64,000 bases of DNA from Sandaracinus amylolyticus (GTDB lineage Bacteria; Myxococcota_A; Polyangia; Polyangiales; Sandaracinaceae): contig NZ_CP011125.1 in assembly GCF_000737325.1 (NCBI RefSeq), positions 992,001 through 1,056,000 on the forward strand. Direction: 5' to 3'. The notes under the pieces were generated by a model. That model was not told the DNA's origin. It did not search any database and saw only the letters and a program-made list of their open reading frames with translations. This document shows positions 1-64,000 of the stretch, piece after piece (the stretch's first letter is position 1; each line of letters begins with the position of its first letter). Position numbers and translations under genes: made by a program.

Positions 1-1964
1 CTGTCGCTCGAGGAATGCGCGCCACTCGCGGCGTCGCTGTTCGCTCCGCTCGCGCCACGGGGCCACCACGTCCTCTTCGATGCGCGCCCAGATCGCGACC
101 ACGTTGATCGTGAGCGAGAGGTTCGCGAGCGACTCGAAGAGGAACACGTGCTCGGGCCACACGTTCGCGAGCGCGAGCCCGACGACGTACACGGCGACCG
201 TCGGCCAGAGGCGCGCCTCGATCGTGGCGGCCGCGACCGCCGCGAGCACGGTGTAGAGGAACATCAGCAGCGGTCCGGCCTGCTCGGGCGTCACACCGAG
301 CCTCCACACCGATCCGAAGAAGACGATCTGCGCGCCCAGCATCACGCCGACGAGCCGGGTGAGGCGGCGGTTGATCGCGGTGCGCGAGAGCGAGTCGCGC
401 GCCCAGTACCCGAGCCCGACCGCCGCGACGAAGAGCGCCGACGTCGCGATCATCGCCTGGGCGTGCGAGCGCTCCGCGTGACCGGTGCGCATCCAGACCC
501 AGAGCGAGAACGGCGCGATCGTCCACAGCGTGCCGAGCACCATCCCGATGAACACGCGCGTGCGGCGCCCGATCGACGGATCGTGATCGCGCGCGAGCTT
601 CGCGCGCCGTTCTTCCTCCGCTTGCCACTTCGCGCGCTCCTCGCTCACGCGCGCGACGAGCTCGGCCGGTGCGCCCTCGACCTCGGCGAGCAAGAGCGCG
701 GCGGCCTTCGGATCACCCTGCTCGAGCTCGAGCTCGATCATCGTGATCAGCGCGCGTCGCAGCCCGGCGCGCGCCTCCTCGTTGTCGCGCCAGATCTCGA
801 GCGCCTCGAGGAAGCCGAAGCGGCACTCGCCGAACAAGTGATAGAGGCGCAGGCGACGCTCGTCGGGATCGCCACCGGCGCGCGCCTTCTCTTCGAGCAG
901 CTCGGCGAGGCGCGTCTCGGCCTCGGCCGCGAGCTTCAGCGATCCGCGGTGCTCGAGGAACCCGATCAGCGCGAGCCGCAGCTGCTCCGCGCTCTCGAAG
1001 CGCGCGTCGGGATCGGCGTCCATCGCGCGGAGCACGATGCGCGCGAGCTCTGCCGGCGTGCCCTCGGGCAGGCTCGGCTTGCTGCGCGCGATCGCGTGCA
1101 GGATCTCGCCGAGGTGCGCGCCCTCGTGCGGCGCGCGCCCCGCGATCACCTCGAAGAGCATCGCGCCGAGCAGGTACACGTCGGTGCGCGCGGAGAGCAG
1201 TCCGGGCGCGCCGCCGAGCATCTCGGGCGCCATGTAGAGCGGCGTCCCTGCGAGCTCGATCGCGTCCTTCGCGAGCGGAAGGCGCCCGGTGCCGTCGTCG
1301 TGCATCGCGACCGCGATGCCCCAGTCGAGCACGTAGACCTCGCCGAACTCGCCGATCATCACGTTCTCGGGCTTGAGATCGCGATGCAGGATCCCGCGGC
1401 TGTGCGCGAAGTGCACCGCGTTGCACACCGCGACGAGGATCCGGACGTTCCACTCGAACGCGTCGCGCGCCTGGAAGCGCTTCTTGATCGCCTTGTCGTC
1501 GCGCATGAGCTCGGCCCACGACGCGCCGGCGATCTTCTTGAGCACGATCTGCGGCGCGCCCTGGGCGTCGAGCGAGATGTCGTAGACCGGCACGACGTTC
1601 GGGTGCTCGAGCGAGCCCGTGACCCACGCCTCGCGTAGCAGCTTGAGCGTCGCCGCGTCGCTCTTCTGATCGGCCTTGAGCGTCTTGACCGCGACCTCGC
1701 GACCGAGCGCGAGCTGCGTCGCGAGCCGCACGACGCCCATCCCGCCCTCGCCGATCGTGCCGCGCACCTCGATGCCCGCGCCGGTCGGTCCCATGCGGCG
1801 CAGCAGCGCGATCGCGTGCTCGCCCGCGGCGTCGGGGCGCGAGCGCTCGGGCGTGATCGTCGAGCTCGGCGATCGATCGATCGTGCGCGCGTCCTGGAGG
1901 AGCTCCTCCATCCGCGCTTCGAGGGTCTGGCTCAGCTCGTCCGAAGGCGGCATCCGCGCGCTCG

Positions 1965-1968
<4 letters not shown>
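1..1968 (-). CDS. Membrane Ser/Thr protein kinase, 3' end cut by window edge
   Basis: A cytoplasmic Hanks-type kinase domain sits in the N-terminal half, followed by a hydrophobic C-terminal region. The glycine loop GTIGEGGMGVV, the VAVK lysine, HRDLKPENV and the metal-binding motif VLDWGIAVAM are readable; the usual DFG is DWG. The reading frame stays open to base 1 and its last visible residues (AFLERQ) align with the last ~15 residues of the next gene, so only about ten residues are missing. ATG at 1968 overlaps the stop of the upstream kinase by 4 bp (ATGA), so the two paralogs are probably translated together. Substrate unknown. Family assignment is secure from the motifs. Confidence 0.93.
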
Positions 1969-3959
<1,991 letters not shown>

Positions 3960-4125
3960 GCTCGCGGCGAATCGTACACGCGTCGCGCTCCGCGGCGCGA
4001 CGTCGGGAGCAGGGCGCGCTCCGGCGCGGCGCGCGGGATGCGCCGTGCTCCGATCTCACGCGCTGCGTCATGTGCAGTTTTCCACGCGTTCGTCGCGGGC
4101 ACGTCGATTGCGATTTGCGACGTCC

Positions 4126-4581
4126 GTGGGCTCCGATTCCAGGCGTGCTCCTCCGCCGCGCGACGGCTCGACTCCGCCCGCGGTGCCGCGCGTGCCGCCG
4201 CCCGCTGCCGTGATGCCGCCCGCGCCGACGAAGAGCGAGCCGCCGCGCGCTGCGCCGCCGCCGCGATCGACGTCGCGCGCGCCGTTGCCTCCGCTCGCGC
4301 GCCCCGCGACGCGACCACCGACCGGCGGCCAGGACTTCGGGTTCCTGCACGCCGCGCCCGCGAAGCCGACGCCGACGCCGCCCGCGCCGAAGCCGGAGCG
4401 GCGCGCTGCGTTCCCGGCGCTCGAGTCGGAGGTGGTGCGCAAGGCGGTGCCGACCGGGAAGTCGGGGCCACCGCCGGTGCCTGCGGAAGCACAGCGCGCG
4501 CGCACCGTGCGGCTCGCGCCGAGCCCCCGCCCGCGCCTCGACGCGACCACCGTCGCGAAGAAGCGCATGCCGAAGCGGTGA
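4126..4581 (+). CDS. Proline-rich protein of unknown function
   Basis: About 151 residues, dominated by Pro, Ala and Arg, with poly-Pro runs such as PPAVPRVPPPAAVMPPAP and a basic C-terminus (KKRMPKR). Third codon positions are strongly G/C in this frame, which favours real coding over the glycine-rich frame on the other strand. The start is uncertain: GTG at 4126 is the first plausible one after the divergent kinase promoter, ATG at 4213 is an alternative, and neither has a clear ribosome site. No domain or signal peptide is recognised. It could be a disordered adaptor for the neighbouring kinases, but nothing in the sequence shows that. Confidence 0.5.
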   Translation: MGSDSRRAPPPRDGSTPPAVPRVPPPAAVMPPAPTKSEPPRAAPPPRSTSRAPLPPLARPATRPPTGGQDFGFLHAAPAKPTPTPPAPKPERRAAFPALESEVVRKAVPTGKSGPPPVPAEAQRARTVRLAPSPRPRLDATTVAKKRMPKR

Positions 4582-4625
4582 GCGGACCCAGCGCCCGGTC
4601 GAGCTCGGGGCTCGCGGTCTTCGGG

Positions 4626-4735
4626 TCAGGCGCGCGTCTCGCGGGCGGTCGCGGTCCAGCGCGCGAGCGTGTCGCGCACGTAGCGCTCGTACTCGCACGG
4701 CGCGCGGCCGAGCGCCGCGGTCGTCGCCGCGAGCG
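4626..4735 (-). pseudogene. C-terminal remnant of an NAD(P)-binding (SDR/NmrA-like) protein
   Basis: The last ~37 codons of a lost gene read LGRAPCEYERYVRDTLARW and then a short tail to a TGA at 4626-4628. This GR-P-(x)-Y-x-x-(F/Y)-x-R-x-T-x-x-x-W pattern is typical of the C-terminus of NAD-dependent epimerase/NmrA-like proteins. Upstream the frame runs straight into the remnant on the opposite strand, and no start codon or Rossmann motif exists. Identification rests on a short stretch, so it is tentative. Confidence 0.4.
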
Positions 4736-4984
4736 CGCTTCGCGCTCGATCTGCGTGACGTCGTGCGGCTCGACGTCGAGATCCTCGGCGCCGACGGCAC
4801 GTTCGTGAACACGATGCCCGACGTGCGATTCGATCCGGCCGACCGCGCGGTGTACGCGTGCTGCGAGGGCGATCTCGCGCGCCGCACCGTGGGCACGATC
4901 GTCGTCGATCGTTCGTGGTCCAACGATCGCGGCGAGCGCCGGTTGCTCGCCGAGCTGACCACGCAGGGCGAGCTCGAGCGCTGA
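4736..4984 (+). pseudogene. C-terminal remnant of an unknown plus-strand gene
   Basis: An open frame without its own ribosome site begins abruptly near 4736 (RFALDLRDVVRLDVEILG) and ends at TGA 4982-4984. It encodes a soluble, coding-like segment with GC-rich third positions. A GTG at 4763 could be used as a start, but the coding signal extends upstream of it into the junction with the opposite-strand remnant, so the 5' part appears deleted. Not recognised as any family. Confidence 0.4.
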
Positions 4985-5059
4985 AACGCAGAGCGCGCTG
5001 CGCCTCGCTCGCCGGAGAGTCGGCGAGGAGACGCAGCGCGCTCGTGGAACGCGTTCAGC

Positions 5060-5314
5060 TCAGCGCGGGGTGCAGGTGCTGTTCGCCGCGTTGTCGTCGC
5101 ACGACCACTACCGGCCGAACGGCGCGACCGCGAGCCGGACGCCCTCTTCGACGCCCTGCATCACCTGGCCGAGCGGATAGACGTCGGCGTTCTCCGCGTT
5201 CGGCGTCGCGAGCGTCGGGCAGAGCTCCGTGGCCACGGCGTCCGCGGCAGTCGAGGCAACGACACGGCGCACCGCAGAGTGCGATCGCTCACCGCAGCGA
5301 GGGTGAGCGCGCAA
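5060..5314 (-). pseudogene. Decayed secreted/Cys-containing protein gene
   Basis: The minus frame reads ATELCPTLATPNAENADVY and continues to APFGR, then meets an in-frame TAG (5108-5110). It stays open afterwards as WSCDDNAANSTCTPR to a TGA at 5060-5062. The residues after the TAG, with paired Cys and Asp-Asn-rich spacing, look like the natural C-terminus of a secreted Cys-rich protein. The simplest reading is a premature stop in a gene that is also short at its 5' end. Function unknown. Confidence 0.45.
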
Positions 5315-5324
5315 CCTCCGACCG

Positions 5325-6935
5325 TCACGAGCTCGCCTTCGGCGCGCCGTCGCTCGCGATCGTCGCAGCGAGCGCGTCGTCCGCGACGATCGGCTCGGCG
5401 CGCTCGCGGACGCTCCACCACGCGTCCGCGTCGTGCTGCGTCCACGCGCCCGAGTCGCTCGCCGCGATCGCGCTCGCCAGCGTGGCTGCGCTCGCCGGGC
5501 GGTCGCTCGGCGACTTCGCGAGGCACGCCATCACCAGCGCCTCGAGCCGCGGCGGAACGATCACGCCGCGCGCGCTCGGTGCGACCGGACGCTCCGAGAG
5601 ATGCGACGCGCAGAGCTCCACGACGCTCGTCCCCGCGAACACCGGCGAGCCCGTGAGCAGCCAGTACGCGACCGCGCCGAGCGCGTAGAGATCGCTCGCG
5701 GGCCCGACGTTCTCGGGCGCGCTGATCGCCTCGGGCGACAGGTAGAGCGGCGTGCCCACGATCATCCCGTGGGTCGACACGCGCTCGTCGCCCGACTCGC
5801 CGCGTACGTCCTTCACCAGCCCGAAGTCGAGCACCTTGAGCACGTCGCCCTGACCGGCGCGCCGCGACACGACCATGTTGCTCGGCTTGATGTCGCGATG
5901 GACGAGCCCGGCCTCGTGCGCCTCCGCGAGCGAGCCACACGCCTGACGCAAGAGGTGCGCGACGCGCGCCGCGGGCTGCGGTCCGTGCGCGCGCACCAGC
6001 GCCTCGAGGTCGAGCCCGTCGACGAGCTCCATCGCGTAGTAGAAGACGCCGTCGGGCGTGCGGCCGTAGTCGTAGATCGCGATCGTGTTCGGGTGCGTGA
6101 GCTGCGCGGTCAGCTGCACCTCGCGCTCGAAGCGCGCGAGGCCGCGCTCCCCGACCTCGGCGAGATCGAGCAGCTTCACCGCGGTGGGCCGCCGCAGCAT
6201 CGCGTGCTCGGCGCGGTACACCACGCCCATCCCGCCCGCGCCGAGCGTCTCGACGAGCGTGTAGCGGCCGAGCCGCGTCGCCTCGCGCACGCGGCGTCGC
6301 AGCCCGTAGATCACGCGCGACGCGAACGTCGACGTCATCACCGCGATCAAGAGCCACGTGAACGCGTACGCCGCGCGCATCTGCGGCTCGCCCGGACCGT
6401 CCGCCGCGGCGGCGAGCACGATCGCGGGGAGCGCGGCCGCGCACCCGACCGTCGCGGTCCATCCGGGCCGGCTCGGCACCAGCACCGCGCGCGCGATCGC
6501 CATGTTCGTCGTGACGAGCAGCATCACGAGGTGACGGCTGTGCAGGTCGGGCCGTAGGTCGAGCGAGAGCTGCAGCGCCATCACGTCGAGCAGCGTCGCG
6601 GGCACCACCATGCCGAGCAGGTCGAGCGCGCGCAGCGCGCCCGGCGGGAGCGGACCGCCGCGCGCGACGAGCCACACCACGAGCAGCGCGACGATCGCGC
6701 CGAGCATTGCGAGGCTCGACCCCGACACGAGCTCCTCGACGCCGCCGTGCCCGCTCGCGAGCGTGACGAGGTTCGTCATCGCGTAGCCGAGCAGCGTCAG
6801 CAGCACCATGACGCGCCCGAAGAGCGCGAGCCGCGACTGCAGCAGCGCGCGACCGCCGTCGGACGACGACGTCTCGGCGAGATCCGACGCGTCCTCGACG
6901 CGCCCCACCGCGCGCCTCGCCCCCTTCACGCTCAC
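5325..6935 (-). CDS. Ser/Thr protein kinase with N-terminal membrane domain
   Basis: About 536 residues. Roughly the first 220 form a bundle of about six hydrophobic segments. The C-terminal ~280 form a Hanks kinase: glycine loop GAGGMGVVYRAE, AVKLL lysine, VHRDIKPSNMVV, a canonical DFG (VLDFGLVKDV) and the activation-loop/APE-like GTPLYLSPEA. The order is opposite to that of the two kinases at the left edge, so this is a separate lineage. GTG at 6935 is preferred; GTG at 6977 in the same frame would add 14 residues. Transcribed divergently from the sensor kinase at 7058. Confidence 0.92.
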   Translation of the reverse strand: MSVKGARRAVGRVEDASDLAETSSSDGGRALLQSRLALFGRVMVLLTLLGYAMTNLVTLASGHGGVEELVSGSSLAMLGAIVALLVVWLVARGGPLPPGALRALDLLGMVVPATLLDVMALQLSLDLRPDLHSRHLVMLLVTTNMAIARAVLVPSRPGWTATVGCAAALPAIVLAAAADGPGEPQMRAAYAFTWLLIAVMTSTFASRVIYGLRRRVREATRLGRYTLVETLGAGGMGVVYRAEHAMLRRPTAVKLLDLAEVGERGLARFEREVQLTAQLTHPNTIAIYDYGRTPDGVFYYAMELVDGLDLEALVRAHGPQPAARVAHLLRQACGSLAEAHEAGLVHRDIKPSNMVVSRRAGQGDVLKVLDFGLVKDVRGESGDERVSTHGMIVGTPLYLSPEAISAPENVGPASDLYALGAVAYWLLTGSPVFAGTSVVELCASHLSERPVAPSARGVIVPPRLEALVMACLAKSPSDRPASAATLASAIAASDSGAWTQHDADAWWSVRERAEPIVADDALAATIASDGAPKASS

Positions 6936-7057
6936 TGGCGGCGAGCGTAGCGCCCGCGCGAAGTCGACGTCGAGCACGTGCGCGTCGCTCGCACCTGCGC
7001 GGTCGCGCAGTGTGCGTTGTCAGGTTCCCGGACGGTGCTCATGACGACCTGGTTCCG

Positions 7058-9697
7058 ATGGATGTCGCCCCGCGAGCCCACCCCGAAGACGTGCCCCCTC
7101 CCACGTCGCTCGGCGCGAGCGACGCCGACGTGCTCCTGCGCATCGGTGCGGAGCTGGCGCGCGAGCCGGACGTCACGCGCGTCGTGCAGCGCGTGACCGA
7201 CGAAGCCACGGCGGCCGTCGGCGCGCAGTTCGGCGCGTTCTTCTACAACGTCGAGGATCGTCGCGGAGAGAGCTACATGCTCTACGCGCTCTCGGGCGTG
7301 CCGCGCGAAGCGTTCGCGCGATTCCCGATGCCTCGCAAGACCGAGATCTTCGCACCCACGTTCGATGGTGTGGGCCCGGTCCGCTACGACGACGTGCGGA
7401 AGAGCGGGCGCTTCGGGCGGAACCCACCGCATCACGGAATGCCCGAAGGACACCTGCCGGTCGTCAGCTACCTCGCGGTGCCGGTGATCGCGCGCAGCGA
7501 CGCGAGCGTGCTCGGCGGGCTCTTCTTCGGGCACGCGGAGCCGGGGCGCTTCACCGAGCGCGACGAGCGTCTGTGCGTCGCGATCGCCGGCCACGCGTCG
7601 TTCGCGATCGAGAACGCGCGTCTCTTCGAGCGGCTGCGCCGCGACGAGGCGAAGCACCGGCTCGTCGCCGAGGCCTCGACCGACGGCATGTGGTTCTGGG
7701 ATCTGCGCGACGACGCCGTCGAGTGGAACGATCGGCTCTTCGACATCATGGGGATCCGCCGCGACGAGTGGCGCGGCGACTTCCAGTCGTGGTTCGAGCG
7801 CGTGCACCCCGACGATCGCGCGATGGTGAAGCGCGCGCTCGAGGAGCACCTCGCGCGGCGCGCGGCGTACCACGTGCCCCGCTTCCGGCTGCGTCACGCG
7901 GACGGCGAGTACCGCGTGTGCACGACGCGCGGCCAGGCGGAGTGGGACGCGAACGGCGAGCCGATCCGCATGGCGGGATCGTTCGGCGACGTGACCGACG
8001 TCGTGCGCGCGCAGGAAGCGCTCGCGCAGAGCGAGCATCGCTACCGGCAGATCCTCGACTCGGTGCGCGACATGGTGTTCGCGCAGGGCCCCGGCTCGGC
8101 GCTCACCTACGCGAACCAGGCGACGCGCGAGCACTACCAGCACGACCTCGCCGGCGCGGGCAGGTCCGTGCCCGACGATCGGCGCGTCTTCGAGGAGGGC
8201 GCGGTCGTCGAGGAACTGCAGGAGGCGAACGTCGGGCGCGACGGATCGCTGCGCTACTTCCACGTCGTGAAGAGCCCGATCGTCGACCAGAGCGGGCGCG
8301 TGGTGGAGCTCGTGGCGGTCGCGCGCGACGTGACGGCGAAGAAGCGCGAGGAGGACGATCGGCGCTTCCTCGCCGAGGCGAGCGCGCTGCTCGCGTCGTC
8401 GATCGACGTCGACGCGACGCTCTCGCACGTGGTGCGCCTCGCGGTCCCGCGCTTCGCCGACTGGTGCGCGGTCGATCTGCTCGAGGAGGACGGCACGATC
8501 CGCCGTCTCGCGGTCGCGCACGTCGACGCCGCGAAGCTCGAGCTCGCGCACGAGCTGCATCGCCGCGTCCCGCACGATCCGAGCGCGGTGCACGGCGTGC
8601 CGCAGGTCATCCGGAGCAGCACGAGCGAGGTCCACGCCGAGATCTCCGACGATCTGCTCGCCGCGCTGGTGCCGGATCCCGAGCTGCTCCGCATCCTGCG
8701 CGAGCTCGGCCTTCGCTCCGCGATCATCGTGCCGCTGAGCGCGCACGGGCGCGCCGTCGGTGCGCTCACGATGGTGAGCGCGGAGTCCGGTCGCGTGTAC
8801 GACGCGCGCGCGGTGGCGCTCGTCGAGGAGCTCGGGCGCCGCGCCGCGGTCGCGGTGGAGAACGCGCGGCTCTACGAGTCGGCGCGCGCCGCGCTCGAGC
8901 AGCGCGACGCCGCGCTCGCGGCGCTGCAGGGCCTCAACGCCGATCTCGAGGCGCGCGTCGATCAGCGTACGGCCGCGCTCGCCGAGGCGAACCGCGAGCT
9001 CGAGGCGTTCTCGTACACCGTCTCGCACGATCTGCGGGCGCCGATCCGCCACATCAGCGGCTTCGCCGATCTGCTCCGCGCGCACGCCGGCGATCGCCTC
9101 GACGACAAGGGGCAGCGCTGGCTGCGCACGATCGGGGACGCGAGCAAGCAGATGGGCACGCTGATCGACGGGCTGCTCTCGTTCTCGCGCATGGGCCGCA
9201 CCGAGCTCGCGCGCGAGGTCGTCGCGCTCGGGCCGGTGGTGCGCGCCGTCGTCGACGATCTCGCGCCGGACTACGAAGGGCGGCGCATCCAGTGGTCGAT
9301 CGACGCGCTGCCCGAGGTGCGCGCCGACGCGACGATGCTGCGCGTGGTATTGACGAACCTGATCTCGAACGCGGTGAAGTACACGCGCACGCGCGATCCC
9401 GCGCACATCGAGATCGGCGCGCGCGAGAGCGGCGGCGCGGTCGAGCTCTTCGTGCGCGACGACGGAGTCGGGTTCGACATGGACTACGCGCACAAGCTCT
9501 TCGGCGTGTTCCAGCGGCTGCACGGCGTGGAGGAGTACGAGGGCACCGGCATCGGGCTCGCGACGGTGCGGCGCATCGTCGAGCGCCACGGCGGGCGCAC
9601 CTGGGCCGAAGGAGCGCCGGGACGCGGCGCGACGTTCCACCTGACCCTGCCGTCGGCGTCCCCGCCCGACGCGCCCACCACCGGGAGCCGTCGATGA
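7058..9697 (+). CDS. GAF-PAS-PAS-GAF sensor histidine kinase
   Basis: 879 residues with no transmembrane segment. In order: a GAF domain (about 15-190), two PAS domains (about 200-320 and 330-450), a second GAF domain (about 460-630), a HisKA dimerisation helix with phospho-acceptor His657 in SYTVSHDLRAPI, and an HATPase_c domain with N-box NLISNAVKY and glycine boxes DDGVGF and GTGIGL. The AFSYTVSHDLRAPI type of H-box is shared with phytochrome-like kinases. ATG at 7058 is chosen; GTG 7010 is an upstream alternative. The stop overlaps the start of the response regulator at 9694 (ATGA), so that regulator is the probable partner. Confidence 0.95.
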   Translation: MDVAPRAHPEDVPPPTSLGASDADVLLRIGAELAREPDVTRVVQRVTDEATAAVGAQFGAFFYNVEDRRGESYMLYALSGVPREAFARFPMPRKTEIFAPTFDGVGPVRYDDVRKSGRFGRNPPHHGMPEGHLPVVSYLAVPVIARSDASVLGGLFFGHAEPGRFTERDERLCVAIAGHASFAIENARLFERLRRDEAKHRLVAEASTDGMWFWDLRDDAVEWNDRLFDIMGIRRDEWRGDFQSWFERVHPDDRAMVKRALEEHLARRAAYHVPRFRLRHADGEYRVCTTRGQAEWDANGEPIRMAGSFGDVTDVVRAQEALAQSEHRYRQILDSVRDMVFAQGPGSALTYANQATREHYQHDLAGAGRSVPDDRRVFEEGAVVEELQEANVGRDGSLRYFHVVKSPIVDQSGRVVELVAVARDVTAKKREEDDRRFLAEASALLASSIDVDATLSHVVRLAVPRFADWCAVDLLEEDGTIRRLAVAHVDAAKLELAHELHRRVPHDPSAVHGVPQVIRSSTSEVHAEISDDLLAALVPDPELLRILRELGLRSAIIVPLSAHGRAVGALTMVSAESGRVYDARAVALVEELGRRAAVAVENARLYESARAALEQRDAALAALQGLNADLEARVDQRTAALAEANRELEAFSYTVSHDLRAPIRHISGFADLLRAHAGDRLDDKGQRWLRTIGDASKQMGTLIDGLLSFSRMGRTELAREVVALGPVVRAVVDDLAPDYEGRRIQWSIDALPEVRADATMLRVVLTNLISNAVKYTRTRDPAHIEIGARESGGAVELFVRDDGVGFDMDYAHKLFGVFQRLHGVEEYEGTGIGLATVRRIVERHGGRTWAEGAPGRGATFHLTLPSASPPDAPTTGSRR

Positions 9698-10140
9698 CGC
9701 TCGGCGCGAAGAAGATCCTGCTCGTCGAGGACAGCGAGAACGACGTCGAGCTCACGCTCACGGCGCTCGAGCAGAGCCGCATCGCGAACGGCGTCGACGT
9801 CGTGCGCGACGGCGCGCAGGCGCTCGACTATCTGCACCGGCGCGGCCCGCACGCCTCGCGGCGCGAGGGCGATCCCATCGTGGTCCTGCTCGACCTCAAG
9901 CTACCCAAGCTCGACGGGCTCGAGGTGCTCGCCCACATGCGCAACGATCCGCAGCTGCGCGTGATCCCCGTCGTGATGCTCACGTCGTCGCGCGAGGAGC
10001 GCGACATCGTGCGCAGCTACGGCCTCGGGGTGAACGCGTACGTCGTGAAGCCCGTCGACTTCCACGAGTTCAGCGACGCGATCCGCGAGCTCGGGCTCTT
10101 CTGGGCGGTGCTCAACCAGCCTCCGCCGCGGGGCGCCTGA
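9694..10140 (+). CDS. Single-domain response regulator (Rcp1-like)
   Basis: 148 residues, a lone receiver domain. Acidic pair VEDSEND at the N-terminus, phospho-acceptor Asp67 in LLDLKLPKLDGL, conserved Thr/Ser in VVMLTSS and Lys in YVVKPVDF. It has the long insertion before the Asp (RRGPHASRREGDP) seen in Rcp1-type regulators that pair with phytochrome-like kinases. There is no output domain, so it most likely signals by protein contact. Start overlaps the kinase stop by 4 bp. Confidence 0.95.
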   Translation: MTLGAKKILLVEDSENDVELTLTALEQSRIANGVDVVRDGAQALDYLHRRGPHASRREGDPIVVLLDLKLPKLDGLEVLAHMRNDPQLRVIPVVMLTSSREERDIVRSYGLGVNAYVVKPVDFHEFSDAIRELGLFWAVLNQPPPRGA

Positions 10141-10154
10141 GGCGCAAGGAGATC

Positions 10155-12398
10155 ATGCCGAGAGATCGCGGACGCTCGATGCGCATCCTCCACCTCGAGG
10201 ATGATCCTCGCGACGCCGAGCTCGTGCACGAGCACCTCGCGAGCGACGGCCTCGAAGCGCGCATCGTGCGCGTCGGCGATCGCGACGCGTTCGAGCGCGA
10301 GCTCGCGGGCGGCGGGTTCGATCTCGTGCTCTCCGACTACGAGCTGCCCGCGTACGACGGACGCGCCGCGCTCGATCGCGCGCGAGAGAGCGCGCCCGAC
10401 GTCCCGTTCGTCTTCGTGTCGGGGGCGATCGGCGAGGAGATCGCGATCGAGTCGCTCAAGCGCGGCGCGACCGACTACGTGCTGAAGCACCGGCTCGAGC
10501 GGCTCGGCCCAGCGGTGCGTCGCGCGCTGCGAGAGCGCGAGAACCTGCTGCTCCGGCGCGCCGTGGAGCGCGAGCGCGACGCGCTGCACGAGGCCGAACG
10601 GCGCGCGCGTCGCGAAGCGGAGCGCGTCGCGGCGGAGAACCGCCTGCTCGCCGACGCGAGCGAGGTGCTCGCGTCGTCGCTCGATCTCGCGCCGACGCTC
10701 GTGCGCGCGCTGCGCCTGCTCGTCCCGCAGCTCGCCGACTGGGCGGTGATCGATCTCGTCCGCGAGGACGTCGCCGACGAACAGCACGAGACGCAGCGCG
10801 TCGCGTGGGCGCACCGGGACCCGGCGCGCGAGCAGCTGCTCTCGTCACGCGACGGCTGGCAGGACGACCCGCTCGGCGCCGCGGAGGTGATGCGCACCGG
10901 CGAGGCGCGCGTGGTCGCGGGCGCCGACACGTCCGCGGGATTGCGCGAGCAGCTCGGGCTGCACCTCGCGATCGTGGTGCCGATCTCGCTGCGCGCGTCG
11001 CGCCTCGGCACGCTGGTGCTCGCGACCGCGGACGAGCGGCGCGGGTTCGTGGAGCGCGACGTGGCGCTCGCGATGGAGCTCGCGCTGCGCATCGCGGTCG
11101 CGATCGACAACGCGCGGCTCTACGCGCAGGCCCAGTCGGATCGGAAGCGCGCGGAGGATGCGAACCGCGGCAAGGACGAGTTCCTCGCGACCGTCTCGCA
11201 CGAGCTGCGCACGCCGCTCAACGCGATCCTCGGCTGGGCGCGGATGCTGCGCGAAGGCACGATCGGCCCCGAGAAGCAGCGCCGCGCCATCGAGATCATC
11301 GAGCGCAACGCGCGCGTGCAGACGCAGCTCATCGAGGATCTGCTCGACGTGAGCCGCATCGTGAGCGGGAAGCTGCGCCTCAGCCCCGCGCCGATCGACC
11401 CCGCGAGCGTCGTGGAGATGGCCGTCGAGGCGATCCGCCCGCAGGCCGAGGCCCGCGGCGTGCGCATCGCAGCCGAGGTGCCGAGCGAGATCGGCGAGGT
11501 CCTCGGCGACGCGGACCGACTGCAGCAGGTCGTGTGGAACCTGCTGACGAACGCCGTGAAGTTCACGCCGACACAAGGACGCGTCGACGTGCGGCTGCGC
11601 GCGCTCCCCGGCGAGGTCGAGATCGTCGTGCGCGACACCGGCGCGGGCATTCCGCGCGAGTTCCTCCCGCACGTCTTCGATCGGTTCCGTCAGGCCGACG
11701 CGGGCAAGGCGCGCGCGCACGGAGGGCTCGGGCTCGGGCTCACGATCGTGCGTCACATCGTCGAGCTGCACGGCGGGAGCATCGTCGCCGACAGCGATGG
11801 AGAAGGGCGCGGCGCGACGTTCACGGTGCGCCTGCCCGCATCCGTCAGAGCAGGGACGCGGCCGCAGGTGGTCGCGGTCGCGCGCCCGTCGCTCGCACCG
11901 ACGCTGCGCGAGGGACCGCGGCTGCGCGGCGTCCGCGTGCTCGTCGTCGACGACGAGATGGACGCACGCGAGCTCCTCGTGAGCGCGTTCCACGAGCTCG
12001 AGGCGTCGGTGACGATCGCCGCGTCGGCGGACGAGGCGCTGCGCGTGGTGCGCGACGCGCGCCCGCACGTGCTGGTGTCGGACATCGGCATGCCCGGCGA
12101 GGACGGCTACTCGCTCATCCGCAAGGTGCGCGCGATCGAGCAGGAGCTCGGCATGCGCGTGCCCGCGATCGCGCTGACCGCGTACGCCGCGATCGAGGAT
12201 CGCACCAAGGCGCTGAGCGAAGGCTTCGATCGTCACGTCGCGAAGCCGGTCGAGCCGAGCGAGCTCGCGGTCGTCATCGCCGAGCTCACCGAGCCGATCC
12301 GCGCCGATCTCGACGGAGATCACTCCGACGCGAACGAGAGCACGACGTCGCGCTCGGTCTCGTCGGGCGGGAACGACTCGGGGCGCTCGCTCTCGTAG
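10155..12398 (+). CDS. Hybrid histidine kinase REC-GAF-HisKA-HATPase-REC
   Basis: 747 residues, cytoplasmic. An N-terminal receiver (LHLEDDPRD, Asp in FDLVLSDYELP), a GAF-like sensor domain (about 160-310), HisKA with His349 in VSHELRTPLN, an HATPase_c domain (NLLTNAVKF, RDTGAGIP, GLGLGL) and a C-terminal receiver (VLVVDDE, Asp in VLVSDIGMPGEDGY, Lys in HVAKPVE). The start at 10155 is supported by AAGGAG eight bases upstream. It follows the response regulator by 14 bp, making a three-gene phosphorelay operon. The 3' end overlaps the convergent gene at 12320 by 79 bp. Confidence 0.95.
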   Translation: MPRDRGRSMRILHLEDDPRDAELVHEHLASDGLEARIVRVGDRDAFERELAGGGFDLVLSDYELPAYDGRAALDRARESAPDVPFVFVSGAIGEEIAIESLKRGATDYVLKHRLERLGPAVRRALRERENLLLRRAVERERDALHEAERRARREAERVAAENRLLADASEVLASSLDLAPTLVRALRLLVPQLADWAVIDLVREDVADEQHETQRVAWAHRDPAREQLLSSRDGWQDDPLGAAEVMRTGEARVVAGADTSAGLREQLGLHLAIVVPISLRASRLGTLVLATADERRGFVERDVALAMELALRIAVAIDNARLYAQAQSDRKRAEDANRGKDEFLATVSHELRTPLNAILGWARMLREGTIGPEKQRRAIEIIERNARVQTQLIEDLLDVSRIVSGKLRLSPAPIDPASVVEMAVEAIRPQAEARGVRIAAEVPSEIGEVLGDADRLQQVVWNLLTNAVKFTPTQGRVDVRLRALPGEVEIVVRDTGAGIPREFLPHVFDRFRQADAGKARAHGGLGLGLTIVRHIVELHGGSIVADSDGEGRGATFTVRLPASVRAGTRPQVVAVARPSLAPTLREGPRLRGVRVLVVDDEMDARELLVSAFHELEASVTIAASADEALRVVRDARPHVLVSDIGMPGEDGYSLIRKVRAIEQELGMRVPAIALTAYAAIEDRTKALSEGFDRHVAKPVEPSELAVVIAELTEPIRADLDGDHSDANESTTSRSVSSGGNDSGRSLS

Positions 12399-12724
12399 AG
12401 CGCGGACCAGGTGCCGCTGCGCCGCCGCAGCCGCAGCGGTGCCGTCCGCGCGCAGCGTCGCGCTCGCTTCCGCGCGACGAGGAGCGCGAGCACGCGATCG
12501 CTCGTGGGCTCGACGACGCAGCGCACCTCGGCGGCGCCGAGCCGCGCCCACGAGGTGGTCGCGGCGCGACGACAGGTCTCGTCGAGGTCTGCTGGCTCGT
12601 CGGCGATCGATGGCCACTCGCGCGTTTCGGCGCCGATCGGGACGCGCACGTCGTCCTGCGCGCGGGCGCGCACGGCCCACGTGAGCAGGAGCATCGTGAT
12701 CCCGAGGGTGCGCATCGCGAGCAT
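12320..12724 (-). CDS. Small secreted protein of unknown function
   Basis: 134 residues. The N-terminus is a Sec signal peptide (MRTLGITMLLLTWAVRARAQ) with a likely cut after ARA. The mature part contains two Cys and is basic; no family recognised. It starts 6 bp after the stop of the alpha/beta hydrolase, so it is probably the last gene of the mevalonate transcript. Its last 26 codons lie opposite the end of the hybrid kinase gene, an unusually long convergent overlap. Confidence 0.75.
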   Translation of the reverse strand: MLAMRTLGITMLLLTWAVRARAQDDVRVPIGAETREWPSIADEPADLDETCRRAATTSWARLGAAEVRCVVEPTSDRVLALLVARKRARRCARTAPLRLRRRSGTWSALYESERPESFPPDETERDVVLSFASE

Positions 12725-12730
12725 TCCGGC

Positions 12731-13789
12731 TCAGGGCGCGAGCTCGCGCAAGAACGTCTCGAGCGCTCGAGAGAAATCCTCCCGCTGCTCGACGAGCGCG
12801 AAGTGGTCGCCGTCCACTTCGATCATCCGCGCGCCCGCACGGCCGGCCCACGCGCGCGCGAGCTCGATCGGGAACCGCTCGTCGCGGGTGCCGTGCCACA
12901 CCAGCGTCGGCTTCGCGATCGGCATCGCATGATCGTCGAGCCCGGAGATCGCCACGAGCCCGTCGATCTCGAGCTCACGCGCCAGACGCGTTGCGCCGAC
13001 GCCGCCGTTCGAGAGGCCTGCGAGCACGATGGTGGTGGCGCCGCGCGCTCTCGCGAAGTCGAGCGTGCGACGCGCGATCGCGGGACCGTGCCCGCTCTCC
13101 CAGTGCGTCGAGAACGACGTCGCCGGGCACACCGTGCTCCATCCGGCACGTTCGGCCGCGCGTGCGACGATCCAACAGTACGACGCGAAGCTCCCGCCGT
13201 AGCCGTGGAGGAACACGACCCAGCGCGTGCTCGCGGGCACCTCGTGCACGAACGCGTCGAAGCGCGACGCACGCTGCTCGCCGAGCACCGTCGAGAGGAA
13301 TGGCGTGCTCGTCACCGCACCATCGCTCGCCTCGAGCTCCTCGTAGACCGACGCGACGTCGAACCCGTCGAGCTCTCGCGCGCTCACGCCGCGCGTCACC
13401 CGCATGAGCCGCACGCCGACGAGGCTCACGTCTCGCTCTGCGAAGACACGTCCGAGCGACGACGCGCGCTCGCCCGACGGCAGCACGATCGCCCCGAGGT
13501 ACGCGCCCTCGCGCGCCGGCCACGCGAGCGTCGCGACGATCACGCCGAGCCACACCAGCACGATCGCGCCTGCGACCCGCCGTGTGATGCGCGTCCCGAT
13601 CGCGAGCGCGCAGATCGCCGCTGCCGCGCACACGATCCACGCGAGCCCGCGTGTGCTGATCGGCTGTCCCGCCGCCGCCAACGACACGGGCAGCGCGATC
13701 GTGGCGATCAGCGCTGCCCCGATGCGCGCTGCTTCGCGCGCGCCACGTTCTTCGCGGTGAATCTCACCGTGCGCGTCGTCCACGCGCAC
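12731..13789 (-). CDS. Membrane-anchored alpha/beta hydrolase
   Basis: About 352 residues. Three N-terminal hydrophobic segments are followed by an alpha/beta-hydrolase domain with the oxyanion motif VVFLHGYGGSFASY, the nucleophile elbow GLSNGGVG, the acid in WHGTRDERFP and the catalytic His in VDGDHFAL. The triad is therefore complete. GTG at 13789 lies 5 bp after the stop of HMG-CoA reductase, which suggests translational coupling; a longer open frame upstream would overlap HMG-CoA reductase and has no coding character. Substrate unknown; location in the isoprenoid operon hints at an isoprenoid ester or lipid (inference). Confidence 0.85.
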   Translation of the reverse strand: MRVDDAHGEIHREERGAREAARIGAALIATIALPVSLAAAGQPISTRGLAWIVCAAAAICALAIGTRITRRVAGAIVLVWLGVIVATLAWPAREGAYLGAIVLPSGERASSLGRVFAERDVSLVGVRLMRVTRGVSARELDGFDVASVYEELEASDGAVTSTPFLSTVLGEQRASRFDAFVHEVPASTRWVVFLHGYGGSFASYCWIVARAAERAGWSTVCPATSFSTHWESGHGPAIARRTLDFARARGATTIVLAGLSNGGVGATRLARELEIDGLVAISGLDDHAMPIAKPTLVWHGTRDERFPIELARAWAGRAGARMIEVDGDHFALVEQREDFSRALETFLRELAP

Positions 13790-13793
13790 GCAG

Positions 13794-15092
13794 TCACTCG
13801 GCGGCCTGGAGCTCCGCGTCCGGCGCGAGGCGCTTGAGCGCAGCGCGCGCCGCCTCGACCGTGACCGTGCCCGCCTCGTGGATCTCCGCCGCGACGATCT
13901 CGACGAGATCACCGCGCGCGCCCGCTGCGATCGCCACGCTGCGCGCGTGCAGCGCCATGTGCCCGCGCTGGATGCCGACCGTCGCGAGCGCGCGGAGGGC
14001 CGAGAGGTTCGACGACACGCCGACGCACGCCGCGACCATCGCGAGCTCCTGCGCCGAGTCCACGCCCGCGACGCCGAGCGAGAAGCGCGCGGCCTGGTGC
14101 ACGCGCAGCGTCCCGCCGACGATGCCGAGCGCGAGCGGCAGCTCCATCTGGCCCTCGAGCGCGCCGTCCTCGCCCACGCGCCACGTGCAGAGCGGGCCGT
14201 ACTTGCCGTCCTTCGCGGCCCACGCGTGCGCGCCCGCTTCCACGGCGCGCCAGTCGTTGCCGGTCGCGATCACGACGGGATCGATCCCGTTCATGATGCC
14301 CTTGTTGTGCGTCGCGGCGCGGTACGGATCGCGCGACGCGAACTCGCTCGCGCGCACGATCCCGTCGCGCACTTCCTCGCCGGTGAAGCCCTCGCCCTCG
14401 AGCGCGCTCGCGGGTACGCGGCACTTCACGCGCACCATGCGGCGATCGGTGAGGTTCGACAGGATGCGCAGCCCGATGCGCCCGCCGGCGATGTCGGCGA
14501 CGCGCGGCGCGAGCGACTCGGCGACGGTGTTCACGAGGTTCGCGCCCATCGCGTCGCGGCAGTCGACGAGCACGTGGACGACCATCCAGCCGTCGCCGAG
14601 ATCGCGCACTTCGAGATCGCGCGCGCCACCGCCGCGCGCCACGAGGTTCGGCACGGCCGCGTCGGCGAGCGCGAGCAGCTCGCGCTTCGTCGTCTCCTCG
14701 AGCAGCGCCTCGCGCGCGCTCGCGACGTCGGGCACTTCGTCGAGCTGGATCTGCGAGATCATGATCGGCGCGTCGGCCTCGGCCTCGAAGCCGCCGCCGG
14801 CGCGGATCATCTTGGACGCGTTCGACGCCGCGGCGACGACGCTGGGCTCCTCGACGACCATCGGCGCGAGGTAGTCGCGCCCGTTGATCTGCACGTTGAG
14901 CGTGAGCGCGAGCGGCATCGCGTAGGTGCCGATCACGTTCTCGATGGTCTTGTCGGCGGTCTCGGGATCGAGGCCACCCTGCTCGAGCGCGCGATCGAGC
15001 GCGCCGGGCGGCAGCCCGAGCGATGCCTCGGCGAGGCGGCGACGCTCGATCAGCGTGAGCTTGTAGAAGCCGGGCAAGCGCGAGGTGACCAT
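13794..15092 (-). CDS. mvaA: Hydroxymethylglutaryl-CoA reductase, class II
   Basis: 432 residues. Interconverts HMG-CoA and mevalonate, the committing step of the mevalonate pathway. Class II features seen: ENVIGTYAMPLALTLNVQIN near the start, the EEPSVVAAASNASKM substrate motif with its catalytic Glu, the THNKGIMNGID segment with the catalytic Lys, and the C-terminal HMALHARSVA with the catalytic His. No membrane domain, as expected for bacterial class II. ATG at 15092 has GGAG ten bases upstream; upstream residues in the same frame are not conserved. It lies 16 bp after phosphomevalonate kinase. Confidence 0.96.
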   Translation of the reverse strand: MVTSRLPGFYKLTLIERRRLAEASLGLPPGALDRALEQGGLDPETADKTIENVIGTYAMPLALTLNVQINGRDYLAPMVVEEPSVVAAASNASKMIRAGGGFEAEADAPIMISQIQLDEVPDVASAREALLEETTKRELLALADAAVPNLVARGGGARDLEVRDLGDGWMVVHVLVDCRDAMGANLVNTVAESLAPRVADIAGGRIGLRILSNLTDRRMVRVKCRVPASALEGEGFTGEEVRDGIVRASEFASRDPYRAATHNKGIMNGIDPVVIATGNDWRAVEAGAHAWAAKDGKYGPLCTWRVGEDGALEGQMELPLALGIVGGTLRVHQAARFSLGVAGVDSAQELAMVAACVGVSSNLSALRALATVGIQRGHMALHARSVAIAAGARGDLVEIVAAEIHEAGTVTVEAARAALKRLAPDAELQAAE

Positions 15093-15108
15093 CGAGTGCT
15101 CCGATCGC

Positions 15109-16107
15109 TCAAGAGGACAAAGGCTCGTCGACGTGCACACCGTCGTCGCCGAGCCGGAGGGGGAGTAGGGTCAAGCCGGCGATTCGACACGCGTCGCCGA
15201 GCTCGGCGATCGCGGACTCGGAAGGAAGGAACGCGATGGCGACGTCGCCACCGCCGGCGCCCGAAGGCTTCGCGGAGCCGCCGATCGAGCGCGCGATCGT
15301 CGCGGCCTTGGTGAGCTCGGGCGTGACGATCGGGGCACCGGCGGTCTCGCCGAGGAGCTGCATCGCGTCGTGATGCGCGGCGGCGGCGTCGATCGCGCTG
15401 CGCGCGTCGCCTCGCTCGATCGCGGCGAGCAACGTGGCTGCCGCTTCGCGGAGCGGTGTGATCGCGCGCTGGTACGCGGTGGCATCGCGCGACGCGAGGG
15501 ACTTCACCTTCGCGACGAGGTCGCTGGTGCGCGCGGGGGTGCCGGTCCAGACGAGCGCGAGGTGGAGCGACGCGGGCCAGTCGATGCGCGCGGCGTCGAG
15601 ATGCTCGCCTTCGCGGCGCACGCGCACGAACCCGCCGAGCGTGGAGGCGGCGACGTCGGCGCCGCTGCCCTCGGGCGCGACCGCGCGGTGGCCGTCGAGC
15701 GCGATCGGGAGGAGGCGTGCGCGGACGGAGGGATCGGAGACGTCGAGACCATTCGCTGCCGCGACCGCTGCGACGGTGCCCGCGGCGGCCGCGGCGGAGG
15801 AGCCGAGGCCGAGCTTGCGGCTTCCCTCCCGGAGCGCGGTCGTGTCGATGGCGAGGTCCATGTCGCGGGTGAGCGGGCCGAAGACGGACTCGGCGCACGT
15901 GCGAGCTAGCAGAGCTTCCGGCGGGAGCGGCTGTGCGTCGGGCGAGCGGCCGGGATCCGGCGGTGAGCCGTCGCTCGTGCGGGTCGGGCGGGCCGCGAGC
16001 GTCACCCGGGCGCGGGCAGGCGCCGCCGCGACGAGCGCAGGCGCGCCCTCGAGGACGACGTACTCGCCCGAGATCATGACCTTTCCCGGCGCAGAGACGC
16101 GCACCAC
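15109..16107 (-). CDS. mvaK2: Phosphomevalonate kinase (GHMP family)
   Basis: 332 residues. Phosphorylates 5-phosphomevalonate to the diphosphate. The N-terminal APGKVMISGEYVVLEGAPAL, the ATP-binding glycine/serine loop KLGLGSSAAAAA, GSGADVAAS and the C-terminal KPSGAGGGDVAIAF are the GHMP motifs. The SGEY signature fits phosphomevalonate kinase better than the GEHSVVYG type, which is present in the separate mevalonate kinase at 17490. GTG start with GGGAGG eight bases upstream. It is separated from the upstream half of the cluster by the repeat-bearing gap at 16108-16509. Confidence 0.93.
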   Translation of the reverse strand: MVRVSAPGKVMISGEYVVLEGAPALVAAAPARARVTLAARPTRTSDGSPPDPGRSPDAQPLPPEALLARTCAESVFGPLTRDMDLAIDTTALREGSRKLGLGSSAAAAAGTVAAVAAANGLDVSDPSVRARLLPIALDGHRAVAPEGSGADVAASTLGGFVRVRREGEHLDAARIDWPASLHLALVWTGTPARTSDLVAKVKSLASRDATAYQRAITPLREAAATLLAAIERGDARSAIDAAAAHHDAMQLLGETAGAPIVTPELTKAATIARSIGGSAKPSGAGGGDVAIAFLPSESAIAELGDACRIAGLTLLPLRLGDDGVHVDEPLSS

Positions 16108-16301
16108 GCAGACCCTCCCTAAAGGGGAAAAATTGCCACGGCGCGTGCCCGCTCCGCGTCGGGGAAAACCCCTCTGCCCCCAGCCCGTCGGCGGGCGCGC
16201 GCAATCCTAGCGCCCGTGTAAAGACCCCCGACCGCCCGGAGGTAGAGGTGTCCGTCAGCAGCGCAGATCGAGTGACCTAGCGGAACGACGAGGTCGGCGA
16301 G

Positions 16302-16457
16302 ACCGACCGACGTTGAGCTCATCCGGAGCACCTGATGACACCGTCGGTGGACGTGAACCGACCGTGGTTGAGCTCTCATACCCGCGAACAAGGACGAAAA
16401 ACCGACCGACGTTGAGTTTTTCGTCCAAGAACGAGGTCAAAAACCAACCCAGGTTGA
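16302..16457 (+). repeat. Four degenerate 16-bp direct repeats in the mevalonate cluster gap
   Basis: The 402-bp stretch 16108-16509 holds no gene. It contains four copies of a motif close to ACCGACCGACGTTGAG at 16302, 16357, 16401 and 16442 (spacings 55, 44 and 41 bp). Copy 2 has GTGG and copy 4 AACCCAGG in the middle. Two copies are preceded by GAGGTC at similar distance. The stretch is visibly less GC-rich than its surroundings. It sits upstream of mvaK2-mvaA, so the copies may be operator sites for that half of the operon. Confidence 0.7.
16392..16426. terminator. Perfect 10-bp hairpin around repeat copy 3, possible terminator or attenuator
   Basis: GGACGAAAAA and TTTTTCGTCC form a perfect 10-bp inverted repeat with a 15-nt loop that is exactly repeat copy 3. 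A-run and T-run lie inside the stem, so a transcript from either strand would end the hairpin in a U-rich arm. On the minus strand it lies 84 bp past the mvaD stop and could attenuate read-through into mvaK2. Inference only. Confidence 0.5.
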
Positions 16458-16509
16458 GCCCGAGCGCTCCCATCCGAGGACGCTCCGGGGCCCAGCACCC
16501 CCAGTCCGG

Positions 16510-17493
16510 TCAGCCGACCTCGACTCCCGCCCCCGGCCGCGCGTGCAGCACGCGCAGCACCCCCGGCGTCGCCGCCAGCGCCTGCTCGACCTGCGCCGCC
16601 GCCTCGCCCGGGCACACCGCCTTCACGTGCGGCCCCGCGTCCATCGTCGGCCACACCGGCACCCCGCGATCGCGCAGCTGCTTCACCGTCTGCAGCGCCG
16701 CGATGCTCGCCGGCTGGAAGTACATCGTCGACGGCGAGCTCGTGAACGCGAGCGCGTGCATCGTCGTGAAGCTCTGCTCGACCACCGGCCCGAGCCGCTC
16801 GTAGTCGCGCGCCGCGATCGCCTCGCGGATCACGCCGCACATCGCCGGCGCGCTCTCGACCCACGCGCGCCAGTACGGCGACGTCTCGCGCGAGTGCCCC
16901 ATGCCCTCGCGCGACCCGACGTCCTTGCGACCCTCGGTGATCACCCCGACGACCACGCGCAGATCCCAGTGCGACGCGTCGTGGCGCGGGATCGCCGCGA
17001 GCGCGTCGTCCCCCGGCTCACCCGCGGGCAGCTCGACGAACCCGCCGTAGATCGATCGCGCCGCGCTCGCGCTCGCACGACGCGCCATCGCGCTCGCCTT
17101 CGCGTCGTCGCGCGTCAGGCCATACGCCGCGCGCGCCGCCGCCGCGAGCGCCGCGAACCCCGACGCGCTCGATGCGAGCCCCGACGCCGTCGGGAAATGA
17201 TTGCGGCTCGTCACCCGCGCCTTCGCCGCGATGCCGCTCTCCGCGCGCACCCGATCGAGCATCGCCGTGACGCGCGCCGTCTCCTTCGGCAGCGCGACCT
17301 TCCCGTCGAGCTCGAACACGTCCGCGTCCAGCCGCTCGTCGAGCTCGACGCGCGTCTCGGTCCGCATCGGATCGAGCGTGATCGACAGGCTCGGCACCGC
17401 GGGCAGGTTCAGCCGGTCGTCGCTCTTGCCCCAGTACTTCGCGAGCGCGATGTTCGCGCGCGCGATCGCGTCCGCCTTGCCCGGTGCGCTCAT
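16510..17493 (-). CDS. mvaD: Diphosphomevalonate decarboxylase
   Basis: 327 residues. ATP-dependent decarboxylation of mevalonate diphosphate to isopentenyl diphosphate. Seen: ANIALAKYWGK near the N-terminus, the GHMP loop NHFPTASGLASSASGFAAL, RSIYGGFVE, and TMDAGPHVKAVC with the catalytic-region Asp near the C-terminus. ATG at 17493 overlaps the mevalonate kinase stop by 4 bp (ATGA). All recognised motifs and the normal family length are present. Confidence 0.96.
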   Translation of the reverse strand: MSAPGKADAIARANIALAKYWGKSDDRLNLPAVPSLSITLDPMRTETRVELDERLDADVFELDGKVALPKETARVTAMLDRVRAESGIAAKARVTSRNHFPTASGLASSASGFAALAAAARAAYGLTRDDAKASAMARRASASAARSIYGGFVELPAGEPGDDALAAIPRHDASHWDLRVVVGVITEGRKDVGSREGMGHSRETSPYWRAWVESAPAMCGVIREAIAARDYERLGPVVEQSFTTMHALAFTSSPSTMYFQPASIAALQTVKQLRDRGVPVWPTMDAGPHVKAVCPGEAAAQVEQALAATPGVLRVLHARPGAGVEVG

Positions 17494-18434
17494 CGCTCCT
17501 GATCTCCCGCTGCTTCTCCGCCGAGGAGCGCGACGAACGCGCGCTTGCCGCACTGCTCTTCGATCGCCGCGCGCACCTTCTCCGCGCCCGCGCGATCCTC
17601 GGTCACCGCGATCATGCAGCCGCCGCCGCCGCCGCCGGTGAGCTTCGCGCCGTACGCGCCCGATGCGCGCGCCACGCCGATCATCTCCTCGAGCGTCGCC
17701 GTCGAGATCAACATCCCCGCGAGCAGCGACTGGTTCATGTCGAAGAGCTGACCGAGCGCCTTCAGATCGCCCTGCTCCGCCGCGAGCCGCCCGTTGCGCA
17801 CGATCGCCGCGATCGCGTCGAACTGCTTCTCCATGCGCTCGCGGTTCTTCTCGTGCTGGCGCGCGACCTCGCCGACGGTGATCTTCGTCGAGCACGCCTC
17901 GCCCGAGTCGCCGATCACCAGCGGGATCGCGCGGCGCGTGCGCACGCGCTCGATCGGCTCTCCGCGCACGTACCACGCGAGCCCGCCCGCGATCGACATC
18001 GCGTTGTCGACGCCGCTCGGGTTGCCGTGGAACACGCGCTCCCACGCCAGCGAGACCTCGAGGGCCGATGCATCGTCGCGCTCGACGCCGCGCAGCGCAT
18101 CGATCGCGCGCAGCACCGCGACCCCGAGCGCCGCGCTCGATCCCAGCCCCGATCCGCCGGGCAGATCGACGCGCGCCTCGATGCGCACCGGGCGCTCCAC
18201 GCGCGCCGCTTCGAGCATCACGCCGAACGCCTTCCCGAGCGAGCGCTCGTCGCTCGGGGTGACGGTCACGTCCCACGGCGTCACGTGGAGCGAGCTCTCG
18301 CCCTCCGCGTCCCACGCCCGAGCGCTCGCACCGCGCGGAAGACCCGCGGCGAGCGCGGGACGCCCGTACACGACCGAGTGCTCGCCCAGCAGGATGACCT
18401 TGCCGTGCGCCTCGCCGACGCCCATCGCGCTCAT
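17490..18434 (-). CDS. mvaK1: Mevalonate kinase (GHMP family)
   Basis: 314 residues. Phosphorylates mevalonate at C5. Motifs: HGKVILLGEHSVVYGRPALA at the N-terminus (the GEHSVVYG form is diagnostic), the ATP loop PGGSGLGSSAALGVA, HGNPSGVDNAM, and the C-terminal KLTGGGGGGCMIAV. ATG at 18434 overlaps the prenyl synthase stop by 4 bp and its own stop overlaps the mvaD start by 4 bp, so three genes are chained by ATGA junctions. Confidence 0.96.
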   Translation of the reverse strand: MSAMGVGEAHGKVILLGEHSVVYGRPALAAGLPRGASARAWDAEGESSLHVTPWDVTVTPSDERSLGKAFGVMLEAARVERPVRIEARVDLPGGSGLGSSAALGVAVLRAIDALRGVERDDASALEVSLAWERVFHGNPSGVDNAMSIAGGLAWYVRGEPIERVRTRRAIPLVIGDSGEACSTKITVGEVARQHEKNRERMEKQFDAIAAIVRNGRLAAEQGDLKALGQLFDMNQSLLAGMLISTATLEEMIGVARASGAYGAKLTGGGGGGCMIAVTEDRAGAEKVRAAIEEQCGKRAFVALLGGEAAGDQER

Positions 18435-19480
18435 CGATCGCGGATCGCGAGCATGCCCGCGAGGTCGCGCAGCATCGTGCGACCGGGATCGAGCAGCGTG
18501 CCGCCCTCGAGCGCCGAGCACGCCTGATCGAGCAGACGCGCGAGCCGCTGCTCCACGTTCTTGCGCGCGCCGCTCTTCACGAACAGCTCGGTCGCCGCCG
18601 CGACGTCCGCGTCGGTCGCGTCCTTCTTGCCGAGCACGCGCGTGAGCGCGCCACGCTCGCTCGCGGGCACCAGCCGCTCGCACTCGAGCACCAGCGCGGT
18701 GCGCTTGCCCGCGCGCAGATCGTTGCCCGACGGCTTCCCGGTCTGGCGCGGATCGCCGAACGTGCCGAGCAGATCGTCGCGCACCTGGAACGCCTCGCCG
18801 AGCGGCGTGCCGAACGCCTCGAGCGCCTCGAGCTGCGCGTCGCTCGCGCCGCCGATCAGCGCGCCCATGCGCAGCGGGCCGGCGACCGTGTAGCTGCCCG
18901 TCTTGAGCTGCTGCATGCGCGAGACGTCGGTGCTCGCGAGCAGGTCGAGGCTCTGGCCCATCACGACCTCGACCTGCATGCGCACGAACGCGTCGTGCAG
19001 CTCGACCGGTCGCGCCGCGTGCGGCACCGAGCCGAGGAAGAGGCGCTGCGCGTATGCCGAGCCGAGATCGCCCGCGAGGATCGCGAGGCTCGCGCCGAGG
19101 TGCGCGTCGCCGAGCTTCGCGCCGAGCGCCGCGTGCACCGAAGGGCCGCCGCGACGCTGATCGTCGCCGTCCATCCAGTCGTCGTGGATCAGCAGATAGC
19201 TCTGCAGCACCTCGAGCGCCGCGCCCGCGTCGACGGTGAGGCGCCAGTCACGCTCGGGCTCGACCGCGCGGAACGCCGCGACCAGCACCGCGGGGCGCAG
19301 GCGCTTTCCGCCGCGCATCGTGAGCGCCGCGATCGCCTCGACCAGCTCCAGCGCCTCCGACGCCAGCCCGCTGGCCGCTCGTCGCTCGTCGTCGAAGAAG
19401 CGCGCGAGGCGCGCGTCCACCTCTCGCCGGACTTCGTCCATGAACGCGCTGGACGATGCTCCGTTGGCCTCTTGCGGCAT
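18431..19480 (-). CDS. Polyprenyl (probably geranylgeranyl) diphosphate synthase
   Basis: 349 residues, all-helical trans-prenyltransferase. The first Asp-rich motif is LLIHDDWMDGD, the second is FQVRDDLLGTFGD; GGKRLRP and the KTGSYT segment are also conserved. Condenses isopentenyl diphosphate with allylic diphosphates to build C15-C20 or longer chains; chain length cannot be read with certainty, though GGPP is common for this type. It is the promoter-proximal gene of the minus-strand isoprenoid operon and is divergent from the IPP isomerase. Confidence 0.93.
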   Translation of the reverse strand: MPQEANGASSSAFMDEVRREVDARLARFFDDERRAASGLASEALELVEAIAALTMRGGKRLRPAVLVAAFRAVEPERDWRLTVDAGAALEVLQSYLLIHDDWMDGDDQRRGGPSVHAALGAKLGDAHLGASLAILAGDLGSAYAQRLFLGSVPHAARPVELHDAFVRMQVEVVMGQSLDLLASTDVSRMQQLKTGSYTVAGPLRMGALIGGASDAQLEALEAFGTPLGEAFQVRDDLLGTFGDPRQTGKPSGNDLRAGKRTALVLECERLVPASERGALTRVLGKKDATDADVAAATELFVKSGARKNVEQRLARLLDQACSALEGGTLLDPGRTMLRDLAGMLAIRDR

Positions 19481-19617
19481 GGCGCGCGAGCGTGGGCTCG
19501 TGCGCGAGGTCCGTCAAGCGTGGGAGCAGGATCGAGCGTGTGCCTGCTCGCGCGAGAAATGATGGGTTCTGCAAACAATCCGCGCGGGCCGATCGCGCGG
19601 GTTACGCTGCGGGCCGC
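19481..19617. promoter_or_regulatory. Divergent promoter region of the isoprenoid genes
   Basis: 137 bp between the start codons of the prenyl diphosphate synthase and IPP isomerase, so promoters for both directions must lie here or overlap the genes. The only AT-leaning part is around 19555-19580 (GAAATGATGGGTTCTGCAAA). An inverted pair CCGCGCGGGCC / GATCGCGCGGG follows at about 19580-19602. No canonical -10/-35 pair can be named with confidence. Confidence 0.5.
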
Positions 19618-20664
19618 ATGAGCTCCGAGATCAGTCGCAGGAAGGACGAGCACATCGCGCTCGCATCGAGCGATGCGGTCGCGTTCCGAGAGCGCACGAC
19701 GCTGCTCGAGCAGGTCACGCTGATCCACGAGTCGCTCCCCGAGCTCGCGCTCGAGGAGATCGATCTCGCGACCGAGCTGCTCGGCAAGACGCTGCGCGCG
19801 CCGATCGTGATCGCGTCGATGACCGGCGGCACCGAGCGCGCGGGATCGATCAACCGCGAGCTCGCCGCGATCGCCGAGTCGCGCGGCTACGCGATCGGCC
19901 TCGGATCGCAGCGCGCGATGATGCGCGATCCGAGCATGGCGCCGACGTACCGGGTGCGCGACGTCGCGCCGAACGCGCTGCTGCTGGGCAACCTCGGCGT
20001 GGTGCAGGCGCGCGACCTCGCGACGGCCGACATCGTGCGGTTGATCGAGGACGTCGGCGCGGACGCGCTCTGCGTGCACATGAACCCCGCGCAGGAGGTC
20101 GTGCAGCCAGGTGGCGATCGCGATTTCCGCGGAGGGCTCGAGACGTTCGCGAGGCTCGCAGGTGAGCTGAAGATCCCCGTCGTCGCGAAGGAGACCGGCT
20201 GCGGCGTGAGCGCGCGCGTTGCGACGAAGCTGCGCGACGTCGGCGTGAAGACGGTCGACGTGAGCGGCGCGGGCGGGACGTCGTGGGTCGCGGTCGAGAC
20301 GCTGCGCGCGCAGGGCGCGGCGAAGGCGCTCGGCGAGAGCTTCTGGGACTGGGGGATCCCGACGGCGGTGAGCGTCGCGTGGGTGGCGCGCTCGGGGCTC
20401 GCGCCGATCGCGACCGGCGGGATCAAGAGCGGGCTCGACGTCGCACGCGCGATCGCGCTCGGGGCGCGCGCCGCGGGCATCGCGCGGCCGGTGCTGCAGG
20501 CGCTGCAGGCGGGTGGTCGCGCGGGCGCCGAGGCGTTCCTCGATCGTGTCGAGGCCGAGCTGCGCACCGCGATGTTGCTCTGCGGCGCGGGCACGCTCGA
20601 CGAGCTGCGGAACGCGCCCCGCGTGATCGGTCCCGAGCTCGCGAGCTGGCTCGGCACGATGTAG
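19618..20664 (+). CDS. fni: Isopentenyl-diphosphate delta-isomerase, type 2 (FMN-dependent)
   Basis: 348 residues. Interconverts isopentenyl and dimethylallyl diphosphate using reduced FMN. N-terminal SRRKDEHI, the flavin-barrel motifs PIVIASMTGGT, GLGSQRAMM, LHMNPAQE-type CVHMNPAQEVVQPGGDRDF, VVAKETGCG, VDVSGAGGTSW and IATGGIKSGLD are all typical. ATG at 19618 is the first start after the divergent promoter and gives normal length. It completes the supply of allylic substrate for the synthase on the other strand. Confidence 0.97.
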   Translation: MSSEISRRKDEHIALASSDAVAFRERTTLLEQVTLIHESLPELALEEIDLATELLGKTLRAPIVIASMTGGTERAGSINRELAAIAESRGYAIGLGSQRAMMRDPSMAPTYRVRDVAPNALLLGNLGVVQARDLATADIVRLIEDVGADALCVHMNPAQEVVQPGGDRDFRGGLETFARLAGELKIPVVAKETGCGVSARVATKLRDVGVKTVDVSGAGGTSWVAVETLRAQGAAKALGESFWDWGIPTAVSVAWVARSGLAPIATGGIKSGLDVARAIALGARAAGIARPVLQALQAGGRAGAEAFLDRVEAELRTAMLLCGAGTLDELRNAPRVIGPELASWLGTM

Positions 20665-20693
20665 CGCGGCACGCGGGTTGCGCTCTGGCCCGC

Positions 20694-22142
20694 ATGCTCT
20701 TGGGAATTCCGGGGATTTTCGCGGTTCGAGGTGCTCGTGCGCTGAACGCTCGGCGTGCCGTGATCGCGCAGTGGTGCTGCCTCGTGATCGCACTCGCAGG
20801 ATGCGCGGACGATCCCGACGCGAGCACCGACGATGCAGGCGCGACCACGACGCGCGATGCGTGGGTCGCGGACGACGTCGACGCGCAGACGATCGACGAG
20901 GACGCCGGCGCGGTCGAGAGCGACTCGGGCGCGACGGAGGAAGACGCCTCGATGCCCGAGCCCGACGCGGGGCCGCCGCCGCCGATCTGTCCCGCGGTGG
21001 ACTGCGCGGGCGTGAGCGGTACGACGACCGCGGGCCGCCTCGTCGCGCTCGACGAGTGCGGCTTCGGCCTGCGCCTCGAGCGTCCGCTCGCGGAAGGCGA
21101 AGCGCTCGCCGACGCGCTCCTCACGCGGCTCGGCGCGGCGCGCCGTCGCGATCTCGCGCACGTGCTCGGGAACCTCAACCGCCAAGGTCGCGCAGGGCTC
21201 AGCAGCGCGACGTCGTCGCGCCTCAGCGGCCTCGGCGCGCGCGGATTCCGCTGGGAGACCGGCGACGAGAACGTCGACTACTGGTACCCGCAGGGCATCA
21301 CCGGCAGCCACGACGCGGGCCTCACGGGGCGCACGCTGCTGCTCGTGAGCTGGTACCACAAGACCGACGCGCGACCGACGAAAGGCGCGCGGCTCAGCCT
21401 CGTCGACATCAGCGATCTCTCGCGCCCGCGGTATCGACACCTCTTGCTCGTCGATCCCGTGATGACCGCGAGCGGCGCGAATTTCGAGCCCGCCGAGTAC
21501 GACGGTGGAGGCGCGCTGCACGCCGGCGGCATCACGTGGATCGGCGACCGCATCTACGTCGCGGACACGTCGCGCGGGCTGCGCGTCTACGATCTCTCGC
21601 GGATGTTCGCGCCGACGAACACCGACGACAACGAGCGCATCGGCATCTCGGGCACGCGCAGCGACGCGCACGGATACGCGTACGCGGTGCCGCGCGTCGC
21701 GCGCTACGTCCGCGCGGGGAGCACGTGCAGCGCGCGCTTCTCGTTCGTCGCGCGCGGCGACGTCGGCGGCACGCCCGCGCTGATCACCGGCGAGTACGAC
21801 GCCGACACCGTGAACGGTCGCGTGATCGCGTGGCCGCTCGATCGCGCGCGTGCGCTGCTCGACGACGAAGGCAGCGGCACCGCGTACTCGCTCGCCGCCG
21901 CGATCGCGGGTCGCACGCGGGTGCAGGGCGCGCTTCGCACCGGCGACGTCTGGTACCTCTCGAGCTCGAGCCAGGACGGCTCCGACGGTCGCCTCTACAT
22001 CGCGCGCGAAGGGCGCACGAGCACGAGCGTGAACTGGATCCGCGGCGCCGAGGATCTCTACCTCGACGCGAGCGATCGGCTGTGGACCGCGGGCGAGCAC
22101 CCGGGCCAGCGCGACGTGGTGTCCATCCCGCGCCCGCGATGA
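20694..22142 (+). CDS. Lipoprotein with acidic linker and beta-propeller-like body
   Basis: About 482 residues. The N-terminus ends in a lipobox (CLVIALAGC), followed by ~55 residues rich in Asp, Glu, Ala and Thr, a linker common in myxobacterial lipoproteins. The body contains repeats such as LSLVDISDLSRPRYRHLLLV and DRIYVADTSRGLRVYDLS, which resemble LVIVD/beta-propeller blades. No catalytic motif seen. ATG 20694 is used; a GTG at 20759 just before the hydrophobic core would give a more usual signal length. Starts 29 bp after the isomerase stop. Confidence 0.8.
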   Translation: MLLGIPGIFAVRGARALNARRAVIAQWCCLVIALAGCADDPDASTDDAGATTTRDAWVADDVDAQTIDEDAGAVESDSGATEEDASMPEPDAGPPPPICPAVDCAGVSGTTTAGRLVALDECGFGLRLERPLAEGEALADALLTRLGAARRRDLAHVLGNLNRQGRAGLSSATSSRLSGLGARGFRWETGDENVDYWYPQGITGSHDAGLTGRTLLLVSWYHKTDARPTKGARLSLVDISDLSRPRYRHLLLVDPVMTASGANFEPAEYDGGGALHAGGITWIGDRIYVADTSRGLRVYDLSRMFAPTNTDDNERIGISGTRSDAHGYAYAVPRVARYVRAGSTCSARFSFVARGDVGGTPALITGEYDADTVNGRVIAWPLDRARALLDDEGSGTAYSLAAAIAGRTRVQGALRTGDVWYLSSSSQDGSDGRLYIAREGRTSTSVNWIRGAEDLYLDASDRLWTAGEHPGQRDVVSIPRPR

Positions 22143-22198
22143 GCGCGCGTGAGGAAACTCGGCGGCGCGCGCAGATCCACGCGCCAACATCGCGGCCC

Positions 22199-22546
22199 AT
22201 GAAGCGAACCATCCTCGCGCTCCTCGCCGTCATCGCGCTCGCTGCGTGCGGCGGGTCGAGCTCCTCCACCGAGACCGCGTCGGCCGAGCCGTCGCACCAC
22301 GACGAGACGACGACCGCGGGCGCCGAGCAGACCGCGCTCGTTCCGATCGGCGAGGCGCAGATCGGCGACCGCAGCACGTGCCCGGTGAGCGGCGAGGAGT
22401 TCGTCGTCACCGAGAGCTCGCCGACGGTCACGCACGAGGGCCGCACCTATTACTTCTGCTGCCCGCACTGCGCCGAGCGCTTCCAGGCGAACCCCGCGCA
22501 GTTCCTCCAGCAGCAGGGCGCGACGACGGAGTCCACCGAGGGCTGA
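22199..22546 (+). CDS. Small lipoprotein with YHS/TRASH-like metal-binding domain
   Basis: 115 residues. Signal peptide with lipobox (LLAVIALAACGGSS), a Ser/Thr/His-rich spacer, then a ~45-residue YHS-type domain: STCPVSGEEFVVTESSPTVT followed by GRTYYFCCPHCAERFQANP. The CPVSGEEF / YYFCCPHC pattern holds the Cys residues expected to bind a soft metal such as copper or zinc. It is probably an outer-membrane- or periplasm-facing metal sensor or chaperone; partner unknown. Confidence 0.85.
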   Translation: MKRTILALLAVIALAACGGSSSSTETASAEPSHHDETTTAGAEQTALVPIGEAQIGDRSTCPVSGEEFVVTESSPTVTHEGRTYYFCCPHCAERFQANPAQFLQQQGATTESTEG

Positions 22547-22610
22547 TCGTGCGAACGACGCGCGCGGGTACGATTGAAGCCGACTCGTCCCGCGCGCGTC
22601 GACGCCCGAC

Positions 22611-23252
22611 ATGATCACGCACCGAGCTCCAGCACTGGCTCTCGCCGCGCTGACCACGTGGGCGTTCGCCGCGGTCGCGCGCGCCGAGCCCGAGCCCCTC
22701 CCGCCGTCGTACGAGTCCGCCCAGGGCCCGGCGACCCAGGCGACGCTGGGGCAGGGCGAGGACCTCCTGCGTCTGCGCTTCGCGCTCGAAGCCGGCGCGG
22801 GCGTCGCGATCGACCCCGACGCGCTGGTCGGCGGCGCGCTGCACGTGGGCGCGCGCCTCGGCGTGCAGTGGAACGACTGGGTCGCGCTCTACTGGCAGGG
22901 CCGACTCATCGGCGCGGGCGCCGACGTCGGCGCAGGGCGCACGGGCTGGACGAACCTCACGTCCAACCTCGTCGGCGCGGACCTCACGATCGTCGACGTG
23001 CTCCAGGTCGGCGCCGGCGTCGGGATCGACTGGGCGACCGCCGACGTGTGCGGACGCCGGCTGTGCTGGGTCCAGGACGAGGGCCTCTACGCCGGCGTCG
23101 ACGCGCGCCTCACGTTCATGCCGATCATCCAGGACGATCTGCTCGTCGGCGTGCGCAACGCCATGGCGATCTCGCTCGCGTGGCACGGCACGATCGTCGA
23201 CCGCGGCGTGCTCAGCGTCGTCACGCTGAGCATCGGCTGGGAGATGTACTGA
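22611..23252 (+). CDS. Outer-membrane beta-barrel-like protein
   Basis: 213 residues. Signal peptide (LALAALTTWAFAAVARAEP) with a cut after ARA, then alternating hydrophobic strands with many Gly and Trp. The protein ends in an aromatic residue (SIGWEMY), the usual barrel C-terminal signature. A single Cys pair (VCGRRLC) sits in one loop. Likely a small outer-membrane barrel; specific family not recognised. Converges with the gene at 23256 with 3 bp between the stop codons. Confidence 0.75.
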   Translation: MITHRAPALALAALTTWAFAAVARAEPEPLPPSYESAQGPATQATLGQGEDLLRLRFALEAGAGVAIDPDALVGGALHVGARLGVQWNDWVALYWQGRLIGAGADVGAGRTGWTNLTSNLVGADLTIVDVLQVGAGVGIDWATADVCGRRLCWVQDEGLYAGVDARLTFMPIIQDDLLVGVRNAMAISLAWHGTIVDRGVLSVVTLSIGWEMY

Positions 23253-23255
23253 TCC

Positions 23256-23711
23256 TCATGCGTCGTGGCGATCCAGCTCCTCGCGGAGGCGCTGCTCCAG
23301 CGCAGGATCGTCGACGTCGACGCGCGTGACGGGCTCGGCCTGCGCGCCTCGTCGCGACCAGCGCGCACCGATCGCGACGAGCACGAGGAGCGAGCCGACC
23401 AGCACCGCGAAGAGCGCCCCGGACGTCGTCTCGAGCGGCGCCGGAACCGCCAAGATCCGCTCGCCATGACGCGCGACGAGATCGCGCTCGATCGCGTCGG
23501 CGGGCTCGCCCGCACGGACGCGCCGATCGATCTCGTCGCGCAGCTCGCGCGCGAGAGGCGAGTCGTGCGTCGCGAGGCCCTCGACCCAGCAGCACGGCGC
23601 GACGAAGCGCTCGAACATCGCGCGCGAGCCCTGCGCCCTCGCGCTGCTCGCCGCGATCACGATCACCATCGCGACGAGCCAACCGACCGCGAGCCTGCCG
23701 AGCGAATGCAT
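23256..23711 (-). CDS. CcmH/CycL-like protein, orphan
   Basis: 151 residues. Signal peptide (ending SSARAQ), a short helical domain with FVAPCCWVEGLATHDSPLA and LVARHGERILAVP, one transmembrane helix (ALFAVLVGSLLVLVAIG) and a short charged tail. The helix-Cys-helix layout and the RHGERIL ending resemble CcmH/NrfF cytochrome c maturation proteins, but the usual CxxC (CLVCQ) is a CC here and no other ccm gene is near. Its role in heme lyase function is therefore doubtful. Confidence 0.7.
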   Translation of the reverse strand: MHSLGRLAVGWLVAMVIVIAASSARAQGSRAMFERFVAPCCWVEGLATHDSPLARELRDEIDRRVRAGEPADAIERDLVARHGERILAVPAPLETTSGALFAVLVGSLLVLVAIGARWSRRGAQAEPVTRVDVDDPALEQRLREELDRHDA

Positions 23712-23769
23712 GCGTCGTTCGTCATGGCGCCAGCGCGCCCATTCCGCACTGCGGCCGATCGCCGCACCG

Positions 23770-23812
23770 CCGAAAACGAAAACGCGGCGGACGTCTCTCG
23801 ACGCCGCCGCGT
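23770..23812 (-). terminator. Intrinsic terminator of the arginine decarboxylase gene
   Basis: A perfect 10-bp stem AACGCGGCGG / CCGCCGCGTT (23781-23790 and 23803-23812) lies 24 bp past the speA stop. Read on the minus strand the stem is followed by TTTTCGTTTTC, a proper U-tract. This is one of very few textbook Rho-independent terminators in the window. Confidence 0.88.
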
Positions 23813-23835
23813 TCCTCCTCGCTCCGTCGAGCGCG

Positions 23836-25758
23836 CTACTCGTCCTGCGTCAGGTACGTGTAGCTGCCGAGCGATTCCTCGTAGTGCTTCATGAGCATCT
23901 TCACCTGATCGAAGGTGATGAGCCCCTGACGACGCGCGCGCTCCGCCTGGCGGCGCACACGCTCCACCATCGCGCCGGGCTCGTACTCCACGTACTCGAG
24001 CACCTGCGTGATCGTGTCGCCCTTCACGAAGTGCGAGACCTCGTAGCCGCCTTCGCCGTCGAGCTGCACGTGCACCGCGTTCGTGTCGCCGAACAGGTTG
24101 TGCAGGTCGCCGAGGATCTCCTGGTACGCGCCGTTCAGGAAGATGCCCATGAAGTAGCGCTCGCCCTCGCGCCATCGGTGCACGGGGAGCACGCGCTTCA
24201 CGTCCTCGACGTCGATGAAGTGATCGACCTTGCCGTCGCTGTCGCACGTCAGGTCGGCGATCGTCGCCTTGATCGTCGGCTCCTCGTTCAGCCGGTGGAT
24301 CGGCATGATCGGGAAGAGCTGATCGATGGCCCAGCTGTCGGGAATGCTCTGGAAGACCGAGAAATTCCCGTAGTACATCGCAGCCATGACCTGATCGAGC
24401 TGCTGCACCTCCTCGGGCACGCGCTTCATCGTCTTCGCGTAGTCCGAGATCTTCTCGCAGCACGACCAGAAGAGGCGCTCCGCCTGCGCGCGCTCGCGCA
24501 GACCGAGGTAGCCGAACTTGAAGAGCGACTCCGCCTCTTCCTTCGCCTGGCTCGCGTCGTGGAACGCTTCCTGGAGGTTCTTCGGCGCGATGCCCTGATA
24601 CGTCTCGAAGAGCTGCTGCAGGATCTTGTGCGCCTTCGGCCCCGGATCCTGCGGCTTGCCGAAGCGCACCTCGTTGCGACCGACGACCTCGTACACGAGC
24701 ACCGACTGGTGCGCGGCGATCGCGCGGCCCGACTCGGTCACGATCGTCGGCGGCGTGAGATCGTACTTCTCGCACGACTCCTTCACGGCCGCGACGACGT
24801 CGTACGCGTACTCCTGGATGTTGTAGTTCTTCGACGCGTGGAAGTCGGTCTTGCTGCCGTCGTAGTCGACGGCGAGACCACCACCGACGTCGAGGTAGCG
24901 CATGCTCGCGCCCATCTTCGCGAGCTCCGCGAAGATGTTCGCCGCCTCGCGCACCGCCTGCTTGATCGGGATGATGCTCGAGATCTGGCTGCCCGCGTGG
25001 AAGTGCAGGAGCTGCAGGCAGTCGAGCATGCCCTTCTCCTGCAGGCGGTCGACGACCTCGACGATCTCCGACGCGGTGAGGCCGAACTTCGCGCGCTCAC
25101 CGGTCGAGTCCGCCCAGCGGCCCATGCCGCGGCTGCCGAGCTTCGCGCGCACGCCGATCGTCGGACGGATGCCCGTCTTCGCGAACGCGCGGAACGTGAA
25201 GTCGAGCTCCTCGATGCGCTCGAGGACCACGATGACCGTCTTGTCGAACCGCTGCGCGAGCAGCGCGGTCTCGATGTACGCCTGGTCCTTGTAGCCGTTG
25301 CAGATGACGAGGCCGCCGGCCTCCTGCTCGGCGCTCAGCGCGATCAGCAGCTCGGGCTTGCTGCCCGCCTCGAGCCCGAGGCGCCACGGCGCGCCGAACT
25401 CGACCACTTCGTCGATGAAGTGCTTCTGCTGGTTGACCTTGACCGGGAAGACGCCGCGGTACGCGCCCTTGTACTGGTACTCGTCGATCGCCTTCGCGAA
25501 GCACTCGTTGATGCGCTTGATGCGATCACGGAGCACGTCGGAGAAGCGCAGGAGGAGCGGCAGCTCGAGACCGCGCGCGTCGAGGTCGTTGACGAGCTCG
25601 TAGAGATCGATCGTCAGGCTCGGACGCTCGGGGTCGGGAACGACCTCGACGCGGCCCGCCTGGTTGATCGTGAAGTAGGGATGGCCCCAGCCGCGCACCT
25701 GATAGAGGTCCGCGCTGCGCTGGATGGTCCAGGTCTCCGCCTCGTGCTCGTCGTCCAT
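23836..25758 (-). CDS. speA: Biosynthetic arginine decarboxylase
   Basis: 640 residues, the normal length for SpeA. PLP-dependent fold-III decarboxylase making agmatine from arginine for polyamine synthesis. Seen: YFTINQAGRVEV near the start, the PLP lysine in GVFPVKVNQQ, HFHAGSQISS, the glycine-rich YLDVGGGLAVDYDGS, TESGRAIAAHQS, and the active-site Cys region LTCDSDGKVDHFI. ATG at 25758 has GGAGGTGG about ten bases upstream. Third positions and codon choice match neighbours. A clear intrinsic terminator follows. Lower Arg content than neighbours marks it as a housekeeping gene. Confidence 0.97.
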   Translation of the reverse strand: MDDEHEAETWTIQRSADLYQVRGWGHPYFTINQAGRVEVVPDPERPSLTIDLYELVNDLDARGLELPLLLRFSDVLRDRIKRINECFAKAIDEYQYKGAYRGVFPVKVNQQKHFIDEVVEFGAPWRLGLEAGSKPELLIALSAEQEAGGLVICNGYKDQAYIETALLAQRFDKTVIVVLERIEELDFTFRAFAKTGIRPTIGVRAKLGSRGMGRWADSTGERAKFGLTASEIVEVVDRLQEKGMLDCLQLLHFHAGSQISSIIPIKQAVREAANIFAELAKMGASMRYLDVGGGLAVDYDGSKTDFHASKNYNIQEYAYDVVAAVKESCEKYDLTPPTIVTESGRAIAAHQSVLVYEVVGRNEVRFGKPQDPGPKAHKILQQLFETYQGIAPKNLQEAFHDASQAKEEAESLFKFGYLGLRERAQAERLFWSCCEKISDYAKTMKRVPEEVQQLDQVMAAMYYGNFSVFQSIPDSWAIDQLFPIMPIHRLNEEPTIKATIADLTCDSDGKVDHFIDVEDVKRVLPVHRWREGERYFMGIFLNGAYQEILGDLHNLFGDTNAVHVQLDGEGGYEVSHFVKGDTITQVLEYVEYEPGAMVERVRRQAERARRQGLITFDQVKMLMKHYEESLGSYTYLTQDE

Positions 25759-25933
25759 CGAGCCCACCTCCACTGCGCCGAAGAACCAGCTGCGTGTGCC
25801 CGCGGTGCTACCGCCAGAAACAGGAGCGCGTTTATGGGGCGCGGGGGGGCGGGGGTCCAGCGAAAATTGCGTGTTCTCTGCGGTGCGGCGCGACACGTCG
25901 ACGAGCGCGCGCCGCGCGGCGCATCCTCGGCCG

Positions 25934-27197
25934 ATGCGCATGCGCGCGTGGACGGTCTTCGTGGTGCTGGCGGTCGGCTGCGCGGCGCGCGTCGCGCTCG
26001 ACGATCCACCGACGGCGGTCGAGGACGAGCCCATTCGCGTCGAGCTCTCGCCGCTCGACGTCACGCGTTTCCACGCGCAGGAGTGGACGCTCGTGAACCG
26101 CGGCACGACGGCGGTCGCCGTGGACACGTGGGCCGGCGAGCTCTCGGTGCGTCGACGGCGAGGGTCGTGCGCGCCGGCGCCCGATGGGCGTGTGTGGGAA
26201 CTACGAGGACGTCGTGGAGATCGTCGCGCCCGGCGCGTCGACGACGGTTCGCCAGCCGCCGCCGATCGGGTACGTGCCGCTCGGCGCGGGCCGTTATCGC
26301 TTCTCGGTGGACATCCGCGGGGTGGGCGGAGCGCAGGCGCGCGCCGAGGCAGACTTCGAGTTCGGCGCGTTCTCGCCCAGCGAGATCGCGGAGGCGCACG
26401 AGCGCGCGCTGGACGCGTCGCTCGAGGGCTGCCACTGGTACCCGAGCTACGTCCAGTGCGTCCTCGAGGCGACGTCCGAGGCCGAGCGCGCCACGATCGT
26501 GCGCGCGCTCGCGGACCGTGGGCCGGAGACGCTCGGCGCGATCGTGCAGGCGCTCGCGTACGTCGACGACGTGCCCACCGTGCGCGCGCTGCTCGACGAC
26601 GAGCAGGAGGCGCTCCGTCTCGCGAGCTCCGCCGCGCTGTTGCGACTGCGGAGCGCGTGGCTCTTTCCCAATCTCTCGGCCCGACGCGAGGACGCGCTCG
26701 CGCTGGTGACGCGCGCGATCGCGTCCCCCGGCGCGACGAGCATGCCCGTGCTGGCCGCGGCGAGCGAGACGTTGGAGCCGATTCTTTCCGTCCACGACGC
26801 GTGGCTCGCACGCCTCGGCCACGAGGACGAGGCCGTGCACATCGCGTGGATCGCGCGCGAGCTCGCGGGCGCGGCGTGGACCTCCCGGCTCGACGAGGCG
26901 CGCCGCGTCGCCGCCATCGAGGCCCTCGCCGGGGCGCGTGAGCGCGTTGCTGCCTTGCGCGAAGGAGCGCTCGGCGCGCACCTCGATCACCTCGTGAGCG
27001 TGCTCGACGATCCCCGTGCGACATCGTCGCCTCCGGAATTCATCCCGCAGGAGCTCACAGGCGCGCGCGGCGATGCGAGCTCCGCGCACTGCGTCGACCC
27101 CGGCGCGATCGTGACGCGCACGCTCGAGGGCTGCCGCAGTGAGCTCTGGATGCGCGCGACGGTCACTGCCACGCGCGTCGTCGCCGCGGAGCGTTAG
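25934..27197 (+). pseudogene. Lipoprotein gene split by a frameshift near 26152
   Basis: ATG at 25934 starts a lipoprotein signal (RAWTVFVVLAVGCAARV) and ~70 coherent residues up to WAGELSV. After this point the frame turns into Arg-rich nonsense, while the +1 frame becomes coherent (VDGEGRARRRPMGVCGNYED, then IVAPGAS...) and runs to TAG 27195-27197. Skipping one base at about 26152 (or restoring two) joins them into one ~420-residue protein: a lipoprotein with an Ig-like N-terminal half and a helical, HEAT-like C-terminal half. Either a real pseudogene or a sequencing error. No function recognised. Confidence 0.75.
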
Positions 27198-27796
27198 GTC
27201 TCGGGCGGCGCGTCGGGCTCGTCGAGCGGCGGGAAGAGGCGCGTCACGTCGAGCTCGATCTCCTCGAACGGAGGGATGCGCGCGACGTCGCCGTCGCCGA
27301 AGCGGCCGACGTCGACCCAGCGCTTGTCCGCGTTCAGCGCGAGCGCCTCGGCGATGCGCAGCTCGGGATCGACGAGCCACAGCGCGGGCACGCCCTGCGC
27401 GGCGTAGAGGCGCGCCTTCACGAGGCGATCGTGGCGCGCGTTCGAGGGCGACGTCACCTCGCAGATCCAGTCGGGGACCACGTCGATCGGTCGCGTGTCC
27501 CACGGACGCGGCAAGCGCGCGCGGCGCCAGCCGACGAGGTCGGGGCGCACGATGTCGTGGGCCCCGAAGCGCACGTCGACCTCGAGGAGGATCCACCAGC
27601 CGCCCGGCCCCCCGTGCCCGTCGTCGTCGTCGAAGGGCCCGCCGACGAAACGACGGATCGCGCCCTGCACCTTCGAGTGCTTCGGCAGCGGCGACGGCAG
27701 GGTCTGTAGCGCGCCGTGGATCACCTCGGCGCGCACGCCTTCCGGCGTGCGGAGCAGGTCCTCGTAGGTCGCGAGGCGGCGCGCGGGCTCGGCCAT
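27194..27796 (-). CDS. Uma2-family (DUF820) PD-(D/E)XK nuclease-like protein
   Basis: 200 residues. Seen: AEVIHGALQTLPSP, the metal-site RPDLVGW, the beta strand DWICEVTSPSNARHDRLVK and KARLYAAQGVPALWLVDPE, all hallmarks of Uma2/DUF820, a restriction-endonuclease-fold family abundant in cyanobacteria and myxobacteria. The cellular role of the family is unsettled. The Glu in CEVTSPS and Asp in RPDL that would form the active site are kept. ATG 27796 is preferred over one four codons upstream. Its stop overlaps the convergent lipoprotein stop by 3 bp. Confidence 0.88.
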   Translation of the reverse strand: MAEPARRLATYEDLLRTPEGVRAEVIHGALQTLPSPLPKHSKVQGAIRRFVGGPFDDDDGHGGPGGWWILLEVDVRFGAHDIVRPDLVGWRRARLPRPWDTRPIDVVPDWICEVTSPSNARHDRLVKARLYAAQGVPALWLVDPELRIAEALALNADKRWVDVGRFGDGDVARIPPFEEIELDVTRLFPPLDEPDAPPET

Positions 27797-27883
27797 GCGC
27801 CTCAGCATGCCACGCGTTCCGCCTCACTGTATTTCCGCAAACGGCTTCCCTGACTGTACCCGGATGAGCGACACTCCCCGGCG

Positions 27884-30800
27884 ATGTCACGGGTCGCCGT
27901 CGCTCTCTTCTTCTTCCTTCTCTCCGTCTTCCCAGCGCTCGCGAGCGCGCAGGACCTCGTCGTGAACGGCACGACGGCCACGCTCGGCGGCGTTCGCCGC
28001 TATCGCACGGTGCGGGTGATCAACAACGGGCGCATCATCGTGCCCGGGTTCGACGGCACCGATCGCACGAACACCGGCAACCTCGTGCTGATCGCCGAGA
28101 GCATCCTCGTCGACGCGACGTCGTCGATCGTCGCGCGCGGTGCGGGCTATCAGCCGGTCGTCTGCGGCAACGGTCGCGGGCCCACGACCGCGCCGCTCTC
28201 GGGCGGTCGCGGCGGCTGCGCGGTGCTGGACTCGGGCGGAGGCGGCGCGCACTTCGGACGCGGAGGCCGCGGCACCAAGGACTGCTTCGTCTTCGGCTCC
28301 ACGACCTCTTGCCAGTTCCCGCAGGAGTTCGAGGAGTCGTGCGGCGCGCTCAACGCCACGGCCACTGCGTGCACCGAGACCGGCGGCACTTGCTACAACA
28401 ACGACGGTCTGCCGAGCGTCGCCGGCGACGCGTACCGGCACAGCATCTACGAGATCGAGTTCGGCGCGTCGGGCGGCGACAAGGGATGCCGCGACGGGTT
28501 CGACGCCGCGTCGACGGGCGGCGCGGGCGGCGGTCGGATCGTCCTCGTCGGGCTCACCGCGGCGGGCACCGGCACCGTGCAGATCGACGGCACCATCAAC
28601 GCTGCGGGCCGTCGCGGTTGCGGCAGCGGCAACGACTCGGGCGGCGGGGGTGCGGGCGGATCGATCCTGATCGTCGGCGATCAGGTGCAGGTCGGCGCGA
28701 CGGGTGTCGTCACCGCGGCGGGCGGGCTCGGGGGCGACACGAACTCCGGCCGAGGCGACCAGCCCGACTTCGCGGACTGCGCCGGACGACAGGCGGGCGG
28801 CACCTGCGACGACTGCGGCGGCGGCGGCGGCGGCGGCATCATCAACGTGCTCTCGCGCAGCTCGTCGCTGCACTACGGCGCGACCTTCGACGTCGGCGGC
28901 GCGGCGGGCGGCGTCTGCGAGATCTGTCGCGGCGAAGCCGGCGGCGGCGCGGGCGAGCTGCTGCTCGACGGCGCGTACGTCGGCGAGTACTGCGACGGCT
29001 TCGACAACGACTTCGACGGCAACGTCGACGAGGGCCTCGGCACGACGAGCTGCGGCCTCGGCGCCTGCGCGCGCGACATCGCGGCGTGCGCGTCCGGCGC
29101 GCCCGTGACGTGCGCGCCGATGGTCACCAGCGATCCGAGCTGCCGCGCGAGCGACGCCGGCGCGCGCCCGCGCATCGCGGTGGTGCTCGACACCTCGAGC
29201 TCGATGCTGCTCGACCTGCGCGGCTATCCGACGTTCGGCGACGGCAGCGTCGATCGCCCGGGCATCGACACCGACGGCAACGGTCGTCCCGACGACTCGC
29301 GCCTCTCGCTCGCGCGCGAGTCGCTCGCGCAGGTGATCAGCGCGTACCCCGAGATCGACTTCGCGCTCGCGCGCTACCACCAGGACCAGGGCGTCGAGCG
29401 CTCGTGCCAGACCGCGCGCTGGTTCGAGTGCGAGGGCCTGATCGGCACTTACGACAACCCCGGCGACAACACCGGGACGGTCGCGTGCAACGTCGCGATC
29501 GGGCCCTCCACGAACGTCGCGATCCGCCCGATCTCCACCGCGGGCGACGAGTGCATCAACTACGCGGGCACCTGCGGCCCGCCGCGCCGTGGCGCCGACG
29601 TGCTCAGCGGCTTCGGCACGCCCACGCGCGATCTCGTGCGCTGGCTCGACGGACGCGAGACCGCGTTCGACGCCGACACGACGCCCGGTGACGTGTGCCG
29701 CCACGCGCGCGCCGGTCGCGACTGCGAGGTGCGCGCGAGCGGTGAGACGCCGCTCGCAGGATCGCTCCAGACGATCGAGGACTACGTCGTCCCGATCCGC
29801 GCCACCGATCCGTCGACCGGGTGCCGCGGCTACGCGGTGATCCTCGTGACCGACGGCGCCGAGAGCTGCGGCGGCGATCCCGTCGCGCAGGCGCGCCGTC
29901 TGCACGACACGTTCGGCATCGAGACGTACGTCGTCGCCGTGAGCGTGCGCGCCGACGAAGAGGCGTCGCTCAACGCGATCGCGCGCGCGGGCTCGGGCAA
30001 CACGCGCATGAACGCGACGTTCGTGCGCAACCCTGCGGAGCTCGTGCCTGCGATCACCTCGATCCTCGAGGGCTCGCTGCGCACCGAGCGCTGCAACGCG
30101 ATGGACGACGACTGCGACGGTCGCACCGACGAGGGCTTCGCGCTCGGCGACGCGTGCGACGACGGGCTCGTCGGCGCGTGCCGCGGCACCGGCGCGACGG
30201 TGTGCGCGGCGAGCGAGCTCGCGGTCGAGTGCGCGATCACGATGCCCGGTGCGTCACCCGGCACCGAGTCGTGCAACGCGATGGACGACGACTGCGACGA
30301 GGCGATCGACGAGGGCCTCACCTGCAACACCGAGTGCACGCCGACCGGCGCCGAGGTCTGCAACGGCGTCGACGACGACTGCAACGGGCTCGTCGACGAG
30401 GTCGATCCCGCGCTCGGCACGCCGTGCGGCGAGGACGAAGGACAGTGCGAGCCCGGCGCGCTGCGCTGCGTCGGCGGCGAGCTCACGTGCATCGGCGGTC
30501 GCGGCCCGCGCGACGAGGTGTGCAACGGCCTCGACGACGACTGCGACGGCATGGCCGACGATCTCGCGGAGTGTCCGGTCGGCTCGCTCTGCCTCGAGGG
30601 CTCGTGCCGCCGCTCGTGCGATCCCGCGATGGAGTTCCCGTGCCCGGTCGACTTCGTGTGCACGATGCCCGAGGGCGCGACCGGCAACTACTGCGTGCCC
30701 ACCGCGTGCGCGGAGTGCGAGGCGCACGAGCGCTGCGTCGACGACGTGTGCGTCGACCCGTGCGAGGGTGTGACGTGCGGCGAGGGCGAGGAGTGCCGCG

Positions 30801-31375
30801 GCGGCGACTGCGTCGGCTGCGAGGTGCTCGGCTGCGCGGCTGGCGAGCTCTGCTGGGACGGCGCGTGCCGTCCGGATCGCTGCGACGACGCGACGTGCTC
30901 GAGCGCGCAGATGTGCGTCGACGGCGACTGCCGGAGCGCGTGCGGGCCCGGTGATTGCCCGGCGGGCCAGCGCTGCGCGGCGGACGGCACGTGCGAGAGC
31001 GATCCCTGCGCGGGCGTGACCTGCGACGGCGGTCGCGTGTGCGTCGCCGGCGAGTGCCGCATGGACCCGTGCCGCGGTGTGCGCTGCGATCGGGGCGAGG
31101 TCTGCGCGGGCGCGACGGGGTGCATCCCCGATCCGTGCGCGCTCGTGACGTGCCCCGCGGGTCGCTCGTGCGCGGTGAGCACGAGCGGCGTCGCGGAGTG
31201 CGCGCGCGTCGGTGGTGGCGTGGACGCGGGCACCGGCGAGTGGGTGCTCGCGGCGGGCGGCGGCGGCGTGTGCAGCGTGGTCGCGCCGGGCGCGTCGCGT
31301 GGTGGCGCCGTGGTGCTCGCGATGATCGCGCTCGCGCTCGTCGTGGTGCGCCGTCGTCGTGGAGGCGCGCGATGA
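27884..31375 (+). CDS. Large secreted VWA protein with MopE-type repeats and MYXO-CTERM-like tail
   Basis: 1163 residues. Signal peptide (LALASAQ), a ~340-residue Gly-rich beta-helix-like region, a CDGFDNDFDGNVDEG motif, then a von Willebrand A domain with MIDAS VVLDTSSSM (Asp436) and LVTDGAESC. After it come four MopE-type Cys/Asp motifs (CNAMDDDCDGRTDEG and relatives), an EGF-like Cys-rich tract and a C-terminal GGGGVCSVVAPG, hydrophobic helix and RRRRGGAR. That tail matches MYXO-CTERM sorting signals (Cys, membrane span, Arg cluster), so surface anchoring is likely. Overlaps the next gene by 4 bp. Probably a surface adhesin or calcium-binding protein. Confidence 0.9.
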   Translation: MSRVAVALFFFLLSVFPALASAQDLVVNGTTATLGGVRRYRTVRVINNGRIIVPGFDGTDRTNTGNLVLIAESILVDATSSIVARGAGYQPVVCGNGRGPTTAPLSGGRGGCAVLDSGGGGAHFGRGGRGTKDCFVFGSTTSCQFPQEFEESCGALNATATACTETGGTCYNNDGLPSVAGDAYRHSIYEIEFGASGGDKGCRDGFDAASTGGAGGGRIVLVGLTAAGTGTVQIDGTINAAGRRGCGSGNDSGGGGAGGSILIVGDQVQVGATGVVTAAGGLGGDTNSGRGDQPDFADCAGRQAGGTCDDCGGGGGGGIINVLSRSSSLHYGATFDVGGAAGGVCEICRGEAGGGAGELLLDGAYVGEYCDGFDNDFDGNVDEGLGTTSCGLGACARDIAACASGAPVTCAPMVTSDPSCRASDAGARPRIAVVLDTSSSMLLDLRGYPTFGDGSVDRPGIDTDGNGRPDDSRLSLARESLAQVISAYPEIDFALARYHQDQGVERSCQTARWFECEGLIGTYDNPGDNTGTVACNVAIGPSTNVAIRPISTAGDECINYAGTCGPPRRGADVLSGFGTPTRDLVRWLDGRETAFDADTTPGDVCRHARAGRDCEVRASGETPLAGSLQTIEDYVVPIRATDPSTGCRGYAVILVTDGAESCGGDPVAQARRLHDTFGIETYVVAVSVRADEEASLNAIARAGSGNTRMNATFVRNPAELVPAITSILEGSLRTERCNAMDDDCDGRTDEGFALGDACDDGLVGACRGTGATVCAASELAVECAITMPGASPGTESCNAMDDDCDEAIDEGLTCNTECTPTGAEVCNGVDDDCNGLVDEVDPALGTPCGEDEGQCEPGALRCVGGELTCIGGRGPRDEVCNGLDDDCDGMADDLAECPVGSLCLEGSCRRSCDPAMEFPCPVDFVCTMPEGATGNYCVPTACAECEAHERCVDDVCVDPCEGVTCGEGEECRGGDCVGCEVLGCAAGELCWDGACRPDRCDDATCSSAQMCVDGDCRSACGPGDCPAGQRCAADGTCESDPCAGVTCDGGRVCVAGECRMDPCRGVRCDRGEVCAGATGCIPDPCALVTCPAGRSCAVSTSGVAECARVGGGVDAGTGEWVLAAGGGGVCSVVAPGASRGGAVVLAMIALALVVVRRRRGGAR

Positions 31376-32871
31376 GCCGCGGGTGGAGCGTGATCGCGCT
31401 CGCGATGATCGTCGCGGGCTGCGAGGTGGATCCCTACTGCATCGCGTGCCCGGACCCGATCGACGGAGGTGTGAGCGACGCCGCGCGCGACGCGCGCGCC
31501 TCCGACGAGGACGCCGAGGTCCCCGTCGACGCGGGCGAGTGCGTGCCCACCGACGGCGCGGTCGAGCTCTGCAACGAGCTCGACGACGACTGCGACGATC
31601 TCGTCGACGAGGGCTTCGACCTCCAGAGCGATCCGACGAACTGCGGCGAATGTGGCACTCAGTGCCGCTTTCCGAACGCCGAGGGGCAGTGCACGAGCGG
31701 CGCGTGCGCCGTGACCGCGTGCTTCGACGGCTTCGTCGATCTCGACGACGTGCCGGGCTGCGAGTACGCGTGCCCGGTCTTCCCGACGCAGGGCGAGGAG
31801 TGCAACGGCTTCGACGACGACTGCGACGGAGTCGTCGACGAGATGCTCCCCGCGCCGCCGCCCGGTCTGTGCCGCACCACGCCGGGCACGCCGTGCGCGG
31901 GCGTCGTCCCCACGTGCACGACGCGCGAGGGCCGCACCACGTGGTTCTGCGACTACCCCGCGAGCGTCGAGTTCGATCCCGTCGTGCCCAACGGCATCGC
32001 GCTCGAGGAGACGCGCTGCGACGGCGAGGACGGCGACTGCGACGGCCTGCGCGACGAGAGCTTCGCGACGCTCGGCGACGCGTGCGACAACGGCGCGCGC
32101 GGCGCGTGCCGCGACGCCGGCGAGATCGCGTGCGACCCCGCGGACGACTCGCGCACGATCTGCGATCTGAGCGTGCTGCCCGATCCGGTGCCGGGCGCGC
32201 CGCTCGCGGTCGAGCTGTGCAACGGCGTCGACGACGACTGCGACGGGACGATCGACGACAGCGATCCGACCGACCCGGGGCGCGTGCGCGACGACATGGT
32301 GCAGATCACGCGCGGCGCGACGACGTTCTGGATCTATCGCCACGAAGCGTCGCGCCCGGACTCGAGCGCGAGCGCGGCGGGCGCGTCGACCGCGCGTGCG
32401 TGTGGTCGCGGCGGCGTGCTGCCGTGGACGAGCATCGGCTACGACGAAGCGGCCGCGGCGTGCGCGGCGGCGGGACATCGCCTGTGCACCGCGGCGGAGT
32501 GGCGCGCGGCGTGTGAAGGCGCGAGCGGTCGCGACTATCCGTACGGCGACGCGTACGAGGCCGCGACGTGCAACGGCGCGGATCGCGACGCGGTCGCGGG
32601 CGGCGCGATCGACTCGCGGCTCGAGGCGACGGGCGCGCTCGCGATGTGCCTGAGCGAAGAGGGCGTGCTCGACATGTCGGGCAACGCGAAGGAGTGGACC
32701 GCCGATCAGCGCGGCACCGCGAGCGGCGGCGGGCGCATCTTCGTGGTGCGCGGCGGCTCGCACGAGTCGCCCGAGCTCGGGCTGACGTGCACGACCGAGC
32801 TCTCGCGCGCGACGGAGGACACGCTGCTCGGGTCGCTCGGCTTTCGGTGTTGCGACTCGGATGGGCCGTAG
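31372..32871 (+). CDS. Lipoprotein with MopE-type repeats and FGE-sulfatase-like domain
   Basis: 499 residues. Lipobox in LAMIVAGCEVDP, an acidic linker, then five Cys/Asp motifs of the CN-x-x-DDDCD-x-x-(V/I)DE type (putative metal-binding MopE repeats). The C-terminal ~190 residues resemble the formylglycine-generating-enzyme fold: IYRHEASRPD, GHRLCTAAEWRAACEG, DMSGNAKEWTAD, FVVRGGSHES and terminal LGFRCC. Such FGE-like domains are often non-catalytic scaffolds. ATGA overlap with the VWA gene implies coupled synthesis and a joint surface role. Confidence 0.88.
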   Translation: MSRGWSVIALAMIVAGCEVDPYCIACPDPIDGGVSDAARDARASDEDAEVPVDAGECVPTDGAVELCNELDDDCDDLVDEGFDLQSDPTNCGECGTQCRFPNAEGQCTSGACAVTACFDGFVDLDDVPGCEYACPVFPTQGEECNGFDDDCDGVVDEMLPAPPPGLCRTTPGTPCAGVVPTCTTREGRTTWFCDYPASVEFDPVVPNGIALEETRCDGEDGDCDGLRDESFATLGDACDNGARGACRDAGEIACDPADDSRTICDLSVLPDPVPGAPLAVELCNGVDDDCDGTIDDSDPTDPGRVRDDMVQITRGATTFWIYRHEASRPDSSASAAGASTARACGRGGVLPWTSIGYDEAAAACAAAGHRLCTAAEWRAACEGASGRDYPYGDAYEAATCNGADRDAVAGGAIDSRLEATGALAMCLSEEGVLDMSGNAKEWTADQRGTASGGGRIFVVRGGSHESPELGLTCTTELSRATEDTLLGSLGFRCCDSDGP

Positions 32872-32892
32872 TCGAAGAGGCGTCGGCGTGAG

Positions 32893-33076
32893 GCGCGGGG
32901 TGCAGGGTCTGTCGGGCCGGTACTCGCGACTGCTGTTCGATCGCGGTGAGAGCGTCGGGAGGCGGAGGGTCGTTCGCGGGGCGCGCGTTGCGCTGTCCCG
33001 CGAAGCGACCACGTCAGTCTCGACGAGGTGTCTGCGAGCGTCGCTGCGTGGGCCCGCCAGACCCTGCACCCCGCGC
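32893..33076. repeat. Nested palindromic element A (~184 bp)
   Basis: Outer arms of 26 bp at 32893-32918 and 33051-33076 are inverted copies with one mismatch. Inside lies a second inverted pair, GGTCGTTCGCGGG at 32968-32980 and CCCGCGAAGCGACC at 32997-33010. The element has the same length, layout and several shared blocks with element B at 50959-51137. No open frame with coding character is present. It could be a mobile MITE-like unit or a structured RNA; it also lies where a terminator for the 31372 gene would be. Confidence 0.8.
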
Positions 33077-33167
33077 CCGGTACCGCGGTTCTGCCGCCTC
33101 GCTGGATGAGGTCGCGGATGGCTCGCGACCGGTCCGCGCTTCGCCGCGGCCCGGACGCTCGCGAGTA

Positions 33168-33390
33168 GCACCGCGCGACGAAGTCGCGCGTGTGCGCGCT
33201 GCGCGCGGGATTGGAGGAGCGGACGCGCGCGACGCCGTCGCGTGCGTGCGCGCTGCGCGCGGGGATTGGAGGAGCGGACGTGCGCGACGTAGTCGCGGGC
33301 GTGCGCGGTGATGTTGCGGAGGAGCGGGCGTGCGCGGTGATGTGTCGTGGGGAGCGGACGCGCGCGACGTAGTCGCGGGCGTGCGCGGTG
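33168..33390. repeat. Degenerate tandem repeats, ~30-55 bp units
   Basis: Four to five imperfect units each contain GGAGGAGCGG or a near copy (33213, 33268, 33318, about 33349) followed by GCGCGACGTAGTCGCGGGCG or a variant, itself near-palindromic around GCGACGTAGTCGC. Unit length varies 55, 50 and about 30 bp. The array ends just before the stop codon of the minus-strand lipoprotein at 33397. No gene is seen in it. Confidence 0.7.
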
Positions 33391-33396
33391 AGCGCG

Positions 33397-34164
33397 TCAT
33401 GGGAAGCAGATCGATGCGCTGACGCCGAGGAGGGTCGGGCCGGTGCCGAACGAGAGCTCGCGGCACCGGTCCCTCATCGCGCGGTGGAGCTCTCCGCGGC
33501 GGTTCGAGACGATCGCGCGCCAGATCCCTCCGGTGACCGTCGAGATCACGCCGAGCCCGCCGATCGCGAGGCCCAGCGCGACGACGCCGTCGTTCGGAAA
33601 GATCGTCCGCTCCGCGCACGGCGAGAGCACGCAGAACCGCGCGCCACGCAGGCCCTCGTAGAGCGCGAGCCCGAACCCGCCGACGATCCCGATCGGGCCC
33701 GACACCAGCAGCGCCGTCGAGCCCTCGAGCGACTCGGCCTCCCACTCGAATGCGAGCGCTTCGATCTCGGGCGCTGCGCGCATCGCCGGCGCGCCGAGCA
33801 GCGCCGTCGCGGCGGGCGGCGGCATCACCTCGAGCACGGCTTCGCTCTGCGCGATCGTCACCTCACCGCCGGCGTTCGACGCGATGACGTGCTCGAGATC
33901 GCACGGCGTGCGGCGGTCGCCGTGGCTGCAGACGTAGATCGCGTTCAGCCCGCACGAGCGCACCTCGTAGCGCACCGTGTCGCCGCGCCGAGGGCGGCCC
34001 TCCGCCGGCTCGATCATGAAGCCGCGCACGTCCGCGCAGTCTGGAAAGTCGTGCCGCACCGAGCTCCGCACCGCTCGTGGCAGGCGCTCGTAGACGGGCG
34101 GCATCCCCCCGCATCCGGCGGCCAGCATCGTGAGCACCCAGACGGTCGCGAGCATCGTGCGCAT
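33397..34164 (-). CDS. Lipoprotein with two hydrophobic C-terminal segments
   Basis: 255 residues. Lipobox signal (MRTMLATVWVLTMLAAGCGG), then a soluble region with four Cys (DFPDCADVRG, VRSCGLNAIYVCSH, RTPCD) and two hydrophobic Gly-rich segments (LLVSGPIGIVGGFGLAL and DGVVALGLAIGGLGVISTV). The start at 34164 is set by the signal peptide; the open frame continues upstream without signal character. Not recognised as a known family. Confidence 0.8.
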   Translation of the reverse strand: MRTMLATVWVLTMLAAGCGGMPPVYERLPRAVRSSVRHDFPDCADVRGFMIEPAEGRPRRGDTVRYEVRSCGLNAIYVCSHGDRRTPCDLEHVIASNAGGEVTIAQSEAVLEVMPPPAATALLGAPAMRAAPEIEALAFEWEAESLEGSTALLVSGPIGIVGGFGLALYEGLRGARFCVLSPCAERTIFPNDGVVALGLAIGGLGVISTVTGGIWRAIVSNRRGELHRAMRDRCRELSFGTGPTLLGVSASICFP

Positions 34165-34286
34165 GTCGCGGCCGTGAGCACGTCGCGTTCCGCGCGGAGC
34201 TCGGGCGCCCGCGGTGCGGGTGCATCGTGTCGTGCACACGTCGTCGCCCGGACGTGTCGCCGGCTGCACAGTGGGCTGCGATCGGC

Positions 34287-34528
34287 TCAGGGATCGACAC
34301 GCAGCAGCACGCCGTAGATCGCGTTCCGCGCGATCCAGCCGTTGGTGCCGCCGCGGTTGTTGCCGATGAGAGCACGATGTCGCCCGCGGCGGGGACGCGC
34401 TCGCCGAGCGGCTCCACGGTGCACAGCTGACCGCTCTCGATGCGCCCCTTCATGCTGTGCCCGCGCGGCCGGAACGACACCGTCTCGCCGCGCTTCAACC
34501 GCTCGACGTGTCCTGTGGCCCAACCCAT
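34287..34528 (-). pseudogene. S24/S26-peptidase-like small protein gene with internal deletion
   Basis: ATG at 34528 opens VERLKRGETVSFRPRGHSM, KGRIESGQLCTVEPLGERV and GDIVL, the start of a small LexA/signal-peptidase-fold protein with its RGHSM nucleophile-type motif. The frame then fails. In another frame IGNNRGGTNGWIARNAIYGV and LLRVDP follow to TGA 34287-34289, which fits the end of the same family. From memory of intact relatives, about 20 residues carrying the CKV-HLVKA middle part are missing between them, so a deletion with frame change has broken the gene. Confidence 0.6.
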
Positions 34529-34555
34529 CGAGCGCAGCTTCGCACGACGTCGGGG

Positions 34556-34801
34556 TCACTCGGAGCGCGGCGCGCCGCTCGGGTCGAGCTCGTACGCTTC
34601 CTCGTGGCAGCCGAGCCAGCCTGGGATGACCCAGAGCTCGTACTCGTCGCAGTCCGGAGTCGCGGCATCGCGCGCGACCGCGAGCCACTGCAGACCTCCG
34701 CGGCGTACGCGGTAGTCGAATCGCAGCGCGATGTGATGGTCGCCCGTCCGGCACGGCGGCTCCGTCAGAGCGAGTCGGCTTCGCTCCGCGTCGGTCTCGC
34801 T
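34556..34801 (-). pseudogene. C-terminal gene fragment, unknown family
   Basis: About 80 codons with clear coding character, CRTGDHHIALRFDYRVRRGG followed by LQWLAVARDAATPDC and ELWVIPGWLGCHEEAYELD, end at TGA 34556-34558. Going upstream the frame dissolves into the 41-bp repeat array with no start codon, so the 5' part is lost. The product would be a small soluble protein with three Cys. It looks like debris beside the broken gene at 34287. Confidence 0.5.
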
Positions 34802-34844
34802 GCTCGCGCGCGTGAGAGCGGTCGTTTCGACTGCGCGGCGGGTG

Positions 34845-35009
34845 TGGACGCGCGGTATTCGACGAAAACGACCGGCGGACGGCGGTGGACACCCGAGAAT
34901 CAGTCGATTCGACCGAATTCCGGGTGCGAGCACCCGCGAATCAGTCGATTTCACCGAATCCCGGGCGCCGACACCCTCCGCTCGGTCGAAAAGACCGAAT
35001 CTCGAGCGA
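34845..35009. repeat. 41-bp tandem repeat array (about 4 units)
   Basis: Units repeat with period 41: the core GTCGATT occurs at 34903 and 34944, a GTCGAAA at 34985, and a decayed ACGAAAA at 34862. A fuller unit reads AATCAGTCGATTTCACCGAA with GGGTGCGAG or GGGCGCC between cores. Each core contains near-inverted halves (GTCGATTT / ACCGAAT). The reverse strand reads GGGTGTCGGCGCCC, close to GGGTGTCAGCGACCCC of the 42-bp array at 55446, so the two arrays belong to one family. The last unit runs into the end of the next gene. Confidence 0.75.
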
Positions 35010-35810
35010 TCACGCCCCGCTCGGGGTCTCGCCGTCGTCGTCCGCGTCCTCGCTGCGGCGCTCGGCGCGGCGTCCCGGGCGGATGCTCCACACCGACGGG
35101 TAGCGCTCCTCACCGTGCTCGAAGTCGATCGCGTGCAGGAACGCGCGCGTGCGGTCCCACGTCTCCTCGGCGAGCTGGAACGCGCGCGACGTCTCGTTGC
35201 GCCACGTGGTCTCGCCGTCGGGGTCGCCTTCACCGAGCTCGGCGAGGATGGCCGCGGAGAGCTCGCGCGCGCGGCGCGCGTCGGCGGCGCGGTAGCGAGG
35301 GCCGGCGCTCGCGAGGTCGTCGGCGTGGCGCGCGTAGAGGCGCGCGAGACGTGCGAGGTCGCTCGCGAGGTCGGCGTGACCGACCCCGCTCGCGATGGCC
35401 GCGAGCTCGGCCGCGGCGGTCGGGTCGTCGTCGAGCACGAACGTCGCGACCTTCGTCATCCGGCGCTTCAGCTCGGTCGCGGCCTGGAGCGTGGTGACGC
35501 GGAGCTTCGCGCTCGTCTTGCCGGAGCTCTCGGCGAGCCACGTCGTGTGCGCGAACCAGAGCGCCCACGCGGAGGTCTCGATGCGGTCGGCGGCGTCGGG
35601 CGGGAGGAGATCCGGGTGGATCTTGGCGAGCTCGCGCGCGACCTCCGGAGCACGGAGGCGTCGCGCCTGCTCGACGAAGAACGCGGACGCGAGCGCGACG
35701 TCGAGGCGGGGCAGCGATGCAACTGCGTATGCCGCGCGCTCGGTGCGTGTCTGCTCGAACGCGCGCTCGGCGGTTCGGTGGTCGTAGAGGATCTCGTCGG
35801 ACGTGGGCAT
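35010..35810 (-). CDS. Conserved-looking helical protein of unknown function
   Basis: 266 residues, almost entirely predicted helical (Ala, Glu, Arg, Leu rich), with LWFAHTTWLAESSGKTSAKL and RRMTKVATFVLDDDP as distinctive stretches and an acidic C-terminal tail ending DDDGETPSGA. No signal peptide, membrane segment or motif recognised. Codon use is normal for the window. The last codons abut the 41-bp repeat array. Confidence 0.75.
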   Translation of the reverse strand: MPTSDEILYDHRTAERAFEQTRTERAAYAVASLPRLDVALASAFFVEQARRLRAPEVARELAKIHPDLLPPDAADRIETSAWALWFAHTTWLAESSGKTSAKLRVTTLQAATELKRRMTKVATFVLDDDPTAAAELAAIASGVGHADLASDLARLARLYARHADDLASAGPRYRAADARRARELSAAILAELGEGDPDGETTWRNETSRAFQLAEETWDRTRAFLHAIDFEHGEERYPSVWSIRPGRRAERRSEDADDDGETPSGA

Positions 35811-35937
35811 GGCCGAACGCTAACCCAGCGCGCGGTCGAGGTGAACCTCGACTCGGGCTCGGCGTTCCTTTCCGGAGGCCGCGTGCGGCGCGCCCTCCCT
35901 CGTGGGGCAAAGCCCGCCGAGCCTCCCTCCCGCCCGA

Positions 35938-35984
35938 GACCCGAGACCGCAGCGTCGAGGATCGACGCAAGCGGTCTCCGGGTC
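35938..35984. terminator. Nested hairpin between 36015 and 35810, possible terminator
   Basis: GACCCGAGACCGC and GCGGTCTCCGGGTC pair with a single bulged base. Inside them GCGTCGA-GGA-TCGACGC forms a second perfect 7-bp hairpin. The structure lies 31 bp past the stop of the minus-strand gene at 36015. No U-tract follows, so Rho-independent action is not assured; it might be an mRNA 3' stabiliser. Confidence 0.5.
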
Positions 35985-36014
35985 AGCGAGCGGTCGTCGC
36001 GCGGACGAGCACGC

Positions 36015-36767
36015 TCACTCGGCGCGGACGTCGAGACGGTCGAGCATCGCGTCGAAGTCCGCGCGGTGCAGCGCGTAGCTCTCCGAGCGCGACTCGTAGA
36101 ACAGCACCACCAGCATCGGCGCGCCGTCCTCGCTGGCGCGCGCGTCGGGCTTCCAGCGCAGCGGAGGGCGCACCAGCACCATCGTCGTCGTCGTGCCGCG
36201 GCCCCACGCGGTGCCGCGCCCCGGGAGCGACTGCGCGAGCTCGAACGTCACGACGTACGCTGGCGCGCCGCCGACCTCGGCCTCCGACTCGTCGACCACG
36301 CGCAGCTCGTACGCGCGCGCCCGATCGCCGCGAAAGGCGACGAAGCCCTCGCCGAACACTCCGTCGAGCAGGCCGTGCGCGAGCGTCGCGAGCGATCGAC
36401 GCCCGATGCGCGCGTCGACCGGGAGCGTCATCGCCGCGATCTCCGCGCCGTCCTCGTCGTGCTCGTAGCGCAGGTCGTAGCGCGGCGTGGTGCCGCGCAG
36501 ATCGACCTCGCGATCTCCGTCGACGTCGAGCGCGATGCGGATGCGATCCTCGCGCGCGTCGAACGGGCGCGTCGGACGACCATCGCCGTCGACGCGGTGA
36601 TCGCGCACCCGCCAGCCCTCGGGCAGGATGCGCCGCGCGTCGTCCTCGCCCGCGACGTAACGGACGCGATAGTGGCGCGGCGCGGGCACGAACGCGTGCC
36701 CGCGATAGGTCTCCGACGCGACGCACCCGAGCGTCAGCGCGAGCACCACGATCACCACGAGGCGCAT
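36015..36767 (-). CDS. Lipoprotein of unknown function
   Basis: 250 residues. Signal with lipobox (LVVIVVLALTLGCVAS). The mature part is mixed alpha/beta with RHYRVRYVAGEDDARRILPE and ALDVDGDREVDLRGTTP, an Asp-rich DVDGDRE loop, and a long LLDGVFGEGFVAFRGDRARA helix. No enzyme motif recognised. The start overlaps the stop of the upstream outer-membrane protein gene by one base (TGATG), so the two are co-translated and probably act together at the outer membrane. Confidence 0.82.
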   Translation of the reverse strand: MRLVVIVVLALTLGCVASETYRGHAFVPAPRHYRVRYVAGEDDARRILPEGWRVRDHRVDGDGRPTRPFDAREDRIRIALDVDGDREVDLRGTTPRYDLRYEHDEDGAEIAAMTLPVDARIGRRSLATLAHGLLDGVFGEGFVAFRGDRARAYELRVVDESEAEVGGAPAYVVTFELAQSLPGRGTAWGRGTTTTMVLVRPPLRWKPDARASEDGAPMLVVLFYESRSESYALHRADFDAMLDRLDVRAE

Positions 36768-37555
36768 CACAGCGTCAGCCCCAGGTAGCCGGAGACGCGC
36801 GGCGCGAGCTCCTGGATCGAGCGCGCCGCGTTCATCACGTGCAGCAGGTTGCCCTCGCGCAGCTCGGCCGCGGTCTCGATGCCGAGCTCGAGCATGCCCC
36901 CGCCGAAGCGGATCCCCGCCTGACCGACGAACGCGAAGCCGATCGTCGCGCCGCTCGCGACGCCGAGCACGAACGAGTGGCCCTCTCCGACCTCGATGCC
37001 CGCGCGCAGCGCGACGAGCTGCGCGAGGTGCACGCCGAGCAGCACGACGCCGCGCGCCGAGAGCACCGAGGAGCGCAGCTCGTCCTCGCCGATCGTGCGC
37101 CGCGTCTCGGTGCGCAGCGACACGTTCGCGCCGAGCCGCAGGTGCAGCGACGCGCGCGGCTCGAGCAGCACGTCGATCGCGAGCGAGTAGCCGCCGCCGA
37201 ACGCCTCGTCGAACGACGCGGTCCCGCCGTACCAGCCGGCGATGAACCCCATCACGAGGTGCACGTAGCCGCGCGGCTGCAGATCGAGCTCGGGGTCGTC
37301 CCAGCCGAGCGCGTGTCCCTGACCGTCGCCGTACACGCGGCGCGTGGGCACGCCGGGCGCCGGCTGCGCAGTGAGCTCCTGGACCTCGTCGGTCCCCGCG
37401 GTCTCGGCGCGCGGCAACGGGGGCCGCGGTGGGCTCGGCGCGGAGGGCGCACCGCGGTACGGCGGGGAGAGATCGCGCGCGCGATCCTGCGCGGCGGCGG
37501 AGGACGCGATCAGGACGCCCAGCGTCACGACCGCGAGCGTTCGAGCGAGTGTCAC
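36767..37555 (-). CDS. Secreted, probably outer-membrane barrel protein
   Basis: About 262 residues. Signal peptide (LAVVTLGVLIASSAAAQDR), a Pro-rich linker, then alternating amphipathic strands with Gly and aromatic residues (GYVHLVMGFIAGWYGGT, GGGYSLAIDVLLEP, ASLHLRLGANVSLRTE) ending SGYLGLTL. The pattern fits a small beta-barrel. GTG at 37555 gives a good signal peptide; upstream residues do not. Operon with the lipoprotein at 36015. Confidence 0.78.
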   Translation of the reverse strand: MTLARTLAVVTLGVLIASSAAAQDRARDLSPPYRGAPSAPSPPRPPLPRAETAGTDEVQELTAQPAPGVPTRRVYGDGQGHALGWDDPELDLQPRGYVHLVMGFIAGWYGGTASFDEAFGGGYSLAIDVLLEPRASLHLRLGANVSLRTETRRTIGEDELRSSVLSARGVVLLGVHLAQLVALRAGIEVGEGHSFVLGVASGATIGFAFVGQAGIRFGGGMLELGIETAAELREGNLLHVMNAARSIQELAPRVSGYLGLTL

Positions 37556-37617
37556 GGAGCGCGCAGCATATCGGACGCGCGCCGTCAGTCCGAGCGCGTT
37601 CGCGACGTTCGTGCGGC

Positions 37618-38340
37618 ATGAGCGAGCGCATCGACATCGAGTGGGCCGACACGACGTGGAACCCAGTGCGCGGGTGCACGCCCGTCGGGCCCGGTTGCCG
37701 ACATTGTTCCGCGCGCACCTTCGCCGAGCGCTGGCGCGGCGTGCCGGGCCACGCGTACGAGCGCGGCTTCGATCTGCGTCTCGTGCCCGACGCGCTCGAC
37801 GAGCCGCTGGTCTGGCGCCGACCACGACGGGTCGCGGTGGGCTCGACGAGCGATCTGTTCCACGGCGGCGTGCCCGCGGCGTTCGTCGAGCAGGTGTTCC
37901 GCACGATGCACGCGGCAGAGCGGCACACGTTCCTGGTGCTGACCCGACGCGCCGAGCGCATGCGCGACGTGGTGGGCGCGCTGCCGATCGAGCTCGTCGC
38001 GCTGCCGAACGTGTGGCTCGGGGTGAGCGTCGAGGATCGCAGCCACGGCGTGCCGCGGATCGCCGTGCTGCGCGAGGTGCCCGCGGCGCGTCGGTTCGTC
38101 GCGATCGAGCCGCTGCTCGAGGATGTCGGCGCGCTGGATCTGCGCGGGATCGACTGGGTGCTCGCGGGCGGCGAGACGGGGCTGCACGCGCGACCGGTGC
38201 GCGACGAGTGGGTCGTCGCGATCCGCGATCAGTGCGAGGCCGCGGGCGTCCCGTTCTTCTTCAAGCAGTGGGGCGGCGCGCGAAGACGAGCGCGCGAGCT
38301 CGAGGGGCGCACCCACGACGCGCGACCCGGCCCCGGCTGA
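37618..38340 (+). CDS. DUF5131 (phage Gp37/Gp68-like) protein
   Basis: 240 residues. The N-terminal WADTTWNPVRGCTPVGPGC then RHC gives Cys20-x6-Cys27-x2-Cys30, the signature of the Gp37/Gp68 family, which has a TIM-barrel and a probable iron-sulfur site related to radical-SAM proteins. Other family blocks: SDLFHGGVPAAFVEQVF, FLVLTRRAERM, WLGVSVED, RFVAIEPLLEDVG, WVLAGGETG and PFFFKQWGG. The usual Tyr after the last Cys is Ser. No phage genes are adjacent; function of the family is unproven. Confidence 0.92.
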   Translation: MSERIDIEWADTTWNPVRGCTPVGPGCRHCSARTFAERWRGVPGHAYERGFDLRLVPDALDEPLVWRRPRRVAVGSTSDLFHGGVPAAFVEQVFRTMHAAERHTFLVLTRRAERMRDVVGALPIELVALPNVWLGVSVEDRSHGVPRIAVLREVPAARRFVAIEPLLEDVGALDLRGIDWVLAGGETGLHARPVRDEWVVAIRDQCEAAGVPFFFKQWGGARRRARELEGRTHDARPGPG

Positions 38341-38369
38341 GCCGAGCACCTGGCGCGCGGGCGGGACCG

Positions 38370-39218
38370 TCAGCGCGTCTGGCCCGCGAGCCAGCGCGTC
38401 ACCGCGCGCACCCGCGGCAAGCGCTGCCGTGATCGGTGCACGACGATCCAGATGTCGCGCGCCGGGATGCTCGCCGGGTCCTCGACCCCGATGTCGCGCG
38501 GCGCGACCTCCACCAGGTCGCCGAGCCTCGGCGCCAGCTCGCGCGCGAGGATCGCGACGCCGAGCCCTGCCGCGACCGCGAGCCCGAGCGCCTCCACGTC
38601 CTCGACGAGCAGGCGTGGCGGACGCCCGGCGAACGCCCGCGCCGCGTGTCGTTGCTCGGGGATCTCGGCGAGCGATCCCGCGAGGCCGAGCCAGGGCACG
38701 GCGTCGTGCAGCTCGAGGCCGCGCGCCGCGAAGTAGCCGTGCGTGATCGTCCTCCAGCGACGCGCGATCAGCTCGCCGCGTGAAGGACGGACCATGCGGA
38801 TCGCGACGTCCGCGTCGCCCGCGGCCAGGCTCGCGACGCGGTTGTCCGCGAGCAGACGAAGACGGAGGTTCGGATACGCGACGTGGAAGCGCGCGAGGCG
38901 CGGCACCAGCTCCCATCGGACGAGCTCGCTCGTCGACGTGATCGTCACCTCGCCGCGCAGCTCGGGCGTGTCCTCGAGCGCGGCCTCGGCCGCGAGCGCG
39001 GCGTCGAGCATCGGCCGCATCGCCGCGAGCACCGACGCGCCGCGCTCGGTGAGCCCGAGCGGCGCGCTGCGGACGAAGAGCGGCGAGCCGGCGCTCTCCT
39101 CGAGGCGCGCGAGGTGACGGCTCGCGGTCGACTGGCTCACGCCGAGCGCCTTGGCCGCCGCGGTGACGCTCCCGAGCCGCGCGACCGCCTCGAACGTGCG
39201 CAGGTGATCCCAGTCCAT
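38370..39218 (-). CDS. LysR-family transcriptional regulator
   Basis: 282 residues. Winged-helix N-terminus (MDWDHLRTFEAVARLGSVTA, AKALGVSQSTASRHLARLE) and a LysR substrate-binding domain. Divergent from the MBL-fold gene at 39310 with 91 bp between starts, the classic LysR-target arrangement. A 10-bp inverted repeat in that gap is the likely binding site. Inducer unknown. Confidence 0.95.
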   Translation of the reverse strand: MDWDHLRTFEAVARLGSVTAAAKALGVSQSTASRHLARLEESAGSPLFVRSAPLGLTERGASVLAAMRPMLDAALAAEAALEDTPELRGEVTITSTSELVRWELVPRLARFHVAYPNLRLRLLADNRVASLAAGDADVAIRMVRPSRGELIARRWRTITHGYFAARGLELHDAVPWLGLAGSLAEIPEQRHAARAFAGRPPRLLVEDVEALGLAVAAGLGVAILARELAPRLGDLVEVAPRDIGVEDPASIPARDIWIVVHRSRQRLPRVRAVTRWLAGQTR

Positions 39219-39243
39219 GTGCGTGCCCTGTCGACCATCCATC

Positions 39244-39284
39244 ATCGGATGGCTGGGTTCCGATTCCGGCCGCTGCCATCCGAT
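39244..39284. promoter_or_regulatory. Inverted repeat in LysR/MBL divergent promoter
   Basis: ATCGGATGGC at 39244-39253 and GCCATCCGAT at 39275-39284 are perfect inverted copies separated by 21 bp, centred in the 91-bp intergenic region. The arms look like a regulator operator, though LysR sites usually have shorter spacing (T-N11-A). It could serve autorepression and activation of the MBL gene. Confidence 0.6.
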
Positions 39285-39309
39285 CATGCATGGCGCAACG
39301 TGCTCGGGC

Positions 39310-40143
39310 ATGAGAATCCGCCAACTCCGCAACGCGACGCTCGTCCTCTCGATCGGTCCCCACCGCCTGCTCGTCGATCCGATGCTCGGCGCAGCGGGCT
39401 CGATGCCGGGCTTCCGCATGATCGGCGGCACCGGGCGCAGGAACCCGACCGTCGAGCTCCCGGCCGGCGCGCCGGCGTGGCTCGACGACCTCACGGGCGC
39501 GCTCGTCACCCACGAGCACCCCGATCACCTCGACGGCGCGGGACGGCGCTTCCTCCGAGAGCGCGGCCTCCCGGTGTGGGCGAGCCCGGTCGACGTCGCG
39601 AGCCTGCGCGCGAAGGGGCTCGACGCGCGCGCGCTCGACGGGCTCGGCATCGACGTCGAGATCGTCCCGGCGCGACACGGGCGCGGGCTCGTCGGGTGGC
39701 TGATGGGCCCGGTCGCGGGCGTGTACCTCGCGCACGAGGGCGAGCCGAGCGTGCTGCTCACGTCCGACGCGGTGCTGTGCGACGCGCTGCTCGACGCGAT
39801 CGAGCGCCTGCGCCCCGAGGTGATCGTCGCGCCCGCGGGCGCCGCGAACTTCGGCGTCGGCGGCGACATCCTGTTCTCGCTCGACGAGCTCGTGACGCTC
39901 GTGCGGCGCGCGCCCGGCGTGGTCGTGCTGAACCACCTCGAGGCGCTCGATCACTGCCCGACGACGCGCGAGGCGCTGCGTGCGCGCATGGAGCGCGAGG
40001 GGCTCCGCGCGAAGGTGCGCATCCCCGACGACGGCGAGGAGCTCGTGCTCGCCCGCGAGCGCGTCGAGGAGCGACCGCGCGTGCGCCCCGTCGCGCCGGC
40101 CGGGGGGCTGCAGAAGTGGGTGGCCGCGCGCCTCTCGGGGTGA
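39310..40143 (+). CDS. Metallo-beta-lactamase-fold hydrolase (UlaG-like)
   Basis: 277 residues. MIRQLRNATLVL-type start, GPHRLLVDPML, the metal motif VTHEHPDHLDG (HxHxDH variant with Glu-His-Pro-Asp-His), ARHGRG, YLAHEGEPSVLLTSDAV and VVLNHLEALDHC. The pattern fits the L-ascorbate-6-phosphate lactonase-like (UlaG) branch of MBL-fold proteins that sit next to LysR regulators. Substrate unknown. ATG at 39310 is the first start after the operator. Confidence 0.88.
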   Translation: MRIRQLRNATLVLSIGPHRLLVDPMLGAAGSMPGFRMIGGTGRRNPTVELPAGAPAWLDDLTGALVTHEHPDHLDGAGRRFLRERGLPVWASPVDVASLRAKGLDARALDGLGIDVEIVPARHGRGLVGWLMGPVAGVYLAHEGEPSVLLTSDAVLCDALLDAIERLRPEVIVAPAGAANFGVGGDILFSLDELVTLVRRAPGVVVLNHLEALDHCPTTREALRARMEREGLRAKVRIPDDGEELVLARERVEERPRVRPVAPAGGLQKWVAARLSG

Positions 40144-40164
40144 GACGCGCGGCCTGCGCCGCGA

Positions 40165-41043
40165 TCAGCGGATCGTCAGCGTGTACGAGCCGGTCTGGCC
40201 GGGCGCGTACGTCGTGACGACGACGGTGTACGTGCCGGTCTCGGTCAGCGTCTCGATGATCTGCGCGTTCGTGCCGTTCGTGTCGTCGTTGTCGACCTGC
40301 GTGCCCGAGGGACGGCGCAGGATGAGGTAGTTGTCGAAGTCGCCGGTGCAGTCGATCTGCACGCGCTGGCCCGCGGTCCACGCGAACTCGTAGGTGTCGC
40401 GGTACTCGCCGCTCTGCAGCTGCGCGTCGCCGGGCCCGAGGTTGCCGGTGCGCGTCTCGCCGGCGACGGGCGTGCCTCCGCCCGCTGCCGCGCCGCCCGC
40501 CGCGCCGAGCGACGCCGCGGTCACGCTCGCGAGCTCGGTCACGCCGAGCGTGTACGCGGCGCCCGCGCCGGTCGGGCTCCACGTGCCGACCCACACGCGG
40601 TGCTGACCGGGCCCGAACGCGCCCTGCACGATCGGGTTCAGGCCCTCGCTGTCGTCGTTGCAGAGGAACGTCCCGTCGGCGCGCTGCACGACGAGCGTGG
40701 TGTCCGCGCTCGAGCTCGCGACGATGCGCAGGTTCGCGAACGCCGCGGTCGCGTTGATGATCAGGCTCGGCTGCGCGGGGATGTGGCCGCGGCAGTCGGG
40801 GCTCATCGTGTTCGCGGCGACCGGGCCACCGGCGGCGCCGGTCGAGACCTGCGGGTCGGGCATGAAGCCCGGCGCGAGCGAGATGGTCGCGCCGGGCGCG
40901 ACGGGCGCGACGGCGGTGGTCGGCGTGGTGCCCACCGGCGGCGTCGGCGCGGGCGGCGCGCTGCCGGGCAGGCCGGTGCCGCCGAAGCAGCAACCCGACG
41001 CGATGACGAGGACGAGGGAGAGGAGCGTACAGCGGCGCAGCAT
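40165..41043 (-). CDS. Lipoprotein with two PPC-like beta-sandwich domains
   Basis: 292 residues. Lipobox in LVLVIASGCCFGG, a Pro/Thr linker, then two halves with bacterial pre-peptidase C-terminal features: FANLRIVASSSADTTLVVQR with CNDDSEGLNP, and VQIDCTGDFDNYLILRRP with DNDDTNGTNA, ending GTYTVVVTTYAPGQTGSYTL. PPC domains are beta-sandwiches found on secreted proteins; here there is no protease. Likely a surface-exposed structural or binding lipoprotein. Confidence 0.85.
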   Translation of the reverse strand: MLRRCTLLSLVLVIASGCCFGGTGLPGSAPPAPTPPVGTTPTTAVAPVAPGATISLAPGFMPDPQVSTGAAGGPVAANTMSPDCRGHIPAQPSLIINATAAFANLRIVASSSADTTLVVQRADGTFLCNDDSEGLNPIVQGAFGPGQHRVWVGTWSPTGAGAAYTLGVTELASVTAASLGAAGGAAAGGGTPVAGETRTGNLGPGDAQLQSGEYRDTYEFAWTAGQRVQIDCTGDFDNYLILRRPSGTQVDNDDTNGTNAQIIETLTETGTYTVVVTTYAPGQTGSYTLTIR

Positions 41044-41176
41044 GGTGTGTTCTTCGTGTCCTTGTTCGGAGCGCGCGATCGTACGTCAGGTGCGCGGCGG
41101 ATCGCCCTCACGAAAATCGCACCGTTGACGGCCGTGCGTCGCGGCCCGAGGCTCGCGCGCACACCGGAGGACGGAC

Positions 41177-42226
41177 ATGACGCTGCGTTATCGACTGCTC
41201 GGGCGCTCGGGGCTGCGCGTCTCGGAGCTGTGCCTCGGCACCATGAGCTTCGGCGAGCAATGGGGCTTCGGCGCCGACGAGAAGACGAGCCATCGCGTGC
41301 TCGACGCGTACGCCGAGGCGGGCGGCAACTTCCTCGACACCGCGAACAAGTACCACGGCGGTCAGACCGAGGAATTCGTCGGGAGCTGGCTGCAGGGCAA
41401 GCGCGATCGGAACGTCGTCGCGACGAAGTACACGCTCTCGATGGATCACTCGGATCCCAACGCGTCGGGCAATCACCGCAAGAACCTCGTGCGCTCGGTC
41501 GAGGCGAGCCTCGCGCGGATGCGCACCGACTACGTCGATCTGCTCTGGGTGCACGCGTGGGACGACTGGACGCCGTGGCAGGAGACGATGCGCGCGCTCG
41601 ACGACGTGGTGCGCAGCGGCAAGGTGCTCTACGTCGGCGTGAGCGACGCGCCCGCGTGGATCGTGTCGGCGGCGAACGTCGCGGCGGAGCTGCGCGACTG
41701 GACGCCGTTCGTCGGGCTGCAGATCGAGTACAGCCTGCTGCAGCGCACGCCGGAGCGTGATCTCCTGCCGATGGCGCGGCACTTCGGGATGTCGGTGTGC
41801 GCGTGGGGTCCGCTCGCGGCGGGCGTGCTCACCGGCAAGTACACGCGCGCCGGCGTGCAGAACGACTCGCTGCGCACCCAGGGCAACGAGCAGCGCGGGC
41901 GCACGAACGAGCGCTCGCTCGCGATCGCGCGCGCGGTCGATGCGATCGCCGACGAGCTCGGCGTGACGTCGTCGCAGGTCGCGACCGCGTGGGTGCGCGC
42001 GCAGGGCTACGAGATGATCCCGATCCTCGGCGCGCGGAAGGTCGAGCAGATCGCGGACACGATGAAGAGCGTCGAGGTGACGCTGAGCCCGGCGCACCTC
42101 GCGAAGCTCGACGAGGTGAGCCGCATCGAGCTCGGCTTCCCCCACGACTTCCTCGCGTCGAACGGCGTGCGCGATCTCGTGCGCGGCGAGATCCGCACGC
42201 GCATCGACGGGCGCGTCGCGCGCTGA
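41177..42226 (+). CDS. Aldo/keto reductase
   Basis: 349 residues, NADP-dependent oxidoreductase of the TIM-barrel AKR superfamily. The tetrad is present: Asp and Tyr in NFLDTANKYHGG, Lys in VVATKYTL, His in LLWVHAWDD. Further blocks: RYRLLGRSGLRVSELCLGTM, GKVLYVGVSDAPAW, LQIEYSLLQRTPERDLLPMA, WGPLAAGVLTGKY and IPILGARKVEQI. Substrate not predictable. ATG 41177 is preceded by GGAGGACGG. First gene of a short run with the thioesterase and phosphatase. Confidence 0.96.
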   Translation: MTLRYRLLGRSGLRVSELCLGTMSFGEQWGFGADEKTSHRVLDAYAEAGGNFLDTANKYHGGQTEEFVGSWLQGKRDRNVVATKYTLSMDHSDPNASGNHRKNLVRSVEASLARMRTDYVDLLWVHAWDDWTPWQETMRALDDVVRSGKVLYVGVSDAPAWIVSAANVAAELRDWTPFVGLQIEYSLLQRTPERDLLPMARHFGMSVCAWGPLAAGVLTGKYTRAGVQNDSLRTQGNEQRGRTNERSLAIARAVDAIADELGVTSSQVATAWVRAQGYEMIPILGARKVEQIADTMKSVEVTLSPAHLAKLDEVSRIELGFPHDFLASNGVRDLVRGEIRTRIDGRVAR

Positions 42227-42244
42227 CGCGACACCATCCGCGCG

Positions 42245-42682
42245 ATGGACGAGCCGCGTCGGGAGGACTTCACCTTCTTCCATCCGCTCCGCGTGCGCTG
42301 GGCCGAGGTCGATCGTCAGGACGTCGTGTTCAACCCGAACTACTTCGTCTACTTCGACCTCGCGGTCGGCGAGTACTGGCGCGCGATCGGGTTCCGCTAT
42401 CCGCAGGACCTGGCGGGGACCGACGTGTTCGCGATCGACGCGCGCGCGTCGTTCCGCTCGCCCGCGCGCTACGACGACGAGATCGAGATCGGGTGCCGCG
42501 TGACGCGCATCGGGCGCTCGTCGAAGACGTGTGAGCTCGCGATCTGGCGCGGCGCGGAGCTGCTGACGACGGGCACGCTGGTCTACGTGCACGTCGAGCT
42601 CGCGACGCGGAAGAGCTGCGCGTGGCCGGATGCGGTGCGCGACGCGATCGTGCGCTTCGAGCGCGTGGCGCCGGTCTCCTGA
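42245..42682 (+). CDS. Acyl-CoA thioesterase, hot-dog fold (YbgC/FadM-like)
   Basis: 145 residues. The catalytic-site block RVRWAEVDRQDVVFNPNYFV followed by YFD, with the Asp in EVD, is the 4HBT/YbgC signature, and FRSPARYDDEIEIGCRVTRI is the second conserved block. Hydrolyses acyl-CoA thioesters in the cytosol; chain preference unknown. It starts 18 bp after the reductase stop and its stop overlaps the next start by one base. Confidence 0.93.
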   Translation: MDEPRREDFTFFHPLRVRWAEVDRQDVVFNPNYFVYFDLAVGEYWRAIGFRYPQDLAGTDVFAIDARASFRSPARYDDEIEIGCRVTRIGRSSKTCELAIWRGAELLTTGTLVYVHVELATRKSCAWPDAVRDAIVRFERVAPVS

Positions 42683-43659
42683 TGCGCGCGCTGCTGCTGG
42701 TCGTCGCGCTCGTGCTCGTCGGCTGCGGCGAGACGAGCGCGCCTGCTCCGTCGCGATCGCGCGCGCCCTCGAAGCGCGCGGTGGAGGCGCCGCGGGTCGA
42801 GGTGCCGCCGCTGCCGCCTTCGACGTACCCCGCGCCGCCGCGGCTCGTCGCGATCGGCGACGTGCACGGCGACGTCGATGCGCTGCGCAGCGCGCTGCGC
42901 GCGGCCGGCGCGATCGATGACGCGGATCGCTGGAGCGGTGGCGCGTTGTGGATCGTGCAGGTCGGCGATCTGCTCGATCGCGGCGACACCGAGGACGAGG
43001 TGCTCGCGCTCGTGTCGCGCCTCGAGCGCGAGGCGGACGCGGCGGGCGGACGCTTCGTCGCGCTGCACGGCAACCACGAGCTGATGAACGTGCAGGGCGA
43101 CTTCCGCTACGTGACGCCCGACGGGCTCGACGACTTCGCGCGGTACGCGAGCGAGGCACCGCCGGGCGCGGCGCGGTCGCGGATCCCGGCGCGCATGCTG
43201 GGGCGCGCGGTCGCGTTCGCGCCGGGAGGTCCGATCGCGCGCGCGCTCGCGGCGCGCAACACGATCGCGATCGTCGGAGACACGGTGTTCGTGCACGGCG
43301 GGCTCGCGCCCTCGCAGCTCGAGCGCGGCGTCGACGCGATCAACCGCGACGTGCGCGCGTTCCTGCTCGGCGAGGCGCCGCTGCCGCGCGCGCTCGCGGG
43401 CGAGGAGAGCCCGGTGTGGCACCGCGCATTCGCGCTGGGCGACGACGCGGAGACGTGCGCGACGCTCGCGCGGACGCTCGAGGGGCTCGGCGTGGCGCGC
43501 ATGGTGATCGGGCACACCGTGCAGGACGAGGGCATCGGCTCGGCGTGCGAGGGGCGCGTGTGGCGCATCGACGTCGGGCTCTCGCGCCACTACGGCGGCC
43601 CGATCGAGGTGCTCGAGATCGAAGGCGACACGATCGAAGTGCTGCGCGGCACGCGCTGA
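42682..43659 (+). CDS. Lipoprotein metallophosphatase (Shewanella-like phosphatase type)
   Basis: 325 residues. Lipobox (LLLVVALVLVGCGE), a Pro-rich linker, then a calcineurin-like domain with all metal motifs: LVAIGDVHGDVDAL, VGDLLDRGDTEDEV, LHGNHELMNVQGDF, VFVHGGLAP and MVIGHTVQDEG. The GDVHGD/GDLLDRG/GNHELMN set matches the SLP group of PPP-like phosphatases. Predicted to dephosphorylate phosphoproteins or small phosphate esters in the periplasm or at the outer membrane. TGATG overlap with the thioesterase. Confidence 0.92.
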   Translation: MRALLLVVALVLVGCGETSAPAPSRSRAPSKRAVEAPRVEVPPLPPSTYPAPPRLVAIGDVHGDVDALRSALRAAGAIDDADRWSGGALWIVQVGDLLDRGDTEDEVLALVSRLEREADAAGGRFVALHGNHELMNVQGDFRYVTPDGLDDFARYASEAPPGAARSRIPARMLGRAVAFAPGGPIARALAARNTIAIVGDTVFVHGGLAPSQLERGVDAINRDVRAFLLGEAPLPRALAGEESPVWHRAFALGDDAETCATLARTLEGLGVARMVIGHTVQDEGIGSACEGRVWRIDVGLSRHYGGPIEVLEIEGDTIEVLRGTR

Positions 43660-43663
43660 GCGA

Positions 43664-44344
43664 TCACACGATCGCGGCGGCGAAGCGCGCGAGGCGCTCG
43701 GGCACCAGCGCGCCGTCGGTGGTGCGGAGCCCCGAGCACACGTCGAAGCCCGCGGGGCGCACCTGCGCGAGCGCGTCGCCCACGTTGTCGGGGCGCAGCC
43801 CGCCCGCGAGCAGCACGGGCGCGCGACAGGCGCGCACGATCGCCGCGGAGAGCGACCAGTCGTGCACGCGCCCGGTGCCGCCGAGCTCGGGGATCGCGGC
43901 GCTCGGTCGACCCGAGTCGAGCAGGATCGCGTCGGCCGCGCCGGTCTCGTCGAGCGCGCGCGCGACGTCGACGTCACGCGCGTCTTGCACGTGGATCACC
44001 GGCACCAGCACGAGCGACGGGAGCATCGCGCGCAGCGCGACGAGCGCATCGGGAGAGGGCGTGTCGACGATCTGCACCGCGCGCACGCCGGTGCGATCGA
44101 CGTGCGCCGCGATCGCGTCGGGCGTGCGCTCGGAGGTGAGCAGGATCGCGATCGCGCGATCGGCCACGTGCCGCGCGACGCGCGCGATCGTGACGTCGTC
44201 GATCGGCCCGGGCCCGCTGGGCATGCGCCCGACGAGCCCGAGGAGATCGGCGCCACCCGCGAGCGCGCGGTCGGCGTCCTCCTCGTCACGAACACAACAG
44301 ACCTTGATCAGCGGGCGCCCATCGGCGCGACGAGGTAGACGCAT
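43664..44344 (-). CDS. TrpF-like phosphoribosylanthranilate isomerase
   Basis: 226 residues, (beta/alpha)8 barrel. N-terminal LIKVCCVRDEEDADRALAGG (active-site Cys region), ADLLGLVGRMPSGPGPIDD, ILLDSG with the catalytic-type Asp, GGTGRVHDW, LLAGGLRPDNVGDALAQVRP and FDVCSGLRTTDG. These match TrpF, where the usual endings are KICG and DVSSGVE. No other trp gene is nearby, so it may be a scattered trpF or a paralog with another substrate. Confidence 0.82.
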   Translation of the reverse strand: MRLPRRADGRPLIKVCCVRDEEDADRALAGGADLLGLVGRMPSGPGPIDDVTIARVARHVADRAIAILLTSERTPDAIAAHVDRTGVRAVQIVDTPSPDALVALRAMLPSLVLVPVIHVQDARDVDVARALDETGAADAILLDSGRPSAAIPELGGTGRVHDWSLSAAIVRACRAPVLLAGGLRPDNVGDALAQVRPAGFDVCSGLRTTDGALVPERLARFAAAIV

Positions 44345-44365
44345 GCGCGCAGGTCTAGCCGGCGT

Positions 44366-44470
44366 CGCGGGAGCGGGAAGGGGAATTTCTCAGGAGCCCA
44401 GGAGGACGCGGGAGAGCAGGGGAGGATCCACCGCAGAGATCACAGAGGGCCGCAGAGGAGTGATTTGCAG
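44366..44470. repeat. Purine-rich intergenic repeat of CAGAG type
   Basis: The 180-bp gap 44345-44524 holds no gene. Its centre is purine-rich with recurring words: CAGGAGCCCAGGAGG, GCAGGGGAGG, CCACCGCAGAGATCACAGAG and GGCCGCAGAGG, giving CAGAG about every 8-11 bases. This style of CCACCGCAGAGxxxxCAGAGG element is, from general knowledge, scattered between genes in many large bacterial genomes. Function unknown. Confidence 0.5.
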
Positions 44471-44524
44471 GCGCGATGGCGCGCAGCGCCGAGCCGGTCC
44501 GCGCGAGAAGCGCGAGCCCGGAGA

Positions 44525-45007
44525 TCACTCCCGGAAATTCACGTACTGCAGCGGCAGCCCGAAGTCCTGGCCTTTCAGGAACGCGATTGCTTCCTGGAGG
44601 TCGTCGCGCTTCTTGCCGCTGATGCGCACGAGATCGCCCTGGATCGCCGCCTGGACCTTCATCTTGCTGTCCTTGATCGCCTTCACGATCTGCTTCGCGC
44701 GGTCCATGTCGACGCCTTCCTTCAGCTTGATCAGCTGGCGCCACGTCTGACCGGACTGCTGCGGCTTCTGCGGATCGAGCGACTTCAGCGACACCTTCCG
44801 CTTCACCATCTTGTCCTCGAGCACCTTGAGCGCGCCCTCGACGCGCCCCTCGCTGCTCGAGCGGATCGCGATGCCGTCCTGGTTCTTCTCGATCTCGGTG
44901 CCGGTGTCCTTGAAGTCGAAGCGCGTCGCGATCTCGCGCTTCGCCTGGTCCACCGCGTTGTCCACCTCGTGGTGTTCGAGCTTGCTGACGACGTCGAAGC
45001 TGGGCAT
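44525..45007 (-). CDS. YajQ-family nucleotide-binding protein
   Basis: 160 residues, normal length. Starts MPSFDVVSKLEHHEVDNAVD, then ATRFDFKDTG, QTWRQLIKLKEGVDMDRAKQ, MKVQAAIQGDLVRISGKKRD and the ending GLPLQYVNFRE, all diagnostic. Two ferredoxin-like halves; relatives bind nucleotides or cyclic di-GMP and act as effectors. Start at 45007 is fixed by the conserved N-terminus. Confidence 0.97.
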   Translation of the reverse strand: MPSFDVVSKLEHHEVDNAVDQAKREIATRFDFKDTGTEIEKNQDGIAIRSSSEGRVEGALKVLEDKMVKRKVSLKSLDPQKPQQSGQTWRQLIKLKEGVDMDRAKQIVKAIKDSKMKVQAAIQGDLVRISGKKRDDLQEAIAFLKGQDFGLPLQYVNFRE

Positions 45008-45082
45008 GCGGCGGATCCAACCAAGTCGACCTGCCGCGCGCAAGCACGTCCTGAGCTATAAGCAACGTCGAGCAATCGACGC

Positions 45083-46042
45083 ATGGCGCGCCGCGGAATC
45101 CGGTCCATCACGGTGCCGATCACCTTCGGAGCGGTCACCGTCCCGCTCTCGGTGTTCCTGCTCGTGGGATGGACCACGTTCACCGCGCGCAACATCGCGG
45201 AGAGCGGCGAGGTCGCGCAGAACGTCTGGCTCCTGATCCTCGGCGTGCTCTCGCTGATCGTCATCATGAGCGTGCTCGTGATGTTCTCGATCTTCCTGGT
45301 GCGCGAGATCCTCGAGGTGCGTCGCCAGGACTCGTTCATCGACTCGGTCACGCACGAGCTCAAGACGCCGCTCGCGTCGATCAAGCTGTGCCTGCAGACG
45401 CTCGAGCGCTCCGGGATCCCACAGGACAAGCGCGCCGCGCTGCAGAAGATGATGCACCACGACGTCGATCGCCTCGCGACGTTCATCGACGACGTGCTCC
45501 AGGCCTCGCGCCTCGCCCACGACGACATGAGCATGGACGTCGACGAGGTGCGCCTCGGCGAGCTCGCGACGTCGTGCGCCGCGGTGGTGTCGATGCGGCA
45601 CAAGGTGCCGGAGGGCGCGATCCGCGTGGAGGTCGATCCCGAGCTCGTCGTGTGGACCGATCACGCCGCGCTCGAGATCGTGCTGCGCAACCTGATCGAC
45701 AACGCGGTGAAGTACTCGAAGGACGGAGTCGACGTGCGCGTGGGCGCGCGCGTGGACGAGGTGCGCCGCGTCGTCTTCATCGAGGTGCGCGACGCGGGGA
45801 TCGGCATCCCGCGCAAGGACCTGAAGCGCATCTTCCATCGCTTCTATCGCGTCGCCGAGGAAGGCGTGCGCGCGCGCAAGGGCACGGGGCTCGGGCTCTT
45901 CGTGGTCTCGGCGCTGGTGCGCAACCTCGGCGGTCACGTCGAGGCGGAGTCCGACGGAGTGGGCAAGGGCGCGATCCTGCGGGTCCGGCTGCCCATGCAC
46001 GAGCACGAGCAGGCGTCGCGCGCGGTCGCGTCGCCGGCGTGA
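45083..46042 (+). CDS. Membrane sensor histidine kinase
   Basis: 319 residues. Two transmembrane segments (VPLSVFLLVGWTTFTA and a long VWLLILGVLSLIVIMSVLVM stretch) with only ~20 residues between them, so almost no external sensor. His91 in DSVTHELKTPLASIKL, N-box NLIDNAVKYS, RDAGIGIP, KGTGLGLFVV. The stop overlaps the regulator start (GTGA), giving a cognate pair. Confidence 0.95.
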   Translation: MARRGIRSITVPITFGAVTVPLSVFLLVGWTTFTARNIAESGEVAQNVWLLILGVLSLIVIMSVLVMFSIFLVREILEVRRQDSFIDSVTHELKTPLASIKLCLQTLERSGIPQDKRAALQKMMHHDVDRLATFIDDVLQASRLAHDDMSMDVDEVRLGELATSCAAVVSMRHKVPEGAIRVEVDPELVVWTDHAALEIVLRNLIDNAVKYSKDGVDVRVGARVDEVRRVVFIEVRDAGIGIPRKDLKRIFHRFYRVAEEGVRARKGTGLGLFVVSALVRNLGGHVEAESDGVGKGAILRVRLPMHEHEQASRAVASPA

Positions 46043-46779
46043 AGGGAGCACGAGGCTTGTCCGAAGAGCGCAAGGTCCCGCGGATCCTGATCGTCGAGGA
46101 CGAGGATCACCTCGCGACGGGGCTCAAGCTCAACCTGGAGCTCGAGGGCTACGAGGCCGACGTTGCGTCGACCGCGCGCGAGGCGGCCGAGCTGCTCCTC
46201 GAGGCCACGCGTTACGACGCGATCGTGCTCGACGTGATGCTGCCGGACTTCGACGGCTTCTCGCTGTGCGCGAAGCTGCGGCAGTCGGGCAATTACACGC
46301 CGGTGATCATGCTGACGGCGCGCGCCGCCGCGGAGGATCGCGTGCGTGGGCTCGAGGCGGGCGCCGACGACTACCTGGTGAAGCCCTTCGACCTCAACGA
46401 GCTGCTGGCGCGCGTGCGCTCGGTGCTGCGGCGGCGCCAGTGGGATCTCGGCAAGGAGAAGGAGGAGCGCGCGGGATCGCGCACCGTCGCGATCGGCGAG
46501 GCGCGCGTCGACTTCGACTCGCACGAGGTGATCGTGCGCGGCTCGCCGGTGAAGCTCACGCGGCTCGAGCTCGATCTGCTGCGCTACTTCGTCGATCACC
46601 CGGGCAAGGTGCTCTCGCGCGACACGCTGCTCGAGGAAGTCTGGAAGCTGCGCAACTACTCGACCGCGCGCACCGTCGACAACTTCATCTCGCGGCTGCG
46701 GCGCCACTTCGAGAAGGACGCGCAGAACCCCGAGCACTTCGTCTCGGTGCGCGGCGCCGGCTACAAGTTCGTCCCCTGA
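46039..46779 (+). CDS. OmpR/PhoB-family response regulator
   Basis: 246 residues. Receiver with acidic pocket VEDEDHL, Asp65 in IVLDVMLPDFDGF, Thr in MLTARAAAEDR and Lys in YLVKPFD. The winged-helix DNA-binding domain is shown by VKLTRLELDLLRYFVDHPGK, TLLEEVWK and TARTVDNFISRLRRHFE, ending VRGAGYKFVP. GTG 46039 overlaps the kinase stop; a TTG at 46056 behind GGGAG is an alternative. Targets unknown. Confidence 0.95.
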   Translation: MKGARGLSEERKVPRILIVEDEDHLATGLKLNLELEGYEADVASTAREAAELLLEATRYDAIVLDVMLPDFDGFSLCAKLRQSGNYTPVIMLTARAAAEDRVRGLEAGADDYLVKPFDLNELLARVRSVLRRRQWDLGKEKEERAGSRTVAIGEARVDFDSHEVIVRGSPVKLTRLELDLLRYFVDHPGKVLSRDTLLEEVWKLRNYSTARTVDNFISRLRRHFEKDAQNPEHFVSVRGAGYKFVP

Positions 46780-46884
46780 TCGCAGGGCCCGCTCGCGCGA
46801 ATCCTCAGGAAAAGGAGGCGATCGCGCGTTTGAAGGAGCCGCGCCGAGGGGCCATGCACGGTGCGTCGACCGGGGGGAAGACGC

Positions 46885-48333
46885 ATGCGGACGAGAATCG
46901 CGCTCGGGATCGCGCTGATGACGGCGCTGTCGATGGTCGCGTGTGGAGACGACGGCGCAGCCGGGACACCGGATGCGGGAGGTGGGCTCCACGCGGGGAT
47001 GGATGCGGCGGTCGGCTCGGACGCCGGCGCGCCGACCGACGGCGGGCCGCGCGACGGTGGTCCGCCCGCGTGCGACGCAGGCGAGACGCGCTGCGGAGCG
47101 ACCTGCGTGCGCCTCGACGACGATCCCACGAGCTGCGGCGCGTGTGGCAACGCGTGCGCGAGCGGCGAGGTGTGCAGCCTCGGCGTGTGCAGCGTCGCGT
47201 GCGATCCCGGTCTGACGGAGTGCAGCGGTGCGTGCGTCGACGTCGGCGCCGACGTCGAGAATTGCGGAGCGTGCGGCAACGCGTGCCGCGCCGATCAGCT
47301 CTGCGCGGAGGGTGCATGCACGTGCGCCGCGTGGGAGCGCGAATGCGCTGGTGCGTGCGTCGACGTCGGCATCGACCCCGCGAATTGTGGCGCGTGCGGC
47401 AACGCGTGCGCGTCGGGCGAGGTCTGCAGCGCAGGCGCGTGCAGCACCACCGGATGCGCCGAGGGCCTGACCGACTGCGCTGGCGCCTGCGTCGACACGC
47501 TCAGCGACGACGCGAACTGCGGCGGGTGCGGCTTCGCGTGCGCGGGCGGGACGATCTGCACGGGCGGTGTGTGCGAGTGCCCCGCGACGCTCGATCTCTG
47601 CGACGGGACCTGCGTCGACACCGCGAGCGACGCCGCGAATTGCGGTGGGTGCGGGATCGCGTGCGCGGCGGGCGAGGTGTGCGCGGCGGGCGTGTGCGAC
47701 GCGCCGTGCCCCACGGGAACGACGCGCTGTGGCCGGCGCTGCATCGACACCACGACGAGCGATCGCCACTGCGGCGCGTGCGGCAACGTGTGCAGCGGCG
47801 GCACCGAGTGCGCCGCCGGCGCGTGCGTGTGCCCGAGCGGCACCGTCGCGTGCGACGGCGTGTGCGTCGATGCGATGGTCGATCCGCAGCACTGCGGCGC
47901 GTGCGGCAACGCGTGCGCTGCGAACGAGGCGTGCGCCGCGGGGAGCTGCACCGCGGTGTGCCCCGCCGGCACCGCGAACTGCGCGGGCGCGTGCGTCGAC
48001 GCGCAGACGTCGCCCGAGAACTGCGGCGGATGCGGCATCACCTGCACCGGCGACTCCGTCTGCGCGGGAGGCGAGTGCGTGTGCCCCGCGTCGCTCACGC
48101 GATGCGGGCGTCGCTGCGCCGACGTGACGAGCGACCCGCACCACTGCGGCGCCTGCGAGAACGAGTGCCGCGTGGGCGCGTGCGAGGCGTCGACGTGCGC
48201 GTGCCCGGCGAGCACGATGCCGTGCGACGGCGTGTGCGCGGCGGTGCAGCGCGATCCGATGAATTGCGGGAGCTGCGGCACCACGTGCGCGGCGGGCGAG
48301 CGCTGCCGCATGGGCGCGTGCGAAGCCCCGTAG
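46885..48333 (+). CDS. Cys-rich repeat lipoprotein (Stigma1-like)
   Basis: 482 residues. Lipobox (ALMTALSMVACGDD), an Asp/Gly/Ala linker, then about eleven tandem ~38-40-residue units of the form C-x5-C-GACVD-x5-DP-x-NCGACGNAC-ASGEVC-x-GAC. Each unit carries six to eight Cys, so the mature protein is a disulfide-stitched rod. Such repeats are typical of myxobacterial surface lipoproteins. The start is fixed by the signal peptide at 46885. The unit number may vary between strains because units are similar in DNA too. Confidence 0.9.
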   Translation: MRTRIALGIALMTALSMVACGDDGAAGTPDAGGGLHAGMDAAVGSDAGAPTDGGPRDGGPPACDAGETRCGATCVRLDDDPTSCGACGNACASGEVCSLGVCSVACDPGLTECSGACVDVGADVENCGACGNACRADQLCAEGACTCAAWERECAGACVDVGIDPANCGACGNACASGEVCSAGACSTTGCAEGLTDCAGACVDTLSDDANCGGCGFACAGGTICTGGVCECPATLDLCDGTCVDTASDAANCGGCGIACAAGEVCAAGVCDAPCPTGTTRCGRRCIDTTTSDRHCGACGNVCSGGTECAAGACVCPSGTVACDGVCVDAMVDPQHCGACGNACAANEACAAGSCTAVCPAGTANCAGACVDAQTSPENCGGCGITCTGDSVCAGGECVCPASLTRCGRRCADVTSDPHHCGACENECRVGACEASTCACPASTMPCDGVCAAVQRDPMNCGSCGTTCAAGERCRMGACEAP

Positions 48334-48346
48334 CTCGAACATTCGA

Positions 48347-48766
48347 AAGATCGGCTCGCCCGCCGGTCCCTACCCGTCCGCGCGCTTCGCGCGCTCCGGT
48401 CCGGGGCCGGCGGGACGAGCACTCCGGTGAAGAATCGGCTCGCCCGCCGGTCCCTACCCGTCCGCGCGCTTCGCGCGCTCCGGTCCGGGACCGGCGGGAC
48501 GAGCACTCCGGTGAAGAATCGGCTCGCCCGCCGCTCCCTACCCGTCCGCGCGCTTCGCGCGCTCCCGTCCGGGACCGGCGGGACGAGCACTCCGGTGAAG
48601 AATCGGCTCGCCCGCCGCTCCCTACCCGTCCGCGCGCTTCGCGCGCTCCCGTCCGGGACCGGCGGGAGGAGCACTCCGGTAAGAATCGGCTCGCCCGCCG
48701 CTCCCTACGGGTCCGCGCGCTTCGCGCGCTCCGGTCCGGGACCGGCGGGACGAGCACTCCTGCAGC
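48347..48766. repeat. Five 84-bp tandem repeats with internal hairpin
   Basis: Units begin at TCGGCTCGCC: 48351, 48435, 48519, 48603 and 48686 (spacings 84, 84, 84, 83). Each holds the near-inverted pair CCCGCCGGTCC / GGACCGGCGGG and an inner CGCGCGCTTCGCGCG palindrome, and most units end GAGCACTCCGG. Identity between units is very high, with a few substitutions. The block fills the gap between two convergent genes, so it may terminate transcription from both sides. No unique spacers, hence not CRISPR; frames across it have no coding character outside the repeat. Confidence 0.9.
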
Positions 48767-48768
48767 GA

Positions 48769-50106
48769 CTAGACGTCGAGTTTCGCGCTCTCCTCGGGGT
48801 TCGTGCCGAGCACGCCTTCCCAGCGCGCGATCACGACGCTCGCGAGGCCGTTGCCGATCACGTTGATGGTCGTGCGCGCCATGTCCATCACCTCGTCGAC
48901 CGCGAGCAGCATCGCGACGCCCGCTTCGCCGGGCAGACCGAAGCTCGCCGCGGTGCCCGCGATGATCACGAGCGTCGCGCGCGGCACGCCCGCGACGCCC
49001 TTCGACGTCAGCATGAACGCGAGCACCATCAAGAGCTGCTGCGAGATCGTCAGCTCGATGTGCGCCGCCTGCGCGATGGTCAGCGACGCGAGCACGAGAT
49101 AGAGCGTCGAGCCGTCGAGGTTGAACGAGTAGCCCGCGGGGATGACGAAGCTCGCCACGCGGCGCGGGACGCCGAACGCGATCACGTCCTCGAGCAATCG
49201 AGGGAGCGCCGCCTCGCTCGACGCGGTGGTGAACGCGGTGAGCGCCGGCTCGCGGATCTGCCGCAGGAAGGGCAGCACCTTGATGCGCACGATCAGCATC
49301 ACCGGCACCAGCACGAACGTGAAGAAGATGAGCAGCGCGAGGTACAAGCTGCCGACGAGCCGCGCGTAGCGACCGAGCAGATAGAAGACCGCGGGCCAGC
49401 CGTGCACGACGTGCCCGTCGACCTCGTGGCCCGCGGCCATGTGGCTCACGTTGTAGGCCATCGCGCCGAACACCCCGAGCGGCGTCAGGCGCATCACGAG
49501 GTCGGTGTACTTGAACATCACCTGCGCGACGCTCTCCGCGAACGCCATCACCGGCGCGCCGCGCTCGCCGATGCGCGTGAGCGAGATGCCGAACAGCACC
49601 GCGAACACGACGATCGGCAGGAGGTCCGCCTCGGCCCAGTGCTTCGCGAGGTTCGACGGGAAGAGATGCAGCGCGAGATCCCACCCGCTCTGCGGCGCCG
49701 CGGGCGCGACGCCCGACGTCGCCGAGAGGTCGATCGGCAGCCCGTCGCCCGGACGGAGCCAGTTCGCGACGAAGAGCCCGACGAAGAGCGCGATCGTGGT
49801 GACGACCTCGAAGTAGATGAGCGCCTTCGCGCCCATGCGCCCGACGGCCTTGAGGTCGCCCGTCTGCGCGATGCCGACGATGATCGTCGAGACGAGCAGC
49901 GGGACGATCAGCCCCTTGATCAGCGCGATGAACGCGCGCGACAGGAAGCGGAAGAGCTCGTACGCGACCGGATGCTGGTCCTGTGGGAAGAACCCGCCGA
50001 GCACGACGCCCAGCACGAGCCCGACGACGATCCACAGCGTGCCGGACCGGTACCACGGCTTCTTCGCGACGGGATGGATGGGCTCGGCGGGCGCGGAGAT
50101 CGACAT
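48769..50106 (-). CDS. Dicarboxylate/amino acid:cation symporter
   Basis: 445 residues of the DAACS (SDF) family, inner membrane. Eight or so hydrophobic segments, the serine-rich hairpin TAFTTASSEAALPRL, the cation-site YSFNLDGSTLYL (usually NMDGT), TSKGVAGVPRATLV, and DEVMDMARTTINVIGNGLAS. Takes up C4-dicarboxylates, glutamate or aspartate with Na+ or H+; exact substrate not readable. A ~30-residue loop GDGLPIDLSATSGVAPAAPQ lies after the third segment. Its stop abuts the 84-bp repeat block. Confidence 0.95.
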   Translation of the reverse strand: MSISAPAEPIHPVAKKPWYRSGTLWIVVGLVLGVVLGGFFPQDQHPVAYELFRFLSRAFIALIKGLIVPLLVSTIIVGIAQTGDLKAVGRMGAKALIYFEVVTTIALFVGLFVANWLRPGDGLPIDLSATSGVAPAAPQSGWDLALHLFPSNLAKHWAEADLLPIVVFAVLFGISLTRIGERGAPVMAFAESVAQVMFKYTDLVMRLTPLGVFGAMAYNVSHMAAGHEVDGHVVHGWPAVFYLLGRYARLVGSLYLALLIFFTFVLVPVMLIVRIKVLPFLRQIREPALTAFTTASSEAALPRLLEDVIAFGVPRRVASFVIPAGYSFNLDGSTLYLVLASLTIAQAAHIELTISQQLLMVLAFMLTSKGVAGVPRATLVIIAGTAASFGLPGEAGVAMLLAVDEVMDMARTTINVIGNGLASVVIARWEGVLGTNPEESAKLDV

Positions 50107-50127
50107 CGCGCGCCGACATTAGCGCGC

Positions 50128-50643
50128 TCACACGAGATCGCGCGCGAGGAACACGCGTCGCTCGACCGGATATCCACCCGCGAGCTCGCGTTGGAAGATC
50201 GTGCGCATGCCGGGGCCGATCTCGCGCTCGTCGAGCTCGCGGAAGCCGAGGCGCAGGTACCACGGACCGTTGAACGGCACGTCGCGCATCGTCGCGAGCG
50301 TGAGGCGCGTGAGCCCGCGGGCGCGAGCCCACTCGATCGACGCCTCGACCAGGGCGCGCCCGACGCCGCGCTGGCCGTGATCCGGATGCACGTCGAGCTC
50401 GTCGAGGTGCCCGTGCCAGTCGACGCGCGAGAGCAGCGCGAACCCGATCGGTCGATCCTGGTGATCGACCGCGAGGAGCAGCCGCTGCTCGCGTCGTGCT
50501 TCGTCGAGGATCGCGACCGGCGTGGTCGCGCTGCCGAACAGCACGTCGAGGCCCCACGGCGCGAAGAGGCGCGCTGCCTCGCGCTCGATCGTCCCGAGCG
50601 TGGCGAGATCGTCGTCCTCGCGCGCTGCGCGGATCGTCGGCAT
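50128..50643 (-). CDS. GNAT-family N-acetyltransferase
   Basis: 171 residues. The acetyl-CoA site is visible as LDELDVHPDHGQRGVGRALV, with LTLATMRDVPFNGPWYLRLG as the C-terminal half; RAAREDDDLATLGTIEREAA is the usual first helix. Target unknown. ATG 50643 is favoured over one six codons upstream because PTIRAA begins the conserved first strand. Confidence 0.93.
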   Translation of the reverse strand: MPTIRAAREDDDLATLGTIEREAARLFAPWGLDVLFGSATTPVAILDEARREQRLLLAVDHQDRPIGFALLSRVDWHGHLDELDVHPDHGQRGVGRALVEASIEWARARGLTRLTLATMRDVPFNGPWYLRLGFRELDEREIGPGMRTIFQRELAGGYPVERRVFLARDLV

Positions 50644-50706
50644 GCGCGCGCAGCGTGTCACACCGAGCGGAACGCGCCGTGCCTATCTCCGCGGCGGAGG
50701 TGCGTC

Positions 50707-50931
50707 ATGGACGGCCGGACCGTGTACCACGTGGAGCCCGAGGACGATCTCTGGCGAGTGAAGCTCGCGGGCGACAGCCAGACCGAGTACGCCGACACGA
50801 AGGAGAGCGCGATCGCGCGCGCGAAGCAGCTCGCCCGACGCGCCCCGCGCGCTCAGGTGGTGATCTTCGACGAGGACGGCCGCGTCGAGCAGGAGATCTA
50901 CTTCGACCCGAGCACCGAGCGGAGCGTGTAG
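50707..50931 (+). CDS. Small DUF2188-like protein
   Basis: 74 residues. VYHVEPEDDLWRVKLAGDSQ, TKESAIARAKQLARRAPRAQ and VVIFDEDGRVEQEIYFD follow the DUF2188 pattern of strand-helix-strand seen in very small bacterial proteins. A GGAGG lies about ten bases before the ATG. Role unknown. Transcribed divergently from the GNAT gene. Confidence 0.85.
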   Translation: MDGRTVYHVEPEDDLWRVKLAGDSQTEYADTKESAIARAKQLARRAPRAQVVIFDEDGRVEQEIYFDPSTERSV

Positions 50932-50958
50932 ATCTCCGCGCGAGGTGAGGCTTCGGTG

Positions 50959-51137
50959 AGGGCGCGGGGCATGGGGCCCCTCGCTAGGCCTCGCGACCGG
51001 CCCGAGGGGAGGCTGAGGCGTCGGGTACCGAGTCGTTCTCGTCCGCGCGCGAAGCGCTCGGACGAGAACCAGGCAGGTGCGTGGCTGCCGTCGGGCGGGT
51101 CGCTGCGGAAGCGCTCGGGCCCCATGCCCCGCGCCCT
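50959..51137. repeat. Nested palindromic element B (~179 bp)
   Basis: Outer arms at 50959-50979 and 51117-51137 are perfect 21-bp inverted copies. Inside, GTTCTCGTCCG at 51035-51045 pairs perfectly with CGGACGAGAAC at 51059-51069. Length, arm position and inner hairpin position match element A at 32893, and blocks such as CTCGCGAC, CGTCGGG, GTCGTTC and GTCGCTGCG occur in the same order. It starts 27 bp after the DUF2188 stop. Confidence 0.82.
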
Positions 51138-51549
51138 GCTGGCGAGGCTTCGGCCGCGCGAGGCGTGAGCGTGACGCGGTGGGTGGCGGGAAAGGCGCGT
51201 GCTCGCTCGAGTCCGCTTCGCGTCCTCGCGCGATCACGCGCGGACCGACTCGCCCTTCGGGCATCGTGGCCGGATGAGACGTTCCGCCGCGCAGGCGACG
51301 AGCTCGACTCTCCGGCGAGCTTGCTACGATCCGCGCCTTCCGGGCGGACCGCCGCGCAGAGATCGAGCGCCTCCCGGTCGGATGCTGGTGAGCGACGCGC
51401 CCAGAGCGCGCCGGAGACCGTGAGCGCGTGCTTCCGCGAGGTCGATACTTGGCGGCAGCGTCTGCGCGCGCACTCCGAACAGACTCTCGGCGGAACCGAG
51501 TCTTCGGGAGCGATCGAGTCTTCTCGAGAGTGATCGCGCGGATCTTGCC
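51138..51549. other. Gene-free stretch
   Basis: No open frame here has coding character. Near 51480-51530 the words GACTCTC, GAGTCTTC and GAGTCTTCTCGAGAG recur three times within 50 bp, ending at a CTTCTCGAGAG palindrome. The rest shows nothing recognisable. Together with element B this makes a ~620-bp gap, unusual for this gene-dense window. Confidence 0.6.
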
Positions 51550-52134
51550 CTACCGTTGCTCGCGCCGGAACGAGCTGAAGAACAAGTCGCGGAGGACGCG
51601 ATCGCCGCCTCGCGATTCCAACACATAGGCGTGGTGAGAGCAGACGAGGATCCGGAAGCGACGAAGACGATCAGTGCCGTCGTTCACGCCGAACTGGGTG
51701 CCGCGACAGTCATCGATCGCCAGTGGCGCTTCGTCGAGGGCGTGGGCGTCCCCGCGAAGCTCGGCGCGAAGCACGCCCAGCACCGATGTGGCCTCGTGAT
51801 CAGGCGCGATCTCGAACCATGAGAGCTGCAAGCCGGCGCGCGAGTCTGACCAGGCGAGGGCGGAACCAAGACCCAGCGCCTCGCTCGTCGCCGACTCGGC
51901 CCTCGTCAGCGGCGGCATGCGCGCAGAAGCCTCGCCGCTCGCGATCACTCTCCGATCCCACAGCACCGGGTAGTCGTCATCGGTCCGCGGAACCACGGGT
52001 GACGTGACGATCGGCTCGAGCTTCGGCGCGTGAGCGACAGAAGCCGACGGTGCACCGTCACACGTGCAGCTCGCGCAGATGGCCGACAGGACGGCGAACT
52101 GCACTGAGAACGCGCTGTCGCGTGCGGTCGTCAT
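51550..52134 (-). CDS. Orphan secreted protein, copy 1
   Basis: 194 residues. The start is a signal-like segment (FAVLSAICASCTCDG) that may be a lipobox, followed by LEPIVTSPVVPRTDDDYPVL, RVIASGEASARMPPLTRAES, LAWSDSRAGLQLSWFEIAPD and the end RDLFFSSFRREQR. Copy 2 at 56168 is collinear over the entire length with high DNA identity. No family recognised. Homology between the two loci begins just left of the stop codon and ends near the start codon, so the gene itself is the duplicated unit. Confidence 0.75.
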   Translation of the reverse strand: MTTARDSAFSVQFAVLSAICASCTCDGAPSASVAHAPKLEPIVTSPVVPRTDDDYPVLWDRRVIASGEASARMPPLTRAESATSEALGLGSALAWSDSRAGLQLSWFEIAPDHEATSVLGVLRAELRGDAHALDEAPLAIDDCRGTQFGVNDGTDRLRRFRILVCSHHAYVLESRGGDRVLRDLFFSSFRREQR

Positions 52135-52417
52135 ACACACGGTGGCGCCAGCCCCCCTCGCTCAAACGCCGGATCGCGAACGTAGCCCAGTCGCTCGAGG
52201 TCGTCCGCGACGTACGCTCACCAAGGTGATGGAGACGTTGCCGAGATGGAGGCCTCCGCGGTCCGGCGCTCGGTCTACGACGTCCACGACCGTGCGTGAC
52301 GGGGACGGGGTTCGTACGCTCGGCGTGATCGTCGTGCTCGGCGGACGCAGATGGGTTCAGGCGCTCAGCCGGACGATCTCGGGCGTCGCGCGGTCGGCAC
52401 CCGCGACGAGGCTGCGC

Positions 52418-52978
52418 GTGACGAACTGGCGTGCACTCGCAATCGGGCTCGCGGTGATGTCGATCGGGTGCGGCATTGCTGCCGACCCGACCGTCGGGGG
52501 CCAAGCGCGTCGGCGCTGCGTCGCGCTGCCGCGGTGCGACCACGCGAGCCGCTTCGATGGGTACTGGGGTTCCGTCGTGCAAGGTTCCCGGTACGGAGAT
52601 CTCTTTCTGGTTCGGGGATGCATGGTGGTCGCACGCTATGCCTACGATGCCTTCCAGTACCCGCGTGGCGAGTGCTTCGAGGACGGAAACCCCGGCGACG
52701 CGTTCGCGCTCCACGCGCGCATCACGCCGGATTCCATCGAGTTCGGGGGTTGTCGTGGAGCACTGATGTATCGTGCATCGTCGTCGGACGAACTCGTGCG
52801 CGAGGAGGCGTCTGGGGCTGTGACGCGATACCGTCGCATCCCCGAGGACGACATTTCGTCGCGAGACCGAGCTGACTTCGAGTGCGTGGGAGGATCGAGC
52901 ATCGGTGTGCCGGAGTGGTTCGATGACGCGGAGCCGCGCGACCGACTCGAGTCGTCGAGTGCGAACACGGAGCGATGA
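52418..52978 (+). CDS. Small Cys-containing lipoprotein
   Basis: 186 residues. Lipobox signal (RALAIGLAVMSIGCGIA), then a soluble domain with Cys in RRRCVALPRC, VRGCMVVARY, RGECFEDG and GGCRGALMY. Codon use is less G/C-strict than in the neighbours, consistent with a recent arrival or relaxed selection. GTG 52418 is chosen from the signal peptide; longer forms upstream overlap the divergent orphan gene and look non-coding. The 283 bp between them (52135-52417) hold no gene. Confidence 0.7.
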   Translation: MTNWRALAIGLAVMSIGCGIAADPTVGGQARRRCVALPRCDHASRFDGYWGSVVQGSRYGDLFLVRGCMVVARYAYDAFQYPRGECFEDGNPGDAFALHARITPDSIEFGGCRGALMYRASSSDELVREEASGAVTRYRRIPEDDISSRDRADFECVGGSSIGVPEWFDDAEPRDRLESSSANTER

Positions 52979-53032
52979 ACGCCGCGGGCCATAGACGGAC
53001 GCCGTTCTCGGTTCAGGCGTGGACAGCGCGGC

Positions 53033-54418
53033 TCAGCGAGGCGCTCGCGCTCTTCGGATCTCGCTCTGGGTCATCGGGCCGCGCAGGTACGACATCGCCC
53101 AGCGCGGCTGGAGCAGACACAGCTCGGGCGCCTTCGCGTCGCGCACCACGAACCAGCGGTGCGACAGCTTCTTCACCAGCGCGCCGAGCTGGCTCTTCTT
53201 CTCGTCCTCGCCGAGCGCCTCCACCACGCGCGCTCGGTCCGCGTCGGTCTGCAGGCGCCCGAGCACCCAGGTGCCCGCGTTCGACAGCGCGCGATAGTCG
53301 AGGTCCATCGGGTTCTGCGTCGCGAGCACGCAGCCGACGCCGTACGCGCGCGCCTGCTTCATCAGCGCGACGAGCGGACGCTTGGTCGGCGGGCTCGCGG
53401 GGTGCGGCGGGATGAACCCGAACACCTCGTCGAACACGATCAGCGCGCGCAGCCGCGCGCTGCCCGGCAGGCTGCGCACCCACGTCAGCACTTCCTCGAG
53501 CACGACGCCGAGCACCAGCGCGCGCTCCTCGTCGTCGAGGTGCGCCACGCTCACGATCGTCGCCGGCGTCTTGCCGTCGACCTTCTCCATCCACGCGCCC
53601 ACGTCGAGCTCGCGCCCGGTGCGCCACGACGCGAACGAGGGCGACGCGATCAGGGTGTTCAGATCCGCCGCGAGCTCGCCGCGCAGCCGCGCGGGCACGA
53701 ACGCGTCGACCGGCAGCGCGCCGATGAAGCCGATCGGCGGCTCGAGGATCTCCGGGACCAGCGCGTCGAGGGGCGCGCTCTCGCCGCGACGGAGCCGCGC
53801 CTCGGCGAGCACCGAGAGCAGCGCGTGCTCGCGGCTCTTGCCGGGATCGCCGTCGCGCCCGGTGAGGCGCAGCACCAGCGAGATCGCGGCGCTCAGCGCA
53901 GCGCGCGCGCCCGCGACGTCGTGATCCCAGCGCGACGAACGGCGCTCGAGCGCGGAGAGCAGATGAAGCGGCTCGCCCGCGTCGGAGCCCGGCGTCAGCA
54001 CGCGCACCGTCGAGCGCGCCTCGAGCTCGGCGAGCTGGTCCTCGCCGATCTCCCACGCGCGCAGCCCCTCCTCGCGCTGGCGCGCCGCCTCGAGCACCAC
54101 CGGCTCGTCCGCGACGCCGTCCTCGTCGCCCGCGGTGGGCTCGACCCACGGCGCCATCAGCGCGGGATCGAACGACGGGAACGCGAGCGCGAGGTTCGGC
54201 AGATCGCCCTTCACGTCGATCACGAGCACCGGGATCTCGGCGCGCAGCGCCTCTTCGACCATCACGGTCACGAGCCCGGTCTTGCCGCTGCCGGTCATGC
54301 CCACGACCACCGCGTGCGTGAGCAGGTGGTGCGCCGGGAGCTCGAACGCGCCGAGCCCGTGCCGACCATCGATCGAGTGGCGCGCGCCGAGGCGAAGCCG
54401 AGCAGTCATCGTCGTCAT
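53033..54418 (-). CDS. HerA-like ATPase, possibly C-terminally truncated
   Basis: 461 residues. HerA/FtsK-type P-loop motor: Walker A VVVGMTGSGKTGLV near 37-50, the specificity strand VLVIDVKGDLPNLA, Walker B RALIVFDEVFGFIPPHP near 330, VLATQNPMDLDYRALSNAGT and an arginine-finger-like GRLQTDADRARV. Works on DNA as a hexamer in relatives. From recollection, many myxobacterial relatives continue for several hundred residues after the point RWAMSYLRGPMTQSEIRRA, where this one stops within nine codons, so the 3' part may be missing. Follows the helical protein gene at 54467 by 48 bp. Confidence 0.88.
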   Translation of the reverse strand: MTTMTARLRLGARHSIDGRHGLGAFELPAHHLLTHAVVVGMTGSGKTGLVTVMVEEALRAEIPVLVIDVKGDLPNLALAFPSFDPALMAPWVEPTAGDEDGVADEPVVLEAARQREEGLRAWEIGEDQLAELEARSTVRVLTPGSDAGEPLHLLSALERRSSRWDHDVAGARAALSAAISLVLRLTGRDGDPGKSREHALLSVLAEARLRRGESAPLDALVPEILEPPIGFIGALPVDAFVPARLRGELAADLNTLIASPSFASWRTGRELDVGAWMEKVDGKTPATIVSVAHLDDEERALVLGVVLEEVLTWVRSLPGSARLRALIVFDEVFGFIPPHPASPPTKRPLVALMKQARAYGVGCVLATQNPMDLDYRALSNAGTWVLGRLQTDADRARVVEALGEDEKKSQLGALVKKLSHRWFVVRDAKAPELCLLQPRWAMSYLRGPMTQSEIRRARAPR

Positions 54419-54466
54419 CTCCGAAGAAATGCGCGCGGACCCATCGGGGCCCGCGCGCTCTCGAGG

Positions 54467-55336
54467 TCACTCGGTGAACGGACCGTCGCCGATGGGACCG
54501 GGCGTCGGGATCGGCACGACCGGCACGACCGGCGTCGCCGGCTGCGTGTCCTCGCCCGCCGGCGGCGTGTCGGTGCCCCGGCCGCTGCTGCTGCGACGGC
54601 GCCCCGACCAGAGCGAGGGCGCGATGGAATCCGCGTCGCCCTCCCACCAGCGCACGTACGTGAGCATCCGGCGGGCCTCGCCGTAGGTCTTCACGAGCAG
54701 GCCCAGCGCGCGCGAGCGCATGTCGGCCGCGGGCAGGCGCGTCGAGCCCTGCTCGCGCGCGTTGAGCCGGTGCAGGAGCCCCGTCGCCCTGCGCTCCGCG
54801 CGGTCGATGTCCTCGACCGTCAGCGGCGTCTTGCTGCGCAACGTCGCCCAGCTCTCGCGCAGCAGCGCGACGAGCACGAGCGTGCTGTTGATGACGGTGC
54901 GGTAGCCCTGCACCGGACGACCGAGATCGACGCGAGCGGGGTCGAGCAGCTTGCGGTTCGCGAGCGAGTCGCAGTCGGTCAGCAGCAGCTTGTGGTCCTG
55001 TGCGAGCTCGGCGAACGGCTCCGCCATGTCGCTCGCCGAGTCCGACGCGGTGAGCTCGACGTCCGCCTGCACGGCCGCGTGCGCGACGACGAGCAGATCG
55101 TCGACGATCGCGAGACCGTCCTCGCCGAACTGCGCGCCCATCGCGGCGCGATGCTTCGCGATGCGCGGAAGGCTGCCCATGACGATCCCGGCGGCCGCAG
55201 AGGGCTCGAGGCCCAGGACGCTCGGCAGCGCCGAGGGCAGCACGCTCGCGAGCAGCTCGCGCTTGCGGTCGAGCGCTTCCTTCGGCGTCGGAGACGCGGG
55301 GCTGAAGATGATCTCGTCACGAGGACTCTCGGGCAC
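54467..55336 (-). CDS. Helical protein of unknown function, partner of HerA-like ATPase
   Basis: 289 residues, mostly helical: KRELLASVLPSALPSVLGLE, GEDGLAIVDDLLVVAHAAVQ, KLLLTDCDSLANRKLLDPAR and RRATGLLHRLNAREQGSTRL, with a Pro/Thr/Val tail. GTG at 55336 is well supported by AAGGAG nine bases upstream, so the tandem repeats further upstream are not part of the protein even though they stay open in this frame. No domain recognised. Pairing with the ATPase is by operon position only. Confidence 0.75.
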   Translation of the reverse strand: MPESPRDEIIFSPASPTPKEALDRKRELLASVLPSALPSVLGLEPSAAAGIVMGSLPRIAKHRAAMGAQFGEDGLAIVDDLLVVAHAAVQADVELTASDSASDMAEPFAELAQDHKLLLTDCDSLANRKLLDPARVDLGRPVQGYRTVINSTLVLVALLRESWATLRSKTPLTVEDIDRAERRATGLLHRLNAREQGSTRLPAADMRSRALGLLVKTYGEARRMLTYVRWWEGDADSIAPSLWSGRRRSSSGRGTDTPPAGEDTQPATPVVPVVPIPTPGPIGDGPFTE

Positions 55337-55445
55337 GGTGTCGCTCCTTCGTTTCTTCGCGCTCGAGTGCGCGAATGCCCGGGTGTCGGCGCGAGGGGAG
55401 CGGCGTTGCGCGCGAGGCGCGAAAAAGATCGGGAGGCGGCGAGTT

Positions 55446-55705
55446 GGGGTGTCGGGGACGACGGAGGTCGATTTTGGAATCGAACTTTGGGTGTTGGTGA
55501 CCCCGGAGGTCGATTTTGAAATCGGTGTTTGGGTGTCAGCGACCCCAGAAGTCGATTCTGAGATCGATGTTTGGGTGTCAGCGACCACGGCGGTCGATTT
55601 CGGGATCGGCGGGCGCGTGTCGGACACGCGGCGATCGATTCCAGAATCGGCCCGTGGGTCTCCGAGACGCCGCGGTCGATCTCGGAAGCGGCGCGCGCGT
55701 GTCCA
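55446..55705. repeat. 42-bp tandem repeat array (about 6 units)
   Basis: The core GTCGATT or a close form recurs at 55467, 55509, 55551, 55593 and then at ~41-bp steps near 55634 and 55675. A typical unit is GGGTGTCAGCGACCCC followed by GAAGTCGATTCTGAGATCG and TTT. Within each core GTCGATTTTGAAATCG is nearly palindromic. Period 42 keeps every frame open, giving a false repeat peptide on the minus strand. Related to the 41-bp array at 34845. It lies 110 bp upstream of the start of the 54467 gene. Confidence 0.82.
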
Positions 55706-56070
55706 GGTGCTAGGCGGTAGGCGCTACTCGGCGAGAGAAGAACGATGCGCCGTGTCGGGGGAAGGAACTCGCGCCGCGCACCTGATGCGAAGGCACTCGC
55801 ACTCGCCGACGTCGTCGACGCCGATGCCGCGCCACACGAGACGCCGTTCGGACGAGTGCAATAGGTCAACGCGGTGACCGTGCTCCAGGAAGCGCCTGCC
55901 GTTCCTCGAGGTGCACCACGTCCGCACGCTCGCCGAGGGCGGGCCGGAACGCCCGACAGCGCGACGGAGGTCTGCCCGAAGTGCCGTCGTGCGTGCACTA
56001 CGCTGCCCATCGCGCGCGCGGCGCCGAGCGACTCTATCGACGTCGCCGCGCTCAGGCACGGTTGACAATC
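55706..56070. other. Gene-poor stretch, possible debris
   Basis: A 114-codon minus frame (55724-56068) exists, but its residue composition is Arg-heavy without hydrophobic periodicity, and competing frames on both strands look equally plausible. No motif, ribosome site or repeat was found. Most likely decayed DNA between the repeat array and the exonuclease fragment. Confidence 0.5.
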
Positions 56071-56166
56071 GCCGGTGCTGCGCGCGGTGCTCACGCGCGG
56101 GACGGCGATCGCGCGCGACCGGGAGCGGCTCGTATCTCAGCGTGCGCGAGGGCGCGCCCGTCTTCG
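56071..56166 (+). pseudogene. Decayed fragment of the ligase-associated exonuclease 5' region
   Basis: This stretch aligns base for base with 57053-57150 inside the intact exonuclease gene: both read GTGCTCACGC or CTGCTCACGC, then ACGGCGATC, GGCTCGTA, CTCAGCGTG and CGAGGGCGCGCCC in the same order and spacing. Small indels destroy the frame, so the His-rich metal motif no longer reads. It directly abuts the end of orphan gene copy 2, marking a duplication junction. Confidence 0.78.
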
Positions 56167-56167
56167 G

Positions 56168-56746
56168 CTACGGTTGCTCGCGCCGGAACGAGCTGAAGAA
56201 CAAGTCGCGGAGGACGCGATCGCCTCCTCGCGATTCCAACACATAAGCGTGCTGAGCGCAGACCAGGATTCGGAAGCGACGAAGATGATCAGTGCCGTCG
56301 TTCGCCCCGAACTGGGTACCGTGACAGTCATCGATGGCCAGTGGCGCTTCGTCGAGGGCGTGGTTGTCGCCGCGAACCTCGTCGCGAAGCACGCGCACCA
56401 ACGATGTGCCGTCCTGATCTGCCGCGATCTCGAACCACGAGACCTGCAACCCGGCGCGCGCGTCTGACCAGGCGAGGGCGGATCCGCGGCCCAGCGCCTC
56501 GCTCGTCGCCGACTCGGCCCTCGTCAGTGGCGGCATGCGCGTAGAGGCCTCGCCGCTCGCAATCACCCTTCGATCCCACAGCACCGGGTAGTCGTCATCG
56601 GTGCGCGGAACCACGGGTGACCTAACCATCGGCGCGAGCTTCGGCGCGTGAGCGACAGGAGCCGCCGGTGCAACGTCACACGCGCAGCTCGTGCAGACTA
56701 GAAGGGTGATTTGCAGCGAGAACGCTCTCTCGCGTGTGGCTCTCAT
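56168..56746 (-). CDS. Orphan secreted protein, copy 2
   Basis: 192 residues, collinear with copy 1 at 51550. Signal-like start (FSLQITLLVCTSCACDV), LAPMVRSPVVPRTDDDYPVL, RVIASGEASTRMPPLTRAES, LAWSDARAGLQVSWFEIAAD and the end RDLFFSSFRREQP. Substitutions between copies are mostly conservative and no stop has arisen, so both seem maintained or recently duplicated. No family recognised. Lies between the exonuclease fragment and the intact exonuclease gene. Confidence 0.75.
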   Translation of the reverse strand: MRATRERAFSLQITLLVCTSCACDVAPAAPVAHAPKLAPMVRSPVVPRTDDDYPVLWDRRVIASGEASTRMPPLTRAESATSEALGRGSALAWSDARAGLQVSWFEIAADQDGTSLVRVLRDEVRGDNHALDEAPLAIDDCHGTQFGANDGTDHLRRFRILVCAQHAYVLESRGGDRVLRDLFFSSFRREQP

Positions 56747-56981
56747 GGGCACCGGTGTCGTGAGCTCCGCTCGCTCCACCCGTGTCGAGATTGTAGCCCC
56801 TGAGACGCCGCTCGAGTCGCCGAGCAGACCTCCCAGCACCACCGGGGGCGAGCTTGGTGAGAAGATCGGCATCGAGGAAGTGAAGCGCCTCGGGCGATCG
56901 ATTCCGAACGCGCCTGCCGCCCGTCGGTGCTTGCTCTGCGCGTCGCTTCGCCCCCGCCCCTCCTCGTGATATCGCCACCCC

Positions 56982-58019
56982 ATGGCGCTGCTCGAGCCCG
57001 ATGATCGTGGCCTCTGGTGCGCCGCGGGCGGCTTCCACGTCGATCCGTGGGCGCCCGTGCCGCGCGCGCTGCTCACGCACGGGCACGGCGATCACGCGCG
57101 CCCCGGATCGGGCTCGTACCTCAGCGTGATCGAGGGCGCGCCCATCCTCCGCCGTCGGCTCGGCGACGACGCGACCATCCAGACGCTCGCCTACGGCGAG
57201 CGTCTGAGCATCGGCGACACGACGGTCTCGCTGCACCCCGCCGGTCACGTGCTCGGCTCGGCGCAGGTGCGCATCGAGCACGCGGGCGAGACCTGGGTCG
57301 TCACCGGCGACTACAAGCGCGATCGCGATCCGACCTGCGCGCCCTTCGAGCCGCAGCGCTGCGACGTGCTCGTGACCGAGGCGACGTTCGCGCTGCCGAT
57401 CTATCGATGGCCCGACCCGGCGCGCGTGATCGACGAGATCGTCGCCTTCTGGGACGAGGCGCGCGATGCGGGCGTGCCCGCGCTGCTCTTCTGCTACGCG
57501 CTCGGCAAGGCGCAGCGCATCCTCGCCGAGCTCGCGGCGCGCGGGATCGATCGTCCGGTGCACGCGCACGGCGCGATGATGGGCATCACCGACGTCTACC
57601 GCGCGAGCCCGGGGATGCCGCCGATGCTCGAGCTCCGCAGCGCGACCGACGCGAAGAAAAAAGAGCTCGAAGGCGCGCTCGTGCTCTCGCCGCTCTCGGC
57701 GCGCGGGACCTCGTGGATCCGTCGCTTCTCGAAGGCGCGCAGCGGGTTCGCATCGGGCTGGATGCAGGTGCGCGGCGATCGACGTCGACGCGCGATCGAT
57801 CGCGGCTTCGTGCTGAGCGATCATGCCGACTGGCCCGCGCTGCTGCGGACGATCGACGAGAGCGGCGCGTCGCGCGTGCTCGCGACCCACGGCTTCGCGG
57901 ACGCGCTCGCGCGCTACGTGCGCGAGACGCGCGGCATCGACGCAGGCGTGCTCGCGACGCGCTACGAGGGCGAAGCCGGTGCCGAGCCCGACGTTCCCGT
58001 CGAGGAAGAGGCGCCCTGA
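56982..58019 (+). CDS. Ligase-associated DNA exonuclease (MBL/beta-CASP fold)
   Basis: 345 residues. Metal-binding LLTHGHGDHARPGSGSYL, VSLHPAGHVLGSAQVRIE, VVTGDYKRDRDPTCAPFEP, FALPIYRWPDP, VLSPLSARGTSWIRRFSK and VLSDHADWPALLRTI are the family hallmarks. In many bacteria this exonuclease is encoded with an ATP-dependent ligase, an Lhr-like helicase and a phosphoesterase for DNA repair. Here only the ligase follows, with stop and start sharing one base (TGATG). Confidence 0.96.
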   Translation: MALLEPDDRGLWCAAGGFHVDPWAPVPRALLTHGHGDHARPGSGSYLSVIEGAPILRRRLGDDATIQTLAYGERLSIGDTTVSLHPAGHVLGSAQVRIEHAGETWVVTGDYKRDRDPTCAPFEPQRCDVLVTEATFALPIYRWPDPARVIDEIVAFWDEARDAGVPALLFCYALGKAQRILAELAARGIDRPVHAHGAMMGITDVYRASPGMPPMLELRSATDAKKKELEGALVLSPLSARGTSWIRRFSKARSGFASGWMQVRGDRRRRAIDRGFVLSDHADWPALLRTIDESGASRVLATHGFADALARYVRETRGIDAGVLATRYEGEAGAEPDVPVEEEAP

Positions 58020-59731
58020 TGCACGCGTTCGCGCGCCTCTACGAGCGGCTCGATGGGACGACGTCGACGCAGGCGAAGGTCGACGCGATGCGCGACTACT
58101 TCCGGGATGCGCCGCCCGAGGACGCCGCGTGGGCGCTCTTCTTCCTCACCGGTCGTCGCTTCAAGCGCCTCGTCCCGGTGCGCGCGATGGCGGGCTGGGC
58201 GATGGAGGTCACCGGCGTGCCCGGCTGGCTCTTCGAGGAGTGTTACGGCGCGGTCGGTGATCTCGCGGAGATCATCGCGCTGCTCGTCGCCGGCATGCCC
58301 TACGACGTGCCGCCCGAGCCGCGCGCGGTGATCACGCCGAAGGATGCCCGCGCGGCGCGCAGCCTCTTCGACGACGAGCCCGCGCCCGAGGTCCCCGCTG
58401 CGATCCGACCGACGGCGCTCGCGAGCTGGGCCCACGCGATCCTCGCGCTGCGCGATCTGCCCGAGCCGGTGCAGCGCGCGCGGGTGCTCGCGCTGTGGCG
58501 CGACCTCGATCGCACCGAGCTGATGCTCGTCACGAAGATGATCACCGGCGAGATGCGCGTCGGCGCGTCCGCGCTGCTCGTGCAGCGCGCGGTGTCCGTC
58601 GCGAGCGGCGTGCCTGCGCCCGTGATCGCGCATCGCATGATGGGCACGTGGGAGCCCGACGCGGCGATCTTCGCGCGGCTGATCGCGCCTGCGTCGATCG
58701 AGGAAGATCCCTCGCGTCCCTATCCGTTCGCGCTCGCGTCGCCGCTCGAGCAGTCCCCGGAGACGCTCGGTCCGCGCGACGAGTGGCGCGCCGAGTGGAA
58801 GTGGGACGGCATCCGCTGCCAGCTGGTGCGCCGCGCCGGAGAGCTCTGGCTCTGGTCGCGCGGCGAGGATCTCGTCACCGAGCGGTTTCCCGAGATCGTG
58901 CACGCCGCGCAGGGTCTGCCCGACGGTCTCGTGCTCGACGGCGAGGCGATGGCGTGGCGCGACGATCGCCCGCTGCCCTTCGCGATCATGCAGCGACGCA
59001 TCGGGCGCAAGGTGCTCGGCCCGAAGGTGCTCGCGGAGGCGCCGGTCGTGTTCCTCGCGTACGACCTGCTCGAGGAGGATCGCGAGGACCTGCGCGAGCG
59101 CCCGTTCGACGAGCGACGCGCGCGCCTCGAGCATGTGATCCGCGAGCGCGGCGATCCGCGGCTGCGCCTGTCGCCGCTGATCGACGCGCCGAGCTGGGAA
59201 GCGCTCGCCGAGCTGCGCGCTCGCTCGCGGGAAGAGGGCACCGAAGGGCTGATGCTCAAACATCGCGACGCGCCGTATCGCCCGGGTCGTCGTCGCGGCG
59301 AATTCTGGAAGTGGAAGATCGAGCCGTACTCGGTGGACGCGGTGCTCGTCTACGCGCAGCCGGGCTCGGGCAAGCGCTCGAACCTGTTCACCGACTACAC
59401 GTTCGCGGTGTTCGACGAGAACCGCGAGCTCGTGCCCTTCGCGAAGGCGTACTCGGGGCTCGAGGACGAGGAGATCACGGAGCTCGATCGCTGGATCCGA
59501 CGCAACACCCTCGATCGTCACGGCCCGGTGCGCGTGGTCGAGCCGGTGCACGTCTTCGAGCTCGCCTTCGAGGGGATCGCGCCGTCGACGCGACATCGCT
59601 CGGGCGTCGCGGTGCGCTTCCCGCGCATCGCGCGCTGGCGTCGTGACAAGCCGGTCGCGGAGGCAGACACGATCGAGTCGCTGCGCGCGCTGTTGCGCGC
59701 GCCCAAGGATCCGCCGGAGGGCGACGTATGA
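58019..59731 (+). CDS. ATP-dependent DNA ligase
   Basis: 570 residues. N-terminal helical domain, adenylation domain with nucleophile Lys261 in EWKWDGIRCQL (KxDG), SRGEDLVTERFPE, LVLDGEAMAW, EGLMLKHRDAPY and the GEFWKWKIEP motif, then an OB-fold with DRHGPVRVVEPVHVFELAFE and GVAVRFPRIARW. Length and motif order match the LigB/LigC-like bacterial ligases that pair with the MBL exonuclease. Probably joins nicks or ends during repair; NAD-dependent LigA would do replication. Confidence 0.97.
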   Translation: MHAFARLYERLDGTTSTQAKVDAMRDYFRDAPPEDAAWALFFLTGRRFKRLVPVRAMAGWAMEVTGVPGWLFEECYGAVGDLAEIIALLVAGMPYDVPPEPRAVITPKDARAARSLFDDEPAPEVPAAIRPTALASWAHAILALRDLPEPVQRARVLALWRDLDRTELMLVTKMITGEMRVGASALLVQRAVSVASGVPAPVIAHRMMGTWEPDAAIFARLIAPASIEEDPSRPYPFALASPLEQSPETLGPRDEWRAEWKWDGIRCQLVRRAGELWLWSRGEDLVTERFPEIVHAAQGLPDGLVLDGEAMAWRDDRPLPFAIMQRRIGRKVLGPKVLAEAPVVFLAYDLLEEDREDLRERPFDERRARLEHVIRERGDPRLRLSPLIDAPSWEALAELRARSREEGTEGLMLKHRDAPYRPGRRRGEFWKWKIEPYSVDAVLVYAQPGSGKRSNLFTDYTFAVFDENRELVPFAKAYSGLEDEEITELDRWIRRNTLDRHGPVRVVEPVHVFELAFEGIAPSTRHRSGVAVRFPRIARWRRDKPVAEADTIESLRALLRAPKDPPEGDV

Positions 59732-60213
59732 AGGGCATGCACCGCCGCGCCGCGCTCCTCACGGTCCTCGCGCTCTCGCTGTCCGCTTCGATCGCGCACG
59801 CCGATCTCGTCCCGAGCCCGCCGCCGCTCCTCACGATCCGCGGTCAGGACTCGATGGTCACGACGAACACCGGCGCGCCCACGCACGCGTTCTTCACGCT
59901 GCACAACGGCGGCTCGGTGCCGGTGCAGGTGCGCATCGAGGCGCTGGTGTGTCTGCTGCCGAACATGCGCCTGCCGCTCACGGTGCGCGCGGTGCTGGTC
60001 GACTCGCGCGACGCGGGCCGGACGATCGCGGTCGCGCCCGGGCAGGACGTCCCGATCGAGGTGCTCTTCGACGGCCTCTCGGAGGAGGCCGCGCGGGGCT
60101 CGAGCTGGTCGTTCGAGCTGCGCGCCGACGTGCGCGGGGAGCGCGACGGCCGCGTGCACGCGACGTCGACGGTGCGCCGCGGGATCCGTCACCCGATCCG
60201 ACACGCGCGTTGA
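59728..60213 (+). CDS. Small secreted protein
   Basis: 161 residues. Signal peptide (LTVLALSLSASIAHADL) with an AHA cut site. The mature part has an Ig-like beta pattern: DSMVTTNTGAPTHAFFTLHN, PVQVRIEALVCLLPNMRLPL, ELRADVRGERDGRVHATST. No family recognised. Start overlaps the ligase stop by 4 bp (ATGA), an odd operon partner for a repair enzyme; the coupling may simply reflect shared transcription. Confidence 0.78.
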   Translation: MKGMHRRAALLTVLALSLSASIAHADLVPSPPPLLTIRGQDSMVTTNTGAPTHAFFTLHNGGSVPVQVRIEALVCLLPNMRLPLTVRAVLVDSRDAGRTIAVAPGQDVPIEVLFDGLSEEAARGSSWSFELRADVRGERDGRVHATSTVRRGIRHPIRHAR

Positions 60214-60246
60214 CCGAACCGTGACATTGGCTGACCGAACCATGAC
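60211..60246. promoter_or_regulatory. Two 15-bp direct repeats upstream of the desaturase
   Basis: TGACCGAACCGTGAC (60211-60225) and TGACCGAACCATGAC (60232-60246) differ by one base and are spaced 21 bp, two helical turns. The first begins with the stop codon of the preceding gene. The pair ends 34 bp before the desaturase ATG, fitting an operator for a fatty-acid-responsive regulator. Confidence 0.65.
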
Positions 60247-60280
60247 GGCGGGACGATGAGGCGATCCGCATCATGCGGGC

Positions 60281-61225
60281 ATGCCTCCGAGCGCGGTGCC
60301 GACTGCGACCCTGACCCCCGACGCGGTGTTCGCGCCGTCCGAGACGGACGCGACGCCTCCGGCCGCGACCACCACCGAGCGCCCGCGTCACCGCTACGAG
60401 TGGCTCGCGACGCTGCCGTTCATCCTCTGCCACGTCGCGGTGCTCGGCGCGCTCTGGTCGGGCGTCACCTGGCAGGCGATCGTCGTCTGCATCGCGCTCT
60501 ACTGGATCCGCATCTTCGGCGTGACGGCGGGCTACCACCGCTACTTCTCGCACCGGACGTTCGAGACGAGCCGCCCGATGCAGTTCGTGCTCGCGTGGAT
60601 CGCGCAGTCGACCTCGCAGAAGGGCGCGATCTGGTGGGCGTCGCACCACCGTGCGCACCACCTCTACTCGGACAGCGAGCGCGACCTCCACTCGCCGCGC
60701 CAGCACGGCTTCCTGCACGCGCACCTCGGCTGGCTCTTCTCGGGCAGCGACAAGACCGAGTGGAACCGCGTGAAGGACCTCGCGAAGTTCCCCGAGCTCG
60801 TGTGGCTCGAGAAGTACTACCTGGTGCCGCCGATCGTCACGGGCTTCCTCGTGTGGCTGTTCTTCGGCTGGAGCGGGCTCTTCATCGGGTTCTTCCTGAG
60901 CACCGTGTTCACGTGGCACGGCACGTTCTTCATCAACAGCCTCGCGCACGTGTGGGGCACGCGTCGCTTCGAGACGAAGGACGACAGCCGCAACAACGCG
61001 TTCCTCGCGCTCGTGACGATGGGCGAGGGCTGGCACAACAACCACCACCACTACATGAGCTCGGCGCGCCAGGGCTTCTATTGGTGGGAGATCGACCTGA
61101 CCTACTACGTGCTCGTCGCGATGGAGAAGGTCGGGCTCGTGTGGAACCTGAAGCAGCCGCCGGAGCGCGTGCTGGAGGCCGGCCGACGCGCCGACGCCGA
61201 GCGTCGCGCGCTCGCGCGGGGTTGA
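60281..61225 (+). CDS. Acyl-CoA/acyl-lipid delta-9-type desaturase
   Basis: 314 residues, integral membrane di-iron enzyme. The three His boxes are GYHRYFSHRTF, WASHHRAHHLYSD and GEGWHNNHHHYM, with a fourth conserved ETKDDSRNNAFLAL block. Four hydrophobic segments flank them. Introduces a cis double bond into saturated acyl chains, adjusting membrane fluidity. An N-terminal ~35-residue Pro/Ala/Thr extension is unusual. Likely regulated through the paired direct repeats just upstream. Confidence 0.96.
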   Translation: MPPSAVPTATLTPDAVFAPSETDATPPAATTTERPRHRYEWLATLPFILCHVAVLGALWSGVTWQAIVVCIALYWIRIFGVTAGYHRYFSHRTFETSRPMQFVLAWIAQSTSQKGAIWWASHHRAHHLYSDSERDLHSPRQHGFLHAHLGWLFSGSDKTEWNRVKDLAKFPELVWLEKYYLVPPIVTGFLVWLFFGWSGLFIGFFLSTVFTWHGTFFINSLAHVWGTRRFETKDDSRNNAFLALVTMGEGWHNNHHHYMSSARQGFYWWEIDLTYYVLVAMEKVGLVWNLKQPPERVLEAGRRADAERRALARG

Positions 61226-61258
61226 TCGCGCGGCCCGAGGCCGCCACGCTGCGCACCG

Positions 61259-62053
61259 ATGCGGTGCATCGCGCGATCGAGCCGCGTGCTCGTCCTCTGC
61301 GTCGTCCTCGGGGCGGGGACATCCGCGTGCTCGCTCGAGCGCGCGTCGATCGCGGGCCAACCGAACGGCGGGCCGGGCCCGGTCGATGCGAGCGGCGATC
61401 GCGACGCGTCCGTCGCGCTCGATGGCGGTGAGCGCGTGGTCGACGCCGCGCTCACCGATGCGGCAGCGCGCGATGATGCGGCAGCGCCCGGCGACGCAGG
61501 CACCGACCCGCCGATCGATGCCGCGCTCGCCGAGGCGGGCACCGACGCGGGCGCGCCCGACGCGGGCGGCCCGTGTTCGCCCGGAGCGCCCGAGCGCTGC
61601 GACGGGCGCGACGAGGACTGCGACGATCTCGTCGACGAAGGCAGCGGCGACTGCGGATGCGATCGCGTGCTCGGCGCGCAGGGTCGCTCGTACCTCTTCT
61701 GCACCGCGACGCGCACCTACGACGACGCGCGCGCGTTCTGCGCCGCGCGCGGCTACGACCTCGTGGTGATCGACGACGAGGACGAGAACGCGTTCGTCCG
61801 CGCCGAGCAGCGCACGCGCGGCAGCGACTTCTACATCGGTCTCGACGACCGAGGTGCCGAGCGCACGTTCGTGTGGGTCGACGGCCGCACCGCGTGGAGG
61901 AACGGCACGTCGGAGCTCTTCACGGCGTGGGCGGGCGGTCAGCCCGACGACTTCTTCGGCGAGGACTGCGTCCAGATGCGCGAGAACGGGCGGTGGAACG
62001 ACGTCGACTGCGGCGACGGGTTCCGGCACGTGTGCGAGTCGGCGCTGCCCTGA
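61259..62053 (+). CDS. Lipoprotein with MopE motif and C-type lectin domain
   Basis: 264 residues. Lipobox (LCVVLGAGTSACSLE), a long Asp/Ala linker (~80 residues), one CDGRDEDCDDLVDEG motif like those at 27884 and 31372, then a C-type lectin-like domain: SYLFCTATRTYDDARAFCAA, DLVVIDDEDENAFV, FYIGLDD, FTAWAGGQPDDFFGEDCVQM and WNDVDCGDGFRHVCE. The EDC..WND residues are the calcium/sugar site. Probably a surface carbohydrate-binding lipoprotein, useful for prey or kin contact (inference). Confidence 0.9.
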   Translation: MRCIARSSRVLVLCVVLGAGTSACSLERASIAGQPNGGPGPVDASGDRDASVALDGGERVVDAALTDAAARDDAAAPGDAGTDPPIDAALAEAGTDAGAPDAGGPCSPGAPERCDGRDEDCDDLVDEGSGDCGCDRVLGAQGRSYLFCTATRTYDDARAFCAARGYDLVVIDDEDENAFVRAEQRTRGSDFYIGLDDRGAERTFVWVDGRTAWRNGTSELFTAWAGGQPDDFFGEDCVQMRENGRWNDVDCGDGFRHVCESALP

Positions 62054-62075
62054 GGCGCAGCGCCTCGCGTCGCGC

Positions 62076-62426
62076 TCACGCCGGGGCGGGCATGTTCCAC
62101 AGCGCGCGGAGGTCGGCGAGCATCTTCAGCTCCGCCGAGCTCTCCACCTCGGCCGCCGCGACCGACTCGAGCACGTCGAGCATCAGCTCGCGCGACTCGG
62201 GGCGCGTCACCCCACGCGTGACCGCTTCGAGCTCGCGCTCGTTGGTCACGGACTGCGCGGCGCGCTCGATCGCCTCCCAGAACGCCTCGGGATCTCCGAG
62301 CTCCTCGGCGATGGCGTGGAGCCGCTCCGACTCCTCGCTCGAGTAGCTGCGGTCGAGGCGCAGCATCGTGCGGACCAGCGCGGCGAGCGCGAGGCGCTCC
62401 TGCGGATTGAGCTGTGTGAAGTCCAC
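62076..62426 (-). CDS. Small helical protein of unknown function
   Basis: 116 residues, all helical: LNPQERLALAALVRTMLRLD, SSEESERLHAIAEELGD, ESRELMLDVLESVAAAEVES. Length and helix pattern recall TerB-like domains, but no diagnostic residues are certain. Cytosolic; no signal peptide. Converges with the lectin lipoprotein. Confidence 0.7.
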   Translation of the reverse strand: MDFTQLNPQERLALAALVRTMLRLDRSYSSEESERLHAIAEELGDPEAFWEAIERAAQSVTNERELEAVTRGVTRPESRELMLDVLESVAAAEVESSAELKMLADLRALWNMPAPA

Positions 62427-62485
62427 GAGGGCAATCTACCGCAACCGGCGCGCCATCGGCCGTGCGCGCTATCATCGCGAGGCAC

Positions 62486-62947
62486 ATGGAGGACGAGGGG
62501 GAGGGCAGGCGGCTCGTCGCGTTCGCCGATCAGCTCTCGTCGGAGGGTCGCTACGAAGAGGCGATCGGCTGGTACGAGCGCGCGATCGCGTGTGCGCCGA
62601 GCGCGCTCGGTGGGTACCGCTTCGTGATCGGCGAGCTCCTCTTCGAGCTGCAGAGGTACCCCGACGCAGCGCGCGCGTTCGAGATGGTCGTGACCGCGCT
62701 GCCCGCGCACGCGCAGGGCTGGGAGGCGCTCGGGCGCACCTGCTCGATGCTCGGCGCGCACGATCGCGCCGCGATGGCGCTCGAGCACGCGATCGCGCTC
62801 GCGCCGGGGTGGGCCGAGCCCTGTTATCACGCCGCGCTCGCGTACGCGGAGCTCGGACAGCGCGCGGCGGTGGAGGATCGGCTGCGCCGCGCGATCGCGC
62901 TGGACCCACGGTTCGCCGAGGCGGCGCGCGACGACGGGCTGATGTGA
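62486..62947 (+). CDS. TPR-repeat protein
   Basis: 153 residues with about three to four tetratricopeptide repeats: RYEEAIGWYERAIACAP, RYPDAARAFEMVVTALP, AHDRAAMALEHAIALAP and QRAAVEDRLRRAIALDP. No other domain; a protein-protein adaptor. ATG 62486 is preferred to GTG 62462. Confidence 0.85.
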   Translation: MEDEGEGRRLVAFADQLSSEGRYEEAIGWYERAIACAPSALGGYRFVIGELLFELQRYPDAARAFEMVVTALPAHAQGWEALGRTCSMLGAHDRAAMALEHAIALAPGWAEPCYHAALAYAELGQRAAVEDRLRRAIALDPRFAEAARDDGLM

Positions 62948-62951
62948 GCGC

Positions 62952-63512
62952 TCAGCGCGTCTCGATCTCGAAGGGCTCGCCCTCGAGCCGATGCGCGCCG
63001 CCGCAGCTCGTCGCGACGAAGCGATAGGTACCGGGCTCCGCGGGGGCGCAGCGATCGCACGCGCACTGCGCGTCGCCCATCGTGCCGAGCCACGCGGGCG
63101 GGTGCAGCGCCGCGCCGGGCGCGAGCTCCACGCACGCCGGAGCCTCGCGCTCGCACGAGGGACGCAGCGCGAGCTCGACGGGATCGACGCGCGTGAAGCG
63201 GCCGTCGTCCGATGCGCGCTCGAGCACGAGGCGCGGCGAGACGCGCGCGAGCTCGGTGCCGCGGTTCTCGACGACGATCGCGATCTCGCGGCCGGCGCGC
63301 GCGGGCGTGCCGCGGATCGCGAGGACGGGCGCGGGGCCGGTCTCGGCGGGCGCTTCGGTCGAGCCCTGGTCCGCCGCGGTGGTGGTCGCGCTCGTGGTGG
63401 ACGTCGGCGTCTCGCCGACCTGCTCCGGCGCGCCCTGCGCCGGCGTGCTCGTGCCGCGCGATCCGCTGCACGACGCGAGCATCGCGATCCAGAGAAAGAG
63501 CGTCCGCGTCAT
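62952..63512 (-). CDS. Lipoprotein of unknown function
   Basis: 186 residues. Lipobox (TLFLWIAMLASCSGS), a Thr/Ser/Ala linker, then a beta-rich domain with VLAIRGTPARAGREIAIVVE and six Cys in the last 70 residues (RPSCEREAPACVEL, CACDRCAPAEPG, TSCGGAH). Start set by the signal peptide. No family recognised. Confidence 0.8.
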   Translation of the reverse strand: MTRTLFLWIAMLASCSGSRGTSTPAQGAPEQVGETPTSTTSATTTAADQGSTEAPAETGPAPVLAIRGTPARAGREIAIVVENRGTELARVSPRLVLERASDDGRFTRVDPVELALRPSCEREAPACVELAPGAALHPPAWLGTMGDAQCACDRCAPAEPGTYRFVATSCGGAHRLEGEPFEIETR

Positions 63513-63522
63513 CGTGCGCACC

Positions 63523-63999
63523 CTATCGCGATCCCGCCGCCGCGTCGTCCGCGACCTCGGCGGAGGGCGGCGGCGTGGGACGCAGCGACGCGATCGTCGA
63601 GTCGACGTAGAAGCTCGCGACCTCCATCGAGGCGAACGCGACGAGCACCACGACGAACGACGCGACGGGCCCGACGCCGCTCGCCATGCGCGCGGTCGAT
63701 CGCAGCGACACGAAGAGCAGCGCGAGCGGCACCACGACGAGCAGGCCTCGGATCGTGAGGAACGTGTCGACGTGCGGATGCTCGGGCGAGATCCAGTAGA
63801 GGACCGACACCGCGGCCGCGCCGAGCGGGAGGAGGAACGCGCGGTAGAGCACCGCGCGCAGCGGCGCGTCCCTGGCCGGAAGGCCCCCGTGCGGCGACGA
63901 CGAGGGTGCGTACGAGCGCGCGAGGCTCACGTAGGGGAGCGCGAACGCCGCGAGCTGCAGCGTCGAGAGCCCGAGGCCGAGGCCCATCGCGCGCGCCAC
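63523..63999 (-). CDS. Multi-pass membrane protein, possibly partial at window edge
   Basis: At least 158 residues with four hydrophobic segments (STLQLAAFALPYVSLA, FLLPLGAAAVSVLYWI, IRGLLVVVPLALLFVSL, VASFVVVLVAFASMEVASFY) and a charged C-terminus. GTG at 63999 is the last possible start inside the window; the real start may lie beyond it. It shares direction with the lipoprotein downstream, 10 bp away. No family recognised. Confidence 0.7.
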   Translation of the reverse strand: MARAMGLGLGLSTLQLAAFALPYVSLARSYAPSSSPHGGLPARDAPLRAVLYRAFLLPLGAAAVSVLYWISPEHPHVDTFLTIRGLLVVVPLALLFVSLRSTARMASGVGPVASFVVVLVAFASMEVASFYVDSTIASLRPTPPPSAEVADDAAAGSR

Positions 64000-64000
64000 G

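Follow-up and report, generated by a model that had tools for sequence, protein, structure and literature searches.

What holds a long nested palindrome directly behind a gene of Sandaracinus amylolyticus: selection on its fold, mobility as a small repeat, or both? The palindrome is found in a window of 64 kb, which is the whole stretch of DNA analysed here and corresponds to positions 992001-1056000 of a single host contig of 10,327,335 bp; the coordinates below are those of the window unless stated otherwise. For strain DSM 53668, the genome description gives a size of 10.33 Mb, a GC content of 72% and one contig (PMC5010890). The original prediction described an element of about 180 bp with a related second element 18 kb away, and it proposed selection on structure or MITE-like mobility.

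Architecture of element A and of its sister element B

The nested palindrome predicted at 32893-33076 is confirmed. Its main inverted repeat, identified by an inverted-repeat search and by covariation, has a left arm at 32892-32918 and a right arm at 33051-33077, both on the plus strand. The arms are 27 nt long and 96% complementary, with a single mismatch. The inner hairpin (32967-33011, plus strand) comes from the predicted fold and is kept in the family alignment; its pair, GGTCG-TTCGCGGG / CCCGCGAAGCGACC, is seen in the sequence as well as in the fold. The fold has a z-score of -5.67, and none of the shuffled sequences was equally stable. The predicted extent of about 180 bp corresponds to the palindromic half only, whereas the conserved unit measures about 340 bp and carries a tail. 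From the alignment of family copies, this unit, element A, occupies 32876-33219 on the plus strand, with approximate boundaries at both ends (profile match 32877-33166, E 9e-67). The family signature CCGGTACCGCGGTTCTGCCG lies immediately 3' of the right arm (33077-33096, plus strand), with 19 exact copies here and 24 in G002, a close relative of the same genus. A second conserved hairpin, located beyond the palindrome (33122-33166, plus strand), corresponds to paired alignment columns 278-320 with double changes. The tandem-repeat tail (33172-33366, plus strand; tandem-repeat analysis) is made of 55-bp and 29-bp units, which overlap the 3' end of element A at about 33219 and then extend beyond it. 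At two other loci (L036 and L005), the tandem repeats downstream of the elements resemble the local flank and not the element.

Element A is flanked by the 3' ends of two convergent genes. The upstream gene (31270-32871, plus strand; gene finder and Pfam) encodes FGE-sulfatase and MopE-type metal-binding domains, and its TAG ends 5 bases before the start of the element. The downstream gene (33397-34239, minus strand) was called by the gene finder. No intrinsic terminator, composed of a hairpin and a T run, was recognised at 32700-33450 around element A, and the window with elements A and B gave no match to the curated Rfam covariance models at gathering thresholds.

Element B (50936-51279, plus strand), delimited by BLAST, family alignment, profile and covariance model, follows the same plan. 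Its arms (50959-50979 and 51117-51137, plus strand; inverted-repeat search and covariation) are 21 nt long and perfectly complementary. The inverted-repeat search also places an inner hairpin at 51035-51069 (plus strand), with an inner pair of 16 nt formed by 51035-51050 and 51054-51069. The fold z-score is -7.58, again with no shuffled sequence of equal stability. Element B is preceded by a short open frame of 74 aa (50707-50931, plus strand), which is a gene by position only; its TAG ends 5 bases before the element, and a 71-aa part of it has no Pfam match.

A BLAST search with element A does not retrieve element B, and the kinship of the two becomes visible at the profile level. Element A matches the B profile with an E-value of 2e-6, the B covariance model matches element A in the window with an E-value of about 1e-4, and the A profile matches B copies with E-values as low as 8e-11. 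Because these models and profiles cross-match, we consider A and B to be sister families of one superfamily. The second element 18 kb away is thus related, as predicted, but it represents a sister family that BLAST misses. The general plan of the unit of about 340 bp is a short 5' lead, a long inverted repeat with inner hairpins, a second hairpin and, often, a tandem-repeated tail.

Copies, range and turnover in two Sandaracinus genomes

BLAST searches of this genome gave more than 30 clear copies with element A and a separate set of about 20 with element B. With the covariance models, at least 36 A and at least 22 B copies were found here (about 58 in a 10.33-Mb genome), together with at least 43 A and at least 21 B copies in G002; these lower bounds were counted from the match lists after reverse-strand shadows and A/B duplicates had been subtracted. 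The outcome set beforehand as refuting, an absence of further copies and of compensatory changes in the arms, was clearly contradicted: copies run to dozens, and two-sided covariation is strong. Neither model found any copy in three genomes of the same family (G003, G005 and G007). Among 37 relatives searched at the DNA level, only G002 has clear copies, and weak matches in the others (E of about 1e-3 to 1e-5) were not counted as members. In a one-genome-per-species collection, the exact A signature occurs elsewhere on three contigs of unrelated organisms; these occurrences were taken as chance and rejected as family members. As far as tested, the superfamily is confined to two Sandaracinus-type genomes. 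A text search of the Sandaracinus genome paper gave no description of such a repeat (PMC5010890).

Comparison of the two species reveals both shared and unshared sites. Out of 15 A copies of G002, ten could be paired by their flanks with known copies here, and for an eleventh there is a copy nearby. At the sites that correspond to three G002 copies, this genome has short relics (two sites) or a different palindrome directly after the stop codon (one site). In the other direction, about a dozen of the copies traced into G002 align through. The site of element A itself holds only a stub in G002, approximately the first 20 bases (GCTTCGGCGTGAAGTGCGG); at other G002 sites only a stub is left or the element is half deleted, and roughly seven sites have no element at all. 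Deletions that remove half of the palindrome are common. At L018, the element provides the last codons and the stop of a gene whose end in G002 is different and uninterrupted, and this structure favours an insertion in the S. amylolyticus line.

Some further observations were made at individual sites. At L111/L192 of this genome (G000:C1:8935069-8935154), the place after a stop codon that holds an A element in G002 is taken by a palindromic repeat of a third kind (CCACCGCAGAGG...CCTCGGTGG), which is unrelated to A and B and has some ten partial relatives elsewhere in the genome. At one genomic site (L003/L097), the A subtype is not the same in the two species, as though replacement or conversion had occurred. 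Extra 5' pieces of the element, about 20-45 bases long, are located immediately before the full copies at L012 and L008 and at L102 of G002; in L012 and L008, the arm sequence of these pieces is nearly that of the adjoining full copy.

Placement at gene ends and covariation of the arms

Thirty of 47 family-A hits start between -15 and +8 bp from a same-strand stop codon, compared with 2.6% of a random intergenic control, and 34 of the 47 start between -40 and +20 bp (control 5.6%). With the B profile, whose list contains a few A copies, 16 of 34 hits lie in the same -15/+8 bp interval around a same-strand stop. Genes were called by a gene finder that relies on codon usage and was trained on the window, and the control consisted of random intergenic positions and strands. 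The enrichment is strong, yet it carries no calibrated probability, the control being drawn from one window and the copies common to both species being counted twice. About a quarter of the copies have no same-strand stop just upstream, and several other copies adjoin the start of a gene on the opposite strand.

The arms had been described as perfectly maintained, which does not hold: their sequence differs at nearly every locus, with 43 distinct 5' arms across 47 A copies. What persists is their pairing, nearly all pairs being Watson-Crick. In an alignment of 16 copies, 98.0% of the arm cells are paired, compared with 83.7% after shuffling; in 13 of the 25 pairs both partners have changed, and one-sided variation is seen in none. 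The covariation score of these arms is 0.336 against 0.074 for shuffled arms, and none of 500 shuffles scored as high. Since shuffling leaves relatedness in place, a sliding control was added, and the covariation was lost when the partner was shifted by one base. The main arms of family B behave as those of A, with covariation and two-sided changes, except for the outermost pair, and in family A the second hairpin also shows such changes. A helix that is kept through changes on both sides is that of a structured element, either RNA or single-stranded DNA. The two-sided covariation supports selection on, or correction of, a folded structure, and to this extent the original proposal of selection on structure was borne out.

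Between orthologs of the two species, the arms have diverged by 3.8%, the loop by 8.7% and the 3' module by 8.3%. Eleven of the arm changes are one-sided and five are two-sided, while, by our own estimate, independent changes at the observed rate would produce well under one two-sided change. Slow divergence of the arms and two-sided changes are predicted by purifying selection and by template switching alike. Template switching is a documented process (PMC8604942), and it has been described as keeping hairpins paired (PMC8794818).

As to the strand that folds, C-A cells outnumber G-T cells in the A arms (19 to 10 overall in 47 copies), an excess that lends no support to a sense RNA. In the inner hairpins, G-T cells of the sense strand are far above C-A cells, in a structure that was predicted for the sense strand and is hence biased; this excess would fit a sense RNA. 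Because arms and inner helices disagree, we claim no strand. The folding energy is lower on the sense strand in 46 of 47 copies, a difference that is probably driven by composition and was set aside as strand evidence, and inner-loop z-scores compared by strand gave no preference for sense.

Explanations of the repeat and its place among known systems

What has to be explained is a repeat that is dispersed, lies mostly in sense orientation directly behind stop codons, covaries in its arms and is gained or lost between species. We give a probability of about one half to a genus-specific, non-autonomous palindromic repeat that is retained at the 3' ends of genes, where it would serve as a structure of the transcript end. 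Judging from the sequence, the folded form would be what matters, and its most likely role would be that of a 3'-end structure of the upstream transcript, for termination or for protection of the mRNA end. The pairing of the arms is probably kept by purifying selection together with DNA-level copying from arm to arm, that is, template switching; both are invoked to account for frequent double changes with few one-sided intermediates. The repeat would spread non-autonomously. Several points weigh against the transcript-end reading: no T-run terminator was recognised at element A, the arms have more C-A than G-T cells, the inner-loop z-scores show no preference for the sense strand, about a quarter of the copies lack a same-strand stop just upstream, and functionless homogenisation of the arms would yield much of the same covariation.

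That homogenisation could be the whole explanation is a possible, if rather doubtful, alternative: an old repeat, without present function, whose arms are paired only through template switching during replication. The double changes, the near absence, within the main arms, of standard pairs changed on one side alone (the outermost pair of B excepted), the frequent half-palindrome deletions and the documented template switching (PMC8794818, PMC8604942) are all in its favour. Nevertheless, it leaves the strict orientation and the placement at stop codons unexplained. The slower divergence of the arms than of the loop between orthologs also argues against it, although arm copying could lower divergence too. 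Another possible, though rather doubtful, explanation is a mobile element that would insert specifically at the 3' ends of genes, along a route that is undescribed and leaves no duplication, and would recognise a fold instead of a sequence, so that each copy could have its own self-matching arms.

A classical MITE, with terminal inverted repeats, a DDE transposase acting in trans and insertion with target-site duplication, is improbable. The proposed MITE-like mobility is supported only in part, by the dispersal and by a presence that differs between species; the repeat is also non-coding, with an arm length near that of Correia repeats. However, the arms lie inside the unit, at a distance of about 16 bp from its 5' end and of over 100 bp from its 3' end, and a sequence-specific transposase would not be expected to accept arms that vary so freely in sequence. 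The target-site duplications expected at the insertion boundaries were looked for without any excess of direct repeats at the unit ends, shared flank words being no commoner than in mismatched pairs. An 8-bp flank pair at L049 (GTCATGAG) was rejected as a target duplication, as it is not general. Furthermore, many of the apparent absences are deletions that left stubs, and no Y1/RAYT transposase was found in a search for mobiliser genes that covered the Y1 and reverse-transcriptase families.

Copying through RNA by a retron- or group II-like retro-element, in which the tail repeats would be a mark of target priming, seems quite improbable. The structured unit, the sense placement behind genes, the tandem tail, the lack of target-site duplication and 14 reverse-transcriptase matches in the genome are compatible with it. 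Against this, eight of these matches (L182-L189) are near-identical elements of about 2.07 kb, and the two that were tested (L182 and L183) are matched by Rfam models of group II introns; no convincing similarity to A or B was seen near ten reverse-transcriptase loci examined; and the relics retain the 5' end as stubs instead of showing the 5' truncation that target-primed copying produces. A REP/REPtron-type element, which a Y1 (RAYT) transposase would move in the form of single-stranded hairpin DNA, is most unlikely, because, despite a palindrome near gene ends that attracts an IS110-family element as REPs do, Y1 (PF01797) has no match genome-wide while control genomes were positive, and a unit of about 340 bp far exceeds a REP of 20-40 bp.

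REPs serve as targets of IS110-family elements. Here, an IS110-family element (PF02371) of 1746 bp is located inside five A copies (L091-L095; 1037-2782 in L095) at one fixed point of the hairpin, where the insertion site is GGGGTG[CT]CGCGGGCTGC and CT is present at both junctions. The G002 ortholog of L095 (L106) is without this element, and its left end is present in G002 at the same site in the ortholog of L017 (L139). The IS110-family element is a user of the A hairpin and not a demonstrated mover.

Among known repeats, integron attC sites are found near stop codons in a fixed orientation, are palindromes of variable sequence but kept pairing, and form cassette arrays with R boxes. By comparison of descriptions only, A and B copies are likewise stop-proximal, oriented and kept in pairing, but they are scattered. 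REP and BIME palindromes also lie near gene ends; however, REPs are 20-40 bp long with a tagged end and depend on a Y1 transposase (PMC3733652), which was not found here. The Correia (NEMIS) repeats of Neisseria are small, interspersed, non-coding elements with arms of about 24 bp that fold as RNA, but their arms are terminal and fixed in sequence, with TA duplications (PMC2229807), while those of A and B are internal and locus-specific. YPAL (RU-2) of Yersinia is 168 bp long, is not A+T-rich, has internal inverted repeats and no TA ends, is inserted at or next to dyad symmetries, is linked to upstream genes and is present or absent between species (PMC2229807). A and B share the internal inverted repeats and the interspecies presence and absence, as compared by description and not by sequence. 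They differ from YPAL in that its target duplications of 3-26 bp (PMC2229807) have no detectable counterpart, and in a unit that is twice as long, with a second hairpin and a tail. Because the family fails the tested features of MITEs and REPs and behaves like YPAL minus the target duplications, we place it, as a new and genus-limited family, in the known kind of small interspersed palindromic repeats.

The A hairpin is a natural landing site for a member of the IS110 family, whose elements are now known to be guided by an RNA of their own (PMC11208160). With their dozens of copies, filled and empty pairs, and locus-specific self-matching arms, the two complete related genomes provide a natural test set for whether the pairing of long hairpins is kept by selection or by template switching. 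In addition, the family is a documented case of a repeat that is strongly targeted to stop codons or strongly retained there.
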